This document shows, in pieces, positions 1 through 64,000 of a stretch of DNA of 64,000 bases. Position 1 is the stretch's first letter, and the number at the start of each line of letters is the position of its first letter. Below the pieces are notes generated by a model that did not search any database, was not told the origin of the DNA, and worked only from the letters and a program-made list of their open reading frames with translations. The position numbers and the translations under genes are program-made. Origin of the DNA: an uncultured Candidatus Actinomarinales bacterium (GTDB lineage Bacteria > Actinomycetota > Acidimicrobiia > Actinomarinales > Actinomarinaceae); NCBI GenBank assembly GCA_943840565.1, contig CALSUY010000001.1, positions 62,001-126,000 of the forward strand, in the 5' to 3' direction.

Positions 1-2
1 TA

Positions 3-494
3 ACTTGGATAGAATCTAACAATATTGAGCCCTTAGATGACATTGAGATTGAGATTCAGAGAAATGCAACAAAATATCTTGAAGGTATCGTATCAAGATT
101 TAATCCTAATTATCTTCTCATAATTGATTACGGTTATGAATTTCATGAAAGGTCAAGCATCCCCTATAAGTCACTTATAAGAACCTATAAAAATCATCAT
201 CTTGCAGGTGAAACATTGCTTCAACCAACAACAACTGATATAACCTATGATGTAAATTTTTCTAGTATAAAGAACTGTTTATCAAGATTAGATTACGCAG
301 TCGAACTCCACACACAAAAAGAATTTTTACAATTGAACGGCTTTGAAGCTTTTTATAAAAAAATTCAAACCAAATTTCAAAATGCTGACGGATTAGATAA
401 ATTAAAAATCAAGTCTGATCTTGTTGGTTTAGAGGCAATTAACAATAATCGTGGTCTAGGTGGGTTCAAGATGCTTATTGCAAAAAAAATATAA
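3..494 (+). CDS. MidA-family SAM-dependent methyltransferase, C-terminal part
   Basis: The reading frame is open from the window edge, so the N-terminus, including the SAM-binding glycine-rich part, is missing. What remains has the pattern of the MidA/NDUFAF7 family (COG1565): an IDYG motif followed by a Tyr/His segment (RTYKNHH), then TDITYDVNF, then TQKEFLQLNG and a C-terminal LGGFKMLIAKK strand. Family members are protein arginine methyltransferases linked to respiratory complex I assembly in mitochondria; the bacterial substrate is not established. It sits 24 bp before htpX, which appears to have its own promoter. Family call fairly confident, function inferred. Confidence 0.75.
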   Translation, partial: TWIESNNIEPLDDIEIEIQRNATKYLEGIVSRFNPNYLLIIDYGYEFHERSSIPYKSLIRTYKNHHLAGETLLQPTTTDITYDVNFSSIKNCLSRLDYAVELHTQKEFLQLNGFEAFYKKIQTKFQNADGLDKLKIKSDLVGLEAINNNRGLGGFKMLIAKKI

Positions 495-505
495 ACTACA
501 CCATT

Positions 506-511
506 TATAAT
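506..511 (+). promoter_or_regulatory. -10 hexamer of htpX, leaderless arrangement
   Basis: TATAAT lies 7 nt before the htpX ATG at 519 with no Shine-Dalgarno sequence between. Transcription would begin at or next to the start codon. Confidence 0.55.
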
Positions 512-518
512 TAATAAC

Positions 519-1358
519 ATGAATCAAGTAAAAACAACTGCTCTGTTAACCCTAATGAGTCTTGTTGTTCTTTTTACAGCACAAACACTTGGTTATAACT
601 TAATTTTTTCTATTGCTTTGGCTGGTATTTTCAACTTTTTAATATATTTCTATTCTGGCAAGATTGCACTCTCCTCCACTAAGGCAATAGAAATTGGAGA
701 TGGGGAGTATGAAGAGGTAAGAGGAATTGTTAAATATCTTATCCAAAAAGAAAAAATGCCCATGCCTCGATTGTACATTATTCAAAATGACCAACCTAAT
801 GCATTTGCGACTGGAAGAAATCCTAAAAATGCAAGTATCGCTGTTACGACTGGTATTTTAAAGGTATTAAATAATGATGAACTCGAAGGGGTATTGGCAC
901 ATGAAATTTCACATATCAAAAATAGAGATATTTTAGTATCGAGTATTGCAGCAATGTTAGCTTCAACGATATCTTTTATGTCAAGGAGTGTTCTGTGGGG
1001 TGGAGGTAACAGAAATAGAAATACTCATCCATTGTTTTTTATTATTGCTCTCATAGCAGCTCCATTAGCATCAATAATAATACGTATGGCAATCTCAAGA
1101 ACTAGGGAGTTTGGAGCTGACAGAACAGGATCGGAAATTTCTGGTAACCCATTAGCACTAGCTTCAGCACTAGAAAAAATTGAGGCATACGCAAAACTGC
1201 CAATGAATATAAATCCTGCTGTAAGTCAGTTATTTATATCAGATCCGTTAAAAGCATTATCTGGAGGAGGAATGCGAAAACTTTTTTCTACACACCCACC
1301 AACAGCAGAAAGAGTACGAAGACTTAGGGAGGATGCAAGTGGTATTCGATATGGATAA
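519..1358 (+). CDS. htpX: HtpX-like membrane zinc metalloprotease
   Basis: Integral membrane M48 endopeptidase of 279 residues, close to the usual family length. Two N-terminal membrane segments (about 8-25 and 28-45) precede the protease domain. The zinc site is visible: HEISH at 128-132 and a third ligand, E197, in SRTREFGAD. Two further hydrophobic stretches lie at about 145-160 and 172-190. HtpX homologues degrade misfolded membrane proteins, with the active site facing the cytoplasm. The ATG has no ribosome-binding site but a -10 box 7 nt upstream, so the transcript is probably leaderless. The 3' end overlaps the next gene by a few bases. Confidence 0.9.
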   Translation: MNQVKTTALLTLMSLVVLFTAQTLGYNLIFSIALAGIFNFLIYFYSGKIALSSTKAIEIGDGEYEEVRGIVKYLIQKEKMPMPRLYIIQNDQPNAFATGRNPKNASIAVTTGILKVLNNDELEGVLAHEISHIKNRDILVSSIAAMLASTISFMSRSVLWGGGNRNRNTHPLFFIIALIAAPLASIIIRMAISRTREFGADRTGSEISGNPLALASALEKIEAYAKLPMNINPAVSQLFISDPLKALSGGGMRKLFSTHPPTAERVRRLREDASGIRYG

Positions 1359-1692
1359 TAAAAATGAAGAAGTTATGCCGGAAAAGTTAGAAGATTTACT
1401 AAAGGCAGGCTATAAACTAATTGATGTTCGAGAACAAGATGAATGGGATGCGGGGCATCACTCAGAGGCTGAGCATATTCCTATGGGTACAATCCCTGAA
1501 AATATCGAAAATTTCTCAACAGCCGAAAACTACATTATCATTTGTCGGTCCGGAGGAAGATCTGGACGTGTCTGTTCTTTTCTAGAAAAAGAAGGTATTA
1601 ACTCTTTCAACTTAAATGGAGGTATGAACAAGCTATCCCTAACTTCTGAAAAAATAATAGATTTACACGACAATATTGGCACGGTCATCTAA
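1351..1692 (+). CDS. single-domain rhodanese-like protein
   Basis: A 113-residue rhodanese domain. LIDVREQDEW (about 23-32) is the usual substrate-pocket motif, and the loop CRSGGRSGR starting at C65 carries the catalytic cysteine that forms the persulfide in sulfurtransferases. I chose ATG 1351, which overlaps the htpX stop by 8 bp; an earlier in-frame ATG at 1333 would overlap by 26 bp and add six residues with no family match. It is translationally coupled to htpX. The sulfur donor and acceptor are unknown; single-domain rhodaneses can deliver sulfur or act as detoxifiers. Confidence 0.8.
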   Translation: MDNKNEEVMPEKLEDLLKAGYKLIDVREQDEWDAGHHSEAEHIPMGTIPENIENFSTAENYIIICRSGGRSGRVCSFLEKEGINSFNLNGGMNKLSLTSEKIIDLHDNIGTVI

Positions 1693-1701
1693 CATTTATT
1701 T

Positions 1702-2658
1702 GTGATAATTTGTATTGGAAATGCAATGGTCGACTCTCTTCAGAAAATTGAAGAAGAGGTCATTGATGAACTTGAATTAAATAAAGCAAGGATGACACTA
1801 GTTGATAAAGATAGATCAAATGTTTTGCTGGATTCAATGACTAGTCCAATTCGTGCTGCAGGCGGTTCAGCGGCAAACACTGCATATTGGGCTGCACAGT
1901 TAGGTGGAAATGTAGGGTTTATCGGAAAAATTTCTGAGGATGAACTTGGCGAACAATTCAAAGCAAGTGTTAAAGACTCTGGACTTAAGGATTTTACAGT
2001 TTTTGAATCAGAAGACAATCAAACTGGTCATTGTGCAATTTTTATAACCCCAGATGGTGAACGTACAATGAATACATATTTAGGAGCTGGAGCATTTCTT
2101 ACAGTTGAAGATTTAGATGAAAAAGCAATAGAATCTGCTGAAATTCTGTATATGGAAGGATACCTCTGGGACAGACCCACAAGCAAAGATGCTTTCTTAC
2201 ATGCTGCAAATCTAAATAAATCAACAGGTGGAAAAAATGCGATTACATTATCTGATGTATTTTGTGTGGAGATGCATAGAGACAGCTTTGTTGAATTCAT
2301 CAAAGAGAGTATTGATTTTGTTTTTTGCAATGAAGAAGAGATTATCGCCCTATCAAAGAAAGAAACAGCAGAAGAAGCTTTTGATTATTTTAAAAAAGAG
2401 TTCCCCAATCTAGAAGAATTAGTATGCACATTAGGCCCAAAGGGGGCAGTTGTAGTCAGCAAAGGTGAGAAAGTACATTATGACGCAACTGAAGCAAAAG
2501 TTGTAGATAAAACAGGTGCCGGTGATTATTTTGCAGCAGGGTATCTATACGGCCTACAACAAAAACTTTCTATTGAAGAATCGGCTGATATAGCTAATAG
2601 AAGTGCTGCGCATGTTATAAGTGAAGTTGGGGTAAGACCAACTAAAAACTTTTCTTAA
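1702..2658 (+). CDS. PfkB-family carbohydrate/nucleoside kinase
   Basis: 318 residues with both PfkB signatures: the N-terminal glycine motif GGSAANTAYW (about 54-63) and the C-terminal DKTGAGD, ending in the catalytic base D275. The NEEE motif near 210-213 fits the Mg/phosphate-binding NxxE. The overall pattern (MVD near 9-11, long lid region) resembles the adenosine kinase-like branch of the ribokinase family, so the substrate may be adenosine or a sugar; sequence alone does not decide. Start is GTG 1702, 9 bp after the rhodanese gene. Its stop codon overlaps that of the convergent gene. Confidence 0.8.
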   Translation: MIICIGNAMVDSLQKIEEEVIDELELNKARMTLVDKDRSNVLLDSMTSPIRAAGGSAANTAYWAAQLGGNVGFIGKISEDELGEQFKASVKDSGLKDFTVFESEDNQTGHCAIFITPDGERTMNTYLGAGAFLTVEDLDEKAIESAEILYMEGYLWDRPTSKDAFLHAANLNKSTGGKNAITLSDVFCVEMHRDSFVEFIKESIDFVFCNEEEIIALSKKETAEEAFDYFKKEFPNLEELVCTLGPKGAVVVSKGEKVHYDATEAKVVDKTGAGDYFAAGYLYGLQQKLSIEESADIANRSAAHVISEVGVRPTKNFS

Positions 2659-3419
2659 TTACTCCAACCAATTATTTGATATATTACTTTTTCATCATCT
2701 GCAAACTCCAGGGACGAATAACTATCAAAATTTAACTTTATTGGATCGAATGTTTTACTCTTAGAGAAAATAATTATTTCATTTTCAGTATCTAGAGCCG
2801 CTATGCTACGTCCATCCGGTGACCATACTAGAGATTCAAAATAGTAATTAGTAGGTGCTTCAACATTAAATACTTCTACTATTTCTGAATTCTTCTGAAA
2901 ATAAACTCCAGCCGTCCTTGTATTTGCTTCTCTCATATCCCAGGAGTTAAGAAGCTTTTCTCCAAATGAATTAACCTTGTACATATCTCTATTTGGAGAA
3001 TTAACACTACCAACGCTTGGTTTGATGTCAATATTTTTAGTATCTATAGTTAATGCCATTTCAACATCGGAAGAATTATCCCAATAACGTATAATTAAAT
3101 TTTGATTCGCATCTATGTCTGTGTCGTTTAAATAAATATTATATGAATATTCATATAGATCACTTGCACAGATTACTTTTTTTTCATTCATGTCTTCTAC
3201 TGAGATATTAATTTTAAAAATACATTGATCCAAAATATCTGGTGCTGGTGGAATTAAGTTTGAACTCTCTATTTCAACCATGTAAAAGATTGAACCACTA
3301 ATTTCAGAGCTGACTTCAGTGTTGTATTCCGGCAAAGGAACTACTCCAAATAAAGCAACTAATAATACAGAAAATAGCAGAATTACAAGGGACTTGATAA
3401 GCGTTGACTTCTTCTTCAA
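2655..3419 (-). CDS. unknown membrane-anchored protein
   Basis: I do not recognise a family. The 254-residue protein begins with a basic stretch (KKKSTLIK) and one hydrophobic segment (about 10-30), consistent with a signal anchor, followed by an extracytoplasmic domain with few motifs. Near the C-terminus SPDGRSIAALD resembles one blade of a beta-propeller repeat, but a full propeller is not evident. I chose the TTG at 3419 because it overlaps the TGA of the upstream gene in a typical coupled arrangement; a longer frame upstream runs about 100 bp into that gene. It ends across the stop codon of the pfkB-family gene. Confidence 0.55.
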   Translation of the reverse strand: MKKKSTLIKSLVILLFSVLLVALFGVVPLPEYNTEVSSEISGSIFYMVEIESSNLIPPAPDILDQCIFKINISVEDMNEKKVICASDLYEYSYNIYLNDTDIDANQNLIIRYWDNSSDVEMALTIDTKNIDIKPSVGSVNSPNRDMYKVNSFGEKLLNSWDMREANTRTAGVYFQKNSEIVEVFNVEAPTNYYFESLVWSPDGRSIAALDTENEIIIFSKSKTFDPIKLNFDSYSSLEFADDEKVIYQIIGWSN

Positions 3420-4399
3420 GATTCTTTCCTTATATTTTCTCTTATAGAGTTGAGATAAAGACCAACAGTAACCAATACGCCACCAACTATGAACAATATA
3501 AGAGGTGGCCAAATATTATTTGGAAGCAATTCAGTTATTAGTCTTGGTAAATTTATTATTAAACCTAGCCCCCCTATATAGAAAATGACTTGCTCTGAGA
3601 GCTGTATGCTTGTCCAAATGTAGATTAAAGAGCCAACGATTAGAACAAGAATGTTAATAATTTTAAAATTTGAAAGTAAATCTTCAGTTATTGCAATAAC
3701 TCCAATAGCTATATTCACTGAGGACAAGAAATAACCAAGCCAACTAGGTTGTAATAAATTGGAGTATGTATTTAATCCCCATATAAGTCCAACAACTGTT
3801 ATGAATAAACCAATTCCCCAGGGTTCAACATTTCTTAGAAATAGATTTCCAATACTTCCAAGAAAAAATACAAGTGAATAAAACAAAGTAATGTGTTGAA
3901 AGATTTCGACTGTTATTTTATACAAAAATCCTGAGTAAATTAAAACAATTGTTGAAGTAATCAAAATTGCAACATCTTCAGGAATATTAATGGAGCTGAT
4001 ATTTTCCAATATATTCAGAGTAAATATTATTACTGCTGTAAATGAGACAGTTGAGACAAAATATAAAAATGAAGAGATTCTTTCACTGCTTTTGAAAATA
4101 AATAATTTATTTTTATCAATTTGTTGACTATAACCGGCTGCATAAAACAAAAAACATGTTGTCACAATCAAGAGGATAAGCTGAGCCCAATAAGAGAGAT
4201 TAGTCCAAATTAGAGGCAGAGTTCCAAGCAAACCAGATAGTAGAAAGAAACCTCCAATTAAAGTTATAGCTCTTGCAACCTTAGATTTTTGTGAAAGGTT
4301 ATTATTTTCGTCAAATTTTATTATTTTTTCGTAAATTTCAGTATCTAGAACTTCATTTTCAAGCAGGTTGTCCAAAAATTTGGTAATTTTGTTATCCAT
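3416..4399 (-). CDS. polytopic membrane protein, DUF2157-like
   Basis: 327 residues: a hydrophilic N-terminal part (1-40) with short helices, then about ten hydrophobic segments to the C-terminus. This arrangement and the ARAITLIGGFFLLSGL start of the first membrane segment resemble the DUF2157 family of predicted membrane proteins; no enzymatic motif is visible. It is the first gene of a two-gene minus-strand unit with the TTG-started protein downstream. TATGAT lies 6 nt upstream of the ATG, so the message is likely leaderless. Function unknown. Confidence 0.6.
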   Translation of the reverse strand: MDNKITKFLDNLLENEVLDTEIYEKIIKFDENNNLSQKSKVARAITLIGGFFLLSGLLGTLPLIWTNLSYWAQLILLIVTTCFLFYAAGYSQQIDKNKLFIFKSSERISSFLYFVSTVSFTAVIIFTLNILENISSINIPEDVAILITSTIVLIYSGFLYKITVEIFQHITLFYSLVFFLGSIGNLFLRNVEPWGIGLFITVVGLIWGLNTYSNLLQPSWLGYFLSSVNIAIGVIAITEDLLSNFKIINILVLIVGSLIYIWTSIQLSEQVIFYIGGLGLIINLPRLITELLPNNIWPPLILFIVGGVLVTVGLYLNSIRENIRKES

Positions 4400-4405
4400 A
4401 AGATT

Positions 4406-4411
4406 ATCATA
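4406..4411 (-). promoter_or_regulatory. -10 hexamer of the DUF2157-like gene, leaderless
   Basis: On the minus strand TATGAT is followed by 6 nt and then the ATG at 4399. No Shine-Dalgarno sequence is present. Confidence 0.45.
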
Positions 4412-4444
4412 ATGATTTAAGATTTCATCTCACTAATTTTTCTA

Positions 4445-4450
4445 TATAAT
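4445..4450 (+). promoter_or_regulatory. -10 box of the tRNA-Tyr/Thr/Met cluster
   Basis: A perfect TATAAT lies about 28 nt before tRNA-Tyr. No convincing -35 element is visible; the best candidate, TTTCAT near 4423, is weak. It likely drives the tRNAs and perhaps rpmG. Confidence 0.5.
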
Positions 4451-4478
4451 CTAAACTTTAAAGAGACTTTATTGTTAC

Positions 4479-4560
4479 GCCGAGATGCCCGAGCGGCCAA
4501 AGGGAGCAGACTGTAAATCTGCCGGTTATGCCTTCGTAGGTTCGAATCCTACTCTCGGCA
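4479..4560 (+). tRNA. tRNA-Tyr (GTA)
   Basis: Seven-pair acceptor stem GCCGAGA/TCTCGGC with discriminator A. Anticodon GTA lies in the loop after GCAGACT. The long variable arm is typical of bacterial class II tRNA-Tyr, and the T arm contains GTTCGAATCC. CCA is not encoded. First of a three-tRNA cluster preceding rpmG. Confidence 0.95.
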
Positions 4561-4563
4561 CTG

Positions 4564-4636
4564 GCCCTCTTAGCTCAGTTGGTAGAGCACTTCCATGGTA
4601 AGGAAGAGGTCTCCGGTTCAAATCCGGAAGAGGGCT
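4564..4636 (+). tRNA. tRNA-Thr (GGT)
   Basis: Acceptor stem GCCCTCT/AGAGGGC, discriminator T. The anticodon stem CTTCC/GGAAG encloses a 7-nt loop with GGT at positions 34-36. The D loop has AGCTCAGTTGGTAGAGC and the T arm GGTTCAAATCC. CCA is not encoded. It lies 3 nt after tRNA-Tyr. Confidence 0.95.
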
Positions 4637-4659
4637 CAGTAGATGACAATAAGTTAGAT

Positions 4660-4733
4660 GGCGGCGTAGCTCAGTTGGTAAGAGCGCACGACTCATAATC
4701 GTGAGGTCGGCAGTTCGAGTCTGCCCGCCGCTA
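4660..4733 (+). tRNA. elongator tRNA-Met (CAT)
   Basis: Acceptor GGCGGCG pairs with CGCCGCT (one G-T wobble at the first pair), discriminator A. The anticodon loop is CTCATAA. The paired first position argues against an initiator tRNA, and its location just before rpmG matches the elongator tRNA-Met in many actinobacteria. A tRNA-Ile2 with modified C34 is less likely. Confidence 0.9.
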
Positions 4734-4752
4734 CTCAAAGAAAGGATAAGTA

Positions 4753-4914
4753 ATGGCTTCTGATAAGAGACCACCACTAACTATGGTGTGCACAGAGTGT
4801 AAAGCTCAGAATTATGTTACAACAAAAAATAAGACTAATGTGCCTGACAGAATGGAATTTAAAAAATATTGTTCCAAATGTAGAAAGCATATTTTACATA
4901 GAGAAAAAAGGTAG
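4753..4914 (+). CDS. rpmG: 50S ribosomal protein L33
   Basis: 53-residue L33 of the large subunit. It keeps two CxxC pairs (CTEC near 13-16 and CSKC near 39-42), so it is the zinc-binding type, in contrast to the cysteine-free L36 encoded further on. The usual N-terminal lysine/arginine-rich start and C-terminal HREKR are present. It lies 19 bp after tRNA-Met, the customary actinobacterial position upstream of secE-nusG. An ECF sigma factor pair and tRNA-Trp separate it from nusG here. Confidence 0.93.
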
Positions 4915-4933
4915 AAATATCTCAATTTCTCTT

Positions 4934-4939
4934 TATTCT
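4934..4939 (+). promoter_or_regulatory. -10 hexamer of the ECF sigma gene, leaderless
   Basis: TATTCT is followed by 8 nt and the ATG at 4948. No Shine-Dalgarno sequence precedes this start. Confidence 0.4.
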
Positions 4940-4947
4940 TAACATAG

Positions 4948-5532
4948 ATGAATAACGTAACAAAAATTAATAACTTTAATGAAGACACGTCTAATTCAGA
5001 GCTGGTACAAAAATCCCAAGCAGGGGACAAAGTTGCTTTTGAAATGTTGGTACATCGACACCAAGATTTAGTATTTTCTTTGGCATTCAAACTTACTGGA
5101 AACAAAGAGCTTGCTAATGATGTAGGGCAAGAAGCTTTCATAAGGGCATGGAAAGCAATTGATAAATTTAGAGGTGATTCAACATTCAGCACATGGATAT
5201 ACAGGATCACTGTAAATACAGCTTGGACGTTAAGAAAAAAAGCTAAAAAGCATTATTCACTAAATATCGAAGATACTCAAGAACCCATAGTCATTGATGA
5301 AAAAAATGATCCGGAGTTAATCGCAATAAATTCAGATTTATCTTCAGTACTAAGAAAAGCGTTAGACCAAATTCCATTAGAACAAAGAATTATTGTTGAG
5401 TTGAAAAATATAGAAGGTAGATCACATAAAGAAATAGCAGAGTATTTAGACATAAGTGTGACTGCAGCAAAAGTAAGACTTCATAGAGCTCATCAAAAAC
5501 TAAGAACTATTTTGGAGGATGTAGAGGCATGA
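4948..5532 (+). CDS. ECF-family RNA polymerase sigma factor
   Basis: 194 residues. Region 2 (about 18-90) contains the core-binding VHRHQDLVFSLAFKLTGN and the DNA-melting segment ending in STFSTWIYRITVNTAW. Region 4 (about 130-185) has the helix-turn-helix SHKEIAEYLDISVTAAKVRL. There is no region 1.1 or 3, as expected for an ECF (sigma-70 group 4) factor. Its TGA overlaps the ATG of the next gene, which looks like a zinc anti-sigma factor, so the two probably form a signal-responsive pair. The regulon and stimulus cannot be read from the sequence. Confidence 0.88.
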   Translation: MNNVTKINNFNEDTSNSELVQKSQAGDKVAFEMLVHRHQDLVFSLAFKLTGNKELANDVGQEAFIRAWKAIDKFRGDSTFSTWIYRITVNTAWTLRKKAKKHYSLNIEDTQEPIVIDEKNDPELIAINSDLSSVLRKALDQIPLEQRIIVELKNIEGRSHKEIAEYLDISVTAAKVRLHRAHQKLRTILEDVEA

Positions 5533-5900
5533 AAGAAATTTTAAAAAACCTAAAGTACCAAGCTGTGTGCAGAAGGAAAAGAAATCAAATGATAAAAACC
5601 TATCTCAATGGAGTTTATTTTCAGTTTGATTCTGATAACCATGTCCAATACTGCTTAAAATGTCAGACAGCAGGCAAGAGATATAGAGCTTTTAGAGAGG
5701 AACTTGAAAATGAAGTACAAGTTGATATTGAAGCCCCAGAGGACTTCACATCACGGGTCATGTCTTCTTTAGATAAAAAAGTAAAAACTACTACTAATAA
5801 AGGTACAAAAATAATATTATTGACACTACTTGGATTAATGTCTTTAGTAATATTGGTCTTTGGGTTAAAGCGCTCATCTAATGAGTTAGACAAAGAGTAA
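5529..5900 (+). CDS. putative ZAS-type anti-sigma factor
   Basis: 123 residues. HVQYCLKC at 38-45 is an HxxxCxxC pattern, the signature of zinc-associated anti-sigma factors, with C14 a possible fourth ligand. A single hydrophobic helix at about 94-113 is followed by a short charged tail, placing the zinc domain in the cytoplasm. ZAS proteins bind and inhibit the sigma factor encoded with them; some respond to thiol oxidation. It overlaps the sigma gene by 4 bp (ATGA). Similarity to a named family is only at motif level. tRNA-Trp begins 4 bp after its stop. Confidence 0.65.
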   Translation: MKEILKNLKYQAVCRRKRNQMIKTYLNGVYFQFDSDNHVQYCLKCQTAGKRYRAFREELENEVQVDIEAPEDFTSRVMSSLDKKVKTTTNKGTKIILLTLLGLMSLVILVFGLKRSSNELDKE

Positions 5901-5904
5901 ACTT

Positions 5905-5978
5905 AGGGGTGTAGCTCTAATTGGCAGAGCGCGGGTCTCCAAAACCTGAGGTTGTGAGTTCGAGTCTCACCGCCCCTG
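5905..5978 (+). tRNA. tRNA-Trp (CCA)
   Basis: Acceptor AGGGGTG pairs with CGCCCCT (one wobble), discriminator G. Anticodon CCA sits in the loop CTCCAAA, and the T arm is GTTCGAGTCTC. It is an intact tRNA. Its last base is immediately followed by the middle of nusG, whereas secE normally follows tRNA-Trp, so the 3' flank appears to be deleted. Confidence 0.93.
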
Positions 5979-6352
5979 TAGAGAAGAAGACATTTCCAGG
6001 ATATGTATTAGTAAGAATGGACTTAGATGACACTACATGGTACGAAATTCGTAATACACCATCGATTATAGGTTTTGTTGGATCCGGCAAGTTACCAGTT
6101 TCATTATCTAGACGAGAAATTGAAAGAATTCTAGGATCTAATGAAGAAGTTGAAGTTAAAAAAGAGTCACCAAAATTCAAACCAGATTTTGAAGTTGCAG
6201 AAACTGTGAGAGTTACAACAGGACCTTTTGCTGACTTTAATGGAATAATTGAAGAAATTAACTTAGATCAATCAAAAGTTACAGTATTAGTTAACATATT
6301 TGGACGTGAAACTCCCGTTGAACTGGGTTTCACAGATATTGTTAAGAATTAA
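5978..6352 (+). pseudogene. nusG: NusG, 5'-truncated remnant
   Basis: Transcription elongation factor NusG, lacking its start and roughly the first 60 residues. The visible frame starts right at the tRNA-Trp 3' end with VEKKTFPGYVLVRMDL, which aligns near residue 60 of the usual 180-residue protein. It continues through the rest of the NGN domain (RNTPSIIGFVG) and an intact KOW domain (VRVTTGPFADFNGIIEEI). No start codon with a ribosome-binding site exists upstream; a frame from 5921 would have to be translated through the tRNA. secE, normally between tRNA-Trp and nusG, is absent. NusG is generally essential, so misassembly or a chimera is at least as likely as a true deletion. Confidence 0.85.
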
Positions 6353-6362
6353 GGGATAAAAA

Positions 6363-6524
6363 ATGGCTAAAGAAGTAAAAGCGAAATTAAAACTACAAAT
6401 TCCTGGAGGGGGAGCTACACCAGCACCACCTGTTGGTTCAGCATTGGGACAATATGGAGTAAACATTATGGACTTTGTCCAAGCTTTTAATAATGATACT
6501 TCAAGTAGACAAGGTGAAACCTGA
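6363..6524 (+). pseudogene. rplK: Ribosomal protein L11, 3'-truncated remnant
   Basis: The first 50 or so residues are a normal L11 N-terminal domain: [23 protein letters not shown] followed by [12 protein letters not shown], with a ribosome-binding site (AAGGG) upstream. After SSRQGET the frame stops at 6524, giving 53 residues instead of about 142. The C-terminal rRNA-binding domain is missing, and the sequence continues directly into the middle of rplA in another frame. L11 is part of the GTPase-associated centre. See the rplA remnant for the junction. Confidence 0.88.
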
Positions 6525-6951
6525 GAATGCTGGTGCAGATATTGTAGGAGGTAAAGAGTTAGCTACAAAGGTTGCCTCAGAAGAAAAACTTGATGTAGAT
6601 CTAGTTATTTCAACACCAGAAATGATGGCTGACGTTGGACAACTTGGAAAAATCTTAGGTCCTAAGGGCCTAATGCCGAATCCTAAAACAGGAACTGTAA
6701 CTCCAAATGTTGCAAAAGCCGTTGAAGATTTTAAAAAAGGAAAAGTCGAAATTAAAAATGACAAACTGGGGAATGTTCATCTATCTATCGGAAAAGTATC
6801 TTTTACTGCAGAAGATTTAAAATCAAATCTCGAAGAAGTTATTGCTGTAATTACCAGAGCTAAACCTGCCTCCTCAAAGGGAGAGTACATTAAGTCAATG
6901 CATATATCCTCTACAATGGGGCCGTCAGTTAGCGTAGATATTAATCTATAA
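6508..6951 (+). pseudogene. rplA: Ribosomal protein L1, 5'-truncated remnant
   Basis: From [15 protein letters not shown] at 6508 the frame follows L1 from about residue 78 onward: ISTPEMMADVGQLGKILGP, GLMPNPKTGTVTPNVAKAV and the C-terminal STMGPSVSVDINL. The first ~78 residues, start codon and rplK-rplA spacer are gone. The rplK and rplA frames meet around 6501-6521, where 14 bases (6508-6521) can be read plausibly in both genes, suggesting joining at a short homology. An in-frame TTG at 6475 lies inside rplK and is unlikely to be used. Confidence 0.87.
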
Positions 6952-7000
6952 ATTTATTTGCTGATAAATTCAATTGAGCTATATTGTTTAGATACAACTT

Positions 7001-7080
7001 AAACCAAAGACCGATAGTAGGAAACTTTAAACATCTATCGCAGGTAAATTGCCTAGTCCTTGGTTTGCAAGGATTTTTTT
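7001..7080 (+). promoter_or_regulatory. L10 (rplJ) ribosomal protein leader
   Basis: The mRNA leader before rplJ fits the L10 leader fold. An outer helix pairs AAACCAA (7001-7007) with TTGGTTT (7060-7066). An inner helix pairs CGATAG (7012-7017) with CTATCG (7035-7040), and a short AGG/CCT hairpin follows. The purine-rich AAAGAC after the outer strand matches the kink-turn-like L10 binding region. In known cases L10(L12)4 binds this RNA to repress rplJL translation. Confidence 0.75.
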
Positions 7081-7677
7081 ATGGTTAGACAAGATAAAGC
7101 AGATAAAGTAAAAGAGCTAGAAGAGCTATTCAGTTCTGCAAACGCATTAGTTTTAGCTGAATACCGTGGATTGACTGTAACTGAACAAACAAAACTTAGA
7201 AGAGAACTAAAAAATGCAGGCGCAACTTTTAATGTAGTGAAAATGTCTCTCGCTAAAAGAGCTGCTGAGAATATCGGATATGAATCTATACTAGAACATT
7301 TTGCTGGTCCTACTGGAGTTGCCGTTATAGAGTCCGACCCGGTTGAGGCCGCCAAAGTACTTAAACAATTTTCCAAAGACTATGATTCATTTGTTGTTAA
7401 GGGTGGATTAATGGAGTCTGAGCCATTAACAATTGATCAAATTAACATTCTTGCATCTATAGAAACTAGAGACGTTCTCTTAGCCAAGATTGCAGGAGGA
7501 TTCAATTCACCTTTGACGAAAATGGCATTAGGTCTAAAAGGAGTATTAAGCAAATCTGGGTATGCTTTTAAAGCATTGCTTGATATGAAAGAAGCAAATC
7601 CAGAAACAAGTTCAGAAGCGAAAGAATCTGATTCTTCTAAAGAAGATTCAGAGGATGTAATTAAAGAGGAGGAATAA
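7081..7677 (+). CDS. rplJ: 50S ribosomal protein L10
   Basis: 198 residues. L10 anchors the L7/L12 stalk to 23S rRNA. The N-terminal rRNA-binding domain ([21 protein letters not shown]) and the [10 protein letters not shown] segment are clear. The protein is longer than the usual 165-175 residues because of an acidic Ser/Glu/Asp-rich tail after about residue 170. I chose ATG 7081 over an upstream frame at 7060 because the leader RNA ends there and the family begins with this segment. It is followed 2 bp later by rplL and probably autoregulated through the leader. Confidence 0.95.
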
Positions 7678-7679
7678 CA

Positions 7680-8060
7680 ATGGCAAAAATGACAACAGAA
7701 GAGTTGTTATCTGTCTTTGAAGAAATGTCAGTTTTAGAATTGAAAGAATTCTTAGACTCATTTGAAGAGAAGTTTGATGTTACTGCAGCAGCTCCGGTAG
7801 CTGTGGCAGCAGCTCCAGCAGGTGGAGATGGCGGATCAGAAGAAGCTAAAGATTCTTTTGATGTTGTTCTAACAGAAGCTGGCGGACAGAAAATACAAGT
7901 TATTAAAGAAGTAAGAGGACTAACCAGTCTTGGTTTGAAAGAAGCCAAAGAACTCGTTGATGGTGCTCCATCTGACATACTTAAAGGTGCTTCAAAAGAA
8001 GATGCTGATAAAGCAAAAGAAGCTCTTGAAGGTGCTGGCGCTACCGTAGAACTCAAATAA
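7680..8060 (+). CDS. rplL: 50S ribosomal protein L7/L12
   Basis: 126 residues, normal length. An N-terminal dimerisation domain (about 1-35), an Ala/Pro/Gly hinge ([15 protein letters not shown]) and the C-terminal factor-binding domain ([24 protein letters not shown]) are all recognisable. Multiple dimers on L10 form the stalk that recruits EF-Tu, EF-G, IF2 and release factors. It starts 2 bp after rplJ with the GAGGAGG-like site inside the rplJ end. A candidate promoter for rpoBC follows it. Confidence 0.96.
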
Positions 8061-8074
8061 TTAACATTATTTGT

Positions 8075-8102
8075 TTGCTTAAATAAGAAGTACTTATATA
8101 CT
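8075..8102 (+). promoter_or_regulatory. candidate rpoBC promoter
   Basis: TTGCTT (8075-8080) and TATACT (8097-8102) are separated by 16 nt. A small hairpin, ACCC-TTC-GGGT, follows near 8105-8115. It would give rpoB a leader of about 35 nt. The same TATACT -10 precedes rpsL. Confidence 0.45.
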
Positions 8103-8143
8103 TTACCCTTCGGGTTATCGTATTTTATTTTTGAGGAGGCTTG

Positions 8144-11100
8144 TTGTCCGCTGTTCAGAATTCTAGACTTTCGTTTGCAAGAACCAAAGGTTTGGAGATT
8201 CCAGATTTATTAAATATACAAAAAGATTCATTTAAAAAGTTTCTAGACGAAGGTCTGTCCGAGATTCTTAATGAAATCTCACCTATTAAAGACTTTTCAG
8301 GACGTTTCAAACTAGAGTTCCTAGAACACTTTTTTGAACCACCAATGAAAAGTTTAGAAGAATGTAAGATAACAGACTCTACATATTCTCAACCTTTATA
8401 TGTAATTGCTGAATTTACAGATGCTGAAACTTATCAGCAAAAAAGAGAAACCGTATTTCTTGGAGATTTCCCAATCATGACCGATACAGGTTCTTTCGTC
8501 ATCAATGGGACAGAGAGAGTCATAGTTAGCCAACTTGTACGTTCTCCTGGTGTATATTTTTCAAAAGAAATTGATAAGACTTCAGATAAAGATATTTATA
8601 TTGGAAAAATGATTCCTGGTAGAGGTGCATGGTTAGAATTTGACACAGACAAGAGAGATACAATTGGTGTACGTGTTGATAGAAAAAGAAGACAGCACAT
8701 TACAGCATTTTTAAGAGCACTTTACGCTGTGGATCCAACTCAATGGGAGAAATATAAAATTGAGACAAAAGAAGATGCAATTAACATTTTTGGAGACTTT
8801 CCTTCAATCCAAAATACAATTGAAAGAGATCCAGATCCTTCACCAGAGGCAGCCTTAATAGACTTATATAGAAAACTACGTCCCGGTGAACCGGCAACAG
8901 TTGAATCAGCAAGAAACTTGATTAAGCAAATGTTCTATACCGAAAAAAGATATGATTTATCAAAAGTCGGTAGATATAAAGTAGAGCAAAAATTAGGTAG
9001 AGATTATAGCGAAAAAGATCAAAAACAATACACAACAGAGGTTGATGGAATGTTGAGGATCGATGACATGATAGACTCAATCAAATATGTTATAGCCCTT
9101 CATGCAAAAGAAGAAACTATGACTAACAATCTTGGTAAAGATATAAAAGTAAGACTCGATGATATTGATCACTTTTCTAACAGAAGAATAAGAACTGTTG
9201 GGGAACTTGTTCAAAATCAGGTAAGAGTAGGATTGAGCAGACTTGAAAGAGTTGTAAGAGAAAGAATGACAACTCAAGAACCGGATGCGATAAAGCCACA
9301 ATCACTTATCAACATCAGACCTATTCAAGCAGCACTTAAAGAATTTTTTGGTACAAGTCAGTTGAGCCAGTTTATGGATCAACCTAACCCAATTGCAGCA
9401 TTAACTCATAGAAGGAGGCTCTCAGCCTTAGGACCAGGTGGTCTCTCAAGAGAAAGAGCCGGTTTCGAAGTTAGGGACGTTCACCCTTCCCATTATGGAA
9501 GAATGTGTCCTATCGAAACTCCAGAAGGTCCAAACATTGGATTAATTGGAACATTAGCTACTTACGGAAGAATCAATGATTTTGGTTTCATCGAGACTCC
9601 ATACTGGAAAGTAGAGAATGGTGTTGTGAAGACAAACAAAGAAGTTTATCTTACTGCTCATGACGAAAATGATGTAACTATTGCACAAGCTAACGCTCCA
9701 CTTAACGATGATGGTACATTCAAAAATAAACGTGTTTTATGCAGAAAAACAGATGGTGAAGTTGCCTTCGTTTCAGATAAAGAAATTGATTACATGGACG
9801 TAAGTCCAAAACAGATTTGTTCTGTCACAACAGCTTTAATTCCATTTTTAGAACATGATGATGCTAACAGAGCACTTATGGGTTCTAACATGCAAAGACA
9901 AGCTGTTCCACTTGTAAAAACTGAAGCTCCATATGTTGGTACGGGAATGGAAGAGAATGTTGCCAGAGATTCTGGTGAAGCTCTAATTTCACCTGTTTCA
10001 GGAGAGGTCGTCAATGTCTCCGGAGATGAGATAGTCCTTAAAGAGAAAGAAACTAATAAAAAACATACATTTGAAGTTCAAAAGTTTAAGAGATCTAACC
10101 AAGCGACCTCTGCAAATCAAAAACCACTTGTAAAGGTTGGAACTAAAGTTAAACCTGGTGATGTCTTGGCAGATGGACCTAGCACCCAGGGAGGGGAGCT
10201 TGCTTTAGGTAAGAACCTCTTAGTTGCTTACATGCCGTGGGATGGTTACAACTTTGAAGACTCAATTGTTATATCAGAAAGATTAGTAAAAGAAGATGTT
10301 TTAACATCTGTCCATATCGCAGAACATGAAGTAGAAGCTCGTGATACAAAATTAGGTGAAGAAGAAATCACTCGAGATATTCCTAATGTTGCAGAAGAAG
10401 TGTTAATGGATTTAGATGAAATGGGAATTGTAAGAATAGGTGCTGAAGTCACACCGGGAGATTATTTGGTTGGCAAAGTCACACCAAAAGGTGAAACAGA
10501 ACTTACTCCAGAAGAAAGACTATTAAGAGCTATTTTTGGTGAGAAAGCAAGAGAAGTAAGAGACACCTCTCTTAGGGTTCCTCACGGACAAAAAGGAAAA
10601 GTTATTGATGTGCAAATTCTCGATAGAGAAAATGGAGAAGATCTTCCACCAGGAGTAAACAAAAAAGTACGAGTTTACGTAGCTATCCAAAGAAAAATTC
10701 AAGTTGGAGACAAGCTTTCTGGAAGACATGGTAACAAAGGTGTTATTTCAAAAATAAATGCTATTGAAGACATGCCATTTATGGAAGATGGAACTCCAGT
10801 AGACATTCTATTATCTCCATTAGGTGTACCAAGTCGTATGAATTTAGGACAAGTATTAGAAACTCACTTAGGTTGGGCAGCAGATCAAGGTTGGGGAGAA
10901 TATAAAGGTGATACTCTTGCCTCCAAAGGAGCAAAACCAGGAACATTAATAAGCACTCCTGTATTTGATGGAGCTGATGAAGATGAAATCCACAAAATAC
11001 TTGAAAATGTAAATGAAAATAGAGATGGAATACAAATGGTTAACACTGATGGAAAAACCACATTATATGATGGTCGCACCGGAGAAGCCTTTGATTCAAA

Positions 11101-11560
11101 AATCACTGTTGGGTACACATATATATTGAAACTAATTCACTTGGTAGATGAAAAGATACACGCAAGGTCAACGGGTCCTTATTCAATGATTACACAACAA
11201 CCTCTCGGTGGTAAAGCACAATTTGGTGGCCAAAGATTTGGAGAAATGGAAGTTTGGGCTCTAGAAGCATATGGTGCTAGTTACGCATTGCAAGAACTTC
11301 TTACAATTAAATCTGACGACACTGTTGGAAGAGTTAAGGTATACGAGTCAATTGTTAAGGGTGACAATATTCCTGAACCAGGAATACCAGAGTCTTTTAA
11401 GGTTTTATTAAAAGAAATGCAAAGTTTGTGTTTAAACGTAGAAATTTTATCAGCTGGTGAAGAAATTTCAATGAAAGAAATTAGCGATGAATACGTCAAG
11501 ACCGCAGAAACGCTTGGAATTGATATGTCGAAACCAGAACAAGATGAACCGGAGTTATAG
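8144..11560 (+). CDS. rpoB: RNA polymerase beta subunit
   Basis: About 1138 residues, full length for an actinobacterial RpoB. The rifampicin-pocket segment is intact: [20 protein letters not shown] then [37 protein letters not shown] and the C-terminal [22 protein letters not shown], which contacts beta-prime, are also present. Two TTG codons (8141 and 8144) follow the GAGGAGG ribosome-binding site; I chose the second because it leaves 4 nt of spacing rather than 1. It is followed after 5 bp by rpoC. Confidence 0.96.
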
Positions 11561-11565
11561 GAATT

Positions 11566-14500
11566 ATGGAAAAAGTATTTGATGAATTAAGTATTAGCCT
11601 CGCTACTTCTGACCAAATGAGAAGTTGGTCATTTGGTGAAGTTAAAAAACCAGAGACTATTAATTACAGAACTTTGAAACCTGAAAAAGATGGGCTTTTT
11701 GATGAAAGAATCTTCGGACCAACAAAAGATTGGGAATGCTCTTGTGGAAGATACAAGAGAATTCGTTACAGAGGAATTGTCTGTGAAAGATGTGGCGTAG
11801 AAGTTACAAGGCGAGAAGTTAGACGTGAAAGAATGGGTCACATTGAACTAGCCGCCCCAGTGACTCATATTTGGTACTTCAAAGGTGTTCCAAGTAGGTT
11901 GGGTTATTTCCTAGATATGTCTCCTAAAGAACTCGAAAAAATTATTTACTTTGCAGCATATCTAGTTGTTTCTATCGATGAAAAAAAACGAACTAAAGAT
12001 TTAAGTGAGCTCGAAGAAGCAGTTGTTGCTGAATGTGAGATCGTAGATGAAGATCATCAAGAATGGGAATCAAAAAGAATTAAGCAAATGAAGCTAGAGA
12101 TTAAGGCTATGGAAAATGGAAAAGTCCCAGAAGCTGAAGTCCAAGAGCGAAAGAAAGATATTGAAAAAGAGATTAAAGGTAAAAAGAAAAAATCTGATGA
12201 TGAAATCGAAGTAATCAAGAATGCTTTCTCAAGATTAAAAACTCTTAAACCAAAAGACATTATTGAAGACGACACCTTGTGGCGTGAAATGATTGATAAG
12301 TATGATGAATATTTCACTGGTGGTATGGGTGCTGAAGCTGTAAGAGAATTAGTTAAACTAGTTGACTTAAAAGCTGAGATGGAAAAATTAAAATCGGACT
12401 TAGATTCCAAATCTGCTCAAAGAAGACAACGAGCAATTCAAAGAATGAAAGTTATCAAGCCATTTGCTGATGGAAAAAATCCACCTGAAGCAATGATATT
12501 GGAGATTGTTCCAGTAATTCCTCCTGAATTGAGACCTATGGTACAACTTGATGGTGGTCGTTTTGCTACTTCAGATTTAAATGATTTATACAGAAGATTA
12601 ATTAACAGAAACAACAGGTTAAAAAAATTAATTGAACTTGGAGCACCAGACATAATAATTAGTAACGAAAAAAGAATGTTACAAGAATCAGTAGATGCAC
12701 TTTTTGACAATGGTAGAAGAGGAAGAGCTGTTGCAGGTGCTGGTGGTCGTGGACTTAAATCTTTATCAGACATGTTAAAAGGTAAGCAAGGAAGATTCCG
12801 TCAAAACCTTTTAGGTAAGAGAGTTGACTATTCCGCTCGTTCAGTAATTGTTGTAGGACCACATTTGCAACTTCAGCAATGCGGACTACCTAAAATGATG
12901 GCTTTAGAACTTTTTAAACCATTCGTTATGAAAAGACTTGTTGAATTAGGTTTAGCGCAAAATATTAAATCAGCTAAAAGAATGGTTGAGAGATCAAGAG
13001 CCCAAGTATGGGATGTATTAGCTGAAGTTATAGAAGAACATCCAGTCCTTTTAAACAGAGCACCTACTTTACATAGATTAGGCATACAGGCATTTGAGCC
13101 AATTTTAGTAGAAGGTAAAGCTATTCAAGTACATCCATTAGTTTGTGAAGCTTTTAACGCTGACTTTGATGGTGATCAAATGGCAGTACATGTTCCATTA
13201 TCTGCCGAGGCTCAGGCTGAAGCAAGAGTATTGATGCTTGCGACAAACAATGTATTGTCACCTGCAAGTGGAAACCCAATTGTCTCACCCAGCCAAGACA
13301 TGGTTATTGGTCTCTATTACATAACTGAGTGCTATGAAAAACTTGAAGATGCAAAGATGGCATTTGTTGACGTTAATGAAGCAGAACAAGCATATGAAGC
13401 AGGACATATTGGTCTTCAAACTCCAATTAGATTAAGAGTTGGAGAAATTGCTGGTGATGCGACAATGCACGGAGAAATTAAAAATAGATTTGCTGATTTA
13501 ATCACTGAAAGTCCAGTAGATGGTTCAGCATTATTAAATACAACTCTTGGAAGGGTTTACTTCAACTCAGTACTTCCAGAAGACTTTCCATTCATACAAG
13601 CTAAAGTTCGTAAAAATGAAATGAAGAGAATTATATCTGAAGTCATTGAAAGATATAACAAAGCAGAGTTAAGAGAATTCTTAGATGCAATGAAAGATGT
13701 TGGATTTAAATACGGTGCTAAAGCTGGTTTGAGTGTAGCTATGACAGATGTAAAAACACCACCAGAAAAAAGTACAATCCTAGAGAAGCACGAGAGTGAT
13801 GCTGAGAAAGTGGAAAATCAATTCAACAGTGGCGTAATTACAGAAGATGAAAGAAAAAAAGCCATTATTGAGATTTGGACAAAAGCTACAGATGAGATTC
13901 AGTATGCAATGAGTCGCGCTTTAGAAGCAGATGAATTTAATCCCGTTGACATGATGGTTAAATCTGGAGCAAGAGGAAATATGATGCAGGTAAGACAGCT
14001 TGCAGGTATGAGAGGTTTGGTTGCCAATCCAAAAGGTGACATTATAGAAAGACCTATTAAGAGTAACTTCAGAGAAGGAATGTCAGTTCTTGAATATTTC
14101 ATATCTACTCACGGTGCAAGAAAAGGTCTTGCGGATACAGCCCTAAGAACTGCTGATTCAGGTTACCTCACAAGAAGACTAGTGGATGTTGCTGCTGGTA
14201 TTGTGGTAAAAGATCAAGGTGACGAAAATATTGACTGGAGAGGTACTAAAAAAACAGTTATTGAATCCGATGGCAAAGTTAGTAGATACTTACATTCAAA
14301 ACTTTATGGAAGAGTGCTAGCTGAAGATATTAAAAAAGATAAAAAAGTAGTTGAATTTGGAAATTCCCAAAAACTATCAAAAGGTACATATATTGATGCT
14401 GAAGTTTTAGATGCAATATCTAAATGTGGTGTTGAAAGTGTAAATATTTTATCACCATTTAACTCACAGGATCCTGAAACAATGGACCCTCTGTGTTATG

Positions 14501-15489
14501 GATTTAGTTTAGCTACTGGTAAGCCAGTTGAAGTTGGAGAGGCTGTAGGAATTATTTCTGCACAGTCTATTGGAGAACCTGGAACACAGCTTACAATGAG
14601 AACTTTCCACACTGGGGGAGTTGTTGGTTTAGATATTACATCAGGTTTACCTAGAATTGTTGAGTTATTTGAGGCAAGAAATCCTAAAGGTAAATCAGTT
14701 ATGTCATCAATAAATGGAAAAATTAAATCTATCGATACTACACCTGAGGGCACAAGAGTAGTGACTATCCAAAATGAAAAAGAAGATATTGAAGTAGAAG
14801 TACTTAGAAGGCAAACTTTAGTAGTTAATCAAGGAGATACCGTTGAAGCAGGAGATGCTTTAACAACTGGACCAAAAGCACCTAAGGAAGTTCTAGAAAT
14901 TAATGGTGTGCGTGCGACCCAAGAGTATCTAGTTGACGAAGTACAAAAAACTTATCGTGATCAGGGAGTTGAAGTTCACGACAAGCATGTTGAAATGATA
15001 GTTCGACAAATGTTAAGAAGAGTAAGAATTGTTAGTGCTAATGATTCTGATTACTTACCAAACGAACTAGTTGACTCAACATTATTTAGAAAGACTAATC
15101 AAGCATTAGTCAAAGAAGGAAAAACACCTGCTGAAGGAAGACCAGAGCTTATGGGTATCACCAAAGCTAGCCTTGCAACGGACTCATGGTTATCAGCGGC
15201 ATCTTTCCAAGAAACTACAAGAGTACTAACAGAAGCAGCAATGAAGAAAAGTACTGATGCTCTGTCGGGTCTTAAAGAGAATGTGATTATCGGAACACTT
15301 ATTCCTGCGGGAACTGGTTCTGAAGCTTATCAAAAGCTCACACCTTCACTTCCAGATGCTCCTGAAGTTTCTTCATTAGGATTCATGGAAGCTTCATCAG
15401 ATTCGGAAGAAACTGAAGGAGATGCATTGCCAAATCCTGCACAGTGGCTAGCTATGCTAGGCGAAGAAGGAGAAGAAGAAACAGAGTAA
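11566..15489 (+). CDS. rpoC: RNA polymerase beta-prime subunit
   Basis: 1307 residues. The N-terminal zinc ribbon (CSCGRYK ... CERCG) is followed by the long charged, coiled-coil-like insert (about 150-300) typical of actinobacterial RpoC, the strongest taxonomic marker in the window. The catalytic NADFDGDQM lies at 531-539, with D533, D535 and D537 binding the active-site magnesium. Bridge-helix and trigger-loop segments ([22 protein letters not shown] nearby) are intact, and the C-terminus is acidic. It is transcribed with rpoB. Confidence 0.97.
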
Positions 15490-15507
15490 AAACTTATAAA
15501 TTTTTGG

Positions 15508-15536
15508 TTGTTGTAAGTTCAAAACTCTCATATACT
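15508..15536 (+). promoter_or_regulatory. candidate promoter of the rpsL-rpsG-fusA operon
   Basis: TTGTTG (15508-15513) and TATACT (15531-15536) are separated by the optimal 17 nt. The start would lie about 35-40 nt before the rpsL ATG. Confidence 0.5.
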
Positions 15537-15579
15537 TCTTTCTCGGTAAGTCAATAACACTATTTAGATTGGAAAATTA

Positions 15580-15948
15580 ATGCCTACTACGCAACAGTTA
15601 GTCAGAAAAGGACGCAAGTCTAAAGTGTCTAAAGAAAAGACACCTGGCCTAAAAGGTTCACCTCAACGAAGAGGGGTTTGTACTCGTGTGTATACAGTTA
15701 CACCTAAGAAACCAAACTCTGCTTTAAGAAAAGTGTGCAGGGTTAGATTATCTACTGGTACAGAAGTTACAGCCTACATACCTGGTGAAGGACATAACCT
15801 TCAAGAGCATTCAATTGTATTAGTAAGAGGTGGTAGAGTTAAAGACCTTCCTGGTGTGAGATACAAAGTCATAAGAGGAGCATTAGACACTTCCGGTGTA
15901 GCTGACAGAAAACAAGCTAGATCAAGATATGGAAGTAAAAAAGGTTAA
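15580..15948 (+). CDS. rpsL: 30S ribosomal protein S12
   Basis: 122 residues, usual length. The decoding-centre loop [12 protein letters not shown], with the lysine where streptomycin-resistance changes arise, is wild-type in appearance. The second loop ends in [17 protein letters not shown]12 lies at the A site and governs decoding accuracy. It is first gene of the str operon, with its own promoter candidate in the 90-bp gap after rpoC. A weak SD-like GGAAAA precedes ATG, and rpsG starts 2 bp downstream. Confidence 0.96.
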
Positions 15949-15950
15949 TC

Positions 15951-16418
15951 ATGAGAAGAGGACCATCACTTAAACGTAAACCAGAACCTGACCCTTTATT
16001 TAACAGTGTTTTGGTATCTCAGCTCACAAATCAAATTTTATTAGATGGAAGAAAAGATACAGCAAGGAACATTGTTTACAGTGCCCTTGAGTTAGTTGAA
16101 AAACAAGTCGGTGGAGACCCACTAGCGGTATTAAAAGAAGCTTTTGAAAATGTAAAACCCCAAGTCGAAACAAAATCAAGACGAGTTGGTGGAACTAACT
16201 ATCAAGTACCAATGGAAGTCCCACATAGAAGAAGTACAACACTAGCAATCAGGTGGATGGTTGCAGCCTCAAGAAAAAGAGGAGAAAAAACAATGGCTGA
16301 ACGTTTAGGTAGAGAAATTCTTGATGCAAGTAAAAATACAGGAGCATCCGTCAAGAAAAGGGAAGATGTTCACAAAATGGCCGAATCAAATAGAGCTTTT
16401 GCTCACTATAGGTGGTAA
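15951..16418 (+). CDS. rpsG: 30S ribosomal protein S7
   Basis: 155 residues, full length. It begins [19 protein letters not shown] and has [20 protein letters not shown] and a terminal AFAHYRW, all hallmarks of S7. It nucleates assembly of the 30S head by binding the 3' major domain of 16S rRNA, and contacts the E-site tRNA. It is tightly packed between rpsL and fusA with 2-bp gaps on each side, so translation is probably coupled. Confidence 0.96.
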
Positions 16419-16420
16419 AG

Positions 16421-18511
16421 ATGTCAGAGAGAGCAATAGATTTAAAACAACTTAGAAACATTGGAATAATGGCTCATATTGATGCAGGAAAAACAACTCT
16501 TACTGAAAGAGTCTTGTACTACACCGGTAAAACATACAAAATTGGTGAAGTTCATGACGGAGCTGCAGTTATGGACTGGATGGAGCAAGAGCAGGAAAGA
16601 GGTATTACAATCACCTCGGCTGCAACCACATGTGAGTGGGAAGGTCACACAATTAATATTATTGACACACCAGGTCACGTTGACTTCACAGTAGAGGTAG
16701 AAAGATCACTTAGAGTTTTAGATGGAGCAGTCGCTGTATTTGATGGAGTAGCTGGAGTAGAGCCTCAATCTGAAACAGTATGGAGACAAGCAGACAAATA
16801 CAACGTTCCAAGAATTTGCTTTGTTAATAAACTAGATAGAACAGGTGCAGACTTTGATTTTGACGTACAATCAATCGTTGAAAGACTAGAAGCTAAACCA
16901 GCAGTTTTACATATACCTATTGGAGCTGAAGAAAACTTTGTTGGTGTAATCGATTTAGTAGAAATGAAATCACACACTTGGTCGAAAGATGATGGATCCG
17001 AGTGGGATATAAGTGATATAGCCGAAGACATGCTTGCTGAGGCAAATGAAAAAAGACAAGAATTATTAGATGTTATTGCTGAGGCAGATGATGATGTTCT
17101 TGAAAAATATTTAGGTGAGGAAGAACTAACCGTAGAAGAAATTAAGAAAGCGATTAGAAAAGGTACACTTGCAGGACTTTTTGTGCCAGTTCTTGCGGGA
17201 AGTGCATTTAAGAATAAAGGCGTACAGTTACTTCTTAATGCTGTAATAGACTACCTTCCATCTCCTCTTGACATTGAACCTACAACCGGATTTAAACCTG
17301 GAGATGAAGAGAATGAAATTGTTAGAGAACACTCTGATGAAGAACCATTTTCTGCTCTCGCTTTTAAGGTTGTGAGCGACCCTCATGTTGGAAAATTAAC
17401 ATACTTTAGAGTTTATTCAGGGACACTTAAAAAAGGTGACAAAGTTGTAAACACAACTACTGGTAAAGATGAAAGACTAGGACGAATTTTAAGAATGCAT
17501 TCAAATAGTAGAGAAGATATTGATGCAATTTCCACTGGAGACATCGTGGCAGGGGTGGGACTTAAAAATGCTAAAACAGGAGATACACTTGCTGACTCTT
17601 CAAATCCAATACAGTTAGAGTCTATGACATTCCCAGAACCAGTAATCTCTGTTGCAATTGAACCAAAATCTAGAGCAGATGAAGAAAAACTTTCTGAGGG
17701 ATTACAAAAACTAGCAGAGGAAGACCCTACATTCGTAGTCCAGTCTGATGAAGAAACTGGTCAAACAATCATTTCAGGAATGGGTGAATTACACCTAGAT
17801 ATTCTTGTAGATAGATTAAAAAGAGAATTTAGAGTTGAAGCTAACATTGGCAAGCCACAAGTAGCATATCGTGAGGCTCTTAAAAAAGAAGTAAAGATAG
17901 AAGCAAAATACATTCGCCAAAGTGGTGGTAGAGGTCAGTATGGCCACGTAGTTATGGAACTTGAGCCAATAAAAGAAGGTTACGAATTTGTAGACTTAAT
18001 TAAAAGTGGAAGAATCCCAAGAGAATATATACCATCTGTAAATGCTGGGGTTGAAGCAGCAATGGAATCTGGAGTTTTAGCTGGTTATCCACTTGAAAAC
18101 ATTAAGGCAACATTAGTTGATGGAAGCTACCATGATGTTGACTCCTCGGAAATGGCATTTAAAATTGCTGGATCGATGGCGCTAAAAGATGGGGCTAAAA
18201 AAGCTGGGATTAAACTACTTGAACCAGTTATGGAAGTAGAAGTAGTAACACCAGAAGATTTTATGGGAGATGTTGTCGGAGATCTATCCTCAAGAAGAGG
18301 AAAGATTGCTGAGATGGGACAAAGAGGATCTGCAAAGGTCATCAATGCTACTGTTCCATTATCAGAGATGTTTGGGTACGCAACTGATTTGCGTTCAAGA
18401 ACTCAAGGCCGTGCAACATTTACGATGCAGTTTGATAGTTATGAAGACGTCCCCGACGCAATAACTAAGGAGATAACTGCGAGTATTCGTGGAGTAGAGG
18501 TTGAAGTCTAA
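16421..18511 (+). CDS. fusA: elongation factor G
   Basis: 696-residue translational GTPase that drives ribosomal translocation. The GTPase motifs are complete: AHIDAGKTT (18-26), [18 protein letters not shown] and NKLDRTGAD. Domain IV contains [18 protein letters not shown] and domain V ends normally. I chose ATG 16421, which lies 2 bp after the rpsG stop; a GTG-started frame at 16412 would add three residues overlapping rpsG. It is followed by a weak hairpin with a T-run before tuf. Confidence 0.96.
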
Positions 18512-18536
18512 GCTTGTTTTCAAGCTAAGGTTTTTT
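18511..18536 (+). terminator. weak terminator or processing hairpin between fusA and tuf
   Basis: AGCTTG-TTTT-CAAGCT forms a six-pair hairpin, followed by AAGG and six T. The stem is short, and the T-run does not directly abut it, so partial termination or RNA processing is more likely than a full stop. Confidence 0.4.
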
Positions 18537-18552
18537 AAAAAAGGAGAAAAAT

Positions 18553-19737
18553 ATGTCAAAGGAAAAATTTGACCGCAGCAAGCCTCATGTGAACATCGGT
18601 ACAATGGGCCACATTGACCATGGTAAAACCACATTGACGGCCGCAATAACAAAAGTTTTAGCTGAAGCCGGTGATGGTGATGCGACAGCTTTTGAAGATA
18701 TAGATAAAGCCCCTGAAGAGAGGGAAAGAGGAATCACAATTCAGATTGCTCACGTAGAGTATGAAACTGAGAATAGACATTATGCTCACGTGGACATGCC
18801 TGGTCACGCTGACTATGTAAAAAATATGATTACAGGTGCAGCACAAGTTGATGGTGCAATATTAGTTGTATCAGCAGCTGATGGTCCAATGCCTCAGACA
18901 AGAGAACATGTTCTTTTGGCGAGACAAGTTGGAGTACCAGCCATAGCAGTATTCCTTAACAAAGTTGATCAAGTTGATGACGAGGAACTTCTTGACTTAG
19001 TTGAAATGGAAGTAAGAGAACTTCTTTCAGCATATGATTTTCCTGGAGACGATGTTCCAGTAGTCAGAGGTTCAGCATTAGCAGCACTTGAGGGTGATGA
19101 AGCCGGTGTAAAAGCTGTCTTAGACATGATGGAACAAGTTGATAATTATATCGAGGAGCCAACAAGAATCGTAGATAAACCATTCCTAATGCCTGTAGAG
19201 GACGTATTCTCTATTACAGGTCGAGGTACAGTTGTTACTGGAAGAATTGAACAAGGAATCGTTAATGTAAACGAAGAAGTTGAAATTATTGGTATTAGAG
19301 ATACTCAAAAATCAGTATGTACTGGTGTTGAAATGTTCAGAAAACTACTTGATGAAGGTAGAGCTGGAGACAATGTTGGTCTACTTTTAAGAGGTATCGA
19401 TAAAGAAGATGTTGAAAGAGGACAGGTTATCGCAAAACCAGGTTCAATTACACCTCATACAAAATTTGAGGGTGAAGTATACGTCTTGACAAAAGAAGAA
19501 GGTGGACGTCACAATCCATTTTTCAAGGGATACAGACCGCAGTTCTATTTTAGAACTACTGATGTAACCGGTGAAGTTAGTCTCCCAGAGGGTACCGAAA
19601 TGGTAATGCCGGGTGACAACGTCTCCGTAACAGTTGAGCTAATCTCCCCAATTGCGATGGAAGAAGGAGTGAAGTTTGCTATCCGTGAAGGTGGCAGAAC
19701 TGTAGGAGCAGGACAAGTAACAAAAGTTATAGAGTAA
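18553..19737 (+). CDS. tuf: elongation factor Tu
   Basis: 394 residues, normal length. It delivers aminoacyl-tRNA to the ribosome. GTPase motifs: GHIDHGKTT (19-27), the switch [14 protein letters not shown] (81-88) and NKVD. Domains II and III are complete, ending VTKVIE. Two oddities sit in conserved places: M82 replaces the near-universal Cys of DCPGH, and Q64-I65 replace the usual Asn-Thr after GITI. The ribosome-binding site AAGGAGAAA is strong. A good terminator follows the stop. Confidence 0.97.
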
Positions 19738-19745
19738 TAAAAATT

Positions 19746-19780
19746 AACCGGGGGTAGACTACTTGCTCCCGGTTTTTTTT
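19746..19780 (+). terminator. intrinsic terminator after tuf
   Basis: AACCGGG (19746-19752) pairs with CCCGGTT (19768-19774), followed by a run of eight T from 19773. It ends only 9 nt before the rpsJ ATG, with the rpsJ ribosome-binding site GAGGAAG directly after the T-run, so it separates the str and S10 operons or modulates read-through. Confidence 0.8.
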
Positions 19781-19789
19781 GAGGAAGAA

Positions 19790-20104
19790 ATGGCAAAGCA
19801 ACAACAGCAAATAAGAATAAAATTAAAGGCTTACGACAACTATGTTGTTGATGAGTCTGCGCGTAAAATTGCCGAAACTGTTATTAAGACTCAAGCGAAA
19901 GTAAAGGGTCCAATTCCTCTACCTACTCAAATACATAGATATTGTGTAATAAGATCACCACATGTTTATAAAAAATCAAGAGAGCATTTTGAAATGAGGA
20001 TTCATAAGAGACTTATTGACATTATTGAACCTACTCCAAAAACTGTAGATTCATTAATGAGACTTGATTTACCAGCCGGCGTAGAAGTAGAGATTAAGTT
20101 ATGA
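19790..20104 (+). CDS. rpsJ: 30S ribosomal protein S10
   Basis: 104 residues. [49 protein letters not shown] and the [11 protein letters not shown] segment identify S10, a 30S head protein that also serves as NusE in antitermination. I chose ATG 19790 after GAGGAAG; an upstream in-frame start at 19763 would lie inside the tuf terminator. First gene of the S10 cluster. It overlaps rplC by 4 bp. Confidence 0.95.
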
Positions 20105-20730
20105 ATACATTAATCGCTAAAAAAGTGGGAATGACTCAAATATTTGATGAAGAGTCAAATGCAAAAGGTGTAACAGTATTAGACATTTCAGGATGTCGAG
20201 TAGTACAGATTAAGTCAGCTGAAAAAGATGGTTACTCCGCAGCCCAGCTAACAATAGGGTCTAACAAAAAAGCCAACAGACCAACTAAACAACATTATGA
20301 CAAATACAAAGTCGAACCAGGAGAATGTCTTTATGAGGTTCCCCTTGATGAAGATTCTGAAATCAAATCTGGAACAGAATTAAATGTAAGCGAGTATTTT
20401 GAAGTAGGTCAAAAAATTGACATAACAGGATTTTCTAAAGGCCATGGTTTTACCGGTGTAATGAAACGTCACAACTTTTCCGGACAAAAAGCTAGTCATG
20501 GTGTTCACAAGGTACATAGAGCAGGGGGTTCAATAGGTAATGCCTCATATCCAGGACACGTTTTCAAAGGTCAAAAAATGGCTGGTAGAATGGGTAACCA
20601 AAAAAAGACAATCCAATCTGTAACAATTGTTGAAATCAATGCAGAAAAAAACTACATTTTAGTTAATGGACCTGTTCCAGGTAAAAAAGGAAATATAGTC
20701 CAAATTCAGTCAGCGGTTAAGGTTTCATAA
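20101..20730 (+). CDS. rplC: 50S ribosomal protein L3
   Basis: 209 residues, usual length. The start [14 protein letters not shown] and the long loop reaching towards the peptidyl transferase centre ([27 protein letters not shown]) are typical. L3 is one of the first proteins to bind 23S rRNA. It overlaps rpsJ by ATGA and rplD by a single base (TAATG), so translation is coupled through the cluster. Confidence 0.96.
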
Positions 20731-21353
20731 TGAGTATCAAACTAGACACTTACAATACAGCTGACAACAAAGTCACTAAGAGTCAATTCAATTTTGAAGT
20801 AATTGAGGATATCAATATTGGACTTTTGCATCAAGTCGTAAAATCAAATAGAACAAATTATAGAAATAACACAGCTTCTGTAAAAACAAGATCACAAGTT
20901 TCAGGAACAGGTGCAAAACCTTGGGCACAAAAAGGAACAGGTAGAGCAAGACAGGGTTCCTTACGTTCACCACAGTTTGTAGGTGGTGGTATTGCACATG
21001 GTCCAGGTGGAAGAGTGTATCTTGATAGAACTCCAAAAAAAATGAAAAAGAAATCATTAAATATGGCAATTTCTCAAAGGATAAAAGAAGAAGCCTTATT
21101 TGTCATTGATGGTCAGTCAGTAGATGTACCATCTACAAAGTTAGCTTCTACAGTATTAAGTGAGTTTAATATTGAACGGTCATTCATATTCGTTTATGGC
21201 GAAGGTGATGACAATTTAATTAAATCATTTAGGAATCTAAAAAATTCAAGAATAGTTTCTGTAAAAAAACTTTCTACTTATGACGTCGTCTCAACAGACA
21301 ATGCAGTTTTATCAAAAAATGCAATGGATTACTTAACAGGAGAAGTTAAATGA
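20730..21353 (+). CDS. rplD: 50S ribosomal protein L4
   Basis: 207 residues. The extended loop VKTRSQVSGTGAKPWAQKGTGRARQGSLRSPQFVGGGIAHGP lies in the exit-tunnel wall in known structures and is intact. L4 (as UL4) also represses its own operon in some bacteria; no S10 leader of that kind is visible here. It shares one base with the rplC stop and overlaps rplW by 4 bp. Confidence 0.95.
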   Translation: MSIKLDTYNTADNKVTKSQFNFEVIEDINIGLLHQVVKSNRTNYRNNTASVKTRSQVSGTGAKPWAQKGTGRARQGSLRSPQFVGGGIAHGPGGRVYLDRTPKKMKKKSLNMAISQRIKEEALFVIDGQSVDVPSTKLASTVLSEFNIERSFIFVYGEGDDNLIKSFRNLKNSRIVSVKKLSTYDVVSTDNAVLSKNAMDYLTGEVK

Positions 21354-21637
21354 AGTATTTAGAAGATGTACTAATTTCCCCTGTAATATCTGAAAAGTCA
21401 TATGACAGAATTTCAGATTCTAATGCCTACACTTTTTTTGTTCATTCAGATGCCAATAAGCCTGAGATAAAAAGAGCTGCTCAAGAGCTATTTGATGTCG
21501 AAGTATTATCAGTTAATACAATGTATAGAAAAGGCAAGAAAAAAAGATTTGGTTATATTTTAGGTCAACAAAGCACAAAGAAGATTGCAATAATCACCCT
21601 CCAAGAGGGAGACACTATTGAGGCATTCGGGGTATAG
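21350..21637 (+). CDS. rplW: 50S ribosomal protein L23
   Basis: 95 residues. DVLISPVISEKSYDRI at the N-terminus and the basic KGKKKRFGYILGQQSTKKIAII near residues 60-82 fit L23. It sits at the tunnel exit and is the docking site for trigger factor and SRP. It overlaps rplD by ATGA and ends 3 bp before rplB. Confidence 0.94.
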   Translation: MKYLEDVLISPVISEKSYDRISDSNAYTFFVHSDANKPEIKRAAQELFDVEVLSVNTMYRKGKKKRFGYILGQQSTKKIAIITLQEGDTIEAFGV

Positions 21638-21640
21638 GTT

Positions 21641-22474
21641 ATGGGGCAAAAAAAAATAAGACCAGTAACACCTGGAATGAGGGGACAAGTATCTGGAGAC
21701 TTCAAAGAAATAACAAAAAGTAAACCAGAAAAGTCCTTACTTCAATCTAAAAATTCATCCGGTGGTAGAAATAACAAAGGTAGAATTACCTCAAGACATC
21801 GTGGTGGGGGACACAAAAGAAAGTACAGAATTATAGATTTCAAGAGAACAAAAGATAATATACCAGCAAAAGTAGCAGCGATAGAATATGATCCAAATAG
21901 AAATGCTCGCATAGCTCTTCTTCACTATGTTGATGGAGAAAAAGCATACATTATTGCACCAGATGGAATTATTCCTGGAGCAGAAATAATTTCAGGTCCA
22001 AAAGCTGACATAAAAGATGGTAATTGTCTTCCACTTAGAAATATTCCAGCAGGAACATTTGTACATAATGTTGAGCTAAGACCTGCAGGTGGAGCAAAAA
22101 TGGCAAGATCAGCCGGTTCATCTGTACAGCTTATGAGCAAAGAGGGAGGATTAGCACTTTTAAGACTTCCTTCTGGTGAAATGAGAACTGTTTCCATGGA
22201 TTGCAGGGCAACAATTGGAACGGTAGGTAATGCTGAAGCAGAATTAACAAAACTTGGAAAAGCAGGACGTAAAAGATGGAAGGGTGTTAGACCCCAAACT
22301 CGTGGTGTTGCAATGAACCCAGTTGACCACCCACTTGGTGGTGGAGAAGGTAAATCATCTGGAGGTAGAACTCCGGTAAGTCCTTGGGGTAAGCCAGAGA
22401 AAAAGACTAGAAATAAAAAGAAATATAGTAATAAATCAATTATTAGAGGACGATCCCAAAAGGGTAGAGGTTAA
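21641..22474 (+). CDS. rplB: 50S ribosomal protein L2
   Basis: 277 residues, usual length. [18 protein letters not shown] in the N-terminal domain and [19 protein letters not shown] near the C-terminus, with the conserved histidine close to the peptidyl transferase centre, are intact. L2 is required for subunit association. It lies 3 bp after rplW with start ATG, and rpsS follows 2 bp later. Confidence 0.97.
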
Positions 22475-22476
22475 TT

Positions 22477-22740
22477 ATGTCAAGAAGTTTGAGAAAAGGG
22501 CCATTTGTAGACGATCATTTACTTTCAAAAGTAGAGGACGCAAAAAATAGTGGCAACAAAACAGTAATCAAAACTTGGAGTAGAAGGTCAACAGTAGTTC
22601 CTGAAATGGTTGGATTGACAATAGCAGTTCATAATGGAAGACAACACCTTCCTGTATTTATTACTGAGGCAATGGTTGGTCATAAACTTGGAGAATTTTC
22701 TCCAACGCGTACTTTCAAAGGACATCCGGGACAGAACTAA
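22477..22740 (+). CDS. rpsS: 30S ribosomal protein S19
   Basis: 87 residues. [40 protein letters not shown] and [16 protein letters not shown] leave no doubt. S19 is a head protein that, with S13, contacts the A-site finger and 50S. It overlaps rplV by one base (TAATG). Confidence 0.97.
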
Positions 22741-23087
22741 TGGAAAAACAAACAGTTACAGCAAAAAGTAAATATATTAGACAATCTCCATACAAAGTGA
22801 GATTAGTTTTGAATCTCATAAGAGGGTTGAACGTTAATGAAGCACTTAATATATTAACTTTTACAAAAAGAAAAGCTGCTACCGATATTAAACAGCTCCT
22901 AGAGAGCGCGATCGCCAATGCTGAAAACAATTTCGGTATGACATCCGCAAACCTCGAGATCACAAAAGCTATTGCAGACGAGGGACCAACATTAAAAAGA
23001 TTTAGACCTAGAGCTAGAGGAAGTGCTGGAAGAATTAATAAAAGAACTTCCCACATATTAATTGAATTAGAAAGCGTAGAGGGATAA
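22740..23087 (+). CDS. rplV: 50S ribosomal protein L22
   Basis: 115 residues. [22 protein letters not shown] at the start and the tunnel-lining hairpin around [22 protein letters not shown] are standard. L22 lines the narrowest part of the exit tunnel together with L4. It shares one base with rpsS and is followed 2 bp later by rpsC. Confidence 0.96.
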
Positions 23088-23089
23088 CA

Positions 23090-23980
23090 ATGGGTCAAAA
23101 AACACATCCATATGCATTTAGGATTGGAATCGTTAATGATTGGAAGTCTAGATGGTTTAGCGACAAAGATTATACAAAACTTGTAAACCAAGATTACAGA
23201 ATTCGAGAATTTTTAACAGCAGAACTTTTAAAAGGTGCTCTTTCAAGAATTGATATTGAAAGAACAAGAGATAAAGTTCAAGTAGACATTCATACTGCAC
23301 GTCCAGGAGTTGTTATAGGTAGAAAAGGTGCCGAAGCAGATCGTTTAAGAAAGGGCCTTGAAGAGCTCACAAACCAACCAGTAAAACTCAACATTATTGA
23401 AGTCAGAGAAGCAGAACTGGATGCACAACTTTTAGCACGAGCTGTAGCTGATCAGTTGGAAAATAGAGTTGCTTTTAGGCGAGCTATGAAAAGAGCTGTA
23501 GGTTCAGCATTAAAAGCAGGAGCAGAGGGAGTTAGAGTTGAATGTTCTGGTCGTTTAGGCGGAGCAGAAATGGGTAGAAGAGAGTGGTACAGAGAAGGAA
23601 GAGTTCCTCTACACACCCTTCGAGCAGATATAGATTTTGGTAGAGCAGCAGCTCATACAACAGTTGGTGCAATAGGTGTAAAAGTATGGGTTTACAAAGG
23701 TGACGTAGTGGCAACAAATAAATTACATCAAGAAAAAATTGCTGCCGAAGCATCTTTAGCAAGTGGAGGTCCAGCAAGTGGAAGAGTTAAATCTGTAAAA
23801 TCAAGAGTCGAAGCTGCAGTAGGGGAAGCAAAAGAGTCAAGAATCCTTGAAGCTGGAGGCGGTAAAAAAGCTGGAGAACAAACTTCTAAGATAGTAGAAG
23901 CAGGAGGCGGCAAAAAAATAACTCCCGTAAAAGCACAAGAACAATTTGAAGAAGAAAAATCAATATTGGAAGAAGAATAA
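23090..23980 (+). CDS. rpsC: 30S ribosomal protein S3 with C-terminal extension
   Basis: 296 residues, longer than the common 210-235 and also than many actinobacterial S3 proteins. The KH domain ([20 protein letters not shown]) and the C-terminal core domain ([26 protein letters not shown]) are complete by about residue 215. The rest is a low-complexity tail in which EAGGGKK occurs twice, ending in acidic [11 protein letters not shown]3 forms part of the mRNA entry channel and helicase. The tail is likely disordered; its role is unknown. Confidence 0.95.
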
Positions 23981-23983
23981 TTT

Positions 23984-24394
23984 ATGTTAATGCCTAAAAA
24001 AACAAAATACAGAAAATCCCATAGGGGGAGAAGAAAAGGCATGTCCAAAGGTGGAACGGAAGTTCATTTTGGGGACTTTGGTTTACAAGCAGTAGAAACT
24101 TCTTACATTACCGGACGTCAAATTGAAGCTGCAAGAATAACAATTACACGTACCATGCAAAGAAAAGGTAAAGTTTGGATAAATATTTTTCCGCATAAGC
24201 CTATAACAACAAAACCTGCAGAAGTAAGAATGGGTTCCGGAAAAGGAGCTGTCGAATACTATGTAGCTGTTGTTAAGCCTGGCAGAATAATGTTTGAAAT
24301 CTCTGGTGTTTCTGAGGAAGTAGCAAGAGAGGCTTTTAGAAAAGCAGGACATAAACTACCAATAAATACAAAATTTGTTATGAGGCACACATGA
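23984..24394 (+). CDS. rplP: 50S ribosomal protein L16
   Basis: 136 residues. [54 protein letters not shown] and the end [10 protein letters not shown] are typical. L16 organises the A-site tRNA elbow region of 50S. The ATG at 23984 gives the family's usual MLxPK start; a second ATG at 23990 is less likely. It overlaps rpmC by 4 bp. Confidence 0.96.
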
Positions 24395-24609
24395 GTATAA
24401 ATGACCTAAGAGAACTGTCTATTTCGGAGCTTGAGACTAAAGTATCTGAATTAAAAAAAGAACTTATGGAATCAAGATTCTCATTAGCAACAAGTCAGAT
24501 TGAGGACACTTCCATATTTAAAAAAATTAAAAAACAAATTGCACAAGCAAATACAGTTTTAAACCAAAAAAAAAGAGAAGATATGATGAAAGCTGATAAT
24601 AATGAGTGA
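24391..24609 (+). CDS. rpmC: 50S ribosomal protein L29
   Basis: 72 residues, two predicted antiparallel helices as in the family: [25 protein letters not shown] and [20 protein letters not shown]29 sits beside L23 at the tunnel exit. It overlaps both neighbours (4 bp with rplP, 8 bp with rpsQ). Confidence 0.93.
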
Positions 24610-24868
24610 CCAAATAGAAAGATCGTCAAGAAAAGTTAAAACTGGTGTTGTTGTCTCAGACAAAAGACAAAATACAGTTACGGTAGCTATTGAGCTACAG
24701 TATCCTCATCCAAAATATGGAAAGATTGTTAAAAAAACTAGAAAGCTTCATGTTCATGATGAAAGTTTTGAAGCAAAAATGGGCGACACAGTAAAAATTA
24801 TGGAAACAAAGCCAATTTCTAAGACCAAAAGGTGGAGAGTCACTGAAGTAATTGAGAGGGCAAGATGA
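24602..24868 (+). CDS. rpsQ: 30S ribosomal protein S17
   Basis: 88 residues, OB-fold. [38 protein letters not shown] and the [16 protein letters not shown] end identify S17, an early-binding protein of the 30S body. It overlaps rpmC by 8 bp and rplN by 4 bp. Confidence 0.95.
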
Positions 24869-25233
24869 TACAAAAAGAATCTCGCCTTAAGGTTGCCGAT
24901 AACTCTGGTGCAAAAGAAGTGTTATGCATCAAAGTAAAAGGTAGTTCAAGAATTAGATATGCAGGTCTAGGAGATGTTTTCACGGCTACTGTCAAAGATG
25001 CAATTCCTGGTGGCCAAATAAAAAAAGGGGATATCGTCGAAGCTGTAGTTGTCAGGACAAGTAAAGAGACAAGAAGAAAAGATGGTACCTATATAAGGTT
25101 TGATGAAAATGCATGCGTAATTATTAACGAACAAGAACAGCCAAGAGGTACAAGAATTTTTGGACCAGTTGGTAGAGAGTTAAGAGAGAAAAAGTTTATG
25201 AGAATAGTATCGCTGGCACCGGAGGTTATCTAA
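24865..25233 (+). CDS. rplN: 50S ribosomal protein L14
   Basis: 122 residues. [22 protein letters not shown] and the C-terminal [27 protein letters not shown] are diagnostic. L14 lies at the subunit interface, forms bridge B8 and binds the silencing factor RsfS. It overlaps rpsQ (4 bp) and rplX (1 bp). Confidence 0.97.
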
Positions 25234-25535
25234 TGAAGATCAAAAAAGGCGATTTAGTAAAAGTTATTGCTGGTAAAGATAATGGAAAAGAAGGTAAAGT
25301 ATTGCAAGTTTTTCCAAAAAAAGAAAAAGTACTTGTTGAAGGCATCAACATTACTAAAAAACATCAAAAACCACAAGGTCAAACAATGCAAGGTGGCGTA
25401 ATTGACATCACAATGCCAATTCATATTTCGAATGTAGCCTTAGTTGTTAAAAAGAAGAGCGGAAGAGTTGCTTATAAATTTGATAAAAATGGTCAGAAGT
25501 ACAGAGTTCTAGCTCAAACAGGAGATGAAGTATGA
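25233..25535 (+). CDS. rplX: 50S ribosomal protein L24
   Basis: 100 residues, with the KOW motif GDLVKVIAGKDNGKEGKVLQVFP near the N-terminus. L24 starts 50S assembly and lies near the tunnel exit. It shares one base with rplN and overlaps rplE by ATGA. Confidence 0.95.
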   Translation: MKIKKGDLVKVIAGKDNGKEGKVLQVFPKKEKVLVEGINITKKHQKPQGQTMQGGVIDITMPIHISNVALVVKKKSGRVAYKFDKNGQKYRVLAQTGDEV

Positions 25536-26077
25536 TTCCAAGGTTGAAAGAAGCATTTAATACTGGATTAAATGAAGAGATAAAAAAAGAGTTAGGTTTA
25601 GAGAATGTAAACCAAATACCTACTCTTGAAAAAATTGTTCTAAACATTGGTTCTAGTAAAGCTGCAACAGATGGTAGAACCCTAGAGTCAATTGTTGATG
25701 AGCTCACCGCAATATCTGGTCAAAAACCAGTTATTAAAAGAGCAAAAAAATCTATTGCTGGTTTTAAGGTAAGAGAAGGAATGCCAGTGGGTGTTGCAGT
25801 AACGCTTCGTGGTGACAGAATGTGGGAATTTTATGATAGATTCGTTCAAGTTGTAGTCCCTAGGATTAGAGACTTTAGGGGATTTAGTCAAAAGTCATTT
25901 GATGGTAATGGAAATTATTCCCTTGGCTTAAACGAGCAGTTAGTCTTTCCCGAAGTTGAATATGATAAGGTTAGAGACATTCGCGGCATGAATATTACAA
26001 TTTGTACAACCGCTAACGATAATAAAAAAGGATATGTATTATTACACTCGCTAGGGTTTCCTTTTAGAGAGAATTAA
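25532..26077 (+). CDS. rplE: 50S ribosomal protein L5
   Basis: 181 residues. [23 protein letters not shown]-like [23 protein letters not shown] and [21 protein letters not shown] are family hallmarks. L5 binds 5S rRNA and touches P-site tRNA. It overlaps rplX by 4 bp and is followed 2 bp later by rpsN. Confidence 0.96.
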
Positions 26078-26079
26078 AA

Positions 26080-26385
26080 ATGGCAAAAACAAGTAAAATA
26101 GTTAAAAACAATAAAAGATTAGACACTGTAAATTTTTACACTGAAAAGCGTAAAGATTTACTTGCAATAATTAAAGATCCAGACTCAACTTATGATGAAA
26201 AAAGAGCTGCTCAAAAAAAGATTGCAAAAATGCCAAGAGATGCATCTGCCACTAGACATAGAAACAGATGTCAAGTAACTGGACGACCAAGAGGTACACT
26301 CAGGAAATTTGGTATGTCAAGAAATACATTCAGAGACTTAGCACTCAAAGGAGAGCTTCCTGGAATAAAGAAAGCTTCGTGGTAA
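26080..26385 (+). CDS. rpsN: 30S ribosomal protein S14, zinc-free long type
   Basis: 101 residues. This is the long form without the CxxC pairs of the 61-residue zinc S14; only one cysteine ([12 protein letters not shown]) is present. The end [21 protein letters not shown] is typical. S14 is a late-assembling head protein. In many actinobacteria the long form is the zinc-starvation paralogue, but here it occupies the standard spc-cluster position. Confidence 0.95.
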
Positions 26386-26388
26386 AAA

Positions 26389-26787
26389 ATGGTCACTGAT
26401 CCAATATCCGATTTGCTTACAAGACTTAGAAACGCATCTATGGTTTCAAAACCTAGTGTCTCAATACCCCACTCAAACTTTAAGTTTGAACTAGCAAAGC
26501 TTTTAAAAAATGAGGGTTACGTATCAGATGTAAAAGTATCTGGTGAGGGAGTAGAGAAGTTCATTGATATCGATATGAAATATTCGGATGAGGGTATGTC
26601 AGTTATATCTGGTATGAACAGATTGTCAAAGCCAGGCCAGAGAGTTTATTCAAGTTTTGACAAGTTGCCAAGAAACAACGGTGGTTTAGGAACGGTCGTA
26701 GTTTCTACATCACGTGGTCTACTTTCTGACTCGGAGGCTAGAAAAAGAAAACTAGGTGGCGAGTTAATTTGTGAGGTCTGGTCATGA
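26389..26787 (+). CDS. rpsH: 30S ribosomal protein S8
   Basis: 132 residues. It starts TDPISDLLTRLRNASMVSK and ends with STSRGLLSDSEARKRKLGGELICEVW, the classic S8 C-terminus. S8 binds helix 21 of 16S rRNA and, in E. coli, represses the spc operon. It overlaps rplF by 4 bp. Confidence 0.96.
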   Translation: MVTDPISDLLTRLRNASMVSKPSVSIPHSNFKFELAKLLKNEGYVSDVKVSGEGVEKFIDIDMKYSDEGMSVISGMNRLSKPGQRVYSSFDKLPRNNGGLGTVVVSTSRGLLSDSEARKRKLGGELICEVWS

Positions 26788-27335
26788 GTCGTATTGGCAA
26801 TAAACTAATTACAATCCCTGAAAAAGTTGAAGTATTAATAAAAGATATGACAATTTCAGTAAAAGGACCAAAAGGAGAATTGGCAACAACTATTGTTGAT
26901 GACAGAATAACTTTTGAAATAAACGACGGAATTCTTACCTTTTCAAGAACAAGTGAAGACAAAGTTGTTAAAAGCTTACATGGTTTGTATAGATCTCTCG
27001 TCGCAAACAACATAGAGGGTGTTCTAGAAGGTTATTCAAAAACACTTACACTTGTTGGAGTTGGTCACAGAGTGTCAATGAAAGGTAATGATTTAGAAAT
27101 ATTATGCGGGTTCTCGCATCCAGTATTATTTAAAAAAGTTGAAAACATAAAATATGAGGTTCCAGATCAAAATACAATAATAGTTTCTGGTATTGATAAG
27201 GCTCTAGTCGGAGAAGTATCCGCAAACATAAGAGCTATTAAACCTCCAGAGCCATATAAGGGTAAAGGTATTCGTTACAAAGACGAATATGTTCGAAGAA
27301 AAGCAGGTAAAGCTGCTGTGACAGCAGGAGCGTAA
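26784..27335 (+). CDS. rplF: 50S ribosomal protein L6
   Basis: 183 residues, two duplicated domains. SRIGNKLITIPEKVEV, GVGHRVSMKGNDLEI and the end EPYKGKGIRYKDEYVRRKAGKAA are typical. L6 lies near the sarcin-ricin loop and factor-binding site. It overlaps rpsH by 4 bp and ends 1 bp before rplR. Confidence 0.96.
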   Translation: MSRIGNKLITIPEKVEVLIKDMTISVKGPKGELATTIVDDRITFEINDGILTFSRTSEDKVVKSLHGLYRSLVANNIEGVLEGYSKTLTLVGVGHRVSMKGNDLEILCGFSHPVLFKKVENIKYEVPDQNTIIVSGIDKALVGEVSANIRAIKPPEPYKGKGIRYKDEYVRRKAGKAAVTAGA

Positions 27336-27336
27336 G

Positions 27337-27690
27337 ATGGTTATGAAAACAAAGAATCCTAGAATTAAAAGAAAAATTAGAATAAGAAAAAAAATATATG
27401 GAACAGCGACAAAGCCAAGATTGGCTGTGTTTAAAAGTAACAAAAATATTTATGTTCAAGCGATAGATGATTTAGGTCAAAGTACCATTGCAACAGCAAG
27501 TACTTTATCTACTGAACTTAAGAATCAGAATTTAACTGTAGAGATTTCAAAAAAAGTTGGAGAAAAATTAGGTGAAGCACTTAATGAAATTGGAGTTAAA
27601 GAAGCAGTTTTTGATAGAGGTGGATATATTTATCATGGAAGAGTTCAAGCAGTAGCTGAAGGTATAAGAGAAAAAGGAATTAAGTTTTAA
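27337..27690 (+). CDS. rplR: 50S ribosomal protein L18
   Basis: 117 residues. RIRKKIYGTATKPRLAVFKSNKNIYVQAIDD and the end FDRGGYIYHGRVQAVAEGIREKG identify L18, which brings 5S rRNA to 23S rRNA with L5. ATG 27337 is used; an ATG two codons later is possible. It shares one base with rpsE. Confidence 0.95.
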   Translation: MVMKTKNPRIKRKIRIRKKIYGTATKPRLAVFKSNKNIYVQAIDDLGQSTIATASTLSTELKNQNLTVEISKKVGEKLGEALNEIGVKEAVFDRGGYIYHGRVQAVAEGIREKGIKF

Positions 27691-28238
27691 TGGTTGAATC
27701 AGAATTACAAGAGAGCGTTATTCACATAAACAGAGTGGCCAAAGTTGTTAAGGGTGGTAGAAACTTTGCTTTTACAGCCTTGGTAGCTGTTGGGGATGGT
27801 AATGGTAGTGCTGGTATAGGTTATGGAAAAGGTTCAGAAGTTCCTCTAGCTATACAGAAAGCAATTGAAAATGCAAAAAAGGATATACACCAAATTCCTA
27901 TGGCGGGCTCAACAATAGTTCATACAATTACAGGAGAACACGGATCATCAAAGGTTCTTCTTAAGCCAGCTTCTCCAGGTACAGGTATTATTGCAGGAGG
28001 TGCCGCAAGAGAGGTATTGCAAGTTGCAGGAATTAAAGATATTCTTGCTAAGTCTTTAGGCTCACCAACTCACTTGAATGTTGCAAAAGCAACCATCAAT
28101 GGATTACTTGGACAAAGAACTCCAGATTCAGTTGCAAAATTAAGAGGAAAAAAACCGTCTGAAATTGCTCCAAAAGGATTAGTAGATGCTTATGAAAAAA
28201 CTAAAGCTGAAAGAAAAGTAGCTTCACAAGATGTCTAA
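27690..28238 (+). CDS. rpsE: 30S ribosomal protein S5
   Basis: 182 residues. VAKVVKGGRNFAFTALVAVGDG (dsRNA-binding-like domain) and GIKDILAKSLGSPTHLNVAKATINGL are diagnostic. S5 lies at the mRNA entry channel and helps maintain decoding fidelity. It overlaps rpmD by 8 bp. Confidence 0.96.
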   Translation: MVESELQESVIHINRVAKVVKGGRNFAFTALVAVGDGNGSAGIGYGKGSEVPLAIQKAIENAKKDIHQIPMAGSTIVHTITGEHGSSKVLLKPASPGTGIIAGGAAREVLQVAGIKDILAKSLGSPTHLNVAKATINGLLGQRTPDSVAKLRGKKPSEIAPKGLVDAYEKTKAERKVASQDV

Positions 28239-28410
28239 AGTAAAAATCACTCTTAAAAGAAGCCTTATTGGCCAAGGTCACAAGTCGCGTGAAACCATTA
28301 AGTCATTGGGATTAAAAAAAATCAATTCTTCTGTTGAAAGAGATATGGATGACTCTTTACAGGGAATGTTACGAGTTGTAAATCATCTAGTAAGTATCGA
28401 AGAGGTTTAA
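28231..28410 (+). CDS. rpmD: 50S ribosomal protein L30
   Basis: A 59-residue gene between rpsE and rplO. KITLKRSLIGQGHKSRETIKSLGL and the VNHLVSIEEV end fit L30, which usually has 58-60 residues and binds domain II of 23S rRNA. It overlaps the rpsE stop by 8 bp, and rplO starts 2 bp after its stop. Confidence 0.93.
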   Translation: MSKVKITLKRSLIGQGHKSRETIKSLGLKKINSSVERDMDDSLQGMLRVVNHLVSIEEV

Positions 28411-28412
28411 TA

Positions 28413-28862
28413 ATGGATAAATTAAGATTTCATCATCTAAAGCCAACTCCTGGCTCTACAAAAAAGAAGTTAAGAAAAGGTAGAGGTGAAGCTGGTAAAA
28501 GAGGAAAAACTGCTGGTAGGGGTACTAAAGGTACCGGAGCACGTAAAACAGTACCTGCTTATTTTGAGGGTGGTCAGATACCTCTTTATCGAAGAATTCC
28601 TAAATTAAAAGGTATTAGTAATGGACCTAAAATGGCCTACGTGGTCGTTAACGTTTCTGACCTACAGGAAAAAGATATTTCTGGTGAAGTAGACCCTGAT
28701 ACATTAAGAAATCTAGGTCTCACAAGAAAAAAAGGTTTAGTCAAAATACTCGGAAATGGTGAAATTACCAATTCTGTAAATTTGAAAGTACATTCCATTA
28801 GTGAAGTTGCAAAAACTAAAATTGAAAAAGCTGGCGGTACAGTAGAGATCATCGAAGGCTAG
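28413..28862 (+). CDS. rplO: 50S ribosomal protein L15
   Basis: 149 residues. The N-terminal glycine/arginine-rich arm (RKGRGEAGKRGKTAGRGTKG) threads into 23S rRNA in known structures, followed by FEGGQIPLYRRIPK. Ends with a conserved KIEKAGGTVEIIE. It lies in the usual place, between rpmD and secY, with 2-bp gaps. Confidence 0.95.
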   Translation: MDKLRFHHLKPTPGSTKKKLRKGRGEAGKRGKTAGRGTKGTGARKTVPAYFEGGQIPLYRRIPKLKGISNGPKMAYVVVNVSDLQEKDISGEVDPDTLRNLGLTRKKGLVKILGNGEITNSVNLKVHSISEVAKTKIEKAGGTVEIIEG

Positions 28863-28864
28863 TT

Positions 28865-30178
28865 ATGAAGTTGTCTATCTTTAAATATATGTTCAAGATT
28901 CCAGACCTGAGGAAGAGAATTTTATTCACGTTAGCCATGTTCGGTGTTTATAGATTAGGCGCTTCTGTGCCAGTACCGGGTGTTGATCTTGAGGCAGTTC
29001 AAAGATTAACAGACTCAGGTTCACAAGCTGGAATTTATGGCTTACTCAACTTATTTTCAGGTGGTGCACTTGAAACTTTTTCTGTATTTGCTTTGGGAAT
29101 TATGCCTTACATCACTTCTAGTATTATTTTACAACTCCTCACAGTAGTTATTCCACGACTCCAAAAACTCCAAGAAGAAGGGGAGTCAGGAAGAAAAGTA
29201 ATTACGCAGTGGACAAGATACATAACTGTTGTTTTAGCATTACTCCAATCAACAGGCTTGACTTATATTTTCTCCAGAGGAAGTTTAACGGGAGGAATTT
29301 CACTTATACCTAACTACACTCCATCAAGAGTAGGGTTAATAGTTCTAACTATGACTGCTGGCACAGCATTTATTATGTGGCTGGGAGAATTAATTTCACA
29401 ACGTGGAATAGGAAATGGAATGTCCCTAATTATTTTCGCAAGTATAATTTCACAATTGCCAGCCAGTTTTGGTGGAGCATATCAAGTCACCGCAGGTCAG
29501 GGCAGGTTAGGCCAGTTTTCATTTCTAGTTTTGATGTTTATATTGATGATTGTTGGAATCATATACGTTGAACAAGGACAACGGAGAATCCCAATACAAT
29601 TTGCAAAGAGAGTAAGAGGAAGAAAAGTTATGGGAGGTCAAAGCACATACATCCCATTAAAGGTAAACAGTGCTGGTGTTATTCCAGTCATTTTTGCCAC
29701 AAGTGTTTTGTTCTTTCCGGCACTAATTGCTACATCTTTACCTCAAGACAACTCAATAACTGCAGGAATTAGAAATTGGATTGATGTTAATCTCGCTAAC
29801 TCACAAGGAACAAGTTGGTTTTATATCTTTTTTCTTGGAATGTTAATCATCTTCTTTACATATTTTTATACAACAATTCAGTTTGATCCAGTAAGACAAT
29901 CTGACATGATCAGACGTCAGGGTGGTTTCGTACCTGGAGTTAGACCGGGTATATCTACAACAAATTACCTTTCACATATTGTTAGCAGAATTACTCTGCC
30001 TGGTTCAGTTTTTCTTGCATCTGTTGCGGTTCTTCCTTCTATTGCTTCAGCAATTTGGGATATCCCACTCGGATTCGGTGGAATATCAATATTAATTACT
30101 GTAGGTGTTGCATTAGAAACTATGAAACAAATAGAAAGTCAATTAAGCATGAGAAATTATGAAGGGTTTATTGATTGA
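28865..30178 (+). CDS. secY: SecY preprotein translocase subunit
   Basis: 437 residues with ten membrane segments, the central pore of the Sec translocon. MFGVYRLGASVPVPGVD (segment 1), the plug-region LFSGGALETFSVFALGIMPYITSSIILQLL, and the cytoplasmic loop with YVEQGQRRIPIQFAKR and RQGGFVPGVRPG are all intact. Its partner SecE should be encoded before nusG, but that stretch is missing from this window. It overlaps adk by TTGA. Confidence 0.96.
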   Translation: MKLSIFKYMFKIPDLRKRILFTLAMFGVYRLGASVPVPGVDLEAVQRLTDSGSQAGIYGLLNLFSGGALETFSVFALGIMPYITSSIILQLLTVVIPRLQKLQEEGESGRKVITQWTRYITVVLALLQSTGLTYIFSRGSLTGGISLIPNYTPSRVGLIVLTMTAGTAFIMWLGELISQRGIGNGMSLIIFASIISQLPASFGGAYQVTAGQGRLGQFSFLVLMFILMIVGIIYVEQGQRRIPIQFAKRVRGRKVMGGQSTYIPLKVNSAGVIPVIFATSVLFFPALIATSLPQDNSITAGIRNWIDVNLANSQGTSWFYIFFLGMLIIFFTYFYTTIQFDPVRQSDMIRRQGGFVPGVRPGISTTNYLSHIVSRITLPGSVFLASVAVLPSIASAIWDIPLGFGGISILITVGVALETMKQIESQLSMRNYEGFID

Positions 30179-30732
30179 CCAATATTATTATTTTTCTGGG
30201 ACCTCCAGGTGCCGGAAAGGGAACACAAGCATCAAGATTAGCTGAAGATAACAACCTTGCACATATTTCTACTGGGGATATGTTGAGAGGTCATGTCTCT
30301 AATAATACAGAATTAGGTAAAACAGCAAAATCGCTATTAGATGAAGGGAAACTTGTTCCAGATTCACTTGTTATCGAGATGCTCATTGAACGATTAAATG
30401 CAGATGATTGTAAGAATGGTGCAATCCTTGATGGTTTTCCAAGGACTTTAGCTCAAGCCAAAAGTCTTGAAACATTAAATGAAAACTTCTCCATTAGCAA
30501 AGTTATCGTATTTGAAGCTGAACAAAATGAATTGATAAAGAGAATTTTGCATCGTGGTGAAACTTCTGGACGAGGCGATGACACAAAAGAGTCAATTAGT
30601 GTTCGTTTGGATGTTTATAAAGAAGATACCGAGCCACTAATTGAGTATTACGACAAAGGTAGTTTAACTGTAAAAATTAACGCTGTAGGAGAAGTTGATG
30701 ATATATACAATCTCATATCAAAAGAGTTTTAG
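30175..30732 (+). CDS. adk: adenylate kinase, short-lid type
   Basis: 185 residues. It interconverts ATP+AMP and 2 ADP. The P-loop GPPGAGKGTQ (about 9-18), AMP site STGDMLRGHV and DGFPRTLAQA are present. The lid after HRGETSGRGDD is short, as in the ~181-residue actinobacterial enzymes, and lacks the zinc cysteines. The start is a TTG overlapping the secY TGA, so its translation depends on secY. Confidence 0.94.
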   Translation: MTNIIIFLGPPGAGKGTQASRLAEDNNLAHISTGDMLRGHVSNNTELGKTAKSLLDEGKLVPDSLVIEMLIERLNADDCKNGAILDGFPRTLAQAKSLETLNENFSISKVIVFEAEQNELIKRILHRGETSGRGDDTKESISVRLDVYKEDTEPLIEYYDKGSLTVKINAVGEVDDIYNLISKEF

Positions 30733-30736
30733 TTAA

Positions 30737-31483
30737 ATGATTACTTTTAAATCCCAGGAAGATTTTTTGAACATGGAAAAAGCAGGACGTATTGTTGCAA
30801 CTATACATTCTGAGTTACGTGAAGCATCAACTCCAGGTATACCACTTACTACTCTTGATGAACTAGCTAAAAGTATTGTAGAAAAAAGTGGTTCTACTTC
30901 AAGCTTTTTGGGATATATGGGATATCCAGCTTATATCTGCGCATCTCCAAATGATGTTATTGTCCATGGAATACCTGGTAAATACATATTAGATGAAGGA
31001 GATATTCTATCTATAGACGTTGGTGTTTCAGTTAACGGATATCATGCTGATGCTGCACTCACCTACGGTGTTGGAAAAATTTCTGCTGAAAACCAAGCAT
31101 TAATCGACGTAACAAGAGATGCCCTATATGCGGGCATTGCGTTAGTTGCAGATGGACAAAAGCTCGGAACAATAGGAAATAAAATAGAAAAAATTGGAAA
31201 CAAATTTTCTTATGGAGTTGTTAAAGAATATGTTGGACATGGAATAGGTCTTGAAATGCATGAAGATCCTCAAGTACCCAACTATGGAAAAAAGAATCAA
31301 GGATTTACTCTCAAAAAGGGGATGGCTATATGTATAGAGCCAATGTTCAATATAGGTTCTGCTCAAACGAAAGTTGACGATGATGAGTGGACAGTCAGAA
31401 CTTTTGATGGAAGTAATTCAGCTCATTGGGAGCATACGATAGGGATAATGGACGATGAGGTACGAATATTTACAGAAAAGTAA
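30737..31483 (+). CDS. map: methionine aminopeptidase type I
   Basis: 248 residues. It removes the initiator methionine from nascent proteins. The five metal ligands fit visible motifs: SIDVGVSVNGYHADAA (two Asp), VGHGIGLEMHE (His), CIEPMF (Glu) and WEHTIGI after the lid (Glu in SAHWEHT). Compact type Ia form without the N-terminal zinc-finger extension. Last gene of the cluster that begins at rpsJ; it lies 4 bp after adk. Confidence 0.95.
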   Translation: MITFKSQEDFLNMEKAGRIVATIHSELREASTPGIPLTTLDELAKSIVEKSGSTSSFLGYMGYPAYICASPNDVIVHGIPGKYILDEGDILSIDVGVSVNGYHADAALTYGVGKISAENQALIDVTRDALYAGIALVADGQKLGTIGNKIEKIGNKFSYGVVKEYVGHGIGLEMHEDPQVPNYGKKNQGFTLKKGMAICIEPMFNIGSAQTKVDDDEWTVRTFDGSNSAHWEHTIGIMDDEVRIFTEK

Positions 31484-31496
31484 TTTTAAAAACATG

Positions 31497-31525
31497 TTGG
31501 TAATAGTTTTTAATCGCACTATTCT
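31497..31525 (+). promoter_or_regulatory. candidate promoter of the infA-rpmJ-rpsM-rpoA cluster
   Basis: TTGGTA (31497-31502) and TATTCT (31520-31525) are separated by 17 nt in the gap after map. The start would lie about 25 nt before infA. Confidence 0.5.
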
Positions 31526-31554
31526 GATTTATCGGTCCTAATTACAAGGTGATT

Positions 31555-31779
31555 TTGGTAGAAAAAGAGAAAAATATAATAAAGGTTCAGGGAACAGTTA
31601 CTGAAACTTTGCCAAACGCATCTTTTAAGGTCGAGCTTGAAAGCGGTGCAGAAATTCTTGCACACGTGTCAGGAAAAATGAGAATGAGGTATATAAGAAT
31701 ACTTCCTGGAGACATGGTAGATATGGAAGTATCGCCATACGATCCTACAAGGGGTAGGATAACTTGGAGACATAAATGA
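31555..31779 (+). CDS. infA: translation initiation factor IF-1
   Basis: 74 residues, single OB-fold. [21 protein letters not shown] and [28 protein letters not shown] match IF-1, which blocks the A site during initiation. Two starts are possible: GTG 31549 and TTG 31555. I chose TTG because CAAGG then has a normal spacing and the protein has family length; GTG would add two residues. It overlaps rpmJ by ATGA. Confidence 0.93.
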
Positions 31780-31892
31780 AAGTTAAATCAAGTATTAAAA
31801 AGAGGGGTCCTGGCGACCAGATTGTTAGGCGTAAAGGTAAGCTGTACGTAATCAACAAAAAAAATCCTCGAAATAAACAAAGGCAAGGCTAA
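31776..31892 (+). CDS. rpmJ: 50S ribosomal protein L36, zinc-free type
   Basis: A 38-residue gene. MKVKSSIKK and the C-terminal NPRNKQRQG are conserved L36 ends, with [11 protein letters not shown] between. None of the three cysteines and one histidine that bind zinc in common L36 is present, so it is the C-minus form. It overlaps infA by 4 bp and precedes rpsM by 3 bp, the standard location. Confidence 0.93.
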
Positions 31893-31895
31893 AGA

Positions 31896-32273
31896 ATGGC
31901 AAGAATTTCTGGAATTGATATTCCAAGAGACAAAAGGGTTATTGCATCCTTAAGATACATTCATGGTGTTGGAGCTAAAAGATCTTCCGACATTTGTACA
32001 GATTTAAAAATAGACCCAAGTACAAGAGTAAGTAACTTAACAAATGATGAAGTTGCGCAAATAAGAAAATATATTGAGGCGAACTTTAGAGTAGAGGGAG
32101 ATCTTAGAAGAGACGTTTCTCAAAACATTCGTAGAAAGACAGAAATAGGTACATATCAAGGTTTAAGACATAGGACAGGTTTGCCTGTAAGAGGTCAAAG
32201 AACACATACAAATGCCAGGACACGTAAGGGTCCTAGATTTGCAATAGCAGGTAAGAAAAAGGTAACTAAATAA
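31896..32273 (+). CDS. rpsM: 30S ribosomal protein S13
   Basis: 125 residues. [25 protein letters not shown], the helix-two-turns-helix region and the basic tail [21 protein letters not shown] are typical. S13 contacts P-site tRNA and forms intersubunit bridges B1a/b with L5. It shares one base with rpsK. Confidence 0.97.
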
Positions 32274-32656
32274 TGGTTGAAACAAAATCAAAGAAAAAAA
32301 ATAAAAAGAATATACCTTCAGGAGTAGCTCATATAAAAGCAAGCTTTAATAATACAATCATAAATATTTCAGACTCAAATGGTGAAACAATTGTTTGGAC
32401 TTCAGGTGGATCAGTAGGTTTTAAGGGATCAAGAAAATCTACACCGTATGCAGCACAAGTCGCAGCAGAAGAAGCAGTAAGAAGAGCAACAGAATTTGGT
32501 GTTCACAAATTAGATATCATTATTAGTGGCACAGGTGCAGGAAGAGAAACTGCTGTAAGAACTTTACAAAATATGGGTATGGATGTTGGAACCATCAAAG
32601 ATATTACTCCCACCCCTCACAATGGCTGCAGGCCAAAAAAGCGCAGGAGAGGATAA
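32273..32656 (+). CDS. rpsK: 30S ribosomal protein S11
   Basis: 127 residues. [35 protein letters not shown] and [18 protein letters not shown] mark S11, a platform protein that contacts the mRNA near the E site and SD helix. One-base overlaps with rpsM and rpsD indicate strict translational coupling. Confidence 0.97.
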
Positions 32657-33270
32657 TGGCCAGATATACAGGACCCAGAGTAAGAATATCAAGAAGAATT
32701 GGATTTAATGTATTTGAGAACAAAAAAGGTGATAAGGCCCTCCAAGACAGACCTTACCCACCCGGAGAAAATGGCAGAAAAAGAGTTAGAGAAACTGACT
32801 ATGGTACGCAGTTAAAAGAAAAGCAAAAAGTAAGGTATATGTATGGAATTTTAGAAAAACAATTTCGAAATTACTACAAAGAAGCTTCTCGAATGTCAGG
32901 TATCACCGGAGAAAACTTATTAGTACTTTTGGAGTCAAGGTTAGATAATGTTATTTATAGAGCTGGATTTGCTTCTACAAGGCCTCAAGCACGACAAATA
33001 GCTTCTCATAGACATCTAAAACTTAACGGTTCACTAGTTGACATCCCTTCTATTCAAGTGAAACCTGGAGATAAAATAGAATTAAAAGACAGTAGTCAAA
33101 ATATGATCATTGTTCAACACACAATTGATACCGGTCAAGATAATGAAATACCTTCATGGTTGTCAGTTGATAACAATAAGAAGACTATTGAAGTCTTATC
33201 TCTACCTTCAAGGGGAGACATAAGTCATCAAATAGAAGAACAGTTAATCGTAGAGCTTTATTCAAAATAA
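32656..33270 (+). CDS. rpsD: 30S ribosomal protein S4
   Basis: 204 residues. ARYTGPRVRISRR, KQKVRYMYGILEKQFRNYYKEA and the S4 domain VIYRAGFASTRPQARQIASHRHLKLNG are intact. No N-terminal zinc cysteines are present. S4 nucleates 30S assembly and in E. coli represses the alpha operon. It lies in the actinobacterial order rpsM-rpsK-rpsD-rpoA-rplQ. Confidence 0.96.
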   Translation: MARYTGPRVRISRRIGFNVFENKKGDKALQDRPYPPGENGRKRVRETDYGTQLKEKQKVRYMYGILEKQFRNYYKEASRMSGITGENLLVLLESRLDNVIYRAGFASTRPQARQIASHRHLKLNGSLVDIPSIQVKPGDKIELKDSSQNMIIVQHTIDTGQDNEIPSWLSVDNNKKTIEVLSLPSRGDISHQIEEQLIVELYSK

Positions 33271-33291
33271 AAATTAGAGAGGAGAATTAAA

Positions 33292-34251
33292 TTGCTAATA
33301 CTACAAAGACCTGAAATATCTCAAGAAGAATTGAGTACAAACAGAGCAAAGTTTACAATTGAACCACTAGAACCAGGATTTGGTTTAACTCTTGGTAATA
33401 CCATGAGAAGAGCTTTATTGTCCAGAGTTCCTGGTGTCGCTGTTACTGGAGTCAAAATTCAGGGTGTGAACCATGAATTTACATCAGTCCCTGGTGTAGT
33501 TGAAGATGTTTTAGATTTATTATTAAATCTAAAACGACTTGTTCTGCATGTAGAAGATCAAGAAAACCATACCTTAACCGTTAAGGCAAAAGGACCAGGA
33601 GATGTTACAGCCGCACAAATACAGTGTCCTGCTGGCGTAGAGGTTGTGAACACCGACCTAAAAATTTGTACCCTTTCTGGTGATGCGACTTTAGATATGG
33701 AAGTTTCAATTGCTCATGGGGTAGGGTATCGTTTAGCTGATAAGAACAAAACTAGCGATTCAAGTTTCATTCCTATTGATTCAATATTTTCTCCAATCGT
33801 AAAAGTAAGTTACGGGGTATCACCAACACAAGTTGGTCAAGTTACAAACTATGACAAACTTACCTTAGACGTTGAGACTGATGGATCAGTAGCACCTAGT
33901 GAGGCAATGTCATCTGTAGGGAAAACTCTTGGTGAATTATGGAAACTTTTCGCTGACATTGATGAAGGAATTGGTCTTGAGTTAGGCGAGCTAACAGTAT
34001 CTGAAGGAAGTTCTCCAGATTTATCAATTTCTGTTGATGCATTAGATTTATCTGAGAGGCCAATGAACTGTCTAGGCAGAGAAAATATTACTACTGTTGG
34101 ACAAATCTTAGAATACACGGAAGATGATCTTTTGAATCTAACTAACTTTGGTCAAAAAAGCCTTGATGAGCTTGTTGCAAAGTTAGATGAATTAGGATTA
34201 AGTTTACCAACTAGCTCTGATTTGGACTCTGAGGAAAACGCGGATGCCTAA
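33292..34251 (+). CDS. rpoA: RNA polymerase alpha subunit
   Basis: 319 residues. The N-terminal dimerisation domain has [28 protein letters not shown]; the C-terminal domain (about 245-310) contains [23 protein letters not shown] and [12 protein letters not shown], which in known alphas contact UP elements and activators. The start is TTG 33292 after a strong GAGAGGAG site. It overlaps rplQ by 8 bp. Confidence 0.96.
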
Positions 34252-34594
34252 ACCAACAAAGGGAAAAAGACTAGGTGGCTCTGCCTCGCATGAAGATCAA
34301 ATTATTAGTAATTTAGTTAGGTCACTCATTCAGCATGAAAAGATTGAAACAACTATAACTAAAGCTAAAGTTGTTAAACCTTATGCAGAAAAAGTTATAA
34401 CAAAAGCAAAAAAAGGAACATTACACGACAGACGACAAGTCTTAAAAATGATTCAGGATAAAGCTGTTGTTGCTAAATTATTTGAAGAAATTGGTCCCAA
34501 GTATCAAGAGAGAAACGGTGGATACACAAGGATCACAAGAACAACTTATCGAAAGGGCGATGGTACAGAGCTAGCTGTACTAGAACTAGTTTAA
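34244..34594 (+). CDS. rplQ: 50S ribosomal protein L17
   Basis: 116 residues. [37 protein letters not shown] and the end [25 protein letters not shown] match L17, located near the tunnel exit. The N-terminal conserved histidine of SASHEDQ (commonly SSAHR) is a small family variation. It overlaps rpoA by 8 bp. Confidence 0.95.
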
Positions 34595-34595
34595 A

Positions 34596-35141
34596 TTGAG
34601 TACTTTCAGGGATGTCTGGAAAAAGTTTCAAGCATTTCTAAAGTTCAATCCCTCCTTGATCCAAAATATTGTTAACGATAGATATGAAAGTGGCAATGCC
34701 TTTTTAATTGTTATCACAAGTCTTACCTCAATATACACAGCACTTTTTATCACAACTAGATTTTCAAACTTCTTTGATATTGTTTTTTATGGAATATTAG
34801 ATGGTGCATTCGCCTGGATAATATCGAGTTTGGGAATGTGGTTTATTTTATCCAGAGTTTTTAAAGAAAATTTAGACATAAACAGTGTTTCAACAATGAC
34901 TGGTTATGCACATGGAATTGTAGCTGGAATCTCTTTTGTTATATTGCTTCAAAGTTACTTGAATCTAAGTGCAAGAATTATTGAAATTTTAATATTGAGT
35001 ATTTTTTTGTGGCTCTTCTACACAATTTCAAGAAGTTTAGAAATTGGATTTTTTGTTGAAAAACGAAATTCTAGAATTGCTGCCTCTGTCTTTATCGTTA
35101 TACTTATTTGGACTTCAGGTCCTCTAAAAATATTTTTCTAA
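34596..35141 (+). CDS. unknown integral membrane protein, possibly YIP1-like
   Basis: 181 residues. A 30-residue amphipathic N-terminus (FRDVWKKFQAFLKFNPSLIQNIV) is followed by about five hydrophobic segments. The architecture and an FxDiVf...G...i...lg pattern recall YIP1-family proteins, but the match is weak. The start is TTG, one base after the rplQ stop, and truA begins one base after its stop, so it is clearly part of this operon. No catalytic motif is visible; function unknown. Confidence 0.6.
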   Translation: MSTFRDVWKKFQAFLKFNPSLIQNIVNDRYESGNAFLIVITSLTSIYTALFITTRFSNFFDIVFYGILDGAFAWIISSLGMWFILSRVFKENLDINSVSTMTGYAHGIVAGISFVILLQSYLNLSARIIEILILSIFLWLFYTISRSLEIGFFVEKRNSRIAASVFIVILIWTSGPLKIFF

Positions 35142-35142
35142 C

Positions 35143-35868
35143 TTGAAAAACTATAAGATAGTAATTTCATATGATGGAAATAATTTCCATGGTTTTCAAA
35201 AGCAGCCAAAGGACTTTACAGTTCAGGAAGCCTTGGAAGCAGCATTAGATAAGCTTTTAACTTCATACCAACTAACTTATGCCGGGAGAACAGATAAGGG
35301 TGTCCATGCTAAGCAACAAGTTTTAAGCGTTACTACAAGTGACCTATTAACGGATTCTTTTAAAGAATCATTAAATGCATTAGTAGGCAAGAATATTTAT
35401 ATAAAAAAGATTACATTGGCTAATAAGAATTTTCATCCTAGACACGATGCAAAACAAAGAACGTACAAATATTTTGTTAATACTCCCAGTAATTATGAAG
35501 CTTATAACCTGGGTTATAGTTATTTTGTAAAGAATGAATTAAGTATTGTAGAACTGAATCTTATTGCAAAATCTTTCATAGGAAAAAATAACTTTACTAA
35601 TTATTCAAAACTGAGAATTGATCAGAATCCATTACGTGAAATTGCTCTCAGTAAATGGACCAAGAACAGTCAGTATTTTATTTACACGATCACTGGAAAT
35701 TCTTTTTTACACAACATGGTTAGGTCCATAGTAGGTGTACAGTTGGCAGCATTTGATGGAAAGTTGGAAAGTAAATCTATTGATACTTCTCTAAAAACTC
35801 CGCTTGAACAAAGATTCAAACATGTTGCACCGCCAGAAGGTTTGTATCTTTGGAATATTAAATACTAG
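35143..35868 (+). CDS. truA: tRNA pseudouridine(38-40) synthase
   Basis: 241 residues, close to family length. It isomerises uridines in the anticodon arm of many tRNAs. The catalytic aspartate is in AGRTDKGVHAKQQV (about 47-60). The second conserved block is HPRHDAKQRTYKYFV, and GNSFLHNMVRSIVG near residue 188 is also standard. The start is TTG, one base after the preceding gene. Position after rpoA-rplQ is widespread in bacteria. Confidence 0.94.
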   Translation: MKNYKIVISYDGNNFHGFQKQPKDFTVQEALEAALDKLLTSYQLTYAGRTDKGVHAKQQVLSVTTSDLLTDSFKESLNALVGKNIYIKKITLANKNFHPRHDAKQRTYKYFVNTPSNYEAYNLGYSYFVKNELSIVELNLIAKSFIGKNNFTNYSKLRIDQNPLREIALSKWTKNSQYFIYTITGNSFLHNMVRSIVGVQLAAFDGKLESKSIDTSLKTPLEQRFKHVAPPEGLYLWNIKY

Positions 35869-35907
35869 TTTTCATAAATATCAGTAACCTTTATACTTAA
35901 AGCTCGT

Positions 35908-35913
35908 TACAAT
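35908..35913 (+). promoter_or_regulatory. possible -10 of rplM-rpsI-glmM
   Basis: TACAAT lies 15 nt before the rplM ATG in the 60-bp gap after truA. No clear -35 is visible. AATAGG near 35916-35921 may be the ribosome-binding site. Confidence 0.3.
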
Positions 35914-35928
35914 CCAATAGGTTTATAA

Positions 35929-36390
35929 ATGAGTACAAAAACGACATTCAAAGGAATAGAAGCTTCTGATAGAAGTTGGCATGTAGTTGATGCGAGCAAT
36001 CTTCCAGTTGGTAGATTAGCTAGTGAGATTGCACAAATTTTAAAAGGTAAACACAAGCCACAGTATGCACCACACTTAGATGTAGGAGATCATGTTGTTG
36101 TAATTAACGCAGATAAAATTCAAGTTACATCTAAAAAGCCAGAACAAAAAATGTACTATAGACATTCAGGGTATCCCGGCGGAATAAAAGAAGAATCCTT
36201 TAACGCACTCAAAAAACGTAAACCTGAATTAATCATTGAAAAAGCTGTTTGGGGAATGCTTCCAAAAAATAGGCTAGGAAGAGCAATTATTAAAAAACTT
36301 CATGTATATTCCACAGATACCCATCCTCATGAAAGTCAAAACCCCGTAGAATTAAGTTTCAATATAAAGAAGGTTGCAGATAATGAGTGA
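35929..36390 (+). CDS. rplM: 50S ribosomal protein L13
   Basis: 153 residues. WHVVDASNLPVGRLASEIAQILKGKHKPQYAPH, YRHSGYPGGIKEESF and GMLPKNRLGRAIIKKLHVY are diagnostic. L13 is an early assembly protein of 50S. It has a slightly extended C-terminus whose last codons overlap rpsI by 8 bp. Confidence 0.96.
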   Translation: MSTKTTFKGIEASDRSWHVVDASNLPVGRLASEIAQILKGKHKPQYAPHLDVGDHVVVINADKIQVTSKKPEQKMYYRHSGYPGGIKEESFNALKKRKPELIIEKAVWGMLPKNRLGRAIIKKLHVYSTDTHPHESQNPVELSFNIKKVADNE

Positions 36391-36772
36391 CGCAATATTA
36401 GGCACAGGGAGAAGAAAAAGCTCTGTGGCAAGAGTAAGACTCACCGAAGGTACTGGTGAATATACCTTTAATGGCAAGACAATGGAACAATACTTCCCAA
36501 GCCCAAATATGAGAATGAGGGTAAACAAACCTTTTAATGTTGTTGAAATGGATAAGCAGTTTGACTTACACGTGACTCTAAATGGAAGTGGATTGTCTGC
36601 ACAAGCTGATGCGGTTGCCTTAGGAATTTCTAGAGCCTTAATACAATTTAATCCAGAGCTAAGAGCAAAACTCAAAAAAGCAGGGTTACTCACAAGAGAC
36701 TCCAGAAAAGTTGAGAGAAAGAAATACGGACTTAAGAAAGCTAGAAGAGCCGAGCAGTTCACTAAAAGATAA
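36383..36772 (+). CDS. rpsI: 30S ribosomal protein S9
   Basis: 129 residues. GTGRRKSSVARVRLTEGTGEYTFNG and the C-terminal KYGLKKARRAEQFTKR, whose last arginine contacts P-site tRNA, are intact. I chose ATG 36383 because it gives the usual S9 start; an in-frame ATG at 36374 lies further inside rplM. Confidence 0.96.
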   Translation: MSDAILGTGRRKSSVARVRLTEGTGEYTFNGKTMEQYFPSPNMRMRVNKPFNVVEMDKQFDLHVTLNGSGLSAQADAVALGISRALIQFNPELRAKLKKAGLLTRDSRKVERKKYGLKKARRAEQFTKR

Positions 36773-36779
36773 TCTCTCA

Positions 36780-38084
36780 TTGAAAAAACATTTTGGTACC
36801 GATGGCATTAGGGGTATCCCTGAAGAATCCCTTACCGAAGAAATAGTCTCAAAAGTTAGTGCTTCTGTTGAAAAAATATTAAAGCCTAAATCAATAGCTC
36901 TGATTACTGACACTCGGAGTTCTTGTGAAGTAATTGCTAAGTGGATAAGTAATGGTTTTAGCAGTGAAGTACATATTCTCAACTATGGAATTCTACCATC
37001 GGGATCAATGCCCATACTACTTAATGAGCTCAATCATGATATGGGAATTATCATTTCTGCTTCGCACAATCCAAGTGAATACAATGGAATAAAGTTGATT
37101 GATAAAAATGGATCTAAATTGGCAGATGAAGTTGAAATTTCAATCGAAGATACAATGGATACGATTGGATTACCAAGTAAATCTTCTCAAATAGAGGATT
37201 CGCACTTAGGTTATGAGCAGTATAAAAACTTTCTTGACTCAATAAATGACGTAGATTTCTTACAGTTCAATTTAGTAATTGACTCAGCTAATGGTTCTGC
37301 TTACAAGGTGATAAAAGATTTAGTTTTAGATCAAAATGCTACTGCAACTTTTATTGCAAATGAACCAAATGGTGAAAATATAAATGAATATTCTGGTGCA
37401 ACAAATACCAAGAATCTTATAAATACTATGAAAAATGGGCAACTAGGTATCTCTTTTGATGGCGATGCAGATAGATTAATTATGATTGATGAAAATAAAG
37501 AAGTTGCTAATGGGGACGTCATCATCGCGTTACTAGCTAATTATCTTTCAGAAACTAAACAATTAGAAAATCAAAGTGTTGTTAGTACAGTTATGTCCAA
37601 CTATGGATTTAAAGTAGCTATGAAAAATAAAAATTTTAATTTGATTGAAACTCCTGTAGGTGATAAATATGTAGCCGAGTCTATGAAGAAGCATGATGCA
37701 GTTCTTGGAGGAGAGCAGTCTGGGCATATTATTTTTTCTAAATATTTACCAGTAGGAGATGGATTAGTAACTTTTCTTCTTACCTTGAAGGCACTCAATT
37801 ATTTCAAAACAACGCTTGCAGAATTTAGAAAACAAAATATTCAAGAATATCCACAAAAATTAGTAAACATAAAGTTACAAAATCAACTAAATAAAGAAGA
37901 GCTTGAGTTCATTAATCAGATTGCATTTGCTCTGTCCAATAAGAGAGACTTGGATGGTAGATATCTTATAAGAAACTCTGGGACGGAACCTTTGTTAAGA
38001 GTTTTAGTTGAAGCTAAAAATAGTGATGAAATGGATGCTTTTCTTGATGAGTTACTTATTAAAATTAATGGCTACCTCAATTAA
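36780..38084 (+). CDS. glmM: phosphoglucosamine mutase
   Basis: 434 residues. It converts glucosamine-6-phosphate to glucosamine-1-phosphate on the path to UDP-GlcNAc and peptidoglycan. It starts at FGTDGIRG, has the phosphoserine loop IISASHNPSEYNG (catalytic Ser near 95), the metal loop SFDGDADRL and the C-terminal sugar-phosphate loop RNSGTEPLLRV. The start is TTG 36780, 7 bp after rpsI; a longer frame beginning inside rpsI adds residues with no match. It is directly followed by the ribozyme-controlled glmS, so two successive steps are adjacent. Confidence 0.95.
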   Translation: MKKHFGTDGIRGIPEESLTEEIVSKVSASVEKILKPKSIALITDTRSSCEVIAKWISNGFSSEVHILNYGILPSGSMPILLNELNHDMGIIISASHNPSEYNGIKLIDKNGSKLADEVEISIEDTMDTIGLPSKSSQIEDSHLGYEQYKNFLDSINDVDFLQFNLVIDSANGSAYKVIKDLVLDQNATATFIANEPNGENINEYSGATNTKNLINTMKNGQLGISFDGDADRLIMIDENKEVANGDVIIALLANYLSETKQLENQSVVSTVMSNYGFKVAMKNKNFNLIETPVGDKYVAESMKKHDAVLGGEQSGHIIFSKYLPVGDGLVTFLLTLKALNYFKTTLAEFRKQNIQEYPQKLVNIKLQNQLNKEELEFINQIAFALSNKRDLDGRYLIRNSGTEPLLRVLVEAKNSDEMDAFLDELLIKINGYLN

Positions 38085-38095
38085 AATATCTTCGT

Positions 38096-38101
38096 TATAA
38101 T
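38096..38101 (+). promoter_or_regulatory. -10 box of the glmS transcript
   Basis: A perfect TATAAT. Transcription would start near 38107-38109, just before the 5' strand of the closing helix and about 14 nt before the ribozyme cleavage site. The -35 region is not convincing. Confidence 0.45.
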
Positions 38102-38107
38102 TATATT

Positions 38108-38280
38108 AACGAGCAAATATAGCGCCAGACCTTGAAAAAGGTGACGAGGAAGTGTGTTATCGAAAATTCGGCGGATGCATACTCGGCTCTACAGTCGTAA
38201 TAAATTGTTTAAAAACAGAGAGAAATCTTTGAACAGAAGCAATTTAACGTAGTCTAATTTCAACTTGCTCGTTGGAATGG
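38108..38280 (+). ncRNA. glmS self-cleaving ribozyme/riboswitch
   Basis: The leader of glmS fits the glmS ribozyme. The core AGCGCC is at 38121-38126, with cleavage expected between A38121 and G38122. P1 is ACCTT-GAAA-AAGGT (38129-38142), followed by the conserved GACGAGGA. A second helix pairs AGTGTG (38151-38156) with CATACT (38178-38183), enclosing TTATCGAAAATTCGGCGGA. A third pairs CGGCT (38184-38188) with AGTCG (38192-38196). The P4-like helix pairs TAAATTG (38201-38207) with CAATTTA (38240-38246), enclosing AGAGAAATC. In known cases glucosamine-6-phosphate is the cofactor and cleavage lowers GlmS expression. An additional perfect 9-bp pairing, 38108-38116 with 38265-38273, closes the whole element. 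Confidence 0.93.
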
Positions 38281-38287
38281 AGATAAT

Positions 38288-40084
38288 ATGTGTGGCATTA
38301 TTGGGTATTCGGGCCCTAAGCAACCTTTACCTATTTTATTGGAAGGACTATCTAGATTAGAATATCGTGGCTACGATTCAGCCGGTATTGCAATAACAGA
38401 TGGCCCAAATCTAACTATCGAAAAAAAAGAAGGTAAATTACAAGTTTTAAAAGACCATTTACTTAATAAAGAAATTAATGGGAATATTGGAATTGGTCAC
38501 ACTCGATGGGCAACACATGGTGTTCCAAGTGATGAAAATGCTCACCCGCATTATGATCGCAATAAAGATTTTGCCATAATACATAACGGTATAATCGAAA
38601 ATTATGCCGAAATGAAAGAAGAACTACAAAGTGATGATTATCAATTTGAATCTGAAACAGATACAGAAGTTGTAGCAGTTGAATTGAGTAAGCAATGGAC
38701 AGGTAATCTTTTGGAAACCGTCTGTAAGGTAGCTAAAGAACTTGATGGAACTTATGCACTTGTAGTTACCACAACAAAGCAGTCTGACACTATAGTTGCA
38801 GGGAGAATGATGAGCCCATTAGTTCTTGGGGTGGGAGAGGGAGAAGTCTTTCTTGCTTCAGACTCAGCAGCAATACTTGAGCACACAAATAAGATGATCT
38901 TCCTAGAGAATGGAGATTTTGTTGAGATTAAAGATGGCAGTTATCAATTATTTGACATCAACATGAATAAAATATCAAGAGAAGTTCAAGAGATTGATTG
39001 GGAAGTCTCTGAAGCAGAAAAATCAGGCCATGACCATTTCATGTACAAAGAAATACTTGAACAAGCAGAAGTAATTGAAAGGACAATAACTGGACGTTTA
39101 GAGATTGGGTCAGAGGAAATCCCTGTCGACTTAAATAAGGCCAAACAATTTGAAAAAATATGGATTGTTGCGTGCGGTACTGCTTACCATGCAGGATTAT
39201 TCGGTAAGGATTTGTTTGAAAAAGTCTTAGGAGTTCCAGTTAGTGTAGAACTTGCATCAGAATTTCGATATCGGGAACCTATAGTTGGTGAAAATGATTT
39301 AGGTATCGTTATTTCTCAATCTGGAGAAACAATGGATACCATTGCAGCAACAGAACTCCTTAAAGAGAACAATGCTCATGTTCTCGCTCTAGTAAACGTT
39401 GTCGGTAGCTCTCTTGCTAGGATGGCTGACAGTGTGTTATATCTTCATGTAGGGCCAGAAATCGGTGTAGCCTCAACAAAAGCGTATTTAGGAATGCTTG
39501 TTGGGCAACTTCTTTTAGCTAAGCACTGGGATGAATCTGAGAATCTTGAAACAACTTTTGATGAGATTAAACAGTTACCTTTTTTGATCAAAGAAACTTT
39601 GAAATGTGAATCTCAAATTAAAGAAATATCAAAATCAATTAATGAGAAGAAAGATATTTATTTTATTGGTAGGGGATTGGACTATGCATTAGCAGCAGAA
39701 GGCGCATTAAAATTAAAAGAAATATCCTATCTACATGCAGAAGCTCTTGCGGCTGGTGAACTTAAACATGGCACCTTAGCTTTGATAGAGAATGGCACAC
39801 CAGTAATTGTTACTGCCAGTCAACATCACCTTCTTGATAAGACAACAAGTAATGTTCAGGAGGTCAAAGCAAGAGGAGCATATGTAATTGCAATAGGAGA
39901 CAACTCATCAAAGAAATTGCAAGATATTTCTAATGATTACGTCACTCTTCCAGAAGCAAGTGAAATGTTATCAACAATTGTGTCAATTATTCCACTTCAA
40001 TTCATTGCATATCATGTTGCAAATTTGAACGGTGAGTCTATTGATCAACCTCGTAACTTAGCTAAATCAGTAACGGTGGAGTAG
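38288..40084 (+). CDS. glmS: glutamine-fructose-6-phosphate aminotransferase (isomerising)
   Basis: 598 residues, usual length. It makes glucosamine-6-phosphate from fructose-6-phosphate and glutamine. C2 (MCGIIGYSG) is the glutaminase nucleophile. GIGHTRWATHG and the RGYDSAGI loop belong to the N-terminal Ntn-hydrolase domain (1-240). Two SIS domains follow, with ACGTAYHAG and ISQSGETMDT binding the sugar phosphate, and the C-terminus ends QPRNLAKSVTVE. Its product is the expected ligand of the ribozyme immediately upstream, closing a feedback loop. The ribosome-binding site ATGGAG lies just after the ribozyme. Confidence 0.97.
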   Translation: MCGIIGYSGPKQPLPILLEGLSRLEYRGYDSAGIAITDGPNLTIEKKEGKLQVLKDHLLNKEINGNIGIGHTRWATHGVPSDENAHPHYDRNKDFAIIHNGIIENYAEMKEELQSDDYQFESETDTEVVAVELSKQWTGNLLETVCKVAKELDGTYALVVTTTKQSDTIVAGRMMSPLVLGVGEGEVFLASDSAAILEHTNKMIFLENGDFVEIKDGSYQLFDINMNKISREVQEIDWEVSEAEKSGHDHFMYKEILEQAEVIERTITGRLEIGSEEIPVDLNKAKQFEKIWIVACGTAYHAGLFGKDLFEKVLGVPVSVELASEFRYREPIVGENDLGIVISQSGETMDTIAATELLKENNAHVLALVNVVGSSLARMADSVLYLHVGPEIGVASTKAYLGMLVGQLLLAKHWDESENLETTFDEIKQLPFLIKETLKCESQIKEISKSINEKKDIYFIGRGLDYALAAEGALKLKEISYLHAEALAAGELKHGTLALIENGTPVIVTASQHHLLDKTTSNVQEVKARGAYVIAIGDNSSKKLQDISNDYVTLPEASEMLSTIVSIIPLQFIAYHVANLNGESIDQPRNLAKSVTVE

Positions 40085-40092
40085 ATTAATTT

Positions 40093-41181
40093 ATGGATAG
40101 AGGATACATTTATGTCAATAAAAATAATTTTCGACATAATATTGACTATTTGAACAACCTCACGGATAGAGAGCTTTGTATTGTTGTTAAGGCTAATGCA
40201 TATGGTCACGGTATAGATTGGACTGTCAATACAGCTATAGATTCAGGAGTAGTATGGTTTGCTGTCGCAACAATAGACGAAGCCATTTTAGTCAGAAGTA
40301 TTTCAGACGATATTAGAATTCTGCTACTTTCAGAACCAGCTGTTTCAGAATTAGAAAAATTAGCCATTCACAATATTGACACAACTGTATACAACGAAAC
40401 CTTTATTGAGGCCTTAGGTGAGTCACAGCACTCATTCAATGTACACCTTAAAATTGATACTGGCATGCATAGAGTTGGGTGCAGCCCAGATAAATTTGAT
40501 ATGTTATATGAAAAAATTTCATCTTTCAACAATTTAGCTCTAGAGGGTATCTGTACACATTTCCCTGTTGCAGATACGGATGAGAGACAAACGAATCACT
40601 CCGTGAAAATATTTAAGGAGACAATCTCAGCTGTTGATATAGAAAACCTTTTAATACATGCCGATAACTCAGCATCTATTACTTACAATAATGAAAAGAT
40701 TTTTAATATGACAAGGGTTGGATTAGCTGCTTATGGGCACAGTATATCTCCTGTTAGTATTGCTAGTGAATTAAAACCAGTAATGGAAATAAAAACTCGA
40801 ATATCAAATATCCAAATCAGAAAAAAAGGAGAATCTGTTTCATACGGTAAAGCACTCATTCTAGAAAAAGATGCTTTAATTGCTACTGCTCCGATTGGGT
40901 ATGGAGATGGATATCCTTGGAACTCTTTTCCGGACGGGAAGGTAATAGTCAATAACAAGTTTTGTAGGTTGATAGGTAGGGTCACAATGGATCAAATTCT
41001 ATTTGACATAACAGGAATGGAAGTAGAAATTAATGACGAGGTAACTATTTTAGGAGTATCGCTTGATAGCAGTATTGAGATTTCTATTAAAGATATTGCA
41101 GAATGGAATAACACCATTGAGTGGGAAATACTTACCAATATTAAAGACAATCGATTAAATCGAGTTGAAATTGAGAACTAA
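40093..41181 (+). CDS. alr: alanine racemase
   Basis: 362 residues. PLP enzyme making D-alanine for peptidoglycan. The PLP lysine is K33 in VVKANAYGHG. The (beta/alpha)8 barrel segment KIDTGMHRVG and the C-terminal domain motif SVSYGKALIL, with the second catalytic tyrosine, and GRVTMDQILFD are visible. It follows glmS after 8 bp, so cell-wall precursor genes glmM, glmS and alr are clustered. Its end overlaps tsaE. Confidence 0.93.
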   Translation: MDRGYIYVNKNNFRHNIDYLNNLTDRELCIVVKANAYGHGIDWTVNTAIDSGVVWFAVATIDEAILVRSISDDIRILLLSEPAVSELEKLAIHNIDTTVYNETFIEALGESQHSFNVHLKIDTGMHRVGCSPDKFDMLYEKISSFNNLALEGICTHFPVADTDERQTNHSVKIFKETISAVDIENLLIHADNSASITYNNEKIFNMTRVGLAAYGHSISPVSIASELKPVMEIKTRISNIQIRKKGESVSYGKALILEKDALIATAPIGYGDGYPWNSFPDGKVIVNNKFCRLIGRVTMDQILFDITGMEVEINDEVTILGVSLDSSIEISIKDIAEWNNTIEWEILTNIKDNRLNRVEIEN

Positions 41182-41575
41182 AGAGTTAAAACAAGATGAT
41201 TTAAAAAAATTTGCTGAACAGTTTATTTTAGACTTAGCAGTCCCCTCAGTACTTGGACTAAAAGGAAATCTGGGTAGTGGCAAAACTACTCTGGTAAAGA
41301 GCTTTATTCGTGCATTGGGAGTTGAGGAAAAAGTTACGTCACCAACATTCAATATTGTTAGAACTTATAAAAAAGAAGAGTTGACTATTTATCATGTGGA
41401 CCTTTATAGATTATCTTCCATACATGAATTTTATGATTTAGACTTGCCGCTAAATGAGGAGGATACATTATTTTTTATTGAGTGGTCTGATATGATTCCG
41501 GAATCAAAATCTACAGAGTGGAGATTTTTAGATATAGAGATTGTTGATGAGATAACAAGGAAAGTAAGATATTAA
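41165..41575 (+). CDS. tsaE: tRNA t6A biosynthesis ATPase TsaE
   Basis: 136 residues. The Walker A GNLGSGKTTL (34-43) is followed by the SPTFNIVRTY switch and the FIEWSD motif, standard for TsaE. With TsaB and TsaD it takes part in threonylcarbamoylation of A37 in ANN-decoding tRNAs. Start TTG 41165 overlaps alr by 17 bp; TTG 41171 is an alternative that removes two residues. Its partners are the next genes in the operon. Confidence 0.92.
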   Translation: MKLRTKELKQDDLKKFAEQFILDLAVPSVLGLKGNLGSGKTTLVKSFIRALGVEEKVTSPTFNIVRTYKKEELTIYHVDLYRLSSIHEFYDLDLPLNEEDTLFFIEWSDMIPESKSTEWRFLDIEIVDEITRKVRY

Positions 41576-41577
41576 AT

Positions 41578-42282
41578 ATGTATAAATTATCAATCTCTAC
41601 CTCAGGTTCTTTTATTTCTGCTTGTCTTCACGAAGAGAAGTTAGTTGGGAGCTTAATATTTCAATCTGATCAAGGATCTACCAATTTGTTGCTAAATGAA
41701 GTAGATGAGTTATTAGTAAAAACAAATGTAGACAAGAGAGATCTTGGAGCAATATATTTAGATACAGGACCTGGTTATTACACTGGACTCAGAATAGGTT
41801 ATTCAGTGGCTCAAGGCATTGGAGGAACACTTGGAATTCCATTAGTCCCAGTAAATGGCCTTGATTCACTAGCATTTTCGGCTCATACAAGCCATAGAAA
41901 GATTTGCGCCATAGTAGACATTAAAAGGAATGAATTTGCATTCTGCACCTATAAACCGGTTCCTGGTGGGGTAGTCAGAGAAACTGAGCCCGAAATTTTA
42001 GACACTGAAACTCTTAAACTAAAATTTGCTGAGGATGTTGAAAAAAAACTTTTAGTTGGCAACTGGGACTTAATATCTGAAAATGATTTACCAAATGATA
42101 GCAATACAAAATTAGCTGATCCAAAGATTGTAACCGCAGAGACAATCCACGCAGTAGGCGAAAGAATATTTCAAAATAATAAGTATCCGAACTTCAATGA
42201 AATCCCTATTAACTATATGCGTGAGCCAGATATTTCACTTTCACAGACATCACTTGAAAAAAAGGTTGAGTTTAATGATTGA
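41578..42282 (+). CDS. tsaB: tRNA t6A biosynthesis protein TsaB
   Basis: 234 residues. An ASKHA-fold protein, the non-catalytic partner of TsaD. LDTGPGYYTGLRIGYSVAQGIGGTLGIPLVPVNGLDSLA is the family signature. The C-terminal half is less conserved, as usual. It starts 2 bp after tsaE and overlaps rimI by 8 bp. Confidence 0.93.
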   Translation: MYKLSISTSGSFISACLHEEKLVGSLIFQSDQGSTNLLLNEVDELLVKTNVDKRDLGAIYLDTGPGYYTGLRIGYSVAQGIGGTLGIPLVPVNGLDSLAFSAHTSHRKICAIVDIKRNEFAFCTYKPVPGGVVRETEPEILDTETLKLKFAEDVEKKLLVGNWDLISENDLPNDSNTKLADPKIVTAETIHAVGERIFQNNKYPNFNEIPINYMREPDISLSQTSLEKKVEFND

Positions 42283-42718
42283 GAATGTATCTTTATGTGA
42301 TTTAAAAATGTCAAAAGAGCTTGAAGAAATAGAAAATGAGATATTCACTACAGCCTGGCCAAGTGAGACCATAAAGCAAAAAATTAATAATAAAGAATTT
42401 CAGTATTGGGTATATAAAAAAAATGACAAGTTGGTTGCTTATTTAGGAGTTCAGTTTATTAATGACTTTATAGAGATACTAGGTATTGGGGTAATTGAAG
42501 AATACAGAATGAATGGAATTGCTGGAGAACTTATGAATGAGCTTTTAGACTTTTTTAATAAGTCTTCTTATCTAAAAATAATATTAGAAGTACGTGAATC
42601 AAATGACACAGCAAAAAACTTATATACAAAATTGGGTTTTAACAAAATATCCAAAAGAAAAAATTATTATAAAAACGAGGATGCTGATATTTATTTAAAG
42701 GAAAAGGTCTATGTATAA
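42275..42718 (+). CDS. rimI: RimI-like GNAT N-acetyltransferase
   Basis: 147 residues with a GNAT fold: the acetyl-CoA loop is IGVIEEYRMNGIAGELMNELL (about 76-96), followed by LEVRESNDTAKNLYTKLGF. RimI acetylates the N-terminus of S18 in E. coli. Its location between tsaB and tsaD is conserved in actinobacteria. The ATG at 42275 overlaps the tsaB stop; a longer frame upstream lies within tsaB. Substrate assignment is by homology. Confidence 0.85.
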   Translation: MIENVSLCDLKMSKELEEIENEIFTTAWPSETIKQKINNKEFQYWVYKKNDKLVAYLGVQFINDFIEILGIGVIEEYRMNGIAGELMNELLDFFNKSSYLKIILEVRESNDTAKNLYTKLGFNKISKRKNYYKNEDADIYLKEKVYV

Positions 42719-43712
42719 AGATAAAGTTATCTTAGGTTTTGAAACAAGTTGTGATGAAACGGCTATTGCGATTATGAAAGATAGCAAACTACTAGTCAAT
42801 AAAATATCTTCACAGGTAGACATACATGAAAAATTTGGGGGAGTTGTTCCAGAAGTTGCATCTCGAGCTCATTCAGAAATGATACGCAACTTATTTCACA
42901 CATCACTCAACGAAGCACAGTTAGAACTTTCAGATATTGATATTGTTGCTTCTACAGATGGCCCAGGACTAGTAGGTAGTCTTGTTGTTGGCTACAATTT
43001 TGCAAAATCAGTTGCGTGGTCTTTAGATAAGCTATTTTTACCGGTAGATCACATGGTGGGGCATTTAAGTGCTCCGTTGATAGAATACCCACAACTAGAA
43101 CCGCCATTTCTTTCTTTACTAGTTTCCGGTGGGCATACACAAATTGTTTTAGTTGAAGAGTGGGGAAAGTATGAACTTTTAGGAACCACTATAGATGACG
43201 CTGCGGGAGAGGCTTTTGACAAACTTTCAAGATATTGTGGATTTGGCTTTCCAGGAGGACCTGCAATACAAAAGATAAGTGAGGGTGGAGATGAATCAAA
43301 GGTACCCCTTCCAAGACCAAAACCTTCAGGGGAGTTTGATTATTCTTTTTCTGGTCTTAAAACAGCAGCTGTTTATTACCTTCAGGACTTGAAAAAAGAG
43401 GATGAGGTTTCAAGGAAAGATTTTGCTGCTTCATATCAAGAAGCTATAGTTGACTCTTTAATGGGAGTATTTAAAAAAGCTGTAAGAGAAACAAAAGTAC
43501 CAACAATATCTGGTGGTGGTGGAGTAATGGCAAACAAAAGGTTAAGAGAAAAATTAAGTACTTTTGCTGAAGAAGAGAGTAAAAATATATATATTCCATC
43601 ACCAGCACTATCTACTGATAATGCAGCAATGATATGTAGTGCAGCACAAATGAATTTAACTACGAAAGACCTTAACATCAATGATGTAAGGCTTTCTTCC
43701 ATAATTAATTGA
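42711..43712 (+). CDS. tsaD: tRNA N6-adenosine threonylcarbamoyltransferase TsaD
   Basis: 333 residues. GFETSCDETAIA at the start, the iron ligands H114 and H118 in DHMVGH, SGGHTQIV, and ALSTDNAAMI near the C-terminus are all present. TsaD transfers the threonylcarbamoyl group to A37 of tRNA. It overlaps rimI by 8 bp. The 76-bp gap before groES contains no CIRCE operator. Confidence 0.95.
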   Translation: MYKDKVILGFETSCDETAIAIMKDSKLLVNKISSQVDIHEKFGGVVPEVASRAHSEMIRNLFHTSLNEAQLELSDIDIVASTDGPGLVGSLVVGYNFAKSVAWSLDKLFLPVDHMVGHLSAPLIEYPQLEPPFLSLLVSGGHTQIVLVEEWGKYELLGTTIDDAAGEAFDKLSRYCGFGFPGGPAIQKISEGGDESKVPLPRPKPSGEFDYSFSGLKTAAVYYLQDLKKEDEVSRKDFAASYQEAIVDSLMGVFKKAVRETKVPTISGGGGVMANKRLREKLSTFAEEESKNIYIPSPALSTDNAAMICSAAQMNLTTKDLNINDVRLSSIIN

Positions 43713-43788
43713 TAATTAAAATACATTTATAAACGCAACCGTATTAAATTTTCTTATGTACAAAAAAAATATTTAGGAGGTAATGTAA

Positions 43789-44082
43789 ATGAATCTTCAA
43801 CCTTTAGGAGACAGAGTTGTAGTTAAAGCTATGTCTGAAGATGAAATGAAAACAGCATCAGGAATTTACATTCCTGACACAGCTAAAGAAAAACCACAAG
43901 AAGGTGAAGTTGTAGCTGTAGGGCCAGGAGAGCCTAACGATGCTGGAGAAAAAGTAAAGCCAGATGTTGAAACAGGAGACAAAGTTGTCTATTCAAAATA
44001 TGGTGGAACAGAAATCAAAGTCGACGGACAAGAATACTTGATCTTATCAAGTAGAGATATTCTTGCAAAAATTACTAAGTAA
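43789..44082 (+). CDS. groES: co-chaperonin GroES
   Basis: 97 residues. [13 protein letters not shown], the mobile loop [23 protein letters not shown] and the end [11 protein letters not shown]-like [13 protein letters not shown] are typical. It forms the heptameric lid of GroEL. A strong TTAGGAGGTAA ribosome-binding site precedes it. I find no CIRCE inverted repeat upstream, so HrcA control is not supported by this sequence. Confidence 0.97.
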
Positions 44083-44094
44083 TAGGAGATATAA

Positions 44095-45726
<1,632 letters not shown>

Positions 45727-45748
45727 TTACATCAAAAATTTAAAAATG

Positions 45749-45775
45749 GAGCGGATTTAGGTCCGCTCTTTTTTT
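45749..45775 (+). terminator. intrinsic terminator after groESL
   Basis: GAGCGGA (45749-45755) pairs with TCCGCTC (45762-45768) around a 6-nt loop, followed directly by a run of T. It ends the groES-groEL transcript before aroH. Confidence 0.9.
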
Positions 45776-45791
45776 ATAGTAAGCTAAAAAT

Positions 45792-46133
45792 ATGATAGGA
45801 ATTCGAGGAGCAATTGCTGAGGTACAAAATACTTCAGAGAACATTATTCAATCGAGTAAAAATCTTTTTACTGAAATCCTTGAAGTAAATAATTTAGAAA
45901 TTGATAAAATTATTTCAGTTTTATTTACACTTACACATGATTTAACAGAAGCATTCCCAGCTAAAGCACTGAGAGAACTTGGGCATACTACTATTCCCGC
46001 AATAGATACTTTAGCTCCAAATATAGAACATGACTTAAAGGGTTGCATACGAATATTGGTTCACTACGAAGATAATGTGAATGTTAAACACGTTTATTTA
46101 GGAGAAGCTAAAAAACTTCGTCCAGATCGATAA
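45792..46133 (+). CDS. aroH: chorismate mutase, AroH type
   Basis: 113 residues, a monofunctional AroH-fold mutase converting chorismate to prephenate. GIRGAIAEVQNTSENI, FTLTHDLTEAFPAKALRELGH and CIRILVHYEDN are the family's conserved blocks, with the catalytic Arg in CIRIL and the end LGEAKKLRPD. It lies just before the aromatic operon but is separated from it by a 151-bp attenuator-like region that has its own promoter candidate. It supplies the prephenate used by TyrA and PheA downstream. Confidence 0.92.
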   Translation: MIGIRGAIAEVQNTSENIIQSSKNLFTEILEVNNLEIDKIISVLFTLTHDLTEAFPAKALRELGHTTIPAIDTLAPNIEHDLKGCIRILVHYEDNVNVKHVYLGEAKKLRPDR

Positions 46134-46139
46134 AAGTAA

Positions 46140-46167
46140 TTGGCAAAGTGAATAAAGATGGTAAGAT
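46140..46167 (+). promoter_or_regulatory. candidate promoter of the aromatic operon
   Basis: TTGGCA (46140-46145), 16 nt, then TAAGAT (46162-46167). Transcription would begin at about 46173-46176, at the ATG of the leader peptide at 46175, so the leader peptide may be translated from a leaderless mRNA. Confidence 0.5.
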
Positions 46168-46174
46168 AATCACA

Positions 46175-46219
46175 ATGAAATTAAACAATACTTTTTTTTA
46201 CTTTAGTGAGCACATATAA
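46175..46219 (+). CDS. Phe/Tyr-rich leader peptide of the aromatic operon
   Basis: A short frame encodes MKLNNTFFYFSEHI and stops with TAA. Four consecutive aromatic codons (Phe, Phe, Tyr, Phe at 46193-46204) are the end products of the operon downstream. The layout resembles known attenuator peptides such as those of pheA and pheST in enterobacteria. The stop lies one base before attenuator segment 2. No strong Shine-Dalgarno sequence is visible; the promoter position suggests leaderless initiation. A run of eight T contributes two Phe codons, so chance cannot be fully excluded. Confidence 0.7.
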   Translation: MKLNNTFFYFSEHI

Positions 46220-46270
46220 GTTGCCCTAAAGTTGTGTTGTAATAAATCGGGCAAAAGCCCGATTTTTTTT
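46200..46270 (+). promoter_or_regulatory. transcription attenuator of the aromatic operon
   Basis: Four segments can form mutually exclusive helices. Segment 1 ACTTTAG (46200-46206, inside the Tyr-Phe-Ser codons) pairs with CTAAAGT (46226-46232). Segment 2 TTGCCC (46221-46226) pairs with segment 3 GGGCAA (46249-46254). Segments 3 and 4, AATCGGGC (46245-46252) and GCCCGATT (46257-46264), make a terminator hairpin with eight T. A ribosome stalled at the Phe/Tyr codons would cover segment 1, allow 2:3 and prevent the terminator. A ribosome reaching the stop codon would cover segment 2 and let 3:4 form. The geometry is that of amino-acid-sensing attenuation. Confidence 0.75.
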
Positions 46271-46284
46271 ATTTAGGAGAAGAA

Positions 46285-47301
46285 ATGATAATTGTAATGA
46301 AACAAGCGGCCTCTGAGGAAGATGTCGAGAAGGTTAAAAGTAAAGCTATAGAACAAGGTCACGAACCTCTGACTATATTTGGCGTTGAAAGAACTGTCGT
46401 CGCCGTGAGTGGGAAAGTTATTGAAGATAATAGAGCCATTATGAGACTTTTAGATAATGTTCATGAGGTAATTCCTATAGGTAGGCCCTACAAGCTAGCA
46501 AGCCGCAGTTATAAAGAAGAAAATACTCAAATTAAGATCAAGGACTTAATTATCGGAGGAAGTGAGCTGGCTCTTATTGCAGGACCAGACAGTGCAGAAA
46601 CAAAGGAACAAACTCTTGAAACAGCTGAGGCTGTTGTAGCTGCAGGAGGTAATGGATTAAGAGGAGGTGCTTTTAAGCCAAGAACATCCCCATATAGCTT
46701 TCAAGGATTAGGTGAAGATGGTTTGAAAATGCTCAAAGAGGCTTCAGATATAAATAACCTTCCTTTATTCAGTGAAATAATGGATACTCAGCATTTATCA
46801 ATGATGGAAAAATATGTTGATGTTCTTCAAGTTGGAGCTAGAAACATGCAAAACTTTAAGTTGTTAGAGGCAGTAGGTGAATCTAAGCTACCTGTTCTAC
46901 TTAAAAGGGGAATGAGTGCAACTTTAGAAGAACTCTTACTTGCTTCTGAATATATTTTAGCTCGAGGAAATGAAAATGTGATGTTGTGTGAAAGAGGTAT
47001 AAGAACCTATGAGACAGCAACAAGAAATACATTTGATGTAAATGCTATACCCTTTCTTAAAATGAACTCACACCTACCAGTTATTGCCGATCCAAGTCAT
47101 GCAACTGGAGACAGTAAGCTTGTTGAGCCTGTTGCTCTAGCAGCTATTGCAGCAGGGGCTGACGGACTTTTGATTGAGATTCATCCAAGACCAGATGAAG
47201 CTCTTTGTGATGGCCCTCAAGCATTAGTTCCCACGCAGTTAAATGAGTTAAGCAAAAAAGTTAGCTCTATTGCAAAAGTAGTAGGAAGAACACTTAACTA
47301 G
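46285..47301 (+). CDS. aroF: DAHP synthase, type I-beta
   Basis: 338 residues. It condenses PEP and erythrose-4-phosphate, the first step of the shikimate pathway. An N-terminal ferredoxin-like regulatory domain (1-70), as in Thermotoga DAHPS where it mediates Tyr/Phe inhibition, precedes the TIM barrel. GGAFKPRTSPYSFQGLG, VGARNMQNF, LLKRGMSAT and ADPSHATGD are conserved. Odd point: the metal-ligand cysteine of IAGPCS is D102 here (IAGPDSAET), so an Asp would have to bind metal. First structural gene of the operon, 14 nt after the terminator T-run. Confidence 0.93.
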   Translation: MIIVMKQAASEEDVEKVKSKAIEQGHEPLTIFGVERTVVAVSGKVIEDNRAIMRLLDNVHEVIPIGRPYKLASRSYKEENTQIKIKDLIIGGSELALIAGPDSAETKEQTLETAEAVVAAGGNGLRGGAFKPRTSPYSFQGLGEDGLKMLKEASDINNLPLFSEIMDTQHLSMMEKYVDVLQVGARNMQNFKLLEAVGESKLPVLLKRGMSATLEELLLASEYILARGNENVMLCERGIRTYETATRNTFDVNAIPFLKMNSHLPVIADPSHATGDSKLVEPVALAAIAAGADGLLIEIHPRPDEALCDGPQALVPTQLNELSKKVSSIAKVVGRTLN

Positions 47302-47303
47302 AA

Positions 47304-48134
47304 ATGAAGTCAGTAAGAGTTTATGGGCTTGGCCTTATGGGAACAAATCTTGGGCTTAAATTACTTAGTAAAGGGATAAAAGTCTACGGTGAGGATGTCA
47401 ACACTAAATCACTCGAGAGAGCATCTAACCTGGGAATTGATGTAGCTAATTCATCACAGGCAGTTGATTTGGCTATTCTTGCTATGCCTATAAATAGTAT
47501 TGTATCAACTCTTAGTTCAGACAAATTAATTGCTAATACCAAAGCAATAATTGATATAGGTGGGACAAAGGAGAAGATTTGCAATTTAATGGATAGTTAC
47601 GAGGTTCCATCAATTGGTGGCCATCCAATGTGTGGTATTTCGGACAATAGTTCATGGGAACCTGACCCAGAAATTTACAATGGAGCTACATTTTTATTGT
47701 GCGAAACCAAGTCAATGGATCCTACGTCAAGAGAGATTGTTCTTGAGATGATTCAATTATTAAACTCTAAGGAAGTCTGGATTGATAGAACTCATCATGA
47801 TGAGATAATTTCGATTACTAGCCATCTTCCACACTTAATAAGTACAGCTCTAGTTGGCACTGCTAGAGATAACTATGAGATAAATGAAATTATGGGTATG
47901 GCAGCTGGTGGTTTTGACGGAGCTACAAGACTTACTAGAACTAATCCTGAGATGATAAAAGACATGTATGACACTAATTCTGAAAATATTAATAAATTCC
48001 TTAAATATTTCTTAAGTGAATTAATGGAATTAGTTGACCTACAAGAAAGAGATGAACTCATTAGTTATTTAAATAATTCTGTTCATTGGAGAAGGGCATT
48101 ATCTGACAAATTTGGGGAAAGGCCACTAAGTTGA
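47304..48134 (+). CDS. tyrA: prephenate dehydrogenase
   Basis: 276 residues. It oxidises prephenate to 4-hydroxyphenylpyruvate, the tyrosine branch. The Rossmann motif YGLGLMGTNLG (8-18) binds NAD(P); GGHPMCG (about 106-112) and SHLPHLIS are the prephenate-site motifs, the latter with the catalytic His. No C-terminal ACT domain is present, so feedback control is likely exerted at DAHPS and by attenuation. It starts 2 bp after aroF and overlaps aroA. Confidence 0.9.
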   Translation: MKSVRVYGLGLMGTNLGLKLLSKGIKVYGEDVNTKSLERASNLGIDVANSSQAVDLAILAMPINSIVSTLSSDKLIANTKAIIDIGGTKEKICNLMDSYEVPSIGGHPMCGISDNSSWEPDPEIYNGATFLLCETKSMDPTSREIVLEMIQLLNSKEVWIDRTHHDEIISITSHLPHLISTALVGTARDNYEINEIMGMAAGGFDGATRLTRTNPEMIKDMYDTNSENINKFLKYFLSELMELVDLQERDELISYLNNSVHWRRALSDKFGERPLS

Positions 48135-49408
48135 ATCCTGAAAAAAAGCTTTCAGGTGAAATTTCCCTTATAGGTGATAAGTCAATTTCTCACAGATCTA
48201 TAATATTTGGATCAATAGCTGAGGGAGTATCTGAGTTTTCTAATGTTCTAATATCTGGAGATACAACCGCAACTATTGAAATCTTCAACTCTTTAGGCGT
48301 AAACATAGAGGTTAAAGAACACAATACTCTCGTTATTCATGGCGTAGGGCTTAATGGTCTATCTAAGTCAAAACAGGCCCTAGATGCAAAAAGTTCAGGA
48401 ACCACTGCCCGTCTTCTAACAGGTTTGCTTGCTAGGCAAAACTTTTCCTCAGAGTTGATCGGAAGTAGTCAATTAAGTAAAAGACCAATGGGAAGGGTCA
48501 TTAATCTTTTAACTGAGCATGGTTCAGGTATTAAATCTAATGAAGGGTATTTACCAATAAAGTTTGAACAAACAGAATCTGCATTCAACACTATAAATAC
48601 AATTGTTCCTAGCGCACAGGTAAAAAGTGCCTTAATTATAGCTTCTTTATATCACCCAGAACCAACTGTAATAACAGAGGACGTTCCCACAAGGGACCAT
48701 ACAGAGAGGATGCTTTCACATATGGGAGTGGGGTTAGTCAGGATGGGTTCATCTATCACTGTTCCTCCCAACCAGATTTTGAAACCTAGCAGTTTTAGGA
48801 TACCCTCAGATATATCATCTGCAGCCTTTCTTATTGCAATAGGTATTTTGTCGTCAGATAAAATAGTTCTAAATAAAGTTCTTATCAATGAAAGGCGTAT
48901 TGGTTTTCTCAAGATTCTAAAAAGAATGAATGCGAACATCACAATTAGCAATATCACTGAAGTTGGAAATGAACTAATAGGCGATATAGAAGTTATTAAG
49001 TCAGAATTAATAGCTACACAGATAGAGCCTGATGAGATTCCCGACCTAATTGATGAGATTCCTTTATTGACCTTTTTAGCATCTCAAGCAGAAGGAGAGA
49101 CAACTTTGAGAGGTGCCGAGGAGTTAAGAATAAAAGAATCGGATCGTCTTGAATCTATGAAAGAGTTTATACAAACCCTAAATGGAAAAATTAAAATGTA
49201 TCCTGATGGATTTAAAATAACAGGGAAGCAAAATTTAGATGCGGGAGTCATCAAAACAAAAGATGATCATAGGATTTCGATGACAGCTTTAGTAGCTAAC
49301 TTAACCCTTAGTAAGAAAATCCTTCCTGATAATATTCAATGTATTAACGATTCGTATCCTTCGTTCTTTGATGACATAAACAAAATAGGTGGTGAGATAA
49401 TTGAATAA
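48131..49408 (+). CDS. aroA: 5-enolpyruvylshikimate-3-phosphate synthase
   Basis: 425 residues, two-domain inside-out barrel. GDKSISHRSIIFG (substrate lysine and serine), AKSSGTTARLLTGLL, SKRPMGRVI, SAQVKSALIIAS and RIKESDRLESM are the EPSPS signatures. The usual GNAGT loop is SSGTT here (about 84-88): Ser takes the place of Asn and Thr replaces Ala, a pattern seen in class II-like enzymes. The start is TTG, overlapping the tyrA TGA. Confidence 0.93.
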   Translation: MNPEKKLSGEISLIGDKSISHRSIIFGSIAEGVSEFSNVLISGDTTATIEIFNSLGVNIEVKEHNTLVIHGVGLNGLSKSKQALDAKSSGTTARLLTGLLARQNFSSELIGSSQLSKRPMGRVINLLTEHGSGIKSNEGYLPIKFEQTESAFNTINTIVPSAQVKSALIIASLYHPEPTVITEDVPTRDHTERMLSHMGVGLVRMGSSITVPPNQILKPSSFRIPSDISSAAFLIAIGILSSDKIVLNKVLINERRIGFLKILKRMNANITISNITEVGNELIGDIEVIKSELIATQIEPDEIPDLIDEIPLLTFLASQAEGETTLRGAEELRIKESDRLESMKEFIQTLNGKIKMYPDGFKITGKQNLDAGVIKTKDDHRISMTALVANLTLSKKILPDNIQCINDSYPSFFDDINKIGGEIIE

Positions 49409-50186
49409 ATTTGGAGTACTTGGTTGGCCTCTGACGAATACATTTTCACCACAGATACATGAATTGTTATTTGTTCATACTGGTATTAAAGGTTCTTACA
49501 GTTCAATCAGAGAAGAAAATATTAATCAAGAAACTATTTTAAAAATAAATCAAGGCTTTGATGGATACAACATTACAATTCCACACAAAGAAAAAATACT
49601 GAATTTAGACAATACTGCAATCCTTAGTAAAAGTGTTTTAGAAATTGGAGCTTGCAATACGGTTTTAATTAAAAATTCAAGAATGTATTTATTCAATACT
49701 GACTTTTCTGGCTTTAGGGACTTTCTAGATATGATTGATCACAACTTTAATAATAAGGAAGTGTTAATTCTTGGTTCTGGTGGAAGTTCAAAGGCAATAG
49801 CATATTCTTTAAAACTATTAAATATTAAATATCACATCGTAAGTCGATCACTTAGAGATAATACTATTTCATATAATGATGTTCCTAATTTCAGTTCTAA
49901 AATAGGAATGGTCATTAACACAACCCCTGTAGGCATGCCACCATATGAAAATGCTGAACTACCAATAAAGTGGCATGAATTAGTTAATTTACAAACTGTA
50001 ATAAATCTTGGTTATGGTCCAGAAAATACTTTTTTAAATAATTTTGATGATTCAATCTTAAAATATGATGGATTGGGAATGTTAATCTGTCAGGCTATAG
50101 AGTCTTTTAATATATGGACATCTGCAGCAGTTAGTACAAGTAGTATTTATGGTGAAGTGTTAAATAAATTGGAAGGTGAAAAGTGA
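49401..50186 (+). CDS. aroE: shikimate dehydrogenase
   Basis: 261 residues. It reduces 3-dehydroshikimate with NADPH. The N-terminal FGVLGWPLTNTFSPQIHE binds shikimate, NITIPHKE carries the catalytic Lys and FNTDFSGF the catalytic Asp. ILGSGGSSKAIAYSL is the NADPH loop. The family's GAGGAA is GSGGSS, a mild variation. The start is TTG, overlapping aroA by 8 bp, and it ends across the aroC start. Confidence 0.9.
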   Translation: MNKFGVLGWPLTNTFSPQIHELLFVHTGIKGSYSSIREENINQETILKINQGFDGYNITIPHKEKILNLDNTAILSKSVLEIGACNTVLIKNSRMYLFNTDFSGFRDFLDMIDHNFNNKEVLILGSGGSSKAIAYSLKLLNIKYHIVSRSLRDNTISYNDVPNFSSKIGMVINTTPVGMPPYENAELPIKWHELVNLQTVINLGYGPENTFLNNFDDSILKYDGLGMLICQAIESFNIWTSAAVSTSSIYGEVLNKLEGEK

Positions 50187-51355
50187 TTAGATATCTAACC
50201 GCAGGCGAAAGCCACGGACCCGAGTTAACTGGAATTCTAGAAGGGATACCCGCTGGTTTCAATATTTCGAAAAAATATATCGATAGCTTTTTACAGAGGA
50301 GACAAAAAGGTGTTGGTTCCGGGGGCAGAATGAACATTGAACAGGATGAAGTTTTAATTAGTTCAGGTGTAGTCAATGGAGTTTCTACTGGAGCGCCAAT
50401 TGCTTTACGAATATTAAATAAAGATTGGAAAAACTGGAAAGATAAGGATATAGATCCCTATGTAGTACCAAGACCGGGACATGCAGATTTAGTTGGAACA
50501 GCAAAGTATAACCATGAAGATATCAGATTAGTTTTAGAAAGAGCAAGTGCGAGAGAAACTGCTATGAGAACTGCAATAGGAGCGATTGCAGCAGAGGTTC
50601 TGGAAGAACTAGGGATTGAAGTTATAGGTTACGTATCAGCAATAGGAGGCATTACCTATCAAAATAACATTAAAGATAAAATCGAGAGGGATAAAGTTAC
50701 AGAGTCTGATGTTGGATGTCCTGAAGCTGCAACTAGTAAATTGATGGAAGAAGAGATTCTTTCAGCAAGAAAAAATAAGGATACCCTTGGGGGCTCCATA
50801 ACATGTGTAGCAACAGGAGTTCCAGCTACAATTGGTAGCTTCGTACATTGGGATAAAAAACTTGATGCAATTCTTGCAAAACAGTTTATGTCTGTTCAAA
50901 GCGTGAAGGCTGTCGAGATTGGAAAAGGAGTTGATATTGCTAAAAAATTTGGTACAGAAGTTCAAGATCAATACTCTCTAGATGGAAAAAAAATAACCAA
51001 GATTTCGAATAACCTCGGAGGTTTTGAGGGAGGTATGACAAATGGTGAAGAATTACACATCACAGCATATTTAAAACCAATCAGCACTACTTTAACACCA
51101 ATTAGCAGCATAGATTTAGCCGAAAAAATTGAAACAGAAACAGTCTATGAACGTTCTGATACATGTGCTGTGCCAAGAGCTATACCAATATTTGAAGCAA
51201 TCATGGCATTTGAAATATTAAATAATTTATTAATCAAAACAGGAGGAGATCATAAAAAAGAAATAACTCAAAGTTTCAACAACATTCCGAAACTTGAAAT
51301 TAACGAATTCAAGATAAAAAATGAATTATGGAGTATGAAATACGATGTCGAGTAA
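50183..51355 (+). CDS. aroC: chorismate synthase
   Basis: 390 residues. It forms chorismate from EPSP using reduced FMN. GESHGPELTGILEGIPAG at the start, RRQKGVGSGGRMNIEQD, PRPGHADLVGTAKYNHEDIRLVLERASARETAMR and the C-terminal RSDTCAVPRAIPIFEA are diagnostic. GTG start overlaps aroE by 4 bp. The end overlaps aroK by 11 bp. Confidence 0.96.
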   Translation: MIRYLTAGESHGPELTGILEGIPAGFNISKKYIDSFLQRRQKGVGSGGRMNIEQDEVLISSGVVNGVSTGAPIALRILNKDWKNWKDKDIDPYVVPRPGHADLVGTAKYNHEDIRLVLERASARETAMRTAIGAIAAEVLEELGIEVIGYVSAIGGITYQNNIKDKIERDKVTESDVGCPEAATSKLMEEEILSARKNKDTLGGSITCVATGVPATIGSFVHWDKKLDAILAKQFMSVQSVKAVEIGKGVDIAKKFGTEVQDQYSLDGKKITKISNNLGGFEGGMTNGEELHITAYLKPISTTLTPISSIDLAEKIETETVYERSDTCAVPRAIPIFEAIMAFEILNNLLIKTGGDHKKEITQSFNNIPKLEINEFKIKNELWSMKYDVE

Positions 51356-51857
51356 TACAGCTTTTTTAGTTGGGTTTATGGGTTCTGGAAAATCTTCTAT
51401 TTTAAATATCTTAAAACTGAATACAGAAATTCAAACTATTGACTTAGATGACATTGTATTGAGTGAAAGTAATGATGATTTAGAAAGTATTGAGCAATTG
51501 TTTGAAAAACACGGAGAGGAATATTTTAGAGACTGTGAAGTTAAAGCTTTTCAGAAAATTTATCAAAATCCCAACACAGTGGTTGCTCTTGGTGGAGGAT
51601 CAATGATATCTAGCCCTATTAAATCTGCGGTATTGAAATCCGAACATGCTTTTTACTTAAAAAATGAATTTGAAAATCTATGGAAAAATATTAAAGACAG
51701 TAAAAGACCGTTACTATCTAACGGAAAAGATAATGTAATGAACATTTATCTTGAAAGACTTCATACATATAAGCACTGTAAAAATACAATCGACATGTCT
51801 AAACATAGTCTTCAACAAGCTTCAGAAATCATCATTAATCGACTAGGTTGGGTATAA
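51345..51857 (+). CDS. aroK: shikimate kinase
   Basis: 170 residues. The P-loop GFMGSGKSS (10-18), the DLDD Asp pair binding Mg and shikimate, FEKHGEEYFRDCE and the GGG loop VVALGGGSM are recognisable; the lid arginine is in KDSKRPLLS. It phosphorylates shikimate to feed AroA. It overlaps aroC and ends 1 bp before aroB. Confidence 0.92.
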   Translation: MSSNTAFLVGFMGSGKSSILNILKLNTEIQTIDLDDIVLSESNDDLESIEQLFEKHGEEYFRDCEVKAFQKIYQNPNTVVALGGGSMISSPIKSAVLKSEHAFYLKNEFENLWKNIKDSKRPLLSNGKDNVMNIYLERLHTYKHCKNTIDMSKHSLQQASEIIINRLGWV

Positions 51858-51858
51858 A

Positions 51859-52866
51859 TTGCAAGAACCAAATGTCCAATACTTTAAAAACTTAAATGAA
51901 TTACTAATTTATTGTGAAAAATTAATTGAGGACAAAATCTCCCGGACCTACATTGATAAACAAGTTTTAGTTAAATTTCCGCAACTTAAACAATTATCCA
52001 AAGACTTTAAAGAGATTGAAATTAAAGAAGATAAAAAAAATCTCGATACTGTATCAAAAATTTGGGAAGATATGTTTGAGAAGTCCATACAAAGAAGTTC
52101 AACTGTCTTATGCATCGGGGGAGGAGTATTATCCGATGCTATTGGATTTGCTTCAAGTACATATAAAAGAGGTACTGGTCTTGTAATAATCCCTACAACA
52201 CTTTTATCAATGGTAGATGCTGCACACGGTGGAAAAAATGGAATTAATACTACACATGGAAAAAATCAAATTGGAACTTTTATGATGCCTGATCAGGTAT
52301 TAATCTGCCCAGAGTTTCTAAGAGAACTACCAGAAAAACAAATTAAAAATGGGTTAATTGAGTTGATCAAAGCAGGATTCTTAAAGAGTCCTAAATTAGT
52401 TCAACAGGTTTATGAGACCGATATTTCGAAAGTTAATATCGAACTTATAAAAGCAGCTGTAGACATTAAAAATGAAATAATAAAAAATGACTTTAAAGAA
52501 AGTTCTGAGAGGATGTACTTAAACTTCGGTCATACTATTGGACATCTAATTGAGGTAGATTCCAAACATAGTATTCCCCACGGCGAAGCAGTTGGTATAG
52601 GAATTCTAAAAGCTCTAAAAATATCGGAAAAAATGTGTAATTTAGATAAAAATATTTCTGACCATTTTGAAAATTTTCTAAAAAAGTTAGACCTTAATGT
52701 AGATTATAAGTTTAGTAGTAATCCAGAACAGCTTAAAGAATTACTGTTTAATGATAAAAAATTTTCTAAGGATATTGTGAAGTACGTTCTTCTAGAGAAT
52801 ATTGGAAATCCAGTTTTAGTTGATTTCAACTTAAATGATTTACTCAACGAGGTGACCTATGCGTAA
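51859..52866 (+). CDS. aroB: 3-dehydroquinate synthase
   Basis: 335 residues. An NAD-dependent enzyme converting DAHP to 3-dehydroquinate. GGGVLSDAIGFASSTYKRG and IPTTLLSMVDAAHGGKNGINTTHGKNQIGTF match the family, as do the metal ligands in LIELIKAG, NFGHTIGHLIE and IPHGEAVGIGI. The active-site stretch is divergent: DASVGGKTG is DAAHGGKNG here. The start is TTG. Its place in a complete aro operon supports the standard role. Confidence 0.88.
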   Translation: MQEPNVQYFKNLNELLIYCEKLIEDKISRTYIDKQVLVKFPQLKQLSKDFKEIEIKEDKKNLDTVSKIWEDMFEKSIQRSSTVLCIGGGVLSDAIGFASSTYKRGTGLVIIPTTLLSMVDAAHGGKNGINTTHGKNQIGTFMMPDQVLICPEFLRELPEKQIKNGLIELIKAGFLKSPKLVQQVYETDISKVNIELIKAAVDIKNEIIKNDFKESSERMYLNFGHTIGHLIEVDSKHSIPHGEAVGIGILKALKISEKMCNLDKNISDHFENFLKKLDLNVDYKFSSNPEQLKELLFNDKKFSKDIVKYVLLENIGNPVLVDFNLNDLLNEVTYA

Positions 52867-53290
52867 AATACTTGTGGTTAATGGTCCAAATATTAATATG
52901 TTAGGAATTAGAGAACTAGATAAGTATGGAAAAACTTCTTATCAAGAACTAAAGGATATCATACAAGATTATTCGATTGATAAATTTCATCTAGAAATCT
53001 ATCAATCAAACGTTGAAGGGGAAATTGTATCAAAGCTTCATAAAGCAATAGAAGAGGATATCGATGGCCTAATAATTAACCCAGGAGCTTATACACATAC
53101 CAGTATTGCAATTAGAGATGCGCTAGCGATACTTAAGATACCCTCAATTGAAGTACACATTAGTAATATAAAAAACAGAGAAGATTTTAGACAAGTAAAC
53201 TTAATATCAGATTTTTGTGATTTGACTATCACTGGAAAAGGTATCGATGGCTATATCGAGGCAATCGATTATTTATATGAAAAATATTAA
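52859..53290 (+). CDS. aroQ: 3-dehydroquinate dehydratase, type II
   Basis: 143 residues. GPNINMLGIRELDKYGKTSY contains the catalytic tyrosine of the lid, IINPGAYTHTSIAIRDAL the conserved Asn and the family's active-site block, and EVHISNIKNREDFR the catalytic His. It forms dodecamers in known cases. It overlaps aroB by 8 bp and pheA by 14 bp. Confidence 0.94.
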   Translation: MRKILVVNGPNINMLGIRELDKYGKTSYQELKDIIQDYSIDKFHLEIYQSNVEGEIVSKLHKAIEEDIDGLIINPGAYTHTSIAIRDALAILKIPSIEVHISNIKNREDFRQVNLISDFCDLTITGKGIDGYIEAIDYLYEKY

Positions 53291-54095
53291 TAAAATATAT
53301 TATCAAGGCTCAAAAGGTTCTTATTCAGAGTCTGTTTTAAAGAGTTATTTTCCTAATAAGCAATACGTTGAATGTCAGACTTTCAGAGAGGTTGCTGCCC
53401 AGGCAGGTGAAGATAATTATGGTTTACTCCCTGTTGAAAATTCACTGGTAGGGACTGTTGTAGATTCTTACGAAAATTTAATTCAGAGTGAATTAAATGT
53501 GTACGGAGAGTTCAAGAAAAAAATTACACACGCACTCATTGGATTAAAAGACTCAAAAATTGAAAATATTGAAAAAGTTATTTCTCATCCACAAGCTCTT
53601 CAGCAATGTAGCAACTTTTTACAAGACATGAATGTACAACTTCAACCAGTGTTTGATACAGCTGGAAGCGTCTTAAGTTTATTAGATGAAGAATCTGAAA
53701 ATATTGCTGGAATCGCAGGGGAGCATTTTGAAGGTGATAATCGTTTTAAAGTTCTAAAAAAAAGTATTTCAAACCATGTAGAAAACTATACTCGTTTCTT
53801 TCTTGTCGGAGATCAAGATCCTAACCTTGAGGTATCTAAAAATAAAAGATCCGCAATATTGATAGCAGATGACAAGCCTGGCTCATTACTCTCTGCTCTG
53901 AAAATATTTGAGGAGACTAATGTTAACTTAACAAAATTAGAATCTAGGCCAATCATTGGAAGTCCGTGGGAGTATAAATTTTATATTGATTACCAAAACT
54001 CTGTTGTTGATATTGATACTCAACTGAAAGATAAATTAGATTTGGTAACAAAAAAGTTTAAAATAATAGGTAGATACGGAACTATTGACCTTTAA
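53277..54095 (+). CDS. pheA: prephenate dehydratase with ACT domain
   Basis: 272 residues. It makes phenylpyruvate. The catalytic domain (about 1-180) has YQGSKGSYSES, GLLPVENSLVGTV, ISHPQALQQC and the TRF motif (YTRFFLVG). An ACT domain (about 190-265) with LTKLESRPIIGSPWEYKFYID probably binds phenylalanine for feedback inhibition. It lacks a fused chorismate mutase, which is supplied by aroH upstream. ATG 53277 lies inside the aroQ end. Last gene of the operon; its end overlaps the convergent gene by 14 bp. Confidence 0.94.
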   Translation: MKNINKIYYQGSKGSYSESVLKSYFPNKQYVECQTFREVAAQAGEDNYGLLPVENSLVGTVVDSYENLIQSELNVYGEFKKKITHALIGLKDSKIENIEKVISHPQALQQCSNFLQDMNVQLQPVFDTAGSVLSLLDEESENIAGIAGEHFEGDNRFKVLKKSISNHVENYTRFFLVGDQDPNLEVSKNKRSAILIADDKPGSLLSALKIFEETNVNLTKLESRPIIGSPWEYKFYIDYQNSVVDIDTQLKDKLDLVTKKFKIIGRYGTIDL

Positions 54096-55158
54096 ATTTC
54101 CAGCTTGAACCTGTTTTACTATCTTCAATTGTTATATCAAGGTTATCGAGTAAATCCCGAATTTCATCAGATTCACTATATTTCTTTTCGATCCTAAATT
54201 TATTTCTCAGGTTAATAATTTCTAATATTGTTTTATCAAATAAAGTTGTAAAGTCATTATTATTTTTTATCTCTAAGTTGAGTTTTGCTATATCTTTTTT
54301 GAGAGAATTTACGTCAATATTATCTGAAGAGGTTTTTTTAGGTTGCAGCTCTTTTTTATTTGTTGCTTGAAGAATGCTTTGTAATTCTGAAAGTGAATAT
54401 TCGTTGCCTGCTTCAAAAACTGTCTGACCATTACTTGTCTTAACTGTAACTGATCCAATTCCATCGACACTGAATATTTCTTTTTCACCATTGATAACAA
54501 GTGCAGTATGTTCATCAATTCCTAAAATATTTGTATACTCCTCATCAATTAGCATATTTAATCTATTTTTACCTATATAGCTACAGCTTGTATCGTGATT
54601 ACCACCCTCTTTATTATTAAAATGAGGAACAACTGTACAACTTAACCCATAAAGCTCAAGTGTATTTAACCCTTCTTCCCAGAAAGGAGTCATGCCAACT
54701 TTGTATATTTCATAAACAGGGATTGTTTTCTCTCCCAAAGTAGAAGCAGCTGCACTTGAAAATACCGCGTTCTTTCCATTTTTTAGATGATTCGTAAGTA
54801 CATTTGGGATCTCTGAATGTAACCAGGTTTTAGAGGCATAGCTAGGGCTGCCAGGACCAGAAAATATGAAATTTGAACTTTTGAGCTGTTCAAGCATTTC
54901 AAAATATTCAACCGAGTCAATATTATTAGTATTTCTTAAACTAGCTAATTTAATTTCTATCTGGACACTTTTTTTAAAAAAGAGTTGTAATTTATCAACG
55001 AGTACATCTGCATTTTCTTGAAATCCAAAAGGAGTATCTATTAAAAATGCATTTACCTGGTTATCTAACATTTCAACAAACTTCCTATGAACAGAAACAA
55101 GCGCAGGACTAGTTTCTCCTGAACCCATGATTGCAATGCTACCTTTAACTATTTCCAT
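54082..55158 (-). CDS. peptidase S51/cyanophycinase-like protein fused to a CysRS-type C-terminal domain
   Basis: 358 residues in two parts. The N-terminal 235 residues resemble type 1 glutamine amidotransferase-like/S51 peptidases: GSIAIMGSGETSPAL, FSGPGSPSYASKTW and a probable nucleophile serine in VFSSAAASTLG, ending HTALVINGEKEIFSVDGIGSV. The last 50 residues (INLRNKFRIEKKYSESDEIRDLL ... TGSSWKF) match the C-terminal tail of cysteinyl-tRNA synthetase, with its R-x-x-K-x-Y-x-x-[AS]-D-x-I-R pattern. A charged linker joins them. Substrate unknown; tail may bind tRNA, by analogy only. ATG follows TATAAT by 7 nt. Confidence 0.72.
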   Translation of the reverse strand: MEIVKGSIAIMGSGETSPALVSVHRKFVEMLDNQVNAFLIDTPFGFQENADVLVDKLQLFFKKSVQIEIKLASLRNTNNIDSVEYFEMLEQLKSSNFIFSGPGSPSYASKTWLHSEIPNVLTNHLKNGKNAVFSSAAASTLGEKTIPVYEIYKVGMTPFWEEGLNTLELYGLSCTVVPHFNNKEGGNHDTSCSYIGKNRLNMLIDEEYTNILGIDEHTALVINGEKEIFSVDGIGSVTVKTSNGQTVFEAGNEYSLSELQSILQATNKKELQPKKTSSDNIDVNSLKKDIAKLNLEIKNNNDFTTLFDKTILEIINLRNKFRIEKKYSESDEIRDLLDNLDITIEDSKTGSSWKFKGQ

Positions 55159-55165
55159 TTAAACT

Positions 55166-55171
55166 ATTATA
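55166..55171 (-). promoter_or_regulatory. -10 hexamer of the S51-like gene, leaderless
   Basis: Minus-strand TATAAT is followed by 7 nt and the ATG at 55158, with no Shine-Dalgarno sequence. Confidence 0.55.
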
Positions 55172-55198
55172 GGGATTTCTGGAATCTTCCATAAAATG

Positions 55199-55204
55199 TA
55201 TAAT
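55199..55204 (+). promoter_or_regulatory. -10 hexamer of the alpha/beta hydrolase gene, leaderless
   Basis: TATAAT, six bases (TAAAGT), then ATG at 55211. No Shine-Dalgarno sequence fits. Confidence 0.55.
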
Positions 55205-55210
55205 TAAAGT

Positions 55211-56209
55211 ATGTTAAAACTTATTATCAAGATTCTTGAAGTTTTTACTTTGGATTACATACCTAAGTTCCCAATTTCTATGAGAACACGCCTATTTTAC
55301 ATAATTTTGCCTCTCAGAAAATATAGAGATAAGATCCGTATGAGCAAACCAGTTAATCAGGTAACTTACCAAGAAAGAGTTGAATTCGCAAAAGTTTCTC
55401 GTGACGGTATAAATTATTCCGGGATTAAATTAAATGAATTTCATCCAGATATCGAGATAACAAAGATGGAAAATGCTAAATTCAATACTCACAAGCTAAG
55501 CCCTAAGAATCCTAAAACAGATGCATATGCAATATATTTTCATGGAGGAGGCTATTATTCTGGAAGTGTAATCTCTCATAAGAATCTGTTATCTCAAATT
55601 ACAGCATCAATAAATATGGTTACTTATATATTTGAATATAGACTCTCTCCTGAAGCAGTATTTCCAAATGCGCATGATGATGCAAAAGAAATAGTTACGT
55701 TTCTAGATAATATTGAAGAAGGTAAAAATTCAATATGGATAGGTGAATCTGCTGGTGGCGGACTAGCAACTGGATTATGCGTCGACGACAAATTCCAACT
55801 TAGACCAAAAAAACTAGTACTTATGTCGCCATGGCTAGATTTATCTGATAAAAATAAAGATAGAAATTTTCTCAAAAATAAAGATATTTTAATTTTATTA
55901 GACGGGATGCACATGATGGGGGAGTATTATTCAGGAGATCACGATCCGTCAAATCCAATTCTCTCGCCTGTTTTTGCAGATATAAAATCATTTCCAGATG
56001 TTCTAATTCAAGTCTGCTCTAATGAGTTGCTTTATAATGATGCAGTTGAATTCTCCAAAAAATTAGAACTGATCAACAGTAAACATGAGCTACAAGTTTG
56101 GGATGATTTGTGGCATGCTTGGCAGTTCTTTCCTATTAAGGAAGCAGAAGAGGCAAGGGAAAAGATAACAAAATTTATTAATACAGAGTCTTACTCTTCA
56201 TCTAAGTGA
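55211..56209 (+). CDS. HSL-family alpha/beta hydrolase (esterase-like)
   Basis: 332 residues. The oxyanion motif HGGGY (about 113-117) and nucleophile motif GESAGGG (serine near 179) define the hormone-sensitive-lipase family; the acid is probably in QVCSNELLYNDAVEF and the histidine in LWHAWQFF. It likely hydrolyses small esters; the natural substrate is unknown. No signal peptide, so cytoplasmic. Its 3' end overlaps the convergent cbiO gene by 19 bp. Confidence 0.88.
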   Translation: MLKLIIKILEVFTLDYIPKFPISMRTRLFYIILPLRKYRDKIRMSKPVNQVTYQERVEFAKVSRDGINYSGIKLNEFHPDIEITKMENAKFNTHKLSPKNPKTDAYAIYFHGGGYYSGSVISHKNLLSQITASINMVTYIFEYRLSPEAVFPNAHDDAKEIVTFLDNIEEGKNSIWIGESAGGGLATGLCVDDKFQLRPKKLVLMSPWLDLSDKNKDRNFLKNKDILILLDGMHMMGEYYSGDHDPSNPILSPVFADIKSFPDVLIQVCSNELLYNDAVEFSKKLELINSKHELQVWDDLWHAWQFFPIKEAEEAREKITKFINTESYSSSK

Positions 56210-56937
56210 TGCAAAGCAAACCCGTAGGGGAGCTCTAATCGATTTTCCTTCATTACCTTATTATTAGTAAGCAAATCTTTTGTTTTTCCATTTTCTGTTA
56301 TTAATCCACTATTAACAACAATACTTTTTGGACAAATTTCTAAGGCCATCGGCAAATCGTGAGTAACAAGAACTATAGAGATTTCTAATGACAGTAATAT
56401 ATCAATTAATTCTCTTCTAGAAGAGGGGTCAAGATTAGAGCTGGGCTCATCAAGCACCAAAAGCTGGGGCTTAGATGCAAGGACACTAGCAATAGCGACT
56501 TTTCTTTTTTGTCCAAAGCTCAGATGATGTGGAGCTTTTTCCTGATAATCATTCATTCCAACCATTTTTAATGCTTCTTCAGCATTCTCTCTACTGGCCT
56601 CTTCTGAAAACCCAAAATTCTTTGGACCAAACATAACATCTTCTAAGACAGTAGGCATGAACAACTGATCGTCAGGATCTTGAAAAACAACGCCTACTGT
56701 TTTTCTAATTTCAGCTAAATTATCTTCAACAAACTCTAAATTATTCAATTTAATAGAACCATCCATTTCACCAAGGATGCCGTTTAAATGAAGTATTAGG
56801 GTAGTTTTTCCTGCACCATTTGGTCCAAGTATTCCGAGAGAGTCACCCTCTTCAAGGTCAAAGCTAATTTCATTAAGAGCTTTATAGCCGTCTGGATATT
56901 CGTAGGTTAAATTAGAGATTTCTAAATACTTACTCAT
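56191..56937 (-). CDS. ECF-type ABC transporter ATP-binding protein (CbiO/EcfA)
   Basis: 248 residues. Walker A GPNGAGKTT (38-46), Q-loop in VVFQDPDDQLFMPTVLEDV, signature LSFGQKRKVAIA, Walker B LLVLDEPSSNLDPSSR and the switch His in VLVTHDLPM. VFQDPDDQLF is characteristic of CbiO/EcfA ATPases that energise vitamin or metal-ion importers. It overlaps the CbiQ-like gene by 4 bp. No substrate-binding (S or CbiM) component is encoded nearby, so it must be elsewhere. Confidence 0.9.
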   Translation of the reverse strand: MSKYLEISNLTYEYPDGYKALNEISFDLEEGDSLGILGPNGAGKTTLILHLNGILGEMDGSIKLNNLEFVEDNLAEIRKTVGVVFQDPDDQLFMPTVLEDVMFGPKNFGFSEEASRENAEEALKMVGMNDYQEKAPHHLSFGQKRKVAIASVLASKPQLLVLDEPSSNLDPSSRRELIDILLSLEISIVLVTHDLPMALEICPKSIVVNSGLITENGKTKDLLTNNKVMKENRLELPYGFALHHLDEE

Positions 56938-57695
56938 AAGCTAATATCCAAGACTAAAACTAAGACTGATATTGTTGTGAGAAACATTAGATAATTTGAT
57001 TTGGTATATTCTCTATCTTGTAATTCAATTACACCGGAAAAACCTCGTGAAATCATTGAAAGATAAACTCTTTCACCACGTTCGTAGCCTCTAATTAGCA
57101 TAGCTCCTGAGGCATAGGCTATGGGAAGTAAAGTCTTAATGCCCTTTTCTATATAGCCTCGAGATTGCATTGAAATTTTTACTCTTTTAAATTCATCTAT
57201 AAAAACATCAATGTATCTGATAGAAAAGGACATTATTGCGATTATTATTGAGGGCAATCTAAGCTTCTGAAGTCCATAAATTATTTCAATGTTAGTAGTT
57301 GTGGCAGTAAGAATAATTCCCATTGAAAGACCAGCTGTGGCTTTAAAGAGTATTGCAAACATCTCTAGTAGGCCAGTTTTATAGATATCGAAGGTAAAGA
57401 TAGTTGTAACTACATCATTATTACCACTGCTTAAAAAGGGCAAAAATAGTGCAAATAAGATGAAGGGAATATCTAAAGTTAGTCTTTTGAGATAAGTCTT
57501 GATCGGAATTTTTGAATATCTAATAATAAGAAAAACTATGAGTGTATGGGACAGAATTTGAATGGGATTAATAATTTTTGAAAAAGCAATTGAAATGACA
57601 ATCAACAATACAGAAAGAATTTTAAGTTGAGGACTTATGCTATGGAGTTGTGATTTACCATGAAGAGATAAATGATGAGAATGTGTTGTTTGCAT
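56934..57695 (-). CDS. ECF transporter transmembrane protein (CbiQ/EcfT)
   Basis: 253 residues with about five to six membrane segments. The coupling helix motif RVKISMQSRGY (about 172-182) followed by a second AxMIRGYERGERVYLSMISRG-type motif are typical of EcfT/CbiQ. The N-terminus is histidine-rich (THSHHLSLHGKSQLH), resembling CbiQ. With CbiO it forms an energy-coupling module, perhaps for a metal cofactor. A Fur-family gene lies upstream, and a 7-1-7 palindrome sits in its promoter. TAATAT is 6 nt before ATG, indicating a leaderless message. Confidence 0.87.
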   Translation of the reverse strand: MQTTHSHHLSLHGKSQLHSISPQLKILSVLLIVISIAFSKIINPIQILSHTLIVFLIIRYSKIPIKTYLKRLTLDIPFILFALFLPFLSSGNNDVVTTIFTFDIYKTGLLEMFAILFKATAGLSMGIILTATTTNIEIIYGLQKLRLPSIIIAIMSFSIRYIDVFIDEFKRVKISMQSRGYIEKGIKTLLPIAYASGAMLIRGYERGERVYLSMISRGFSGVIELQDREYTKSNYLMFLTTISVLVLVLDISL

Positions 57696-57701
57696 AAGTT
57701 C

Positions 57702-57707
57702 ATATTA
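57702..57707 (-). promoter_or_regulatory. -10 hexamer of cbiQ-cbiO, leaderless
   Basis: Minus-strand TAATAT is followed by 6 nt and the ATG at 57695. The palindromic operator at 57709-57723 begins 1 nt upstream of it, so bound repressor would cover the promoter. Confidence 0.5.
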
Positions 57708-57708
57708 A

Positions 57709-57723
57709 TGCAAACAGTTTGCA
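57709..57723. promoter_or_regulatory. Fur-family-type 7-1-7 operator
   Basis: TGCAAAC-A-GTTTGCA is a perfect inverted repeat with one central base, the 7-1-7 layout of Fur/Zur/PerR-type operators. It lies between the Fur-family gene and cbiQ, next to the cbiQ -10 box. A third copy of the half-site, GTTTGCA at 57688-57694, overlaps the cbiQ start codon. Confidence 0.7.
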
Positions 57724-57733
57724 AATAGAATAA

Positions 57734-58144
57734 TTATTTACAGTTTCCGCAGGCTCCAGAATAAATAAAATTATTATGGATTTTTGTAAACTGTGTCTCT
57801 TGGATCAGCAGGCTATTAATTTTATTGTAGGTCTTAGAGCTAACATCTAAAATTTTATTACAATTTATACATATTATGTGCATAGTGTTCTCATTGTTTT
57901 TTAAAAAATAAATTCCCGAACCGTGCGCCTGATGAAGGTGTGCTATTAATCCTATTTCTCCCAATAGTTCTAAAGTTCTGTAAACAGTAGCAAGGTCTAT
58001 ATTTGAATTTTTTTTAATTACCTTCTGGTATATTTCGTCAACAGTAAAGTGCGCGTGTCCAGATTCTTCAAGAATTTTACATATAAGTTCTCTTGATTGT
58101 GTTACTCTATGACCTTTTTTCTTAATCTGACTTATCAATTCCAT
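57734..58144 (-). CDS. Fur-family metalloregulator
   Basis: 136 residues. The winged-helix DNA-binding domain (about 1-80) includes KKGHRVTQSRELI, HAHFTVDEIYQKV and NIDLATVYRTLELLGEIGLI. The dimerisation domain has MHIICINCNKI and terminal ACGNC, two CxxC pairs for structural zinc. Whether it senses Fe, Zn, Ni or peroxide is not decidable, though the transporter genes next door favour a metal-uptake role. ATG 58144 is chosen because TATACT lies 6 nt upstream and the family starts there; a GTG nine codons earlier is less likely. Probable target: the adjacent palindrome. Confidence 0.9.
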   Translation of the reverse strand: MELISQIKKKGHRVTQSRELICKILEESGHAHFTVDEIYQKVIKKNSNIDLATVYRTLELLGEIGLIAHLHQAHGSGIYFLKNNENTMHIICINCNKILDVSSKTYNKINSLLIQETQFTKIHNNFIYSGACGNCK

Positions 58145-58150
58145 GTTCAA

Positions 58151-58156
58151 AGTATA
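58151..58156 (-). promoter_or_regulatory. -10 hexamer of the Fur-family gene, leaderless
   Basis: Minus-strand TATACT is followed by TTGAAC and the ATG at 58144. The overlapping plus-strand TATAAT (58153-58158) could serve the divergent thioredoxin-like gene. Confidence 0.45.
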
Positions 58157-58183
58157 ATTTACTTGAACCAAAAAATTAATTTT

Positions 58184-58657
58184 ATGAAAAATTCAATTAT
58201 TAAAATACTAAACAGATATAGCTTAATTTATTTACCATTTGGATGGGTTGTTGGTCTGGCAGTCATTTTCATTGCTTATAAGCCTATTGCTATTTTATAT
58301 TTTTTAAGCTTTGTAGTATTGGGTTCATTTTTTGGTCTCTATTTATTTACTTCAAATAGAGGTAAAGTTATAGATGATCATGACTTTGCAGCAAGTCCGT
58401 TCACAATTATTGAGTATTATTCCGATTATTGACTTGGATGTAGTGCTTCAAAATTCATAGTTAATGAATTCAAAAAAAACAAACCAGAAATCCCAATTGT
58501 CTCTGTCAATGCTTCAAAGAAGGATTACAACGAGATAGTTGAGAAGTATGGTTTAGAATTTACACCAACTTATGTTCTCGTTGATAATAATGCTGAAAAA
58601 ATTTATAAAAGAGTCGGTAATTTCAAACTAGAAAAATTCACATCCCTTACAGCATAA
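58184..58657 (+). CDS. membrane-anchored thioredoxin-like protein, candidate UxxC selenoprotein
   Basis: Reading through one in-frame TGA gives 157 residues. Residues 13-55 hold two hydrophobic segments; a thioredoxin fold follows from about 63. TGA at 58430-58432 is residue 83, exactly the first position of the CxxC motif: IIEYYSDY-[TGA]-LGC, with Cys86 present. The rest is a normal thioredoxin C-half, including the cis-Pro motif FTPTYVLVD and the final RVGNFKLEKF. The frame stays open with sensible residues for 74 codons after TGA. A SECIS-like hairpin follows. TGA serves as a stop elsewhere in the window (secY, tsaB, aroE). The alternative is a nonsense mutation of a Cys codon. Confidence 0.7.
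58452..58470 (+). other. SECIS-like hairpin after in-frame TGA
   Basis: AATTCAT (58452-58458) pairs perfectly with ATGAATT (58464-58470) around the loop AGTTA. The loop begins 26 nt after the TGA and has G as its second base, matching general bacterial SECIS rules (G in the first two loop positions, suitable distance). The stem is all but one A-T pair, so it is weak. Confidence 0.5.
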
Positions 58658-58993
58658 TTAAGCTATTTTATCACCAACAGATGCATTTATTTCTGGTGAC
58701 AATAGTTCAACTGTACGATCTTTAGAAATTGAACCCAATACCAAGCATTGACTCATTATTGGACCAATTTGTCTGTCACCAAGATTAATTATTGCGATAC
58801 ATTTTCTACCAAGGAGTGATTCTTTAGTGTAATTTGTCACTTGAGCACTAGTTTTCTTAATTCCAATTTCTTTTCCAAAATTTATTTTGATAATATAGGA
58901 AGGATTTTTCGCTTCAGGAAAGTCTAGAACATCAAGAATTTCACCAACTCGAATATCTAGTGAAGTAAAATTTTTTAAGTTATCCTGTCCCAT
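58658..58993 (-). CDS. csaA: CsaA-like tRNA-binding domain protein
   Basis: 111 residues, a stand-alone OB-fold tRNA-binding domain. SLDIRVGEILDVLDFPEAKNPSYIIKINFG and the end with GPIMSQCLVLG and VELLSPE match the CsaA/EMAP-like family. CsaA is described as an export chaperone in Bacillus and as a tRNA binder in vitro; the physiological role is uncertain. Its stop codon directly abuts that of the convergent thioredoxin-like gene. Confidence 0.85.
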   Translation of the reverse strand: MGQDNLKNFTSLDIRVGEILDVLDFPEAKNPSYIIKINFGKEIGIKKTSAQVTNYTKESLLGRKCIAIINLGDRQIGPIMSQCLVLGSISKDRTVELLSPEINASVGDKIA

Positions 58994-59021
58994 AATTCAA
59001 AGTTAATTGCATAATTAAGGG

Positions 59022-59561
59022 ATGTCAAAAATTCTATTACTTTCAGCTGGTACTTCAGAAAATTCTGGTAATAAAAAGGCAGCTCAGTATGCATTAGGAT
59101 ATTTAGAAGAAAAAAAAATTAAAACATATCTATTTGATAATCTATACAGCGAAATACCTTTCATATTAGAGGGGGGTATAGTCCAACCAGATAAAATTAT
59201 TGAGATTAGAGATGCTCTAATTGAATGTGATCAAATAATAATTTTTAGTCCAGTTTTTAATGGTGGATATGCGTCTCATCTTAAAAATACACTAGATTGG
59301 CTCTCCCTTGCGTTTAATGATTATAAGTACAATGAACTTTTTCAAAATAAAAAAGCAGCAATTGTTTCTGCGGTACTCGGCAAAGGCGGAAATTCTTATG
59401 ATGCTTATAGTTCACTTTCGAGCCAACTTGAGAATTATGGTTTAAACGTTTTTAAAGACTTTTATTTATTTTCCTCAGAAAATAACTTAGATAAAAAGCT
59501 TGAAGAAAGCACTCAGCATCCAGAATTTAATACTTTCTTAGATGAGTACTTAGGAAGTTAA
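59022..59561 (+). CDS. NADPH-dependent FMN reductase family protein
   Basis: 179 residues, flavodoxin-like fold. The FMN phosphate loop is LLSAGTSENSGNKKAAQYAL; IIIFSPVFNGGYASHLKNTLDWL is the family's second hallmark, where FMN and substrate bind. Members reduce flavins, quinones or chromate. Divergent from csaA with only 28 bp between starts. AAGGG lies close to the ATG, but a CATAAT also lies 6 nt upstream, so the start mode is uncertain. The end overlaps plsC by 12 bp. Confidence 0.82.
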   Translation: MSKILLLSAGTSENSGNKKAAQYALGYLEEKKIKTYLFDNLYSEIPFILEGGIVQPDKIIEIRDALIECDQIIIFSPVFNGGYASHLKNTLDWLSLAFNDYKYNELFQNKKAAIVSAVLGKGGNSYDAYSSLSSQLENYGLNVFKDFYLFSSENNLDKKLEESTQHPEFNTFLDEYLGS

Positions 59562-60275
59562 GTTCTCACTTACTTTTAAATAAATCAAATTAGTAAGTTC
59601 GTCAATATCATAATCTTCTATATTTGTAATTGGATCTAATATTTGGACATGAATTTTTCCAGATTTAAACCAAACTGATCCTTTGATCATTAAGTTGTGT
59701 GAATTGTGTGTTACAACAGGAATAATTGGTAAATCAAACTGTTTAGCGACATGTGCTGCCCCTTTTTTAAAAGGGAGCAAGTCTTTTTGATTACTTCTTG
59801 TGCCTTCAGGAAAGATCATTATGGAGTTTTTATTGTCAATAACCCTTTGAATTGACTCATTAATTTTTGGAAGATTCATTTGAGCATTTTTTCTGTCTAT
59901 TCTAGGTAGGCCAAGAACTTTAAGAGCACGACTTAATATAGGTATTCTAAAAAGCTCAGTCTTAGTAAGAAATCTAATTGAAACAGGTAAGGCGGTGATG
60001 TGAGTAAATATATCAAGAGTAGAAGGATGATTAGATATAACAACATAGCTCTGAGATACGTCTATTTTTTCGGCACCGGTAACTTTTAAATCAATCCCTG
60101 CAGCTATTAATCCCGATAAACCAAAAATGTTATATAGTTTTGTACCCAGTATTTTACCGTTAGGTAAAAAGGAAGCGAAGATAATTACTAATAAAAGTAT
60201 TACAAAAAAGGTTATATATAAAGGAAATAACATAAATGTCCGGAGCATGTCTTTAGGAGTTATTTGAAGACTCAT
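59550..60275 (-). CDS. plsC: 1-acyl-sn-glycerol-3-phosphate acyltransferase
   Basis: 241 residues. After an N-terminal membrane segment (about 12-35), the acyltransferase motif NHPSTLD (HX4D) and FPEGTRS motif define PlsC/LPLAT enzymes, which acylate lysophosphatidic acid to phosphatidic acid at the membrane. The intervening RIDRKN block is also conserved. TAAGAT lies 6 nt before the ATG. The acyl donor and exact acceptor are inferred. Confidence 0.88.
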   Translation of the reverse strand: MSLQITPKDMLRTFMLFPLYITFFVILLLVIIFASFLPNGKILGTKLYNIFGLSGLIAAGIDLKVTGAEKIDVSQSYVVISNHPSTLDIFTHITALPVSIRFLTKTELFRIPILSRALKVLGLPRIDRKNAQMNLPKINESIQRVIDNKNSIMIFPEGTRSNQKDLLPFKKGAAHVAKQFDLPIIPVVTHNSHNLMIKGSVWFKSGKIHVQILDPITNIEDYDIDELTNLIYLKVSENLTS

Positions 60276-60281
60276 AAAGCT

Positions 60282-60287
60282 ATCTTA
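60282..60287 (-). promoter_or_regulatory. -10 hexamer of plsC, leaderless
   Basis: Minus-strand TAAGAT is followed by six bases and the ATG at 60275. It is identical in sequence to the -10 of the aromatic operon. Confidence 0.45.
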
Positions 60288-60329
60288 TACATATTTTTTA
60301 ATTTTCTATTAATAAGTAATTATAACAAT

Positions 60330-60923
60330 TTACCTAAGGTCAAAATGAGGAATGACTAATTGGACAACTGGTCCAATTGATATGGCTATTACAACTGAAG
60401 ATAAACCAACAGTTCCACCAAGTAACCAACCCAGAGTTAGTGCAGTGACTTCTATTACGTTCCTAGCCATTCCAATTTTTAATCCCTTGCTTTCGAGACC
60501 CACCATTACGCCGTCTCTTGGTCCAGAACCCATGTCTGCTCCAACATATATTGCAGTTCCAGAGCCTATACATAGTATTCCTATAAAGACAAATATCCAC
60601 TTAAGGACTAAAGTTTCAGCATTAAGATCTAAACTAATTACTAAATCTGCAACAGTCCCTATCCAGAAAATATCAACAAGTGTTGCAATTCCAGGTTTTT
60701 GTTTAAGTGGTATCCATAAAAGTGTTACAAAAATGCCTGTAGCTATGATTGCATTCCCAAACGTGAGGTTTGTATTGAGGGAGATACCTTCGTGAAACAC
60801 TCCCCATGGCCCTAGCCCCAATTTTGATGAAAAATTTAATGCAACGCCGGTACCGATTAAAGTTGTGCCTACTAATACTTGTATTACTTTTCTTGAGGTT
60901 AAGGCCATATTCAAATCTAGCAT
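60330..60923 (-). CDS. YczE-like integral membrane protein
   Basis: 197 residues with about five to six hydrophobic segments. GLGPWGVFHEGIS after the first segment and GADMGSGPRDGVMVGLESKG later are a repeated GxGPxDG-like pattern characteristic of the YczE/YyaS family (COG2364). The family's role is poorly known. Two starts are possible, ATG 60923 or ATG 60908 (MALTSRKV), the latter more typical. It is divergent from the lipoprotein gene. Confidence 0.75.
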   Translation of the reverse strand: MLDLNMALTSRKVIQVLVGTTLIGTGVALNFSSKLGLGPWGVFHEGISLNTNLTFGNAIIATGIFVTLLWIPLKQKPGIATLVDIFWIGTVADLVISLDLNAETLVLKWIFVFIGILCIGSGTAIYVGADMGSGPRDGVMVGLESKGLKIGMARNVIEVTALTLGWLLGGTVGLSSVVIAISIGPVVQLVIPHFDLR

Positions 60924-60947
60924 TTTATGTCTTTAAAGAATCAGTAC

Positions 60948-60953
60948 TACAAT
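60948..60953 (+). promoter_or_regulatory. -10 hexamer of the YceI-like lipoprotein gene, leaderless
   Basis: TACAAT is followed by six bases (AAAAAT) and the ATG at 60960, without a Shine-Dalgarno sequence. Confidence 0.5.
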
Positions 60954-60959
60954 AAAAAT

Positions 60960-61667
60960 ATGAAAAAATTATTAATCTTAATTCTATTCTTCTCATTCTG
61001 TTCATCTCAAGATACAGTATCAGATGAGGAGTCATCTGTTGAAACTACAATTTTAGAGATTCAAGAAACTGATGATACATCCACAACAACAAGTATTGAG
61101 GTTACTCAACTGGAATCTTTTGATGGAGCTATATACACAGTGAATAAAGAATTAAGTACAGTTAGCTACCTTGCGCCTAAACAATTTCTCAATGCAAATT
61201 TAGAGATAGTAGAGGGGATAACTAATGAAGTTTCTGGAGATTTCGAATTAACCCTAGGAGAGTGTGATTTAGCTGATTCTTGTTTACAGGTTAGAAACTT
61301 ATCCATAACTGCCGATTTATCGACATTAAAAAGTAGTAGCAGTATAAGAGATAGTGCCATCAAGACTAAATGGCTAGAGTCAAAGATATTCCCAAATGCG
61401 GTTTACAGTGTTGATGAAATTGTATTACCAAATAATAATTTTGACTCCAAAATAGACGAGACAATAGTTGGCGTTCTCAGTATCAGAAATATTGAGATAA
61501 ACGTACCTTTTTCAATAACAGCTTTTATGGAGGATGATAAGGTTTATGTTTCAGGCGTAACTGAAATTGATACAACCTGGTTTGGCTTTGATGCACCTAC
61601 AAAATTTAACGCATGGGAAGTTTTAAACCCTATAGGTATAAAGATATCGATAGTAGCTGAAAAATAA
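60960..61667 (+). CDS. YceI-like domain lipoprotein
   Basis: 235 residues. The N-terminus MKKLLILILFFSFCSS is a short signal peptide ending in a lipobox-like FSFC, so it is probably a lipid-anchored exported protein. A Ser/Thr/Glu-rich linker (about 20-55) leads to a YceI-like lipocalin-type domain: YTVNKELSTVSYLAPKQF, LSITADLSTLKSSSSIRDSAIKTKWLES and IEINVPFSITAF. YceI-fold proteins bind polyisoprenoids or similar amphiphiles. The ATG at 60960 is preferred over 60927 because it starts the signal peptide and follows a -10 box. Confidence 0.8.
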   Translation: MKKLLILILFFSFCSSQDTVSDEESSVETTILEIQETDDTSTTTSIEVTQLESFDGAIYTVNKELSTVSYLAPKQFLNANLEIVEGITNEVSGDFELTLGECDLADSCLQVRNLSITADLSTLKSSSSIRDSAIKTKWLESKIFPNAVYSVDEIVLPNNNFDSKIDETIVGVLSIRNIEINVPFSITAFMEDDKVYVSGVTEIDTTWFGFDAPTKFNAWEVLNPIGIKISIVAEK

Positions 61668-61670
61668 GAA

Positions 61671-62186
61671 TTGAAATCACACCTCGTATATGAAGATTTA
61701 AAACTTCCTTACAAAATACACGAGGAGCCTTATGCAGCTGTCTCGATTTTAGTGTACAAAGAAAAAGAAGTTCTTTTTATTAAAAGATCAAATGATATGC
61801 CAACCCATAAAGGCCATATTGCTTTTCCTGGAGGAAAAAAAGAACAAAGAGATTTAAATATTGTAGAAACTGCTGTGAGGGAAGCATCCGAAGAGCTATT
61901 AATTTTAAAAAATGATGTTGAACCCTTTGGTGTCCTAGAACCAGTCGACACAATAGAATTTAAATACAATGTTTTTCCTATTTTATGTAGGTTGCATAAA
62001 AAACCAGAATCCTTCAACAAGTCAGAAGTACAGGAAATTTTTTTCGTTTCTATTGATGAATTAAGTAATCAACAAAACTGGAGGTTTAGAGGAATTTATC
62101 CAAATGATTGGATATTTAAAATCCATAATGAGACTCTATGGGGTGCAACAGCAAAAATGACACGGGAGTTACTTGGCTTGGCGTGA
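61671..62186 (+). CDS. Nudix hydrolase, CoA-diphosphatase type
   Basis: 171 residues. HKGHIAFPGGKKEQ followed by VETAVREASEEL carries the Nudix box with the REASEE metal-binding glutamates. The preceding KRSNDMPTHKG resembles the NudL/NUDT7 CoA pyrophosphatase signature rather than MutT. It likely cleaves CoA or acyl-CoA to phosphopantetheine derivatives. The start is TTG, 3 bp after the lipoprotein gene, so the two are co-transcribed. Its end overlaps the convergent gene by 18 bp. Confidence 0.82.
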   Translation: MKSHLVYEDLKLPYKIHEEPYAAVSILVYKEKEVLFIKRSNDMPTHKGHIAFPGGKKEQRDLNIVETAVREASEELLILKNDVEPFGVLEPVDTIEFKYNVFPILCRLHKKPESFNKSEVQEIFFVSIDELSNQQNWRFRGIYPNDWIFKIHNETLWGATAKMTRELLGLA

Positions 62187-63083
62187 ATTGGTGAGTTCAT
62201 CTTTTACAGCTAGATAAAGAGAGATAAATATCATTGTCAAAGTGACAAAAAATATATTACTTATAACTTCGTCTAGAAAAATGTACCCAACTATTATTCC
62301 AACAATTGGAACAACATAATCAACAAGAGTTGTAAACGTAGCGGAAAGTCTTTTGATGGTGTAAAAAAATAATGAGTAGTTGAAAATATCTATAAAAACT
62401 AAACCAAGAAGCTTCAAAATCTCTAGCTGGGTTAAAAGTACCACTCTTCCACCAAGGAAATTGAATAATACTATTGAGATAAGGGTTGCAGCAATCCACT
62501 GTGTTAAGAGGTAAGTTTTCGCTGGAATAATTTGTGAATCTTTTTTATTTGTAATATTACTTATTGCTAGACCCTGAACCCCAAGTAAGGCCAACAATCC
62601 ACCAATTAAAAGACTACCTTCCTCCGACAGTCCTGTTACCCCAGATAAAAATAATGCAATTAACCCTAGTAAACCTATTGCAACAGATGAAACTTTTAAT
62701 TTAGTAATTTTTTCTTCCTTGTAAAAAAAATATACCCAAAATACTGTAAACATAGGAATTGTTGAAATAAATATACTTTGTAATCCAGACGAGATATTTT
62801 TTAAAGCATATATAAAAGTCCATCCTGGAATAAAAATCGCAAGAAAGCCGGTCCAACTACCTCTTAATAGGTAATTAAAATTTATTTCAGATTTAAATTC
62901 CCTAAAGCAGTAGAAAAAAAGAATCAGTGTAACAATTGTGATACGAGATGTGACAATATAGATTTCTTCCACACCATCAATAAGTAGACTTCTATTAAGT
63001 AAACCGTGAAAACCAAATAGTGAGCCAATTAATATAATATTCCTTAATCCTGAGTATGGAGACATTGTATATTCAGGTTTCAT
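62169..63083 (-). CDS. EamA/DMT-family transporter
   Basis: 304 residues with ten hydrophobic segments in two repeats of five, the architecture of the drug/metabolite transporter superfamily. The first repeat has YALKNISSGLQSIFISTIPMFTVFW; the second has YTIKRLSATFTTLVDYVVPIVGIIVGYIFLDE, both standard EamA helices. Substrate cannot be inferred. TTGGAG lies 6 nt before the ATG as a Shine-Dalgarno sequence. It is divergent from trpS. Confidence 0.88.
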   Translation of the reverse strand: MKPEYTMSPYSGLRNIILIGSLFGFHGLLNRSLLIDGVEEIYIVTSRITIVTLILFFYCFREFKSEINFNYLLRGSWTGFLAIFIPGWTFIYALKNISSGLQSIFISTIPMFTVFWVYFFYKEEKITKLKVSSVAIGLLGLIALFLSGVTGLSEEGSLLIGGLLALLGVQGLAISNITNKKDSQIIPAKTYLLTQWIAATLISIVLFNFLGGRVVLLTQLEILKLLGLVFIDIFNYSLFFYTIKRLSATFTTLVDYVVPIVGIIVGYIFLDEVISNIFFVTLTMIFISLYLAVKDELTNSRQAK

Positions 63084-63110
63084 AAGCTACTCCAAATTGA
63101 TTTAAGACAT

Positions 63111-63116
63111 TAGAAT
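63111..63116 (+). promoter_or_regulatory. -10 hexamer of trpS, leaderless
   Basis: TAGAAT is followed by 7 nt and the trpS ATG at 63124. No Shine-Dalgarno sequence is present. Confidence 0.5.
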
Positions 63117-63123
63117 AGCACAT

Positions 63124-64000
63124 ATGAAAACTGTTTTTTCTGGCATACAGCCAACAGGAAAAGTTCACTTAGGAAACTTTTTGGGCGCAATAAAAAATTG
63201 GGTCCATCTATCAAATGAAGAAAATAAAAACTTTTTTTGTGTTGTAGATCTTCATTCCATTACAACACACCCAGATCCCAAGGAATTGAAATCCAATATT
63301 GAACAGACTCTTAAGTTGCTAATTGCTGCCGGTATAAATTTAGATAATTCAATTATTTATGCACAAAGTAGTGTCCCTCAACATGCATATTTATCATGGA
63401 TACTCTCAAGTTTTTGTCAAGTTGGAGAACTTCAAAGAATGACACAATACAAAGAAAAAGCTGACAGTCTTGGGAGTCATGCTGGGATTTTTACATATCC
63501 TGTGCTTATGGCATCTGATATATTAATTCATAAAGCTAATGAAGTACCCGTAGGAGATGATCAAACGCAACACTTGGAGTTAACTAGAAATATCGCTGAA
63601 AGGTTTAATAATAAATATGGAGTAGTTTTTCCTTTACCTGAAAAATCTTCTGGAAAATCTGGGGCTAGGTTAATGTCATTGAAACATCCTGATAGTAAAA
63701 TGTCTAAAAGTTCAGATGATATCAATGGCACAATTTATTTTGATGATGATAAGGATACAATAATGAAAAAATTTAAATCATCGGTTACAGATTCAGACGA
63801 TATTATTCAATATAATTTAAGTGAAAAAAAAGGGATAAGCAATCTCATAGACATATATGCTTCTATAAATGGGCTGTCTCATAAGGAAGTCGAAAAAACA
63901 TTTACAGATTCCCGGTATGGAGAATTTAAAATGGCAGTTGGTGAATGTGTCGCAGAATACTTAAACCCAATTAATCTTAAATTTACAGAACTTGAAAAAG
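63124..64000 (+). CDS. trpS: tryptophanyl-tRNA synthetase, N-terminal part
   Basis: The frame stays open to the window edge, giving the first 292 residues of an enzyme usually 330-350 long. FSGIQPTGKVHLGNFLGAI contains the class I HIGH-like motif (HLGN at 15-18), and KMSKS is at 192-196. VGDDQTQHLELTR is the family's conserved tryptophan/ATP segment. It charges tRNA-Trp, whose gene lies at the other end of the window. The ATG appears leaderless. Confidence 0.95.
   Translation, partial: MKTVFSGIQPTGKVHLGNFLGAIKNWVHLSNEENKNFFCVVDLHSITTHPDPKELKSNIEQTLKLLIAAGINLDNSIIYAQSSVPQHAYLSWILSSFCQVGELQRMTQYKEKADSLGSHAGIFTYPVLMASDILIHKANEVPVGDDQTQHLELTRNIAERFNNKYGVVFPLPEKSSGKSGARLMSLKHPDSKMSKSSDDINGTIYFDDDKDTIMKKFKSSVTDSDDIIQYNLSEKKGISNLIDIYASINGLSHKEVEKTFTDSRYGEFKMAVGECVAEYLNPINLKFTELEK

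Follow-up and report, generated by a model that had tools for sequence, protein, structure and literature searches.

A missing secE and a cut nusG in a Candidatus Actinomarina assembly as a likely artefact of chimeric assembly

Why should a tRNA-Trp gene run straight into the middle of nusG, with no secE between the two, in an assembly (GCA_943840565.1) of an uncultured Candidatus Actinomarina bacterium? An earlier note on this DNA had offered two answers, namely a chimera formed during assembly or amplification, or a real deletion accompanied by relocation of secE and nusG. Here, we compared the window (that is, the whole 64-kb stretch of contig C1 that was analysed) with the rest of the assembly, which comprises 640,326 bases in four contigs and is 70.6% complete with an estimated contamination of 2.85%, as well as with public genomes of the same genus. 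Two of these genomes, the MAG bin97s and the single-cell genome AG-313-L19, both Candidatus Actinomarina, were found by searching public genomes with the NusG remnant of the window (100% identical protein); at the DNA level their identity to the window is 97-99.5%, and they are referred to as conspecifics below.

As the earlier note had read it, the G at position 5978 serves both as the discriminator base of tRNA-Trp and as the start of the NusG frame, whose first codon is GTA (Table 1). This frame covers the C-terminal 124 residues of NusG, starting at residue 81 of the 204 residues of the conspecific protein; all 124 are identical to both conspecific proteins, and the frame has neither a start codon nor a ribosome-binding site of its own. 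The order tRNA-Trp, secE, nusG, which had been assumed to be the usual one, is indeed complete in both conspecifics and continues there into rplK and rplA, with a 25.7-kb contig of AG-313-L19 carrying the intact operon at this very place. Alignment to both genomes refines the loss at the junction from the roughly 0.5 kb estimated previously to 562 bp, corresponding to all of secE (100 aa) and codons 1-80 of nusG, and shows 2 bp (TG) to be common to both sides of the join. The lack of SecE, originally noted for the window, extends to all four contigs based on the Pfam profile PF00584 and on tblastn with the conspecific SecE; with the same profile, 24 of the 28 genomes of the genus that were searched yield a SecE. 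Similarly, the sole NusG (PF02357) match in the assembly is the remnant in the window, so that the full assembly holds neither the secE nor the complete nusG that would be expected had they simply moved elsewhere within it.

A second seam, which the earlier note had overlooked, sits 542 bp downstream of the first one. The rplK frame starts normally at 6363 and, after 53 codons, enters the middle of rplA, giving a fusion that spans 6363-6951. The join is blunt (0 bp shared), and the sequence lost relative to AG-313-L19 comprises rplK codons 54-141, the spacer, and rplA codons 1-86. Searches with profiles, tblastn and blastn recovered none of the missing parts (SecE, the NusG N-terminus, the L11 C-terminus and the L1 N-terminus) from any of the four contigs. 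The window as a whole is collinear with five congeners except exactly at the two seams, where these congeners retain both missing stretches. That is, compared to the standard bacterial cluster (tRNA-Trp-secE-nusG-rplK-rplA-rplJ-rplL-rpoB-rpoC), the window shows the same order and all the same flanking genes, the sole difference being the two stretches missing at the seams. A long direct repeat as the cause of these joins was rejected since the two sides have no more than 2 and 0 bp in common, and a longer rplK/rplA homology suspected by eye failed against the conspecific sequences.

Table 1. Features of the tRNA-Trp to rplA region (window coordinates) and further seams elsewhere in contig C1 (C1 coordinates)
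Feature	Position	Strand	Size or extent	Evidence
tRNA-Trp, anticodon CCA, intact	5905-5978	+		Rfam RF00005, 59.1 bits; ARAGORN gives 5904-5979
Seam 1	5978/5979		562 bp absent	Alignment to MAG bin97s and AG-313-L19
nusG remnant	5978-6352	+	residues 81-204	TIGR00922 positions 52-171 of 172
Island between seams	5979-6520	+	542 bp	Gapless alignment to conspecifics, 97.8% and 98.9%
rplK (L11) 5' remnant	6363-6520	+	residues 1-53 of 141	TIGR01632 positions 1-47 of 140; conspecific gene of 141 aa
Seam 2	6520/6521		570 bp absent	Conspecific alignment
rplA (L1) 3' remnant	6521-6951	+	residues 87-228	TIGR01169 positions 87-225 of 227; conspecific gene
Further seam	C1:226,370		923 bp lost, blunt	Comparison with AG-313-L19
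Further seam	C1:231,248		739 bp lost, blunt	Comparison with AG-313-L19
Further seam	C1:334,208		2349 bp lost, blunt	Comparison with AG-313-L19
Further seam, tandem duplication	C1:241,752 (copies 240,284-243,224)		1469 bp	Comparison with AG-313-L19

Two further observations concern the surroundings of the locus. In one congener contig, UBA1281, both the stretch from tRNA-Trp to nusG and that from rplK to rplA are longer than in the other congeners, by about 300 bp. In addition, positions 4948-5900 of the window, between rpmG and tRNA-Trp, encode an ECF sigma factor and, after it, a 123-aa protein that has a single membrane-spanning stretch, lacks an NCBIfam match and is possibly an anti-sigma factor; this pair is collinear in the congeners.

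The cut genes themselves bear no trace of decay. Relative to the two conspecifics, the nusG remnant shows 9 and 5 synonymous codon differences and the rplK remnant 2 and 1, with 0 nonsynonymous differences in either gene, which indicates that these two remnants derive from genes under normal constraint. For the rplA remnant, 11 synonymous and 3 nonsynonymous differences were counted against bin97s, and 2 and 0, respectively, against AG-313-L19. No relaxed constraint, as in decaying pseudogenes, was seen in this codon comparison of nusG, rplK and rplA.

The two seams, which lie at C1:67,978 and C1:68,520 in contig coordinates, are not the only ones. A scan of the whole assembly against nearly all of AG-313-L19 revealed four more beyond the window (Table 1), all in the part of C1 that is conspecific with AG-313-L19 (positions 1-371,894). 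The genes cut there include a sugar epimerase/reductase set, an asparagine synthase and flippase pair, and a stretch running from a lipid-kinase-like to a rhomboid-like gene, while the 1.47-kb duplication lies inside a phosphoenolpyruvate carboxylase-like gene (ppc); these names come from reading the translations rather than from profile searches. Another congener, G011, matches AG-313-L19 at the further seams, and hence the changes are peculiar to the GCA_943840565.1 assembly. The numbers of bases shared across the six seams are 2, 0, 0, 0, 3 and 0, and such sharing of 0-3 bp fits random end-to-end joins. An apparent 0.5-kb shortfall relative to congeners at C1:154.4 kb is not a seam; AG-313-L19 is continuous there.

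The assembly is also a mixture of closely related strains. The two copies of the ppc duplication are only 99.05% identical to each other, and contig C4 repeats C1:325,253-334,212 at 99.55% identity; together, these values imply at least two strains in the assembly. The sequence missing from C1 at 334,208 is present in C4, which runs on across it. Further, at informative sites, defined as positions where bin97s and AG-313-L19 differ, the window carries the bin97s vs. AG-313-L19 allele in a ratio of 82:17 left of 5978, 5:11 in the island between the seams, and 12:66 right of 6520 (left vs. right, Fisher p about 4e-20). Taken alone, such a switch of strain alleles could reflect natural recombination between strains; the switch coincides with the seams. 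Elsewhere in the contig, an 8-kb patch (C1:345,000-353,000) shows 80-90% identity to AG-313-L19 between flanks of about 99%, and may represent either another mosaic join or natural recombination.

Beyond strains, the contig changes species. Positions 1-371,894 of C1 are mostly 94-100% identical to AG-313-L19; at C1:371,894 the identity drops abruptly from about 99.7% to about 60%, and from there to the contig end at 585,093 it ranges between 57% and 82%. Up to 371,894, contig C2 matches C1 exactly; beyond that point it carries on with AG-313-L19 sequence. A 2-kb probe taken at C1:490 kb has its best congener match at 80%, and a probe from C1:90-92 kb matches one congener at 99% over 377 bp and another at 94% over its whole length. 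The identity drop, the continuation in C2 and the probe matches together lead us to conclude, on these alignments, that C1 is evidently a join of two Actinomarina species, the true continuation being carried by C2.

Based on these sequence comparisons, the missing secE and the cut nusG are almost certainly an artefact of a composite, chimeric assembly; there is no real biological feature, relocation, essential-gene loss or novelty at this locus. The source pieces would have been contigs of several strains of one species plus those of a second species, arranged according to the conserved gene order and then connected at their ends. Wherever neighbouring contigs fell short of each other, the intervening sequence (562, 570, 923, 739 and 2349 bp) would have been dropped without an N run (there is no N in any contig), and where they overlapped both alleles would have been retained, as in the ppc tandem duplication. 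The 542-bp island was most likely a short contig of its own, set between two larger neighbours. Most likely, contig ends were butted together without gap sequence; we infer both the joining and the software or manual step responsible for it. One point against a chimeric assembly is that two near-equal losses (562 and 570 bp) so close to each other have to be regarded as a coincidence. With respect to the two answers considered originally, the chimeric-assembly one is borne out by the longer, intact conspecific sequences, the additional seams, the switch in strain alleles and the change of species at C1:371,894.

Alternatively, whole-genome amplification (MDA) of a single cell might have made chimeric molecules with internal deletions, which were then assembled as such, and deletions of a few hundred bases are a known feature of MDA chimeras. 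Nonetheless, we consider this scenario very unlikely, since one cell cannot yield tandem copies 1% apart, a 9-kb second contig at 99.55% identity, or a contig that switches species. Moreover, the joins in MDA chimeras typically have several bases of homology, whereas the sharing observed across our seams is close to random. Metagenome assemblers can also merge sequences at shared k-mers, and a collapse at repeated k-mers in de Bruijn graph assembly would then underlie the seams; however, the 0-3 bp shared are far below any assembly k-mer, and the process could explain, at best, the change of species at C1:371,894, a homologous coding position. A collapse of this kind is, in our assessment, exceedingly improbable.

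It is also conceivable that the strain underwent a true deletion, with secE and intact nusG, rplK and rplA having moved to the unsequenced ~30% of the genome. The missing pieces are nowhere in the 640-kb assembly, which weakens the relocation proposed in the earlier note, but because the assembly is 70.6% complete, their absence from it is not proof of absence from the cell and is not decisive on its own. A true deletion would, however, require that about half a kilobase was lost on two independent occasions within 1.1 kb, that four core genes were hit, and that all four were relocated. It would also have to be reconciled with remnants free of decay, with a gene order conserved in the congeners and both conspecifics, and with other seams in the same contig that cut unrelated genes. 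The 25.7-kb AG-313-L19 contig, in which the operon is intact at this position, already speaks against it. We regard it as the least probable of the explanations considered, with next to no chance of being correct.

Chimeric assembly, the explanation we favor, has a counterpart in this genus: a published review of the order describes the first 'Ca. Actinomarina minuta' genome as a composite built from metagenomic fosmids and 'admittedly chimeric' (PMC7771536). Like that genome, the present assembly belongs to the same genus, is small in total size, includes several strains, and is chimeric; this is a likeness of kind and does not imply that the two are the same record. The significance of our results is in data quality only. 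That is, this species-level reference, which has few contigs, an estimated contamination of 2.85% and no N, combines several strains and two species into one chimera in which genes are interrupted at the seams. Calls of gene absence (for SecE, NusG, L11 and L1), estimates of genome size and the assignment to a species are unreliable when drawn from this assembly. The living cells themselves would carry an intact tRNA-Trp-secE-nusG-rplK-rplA operon.
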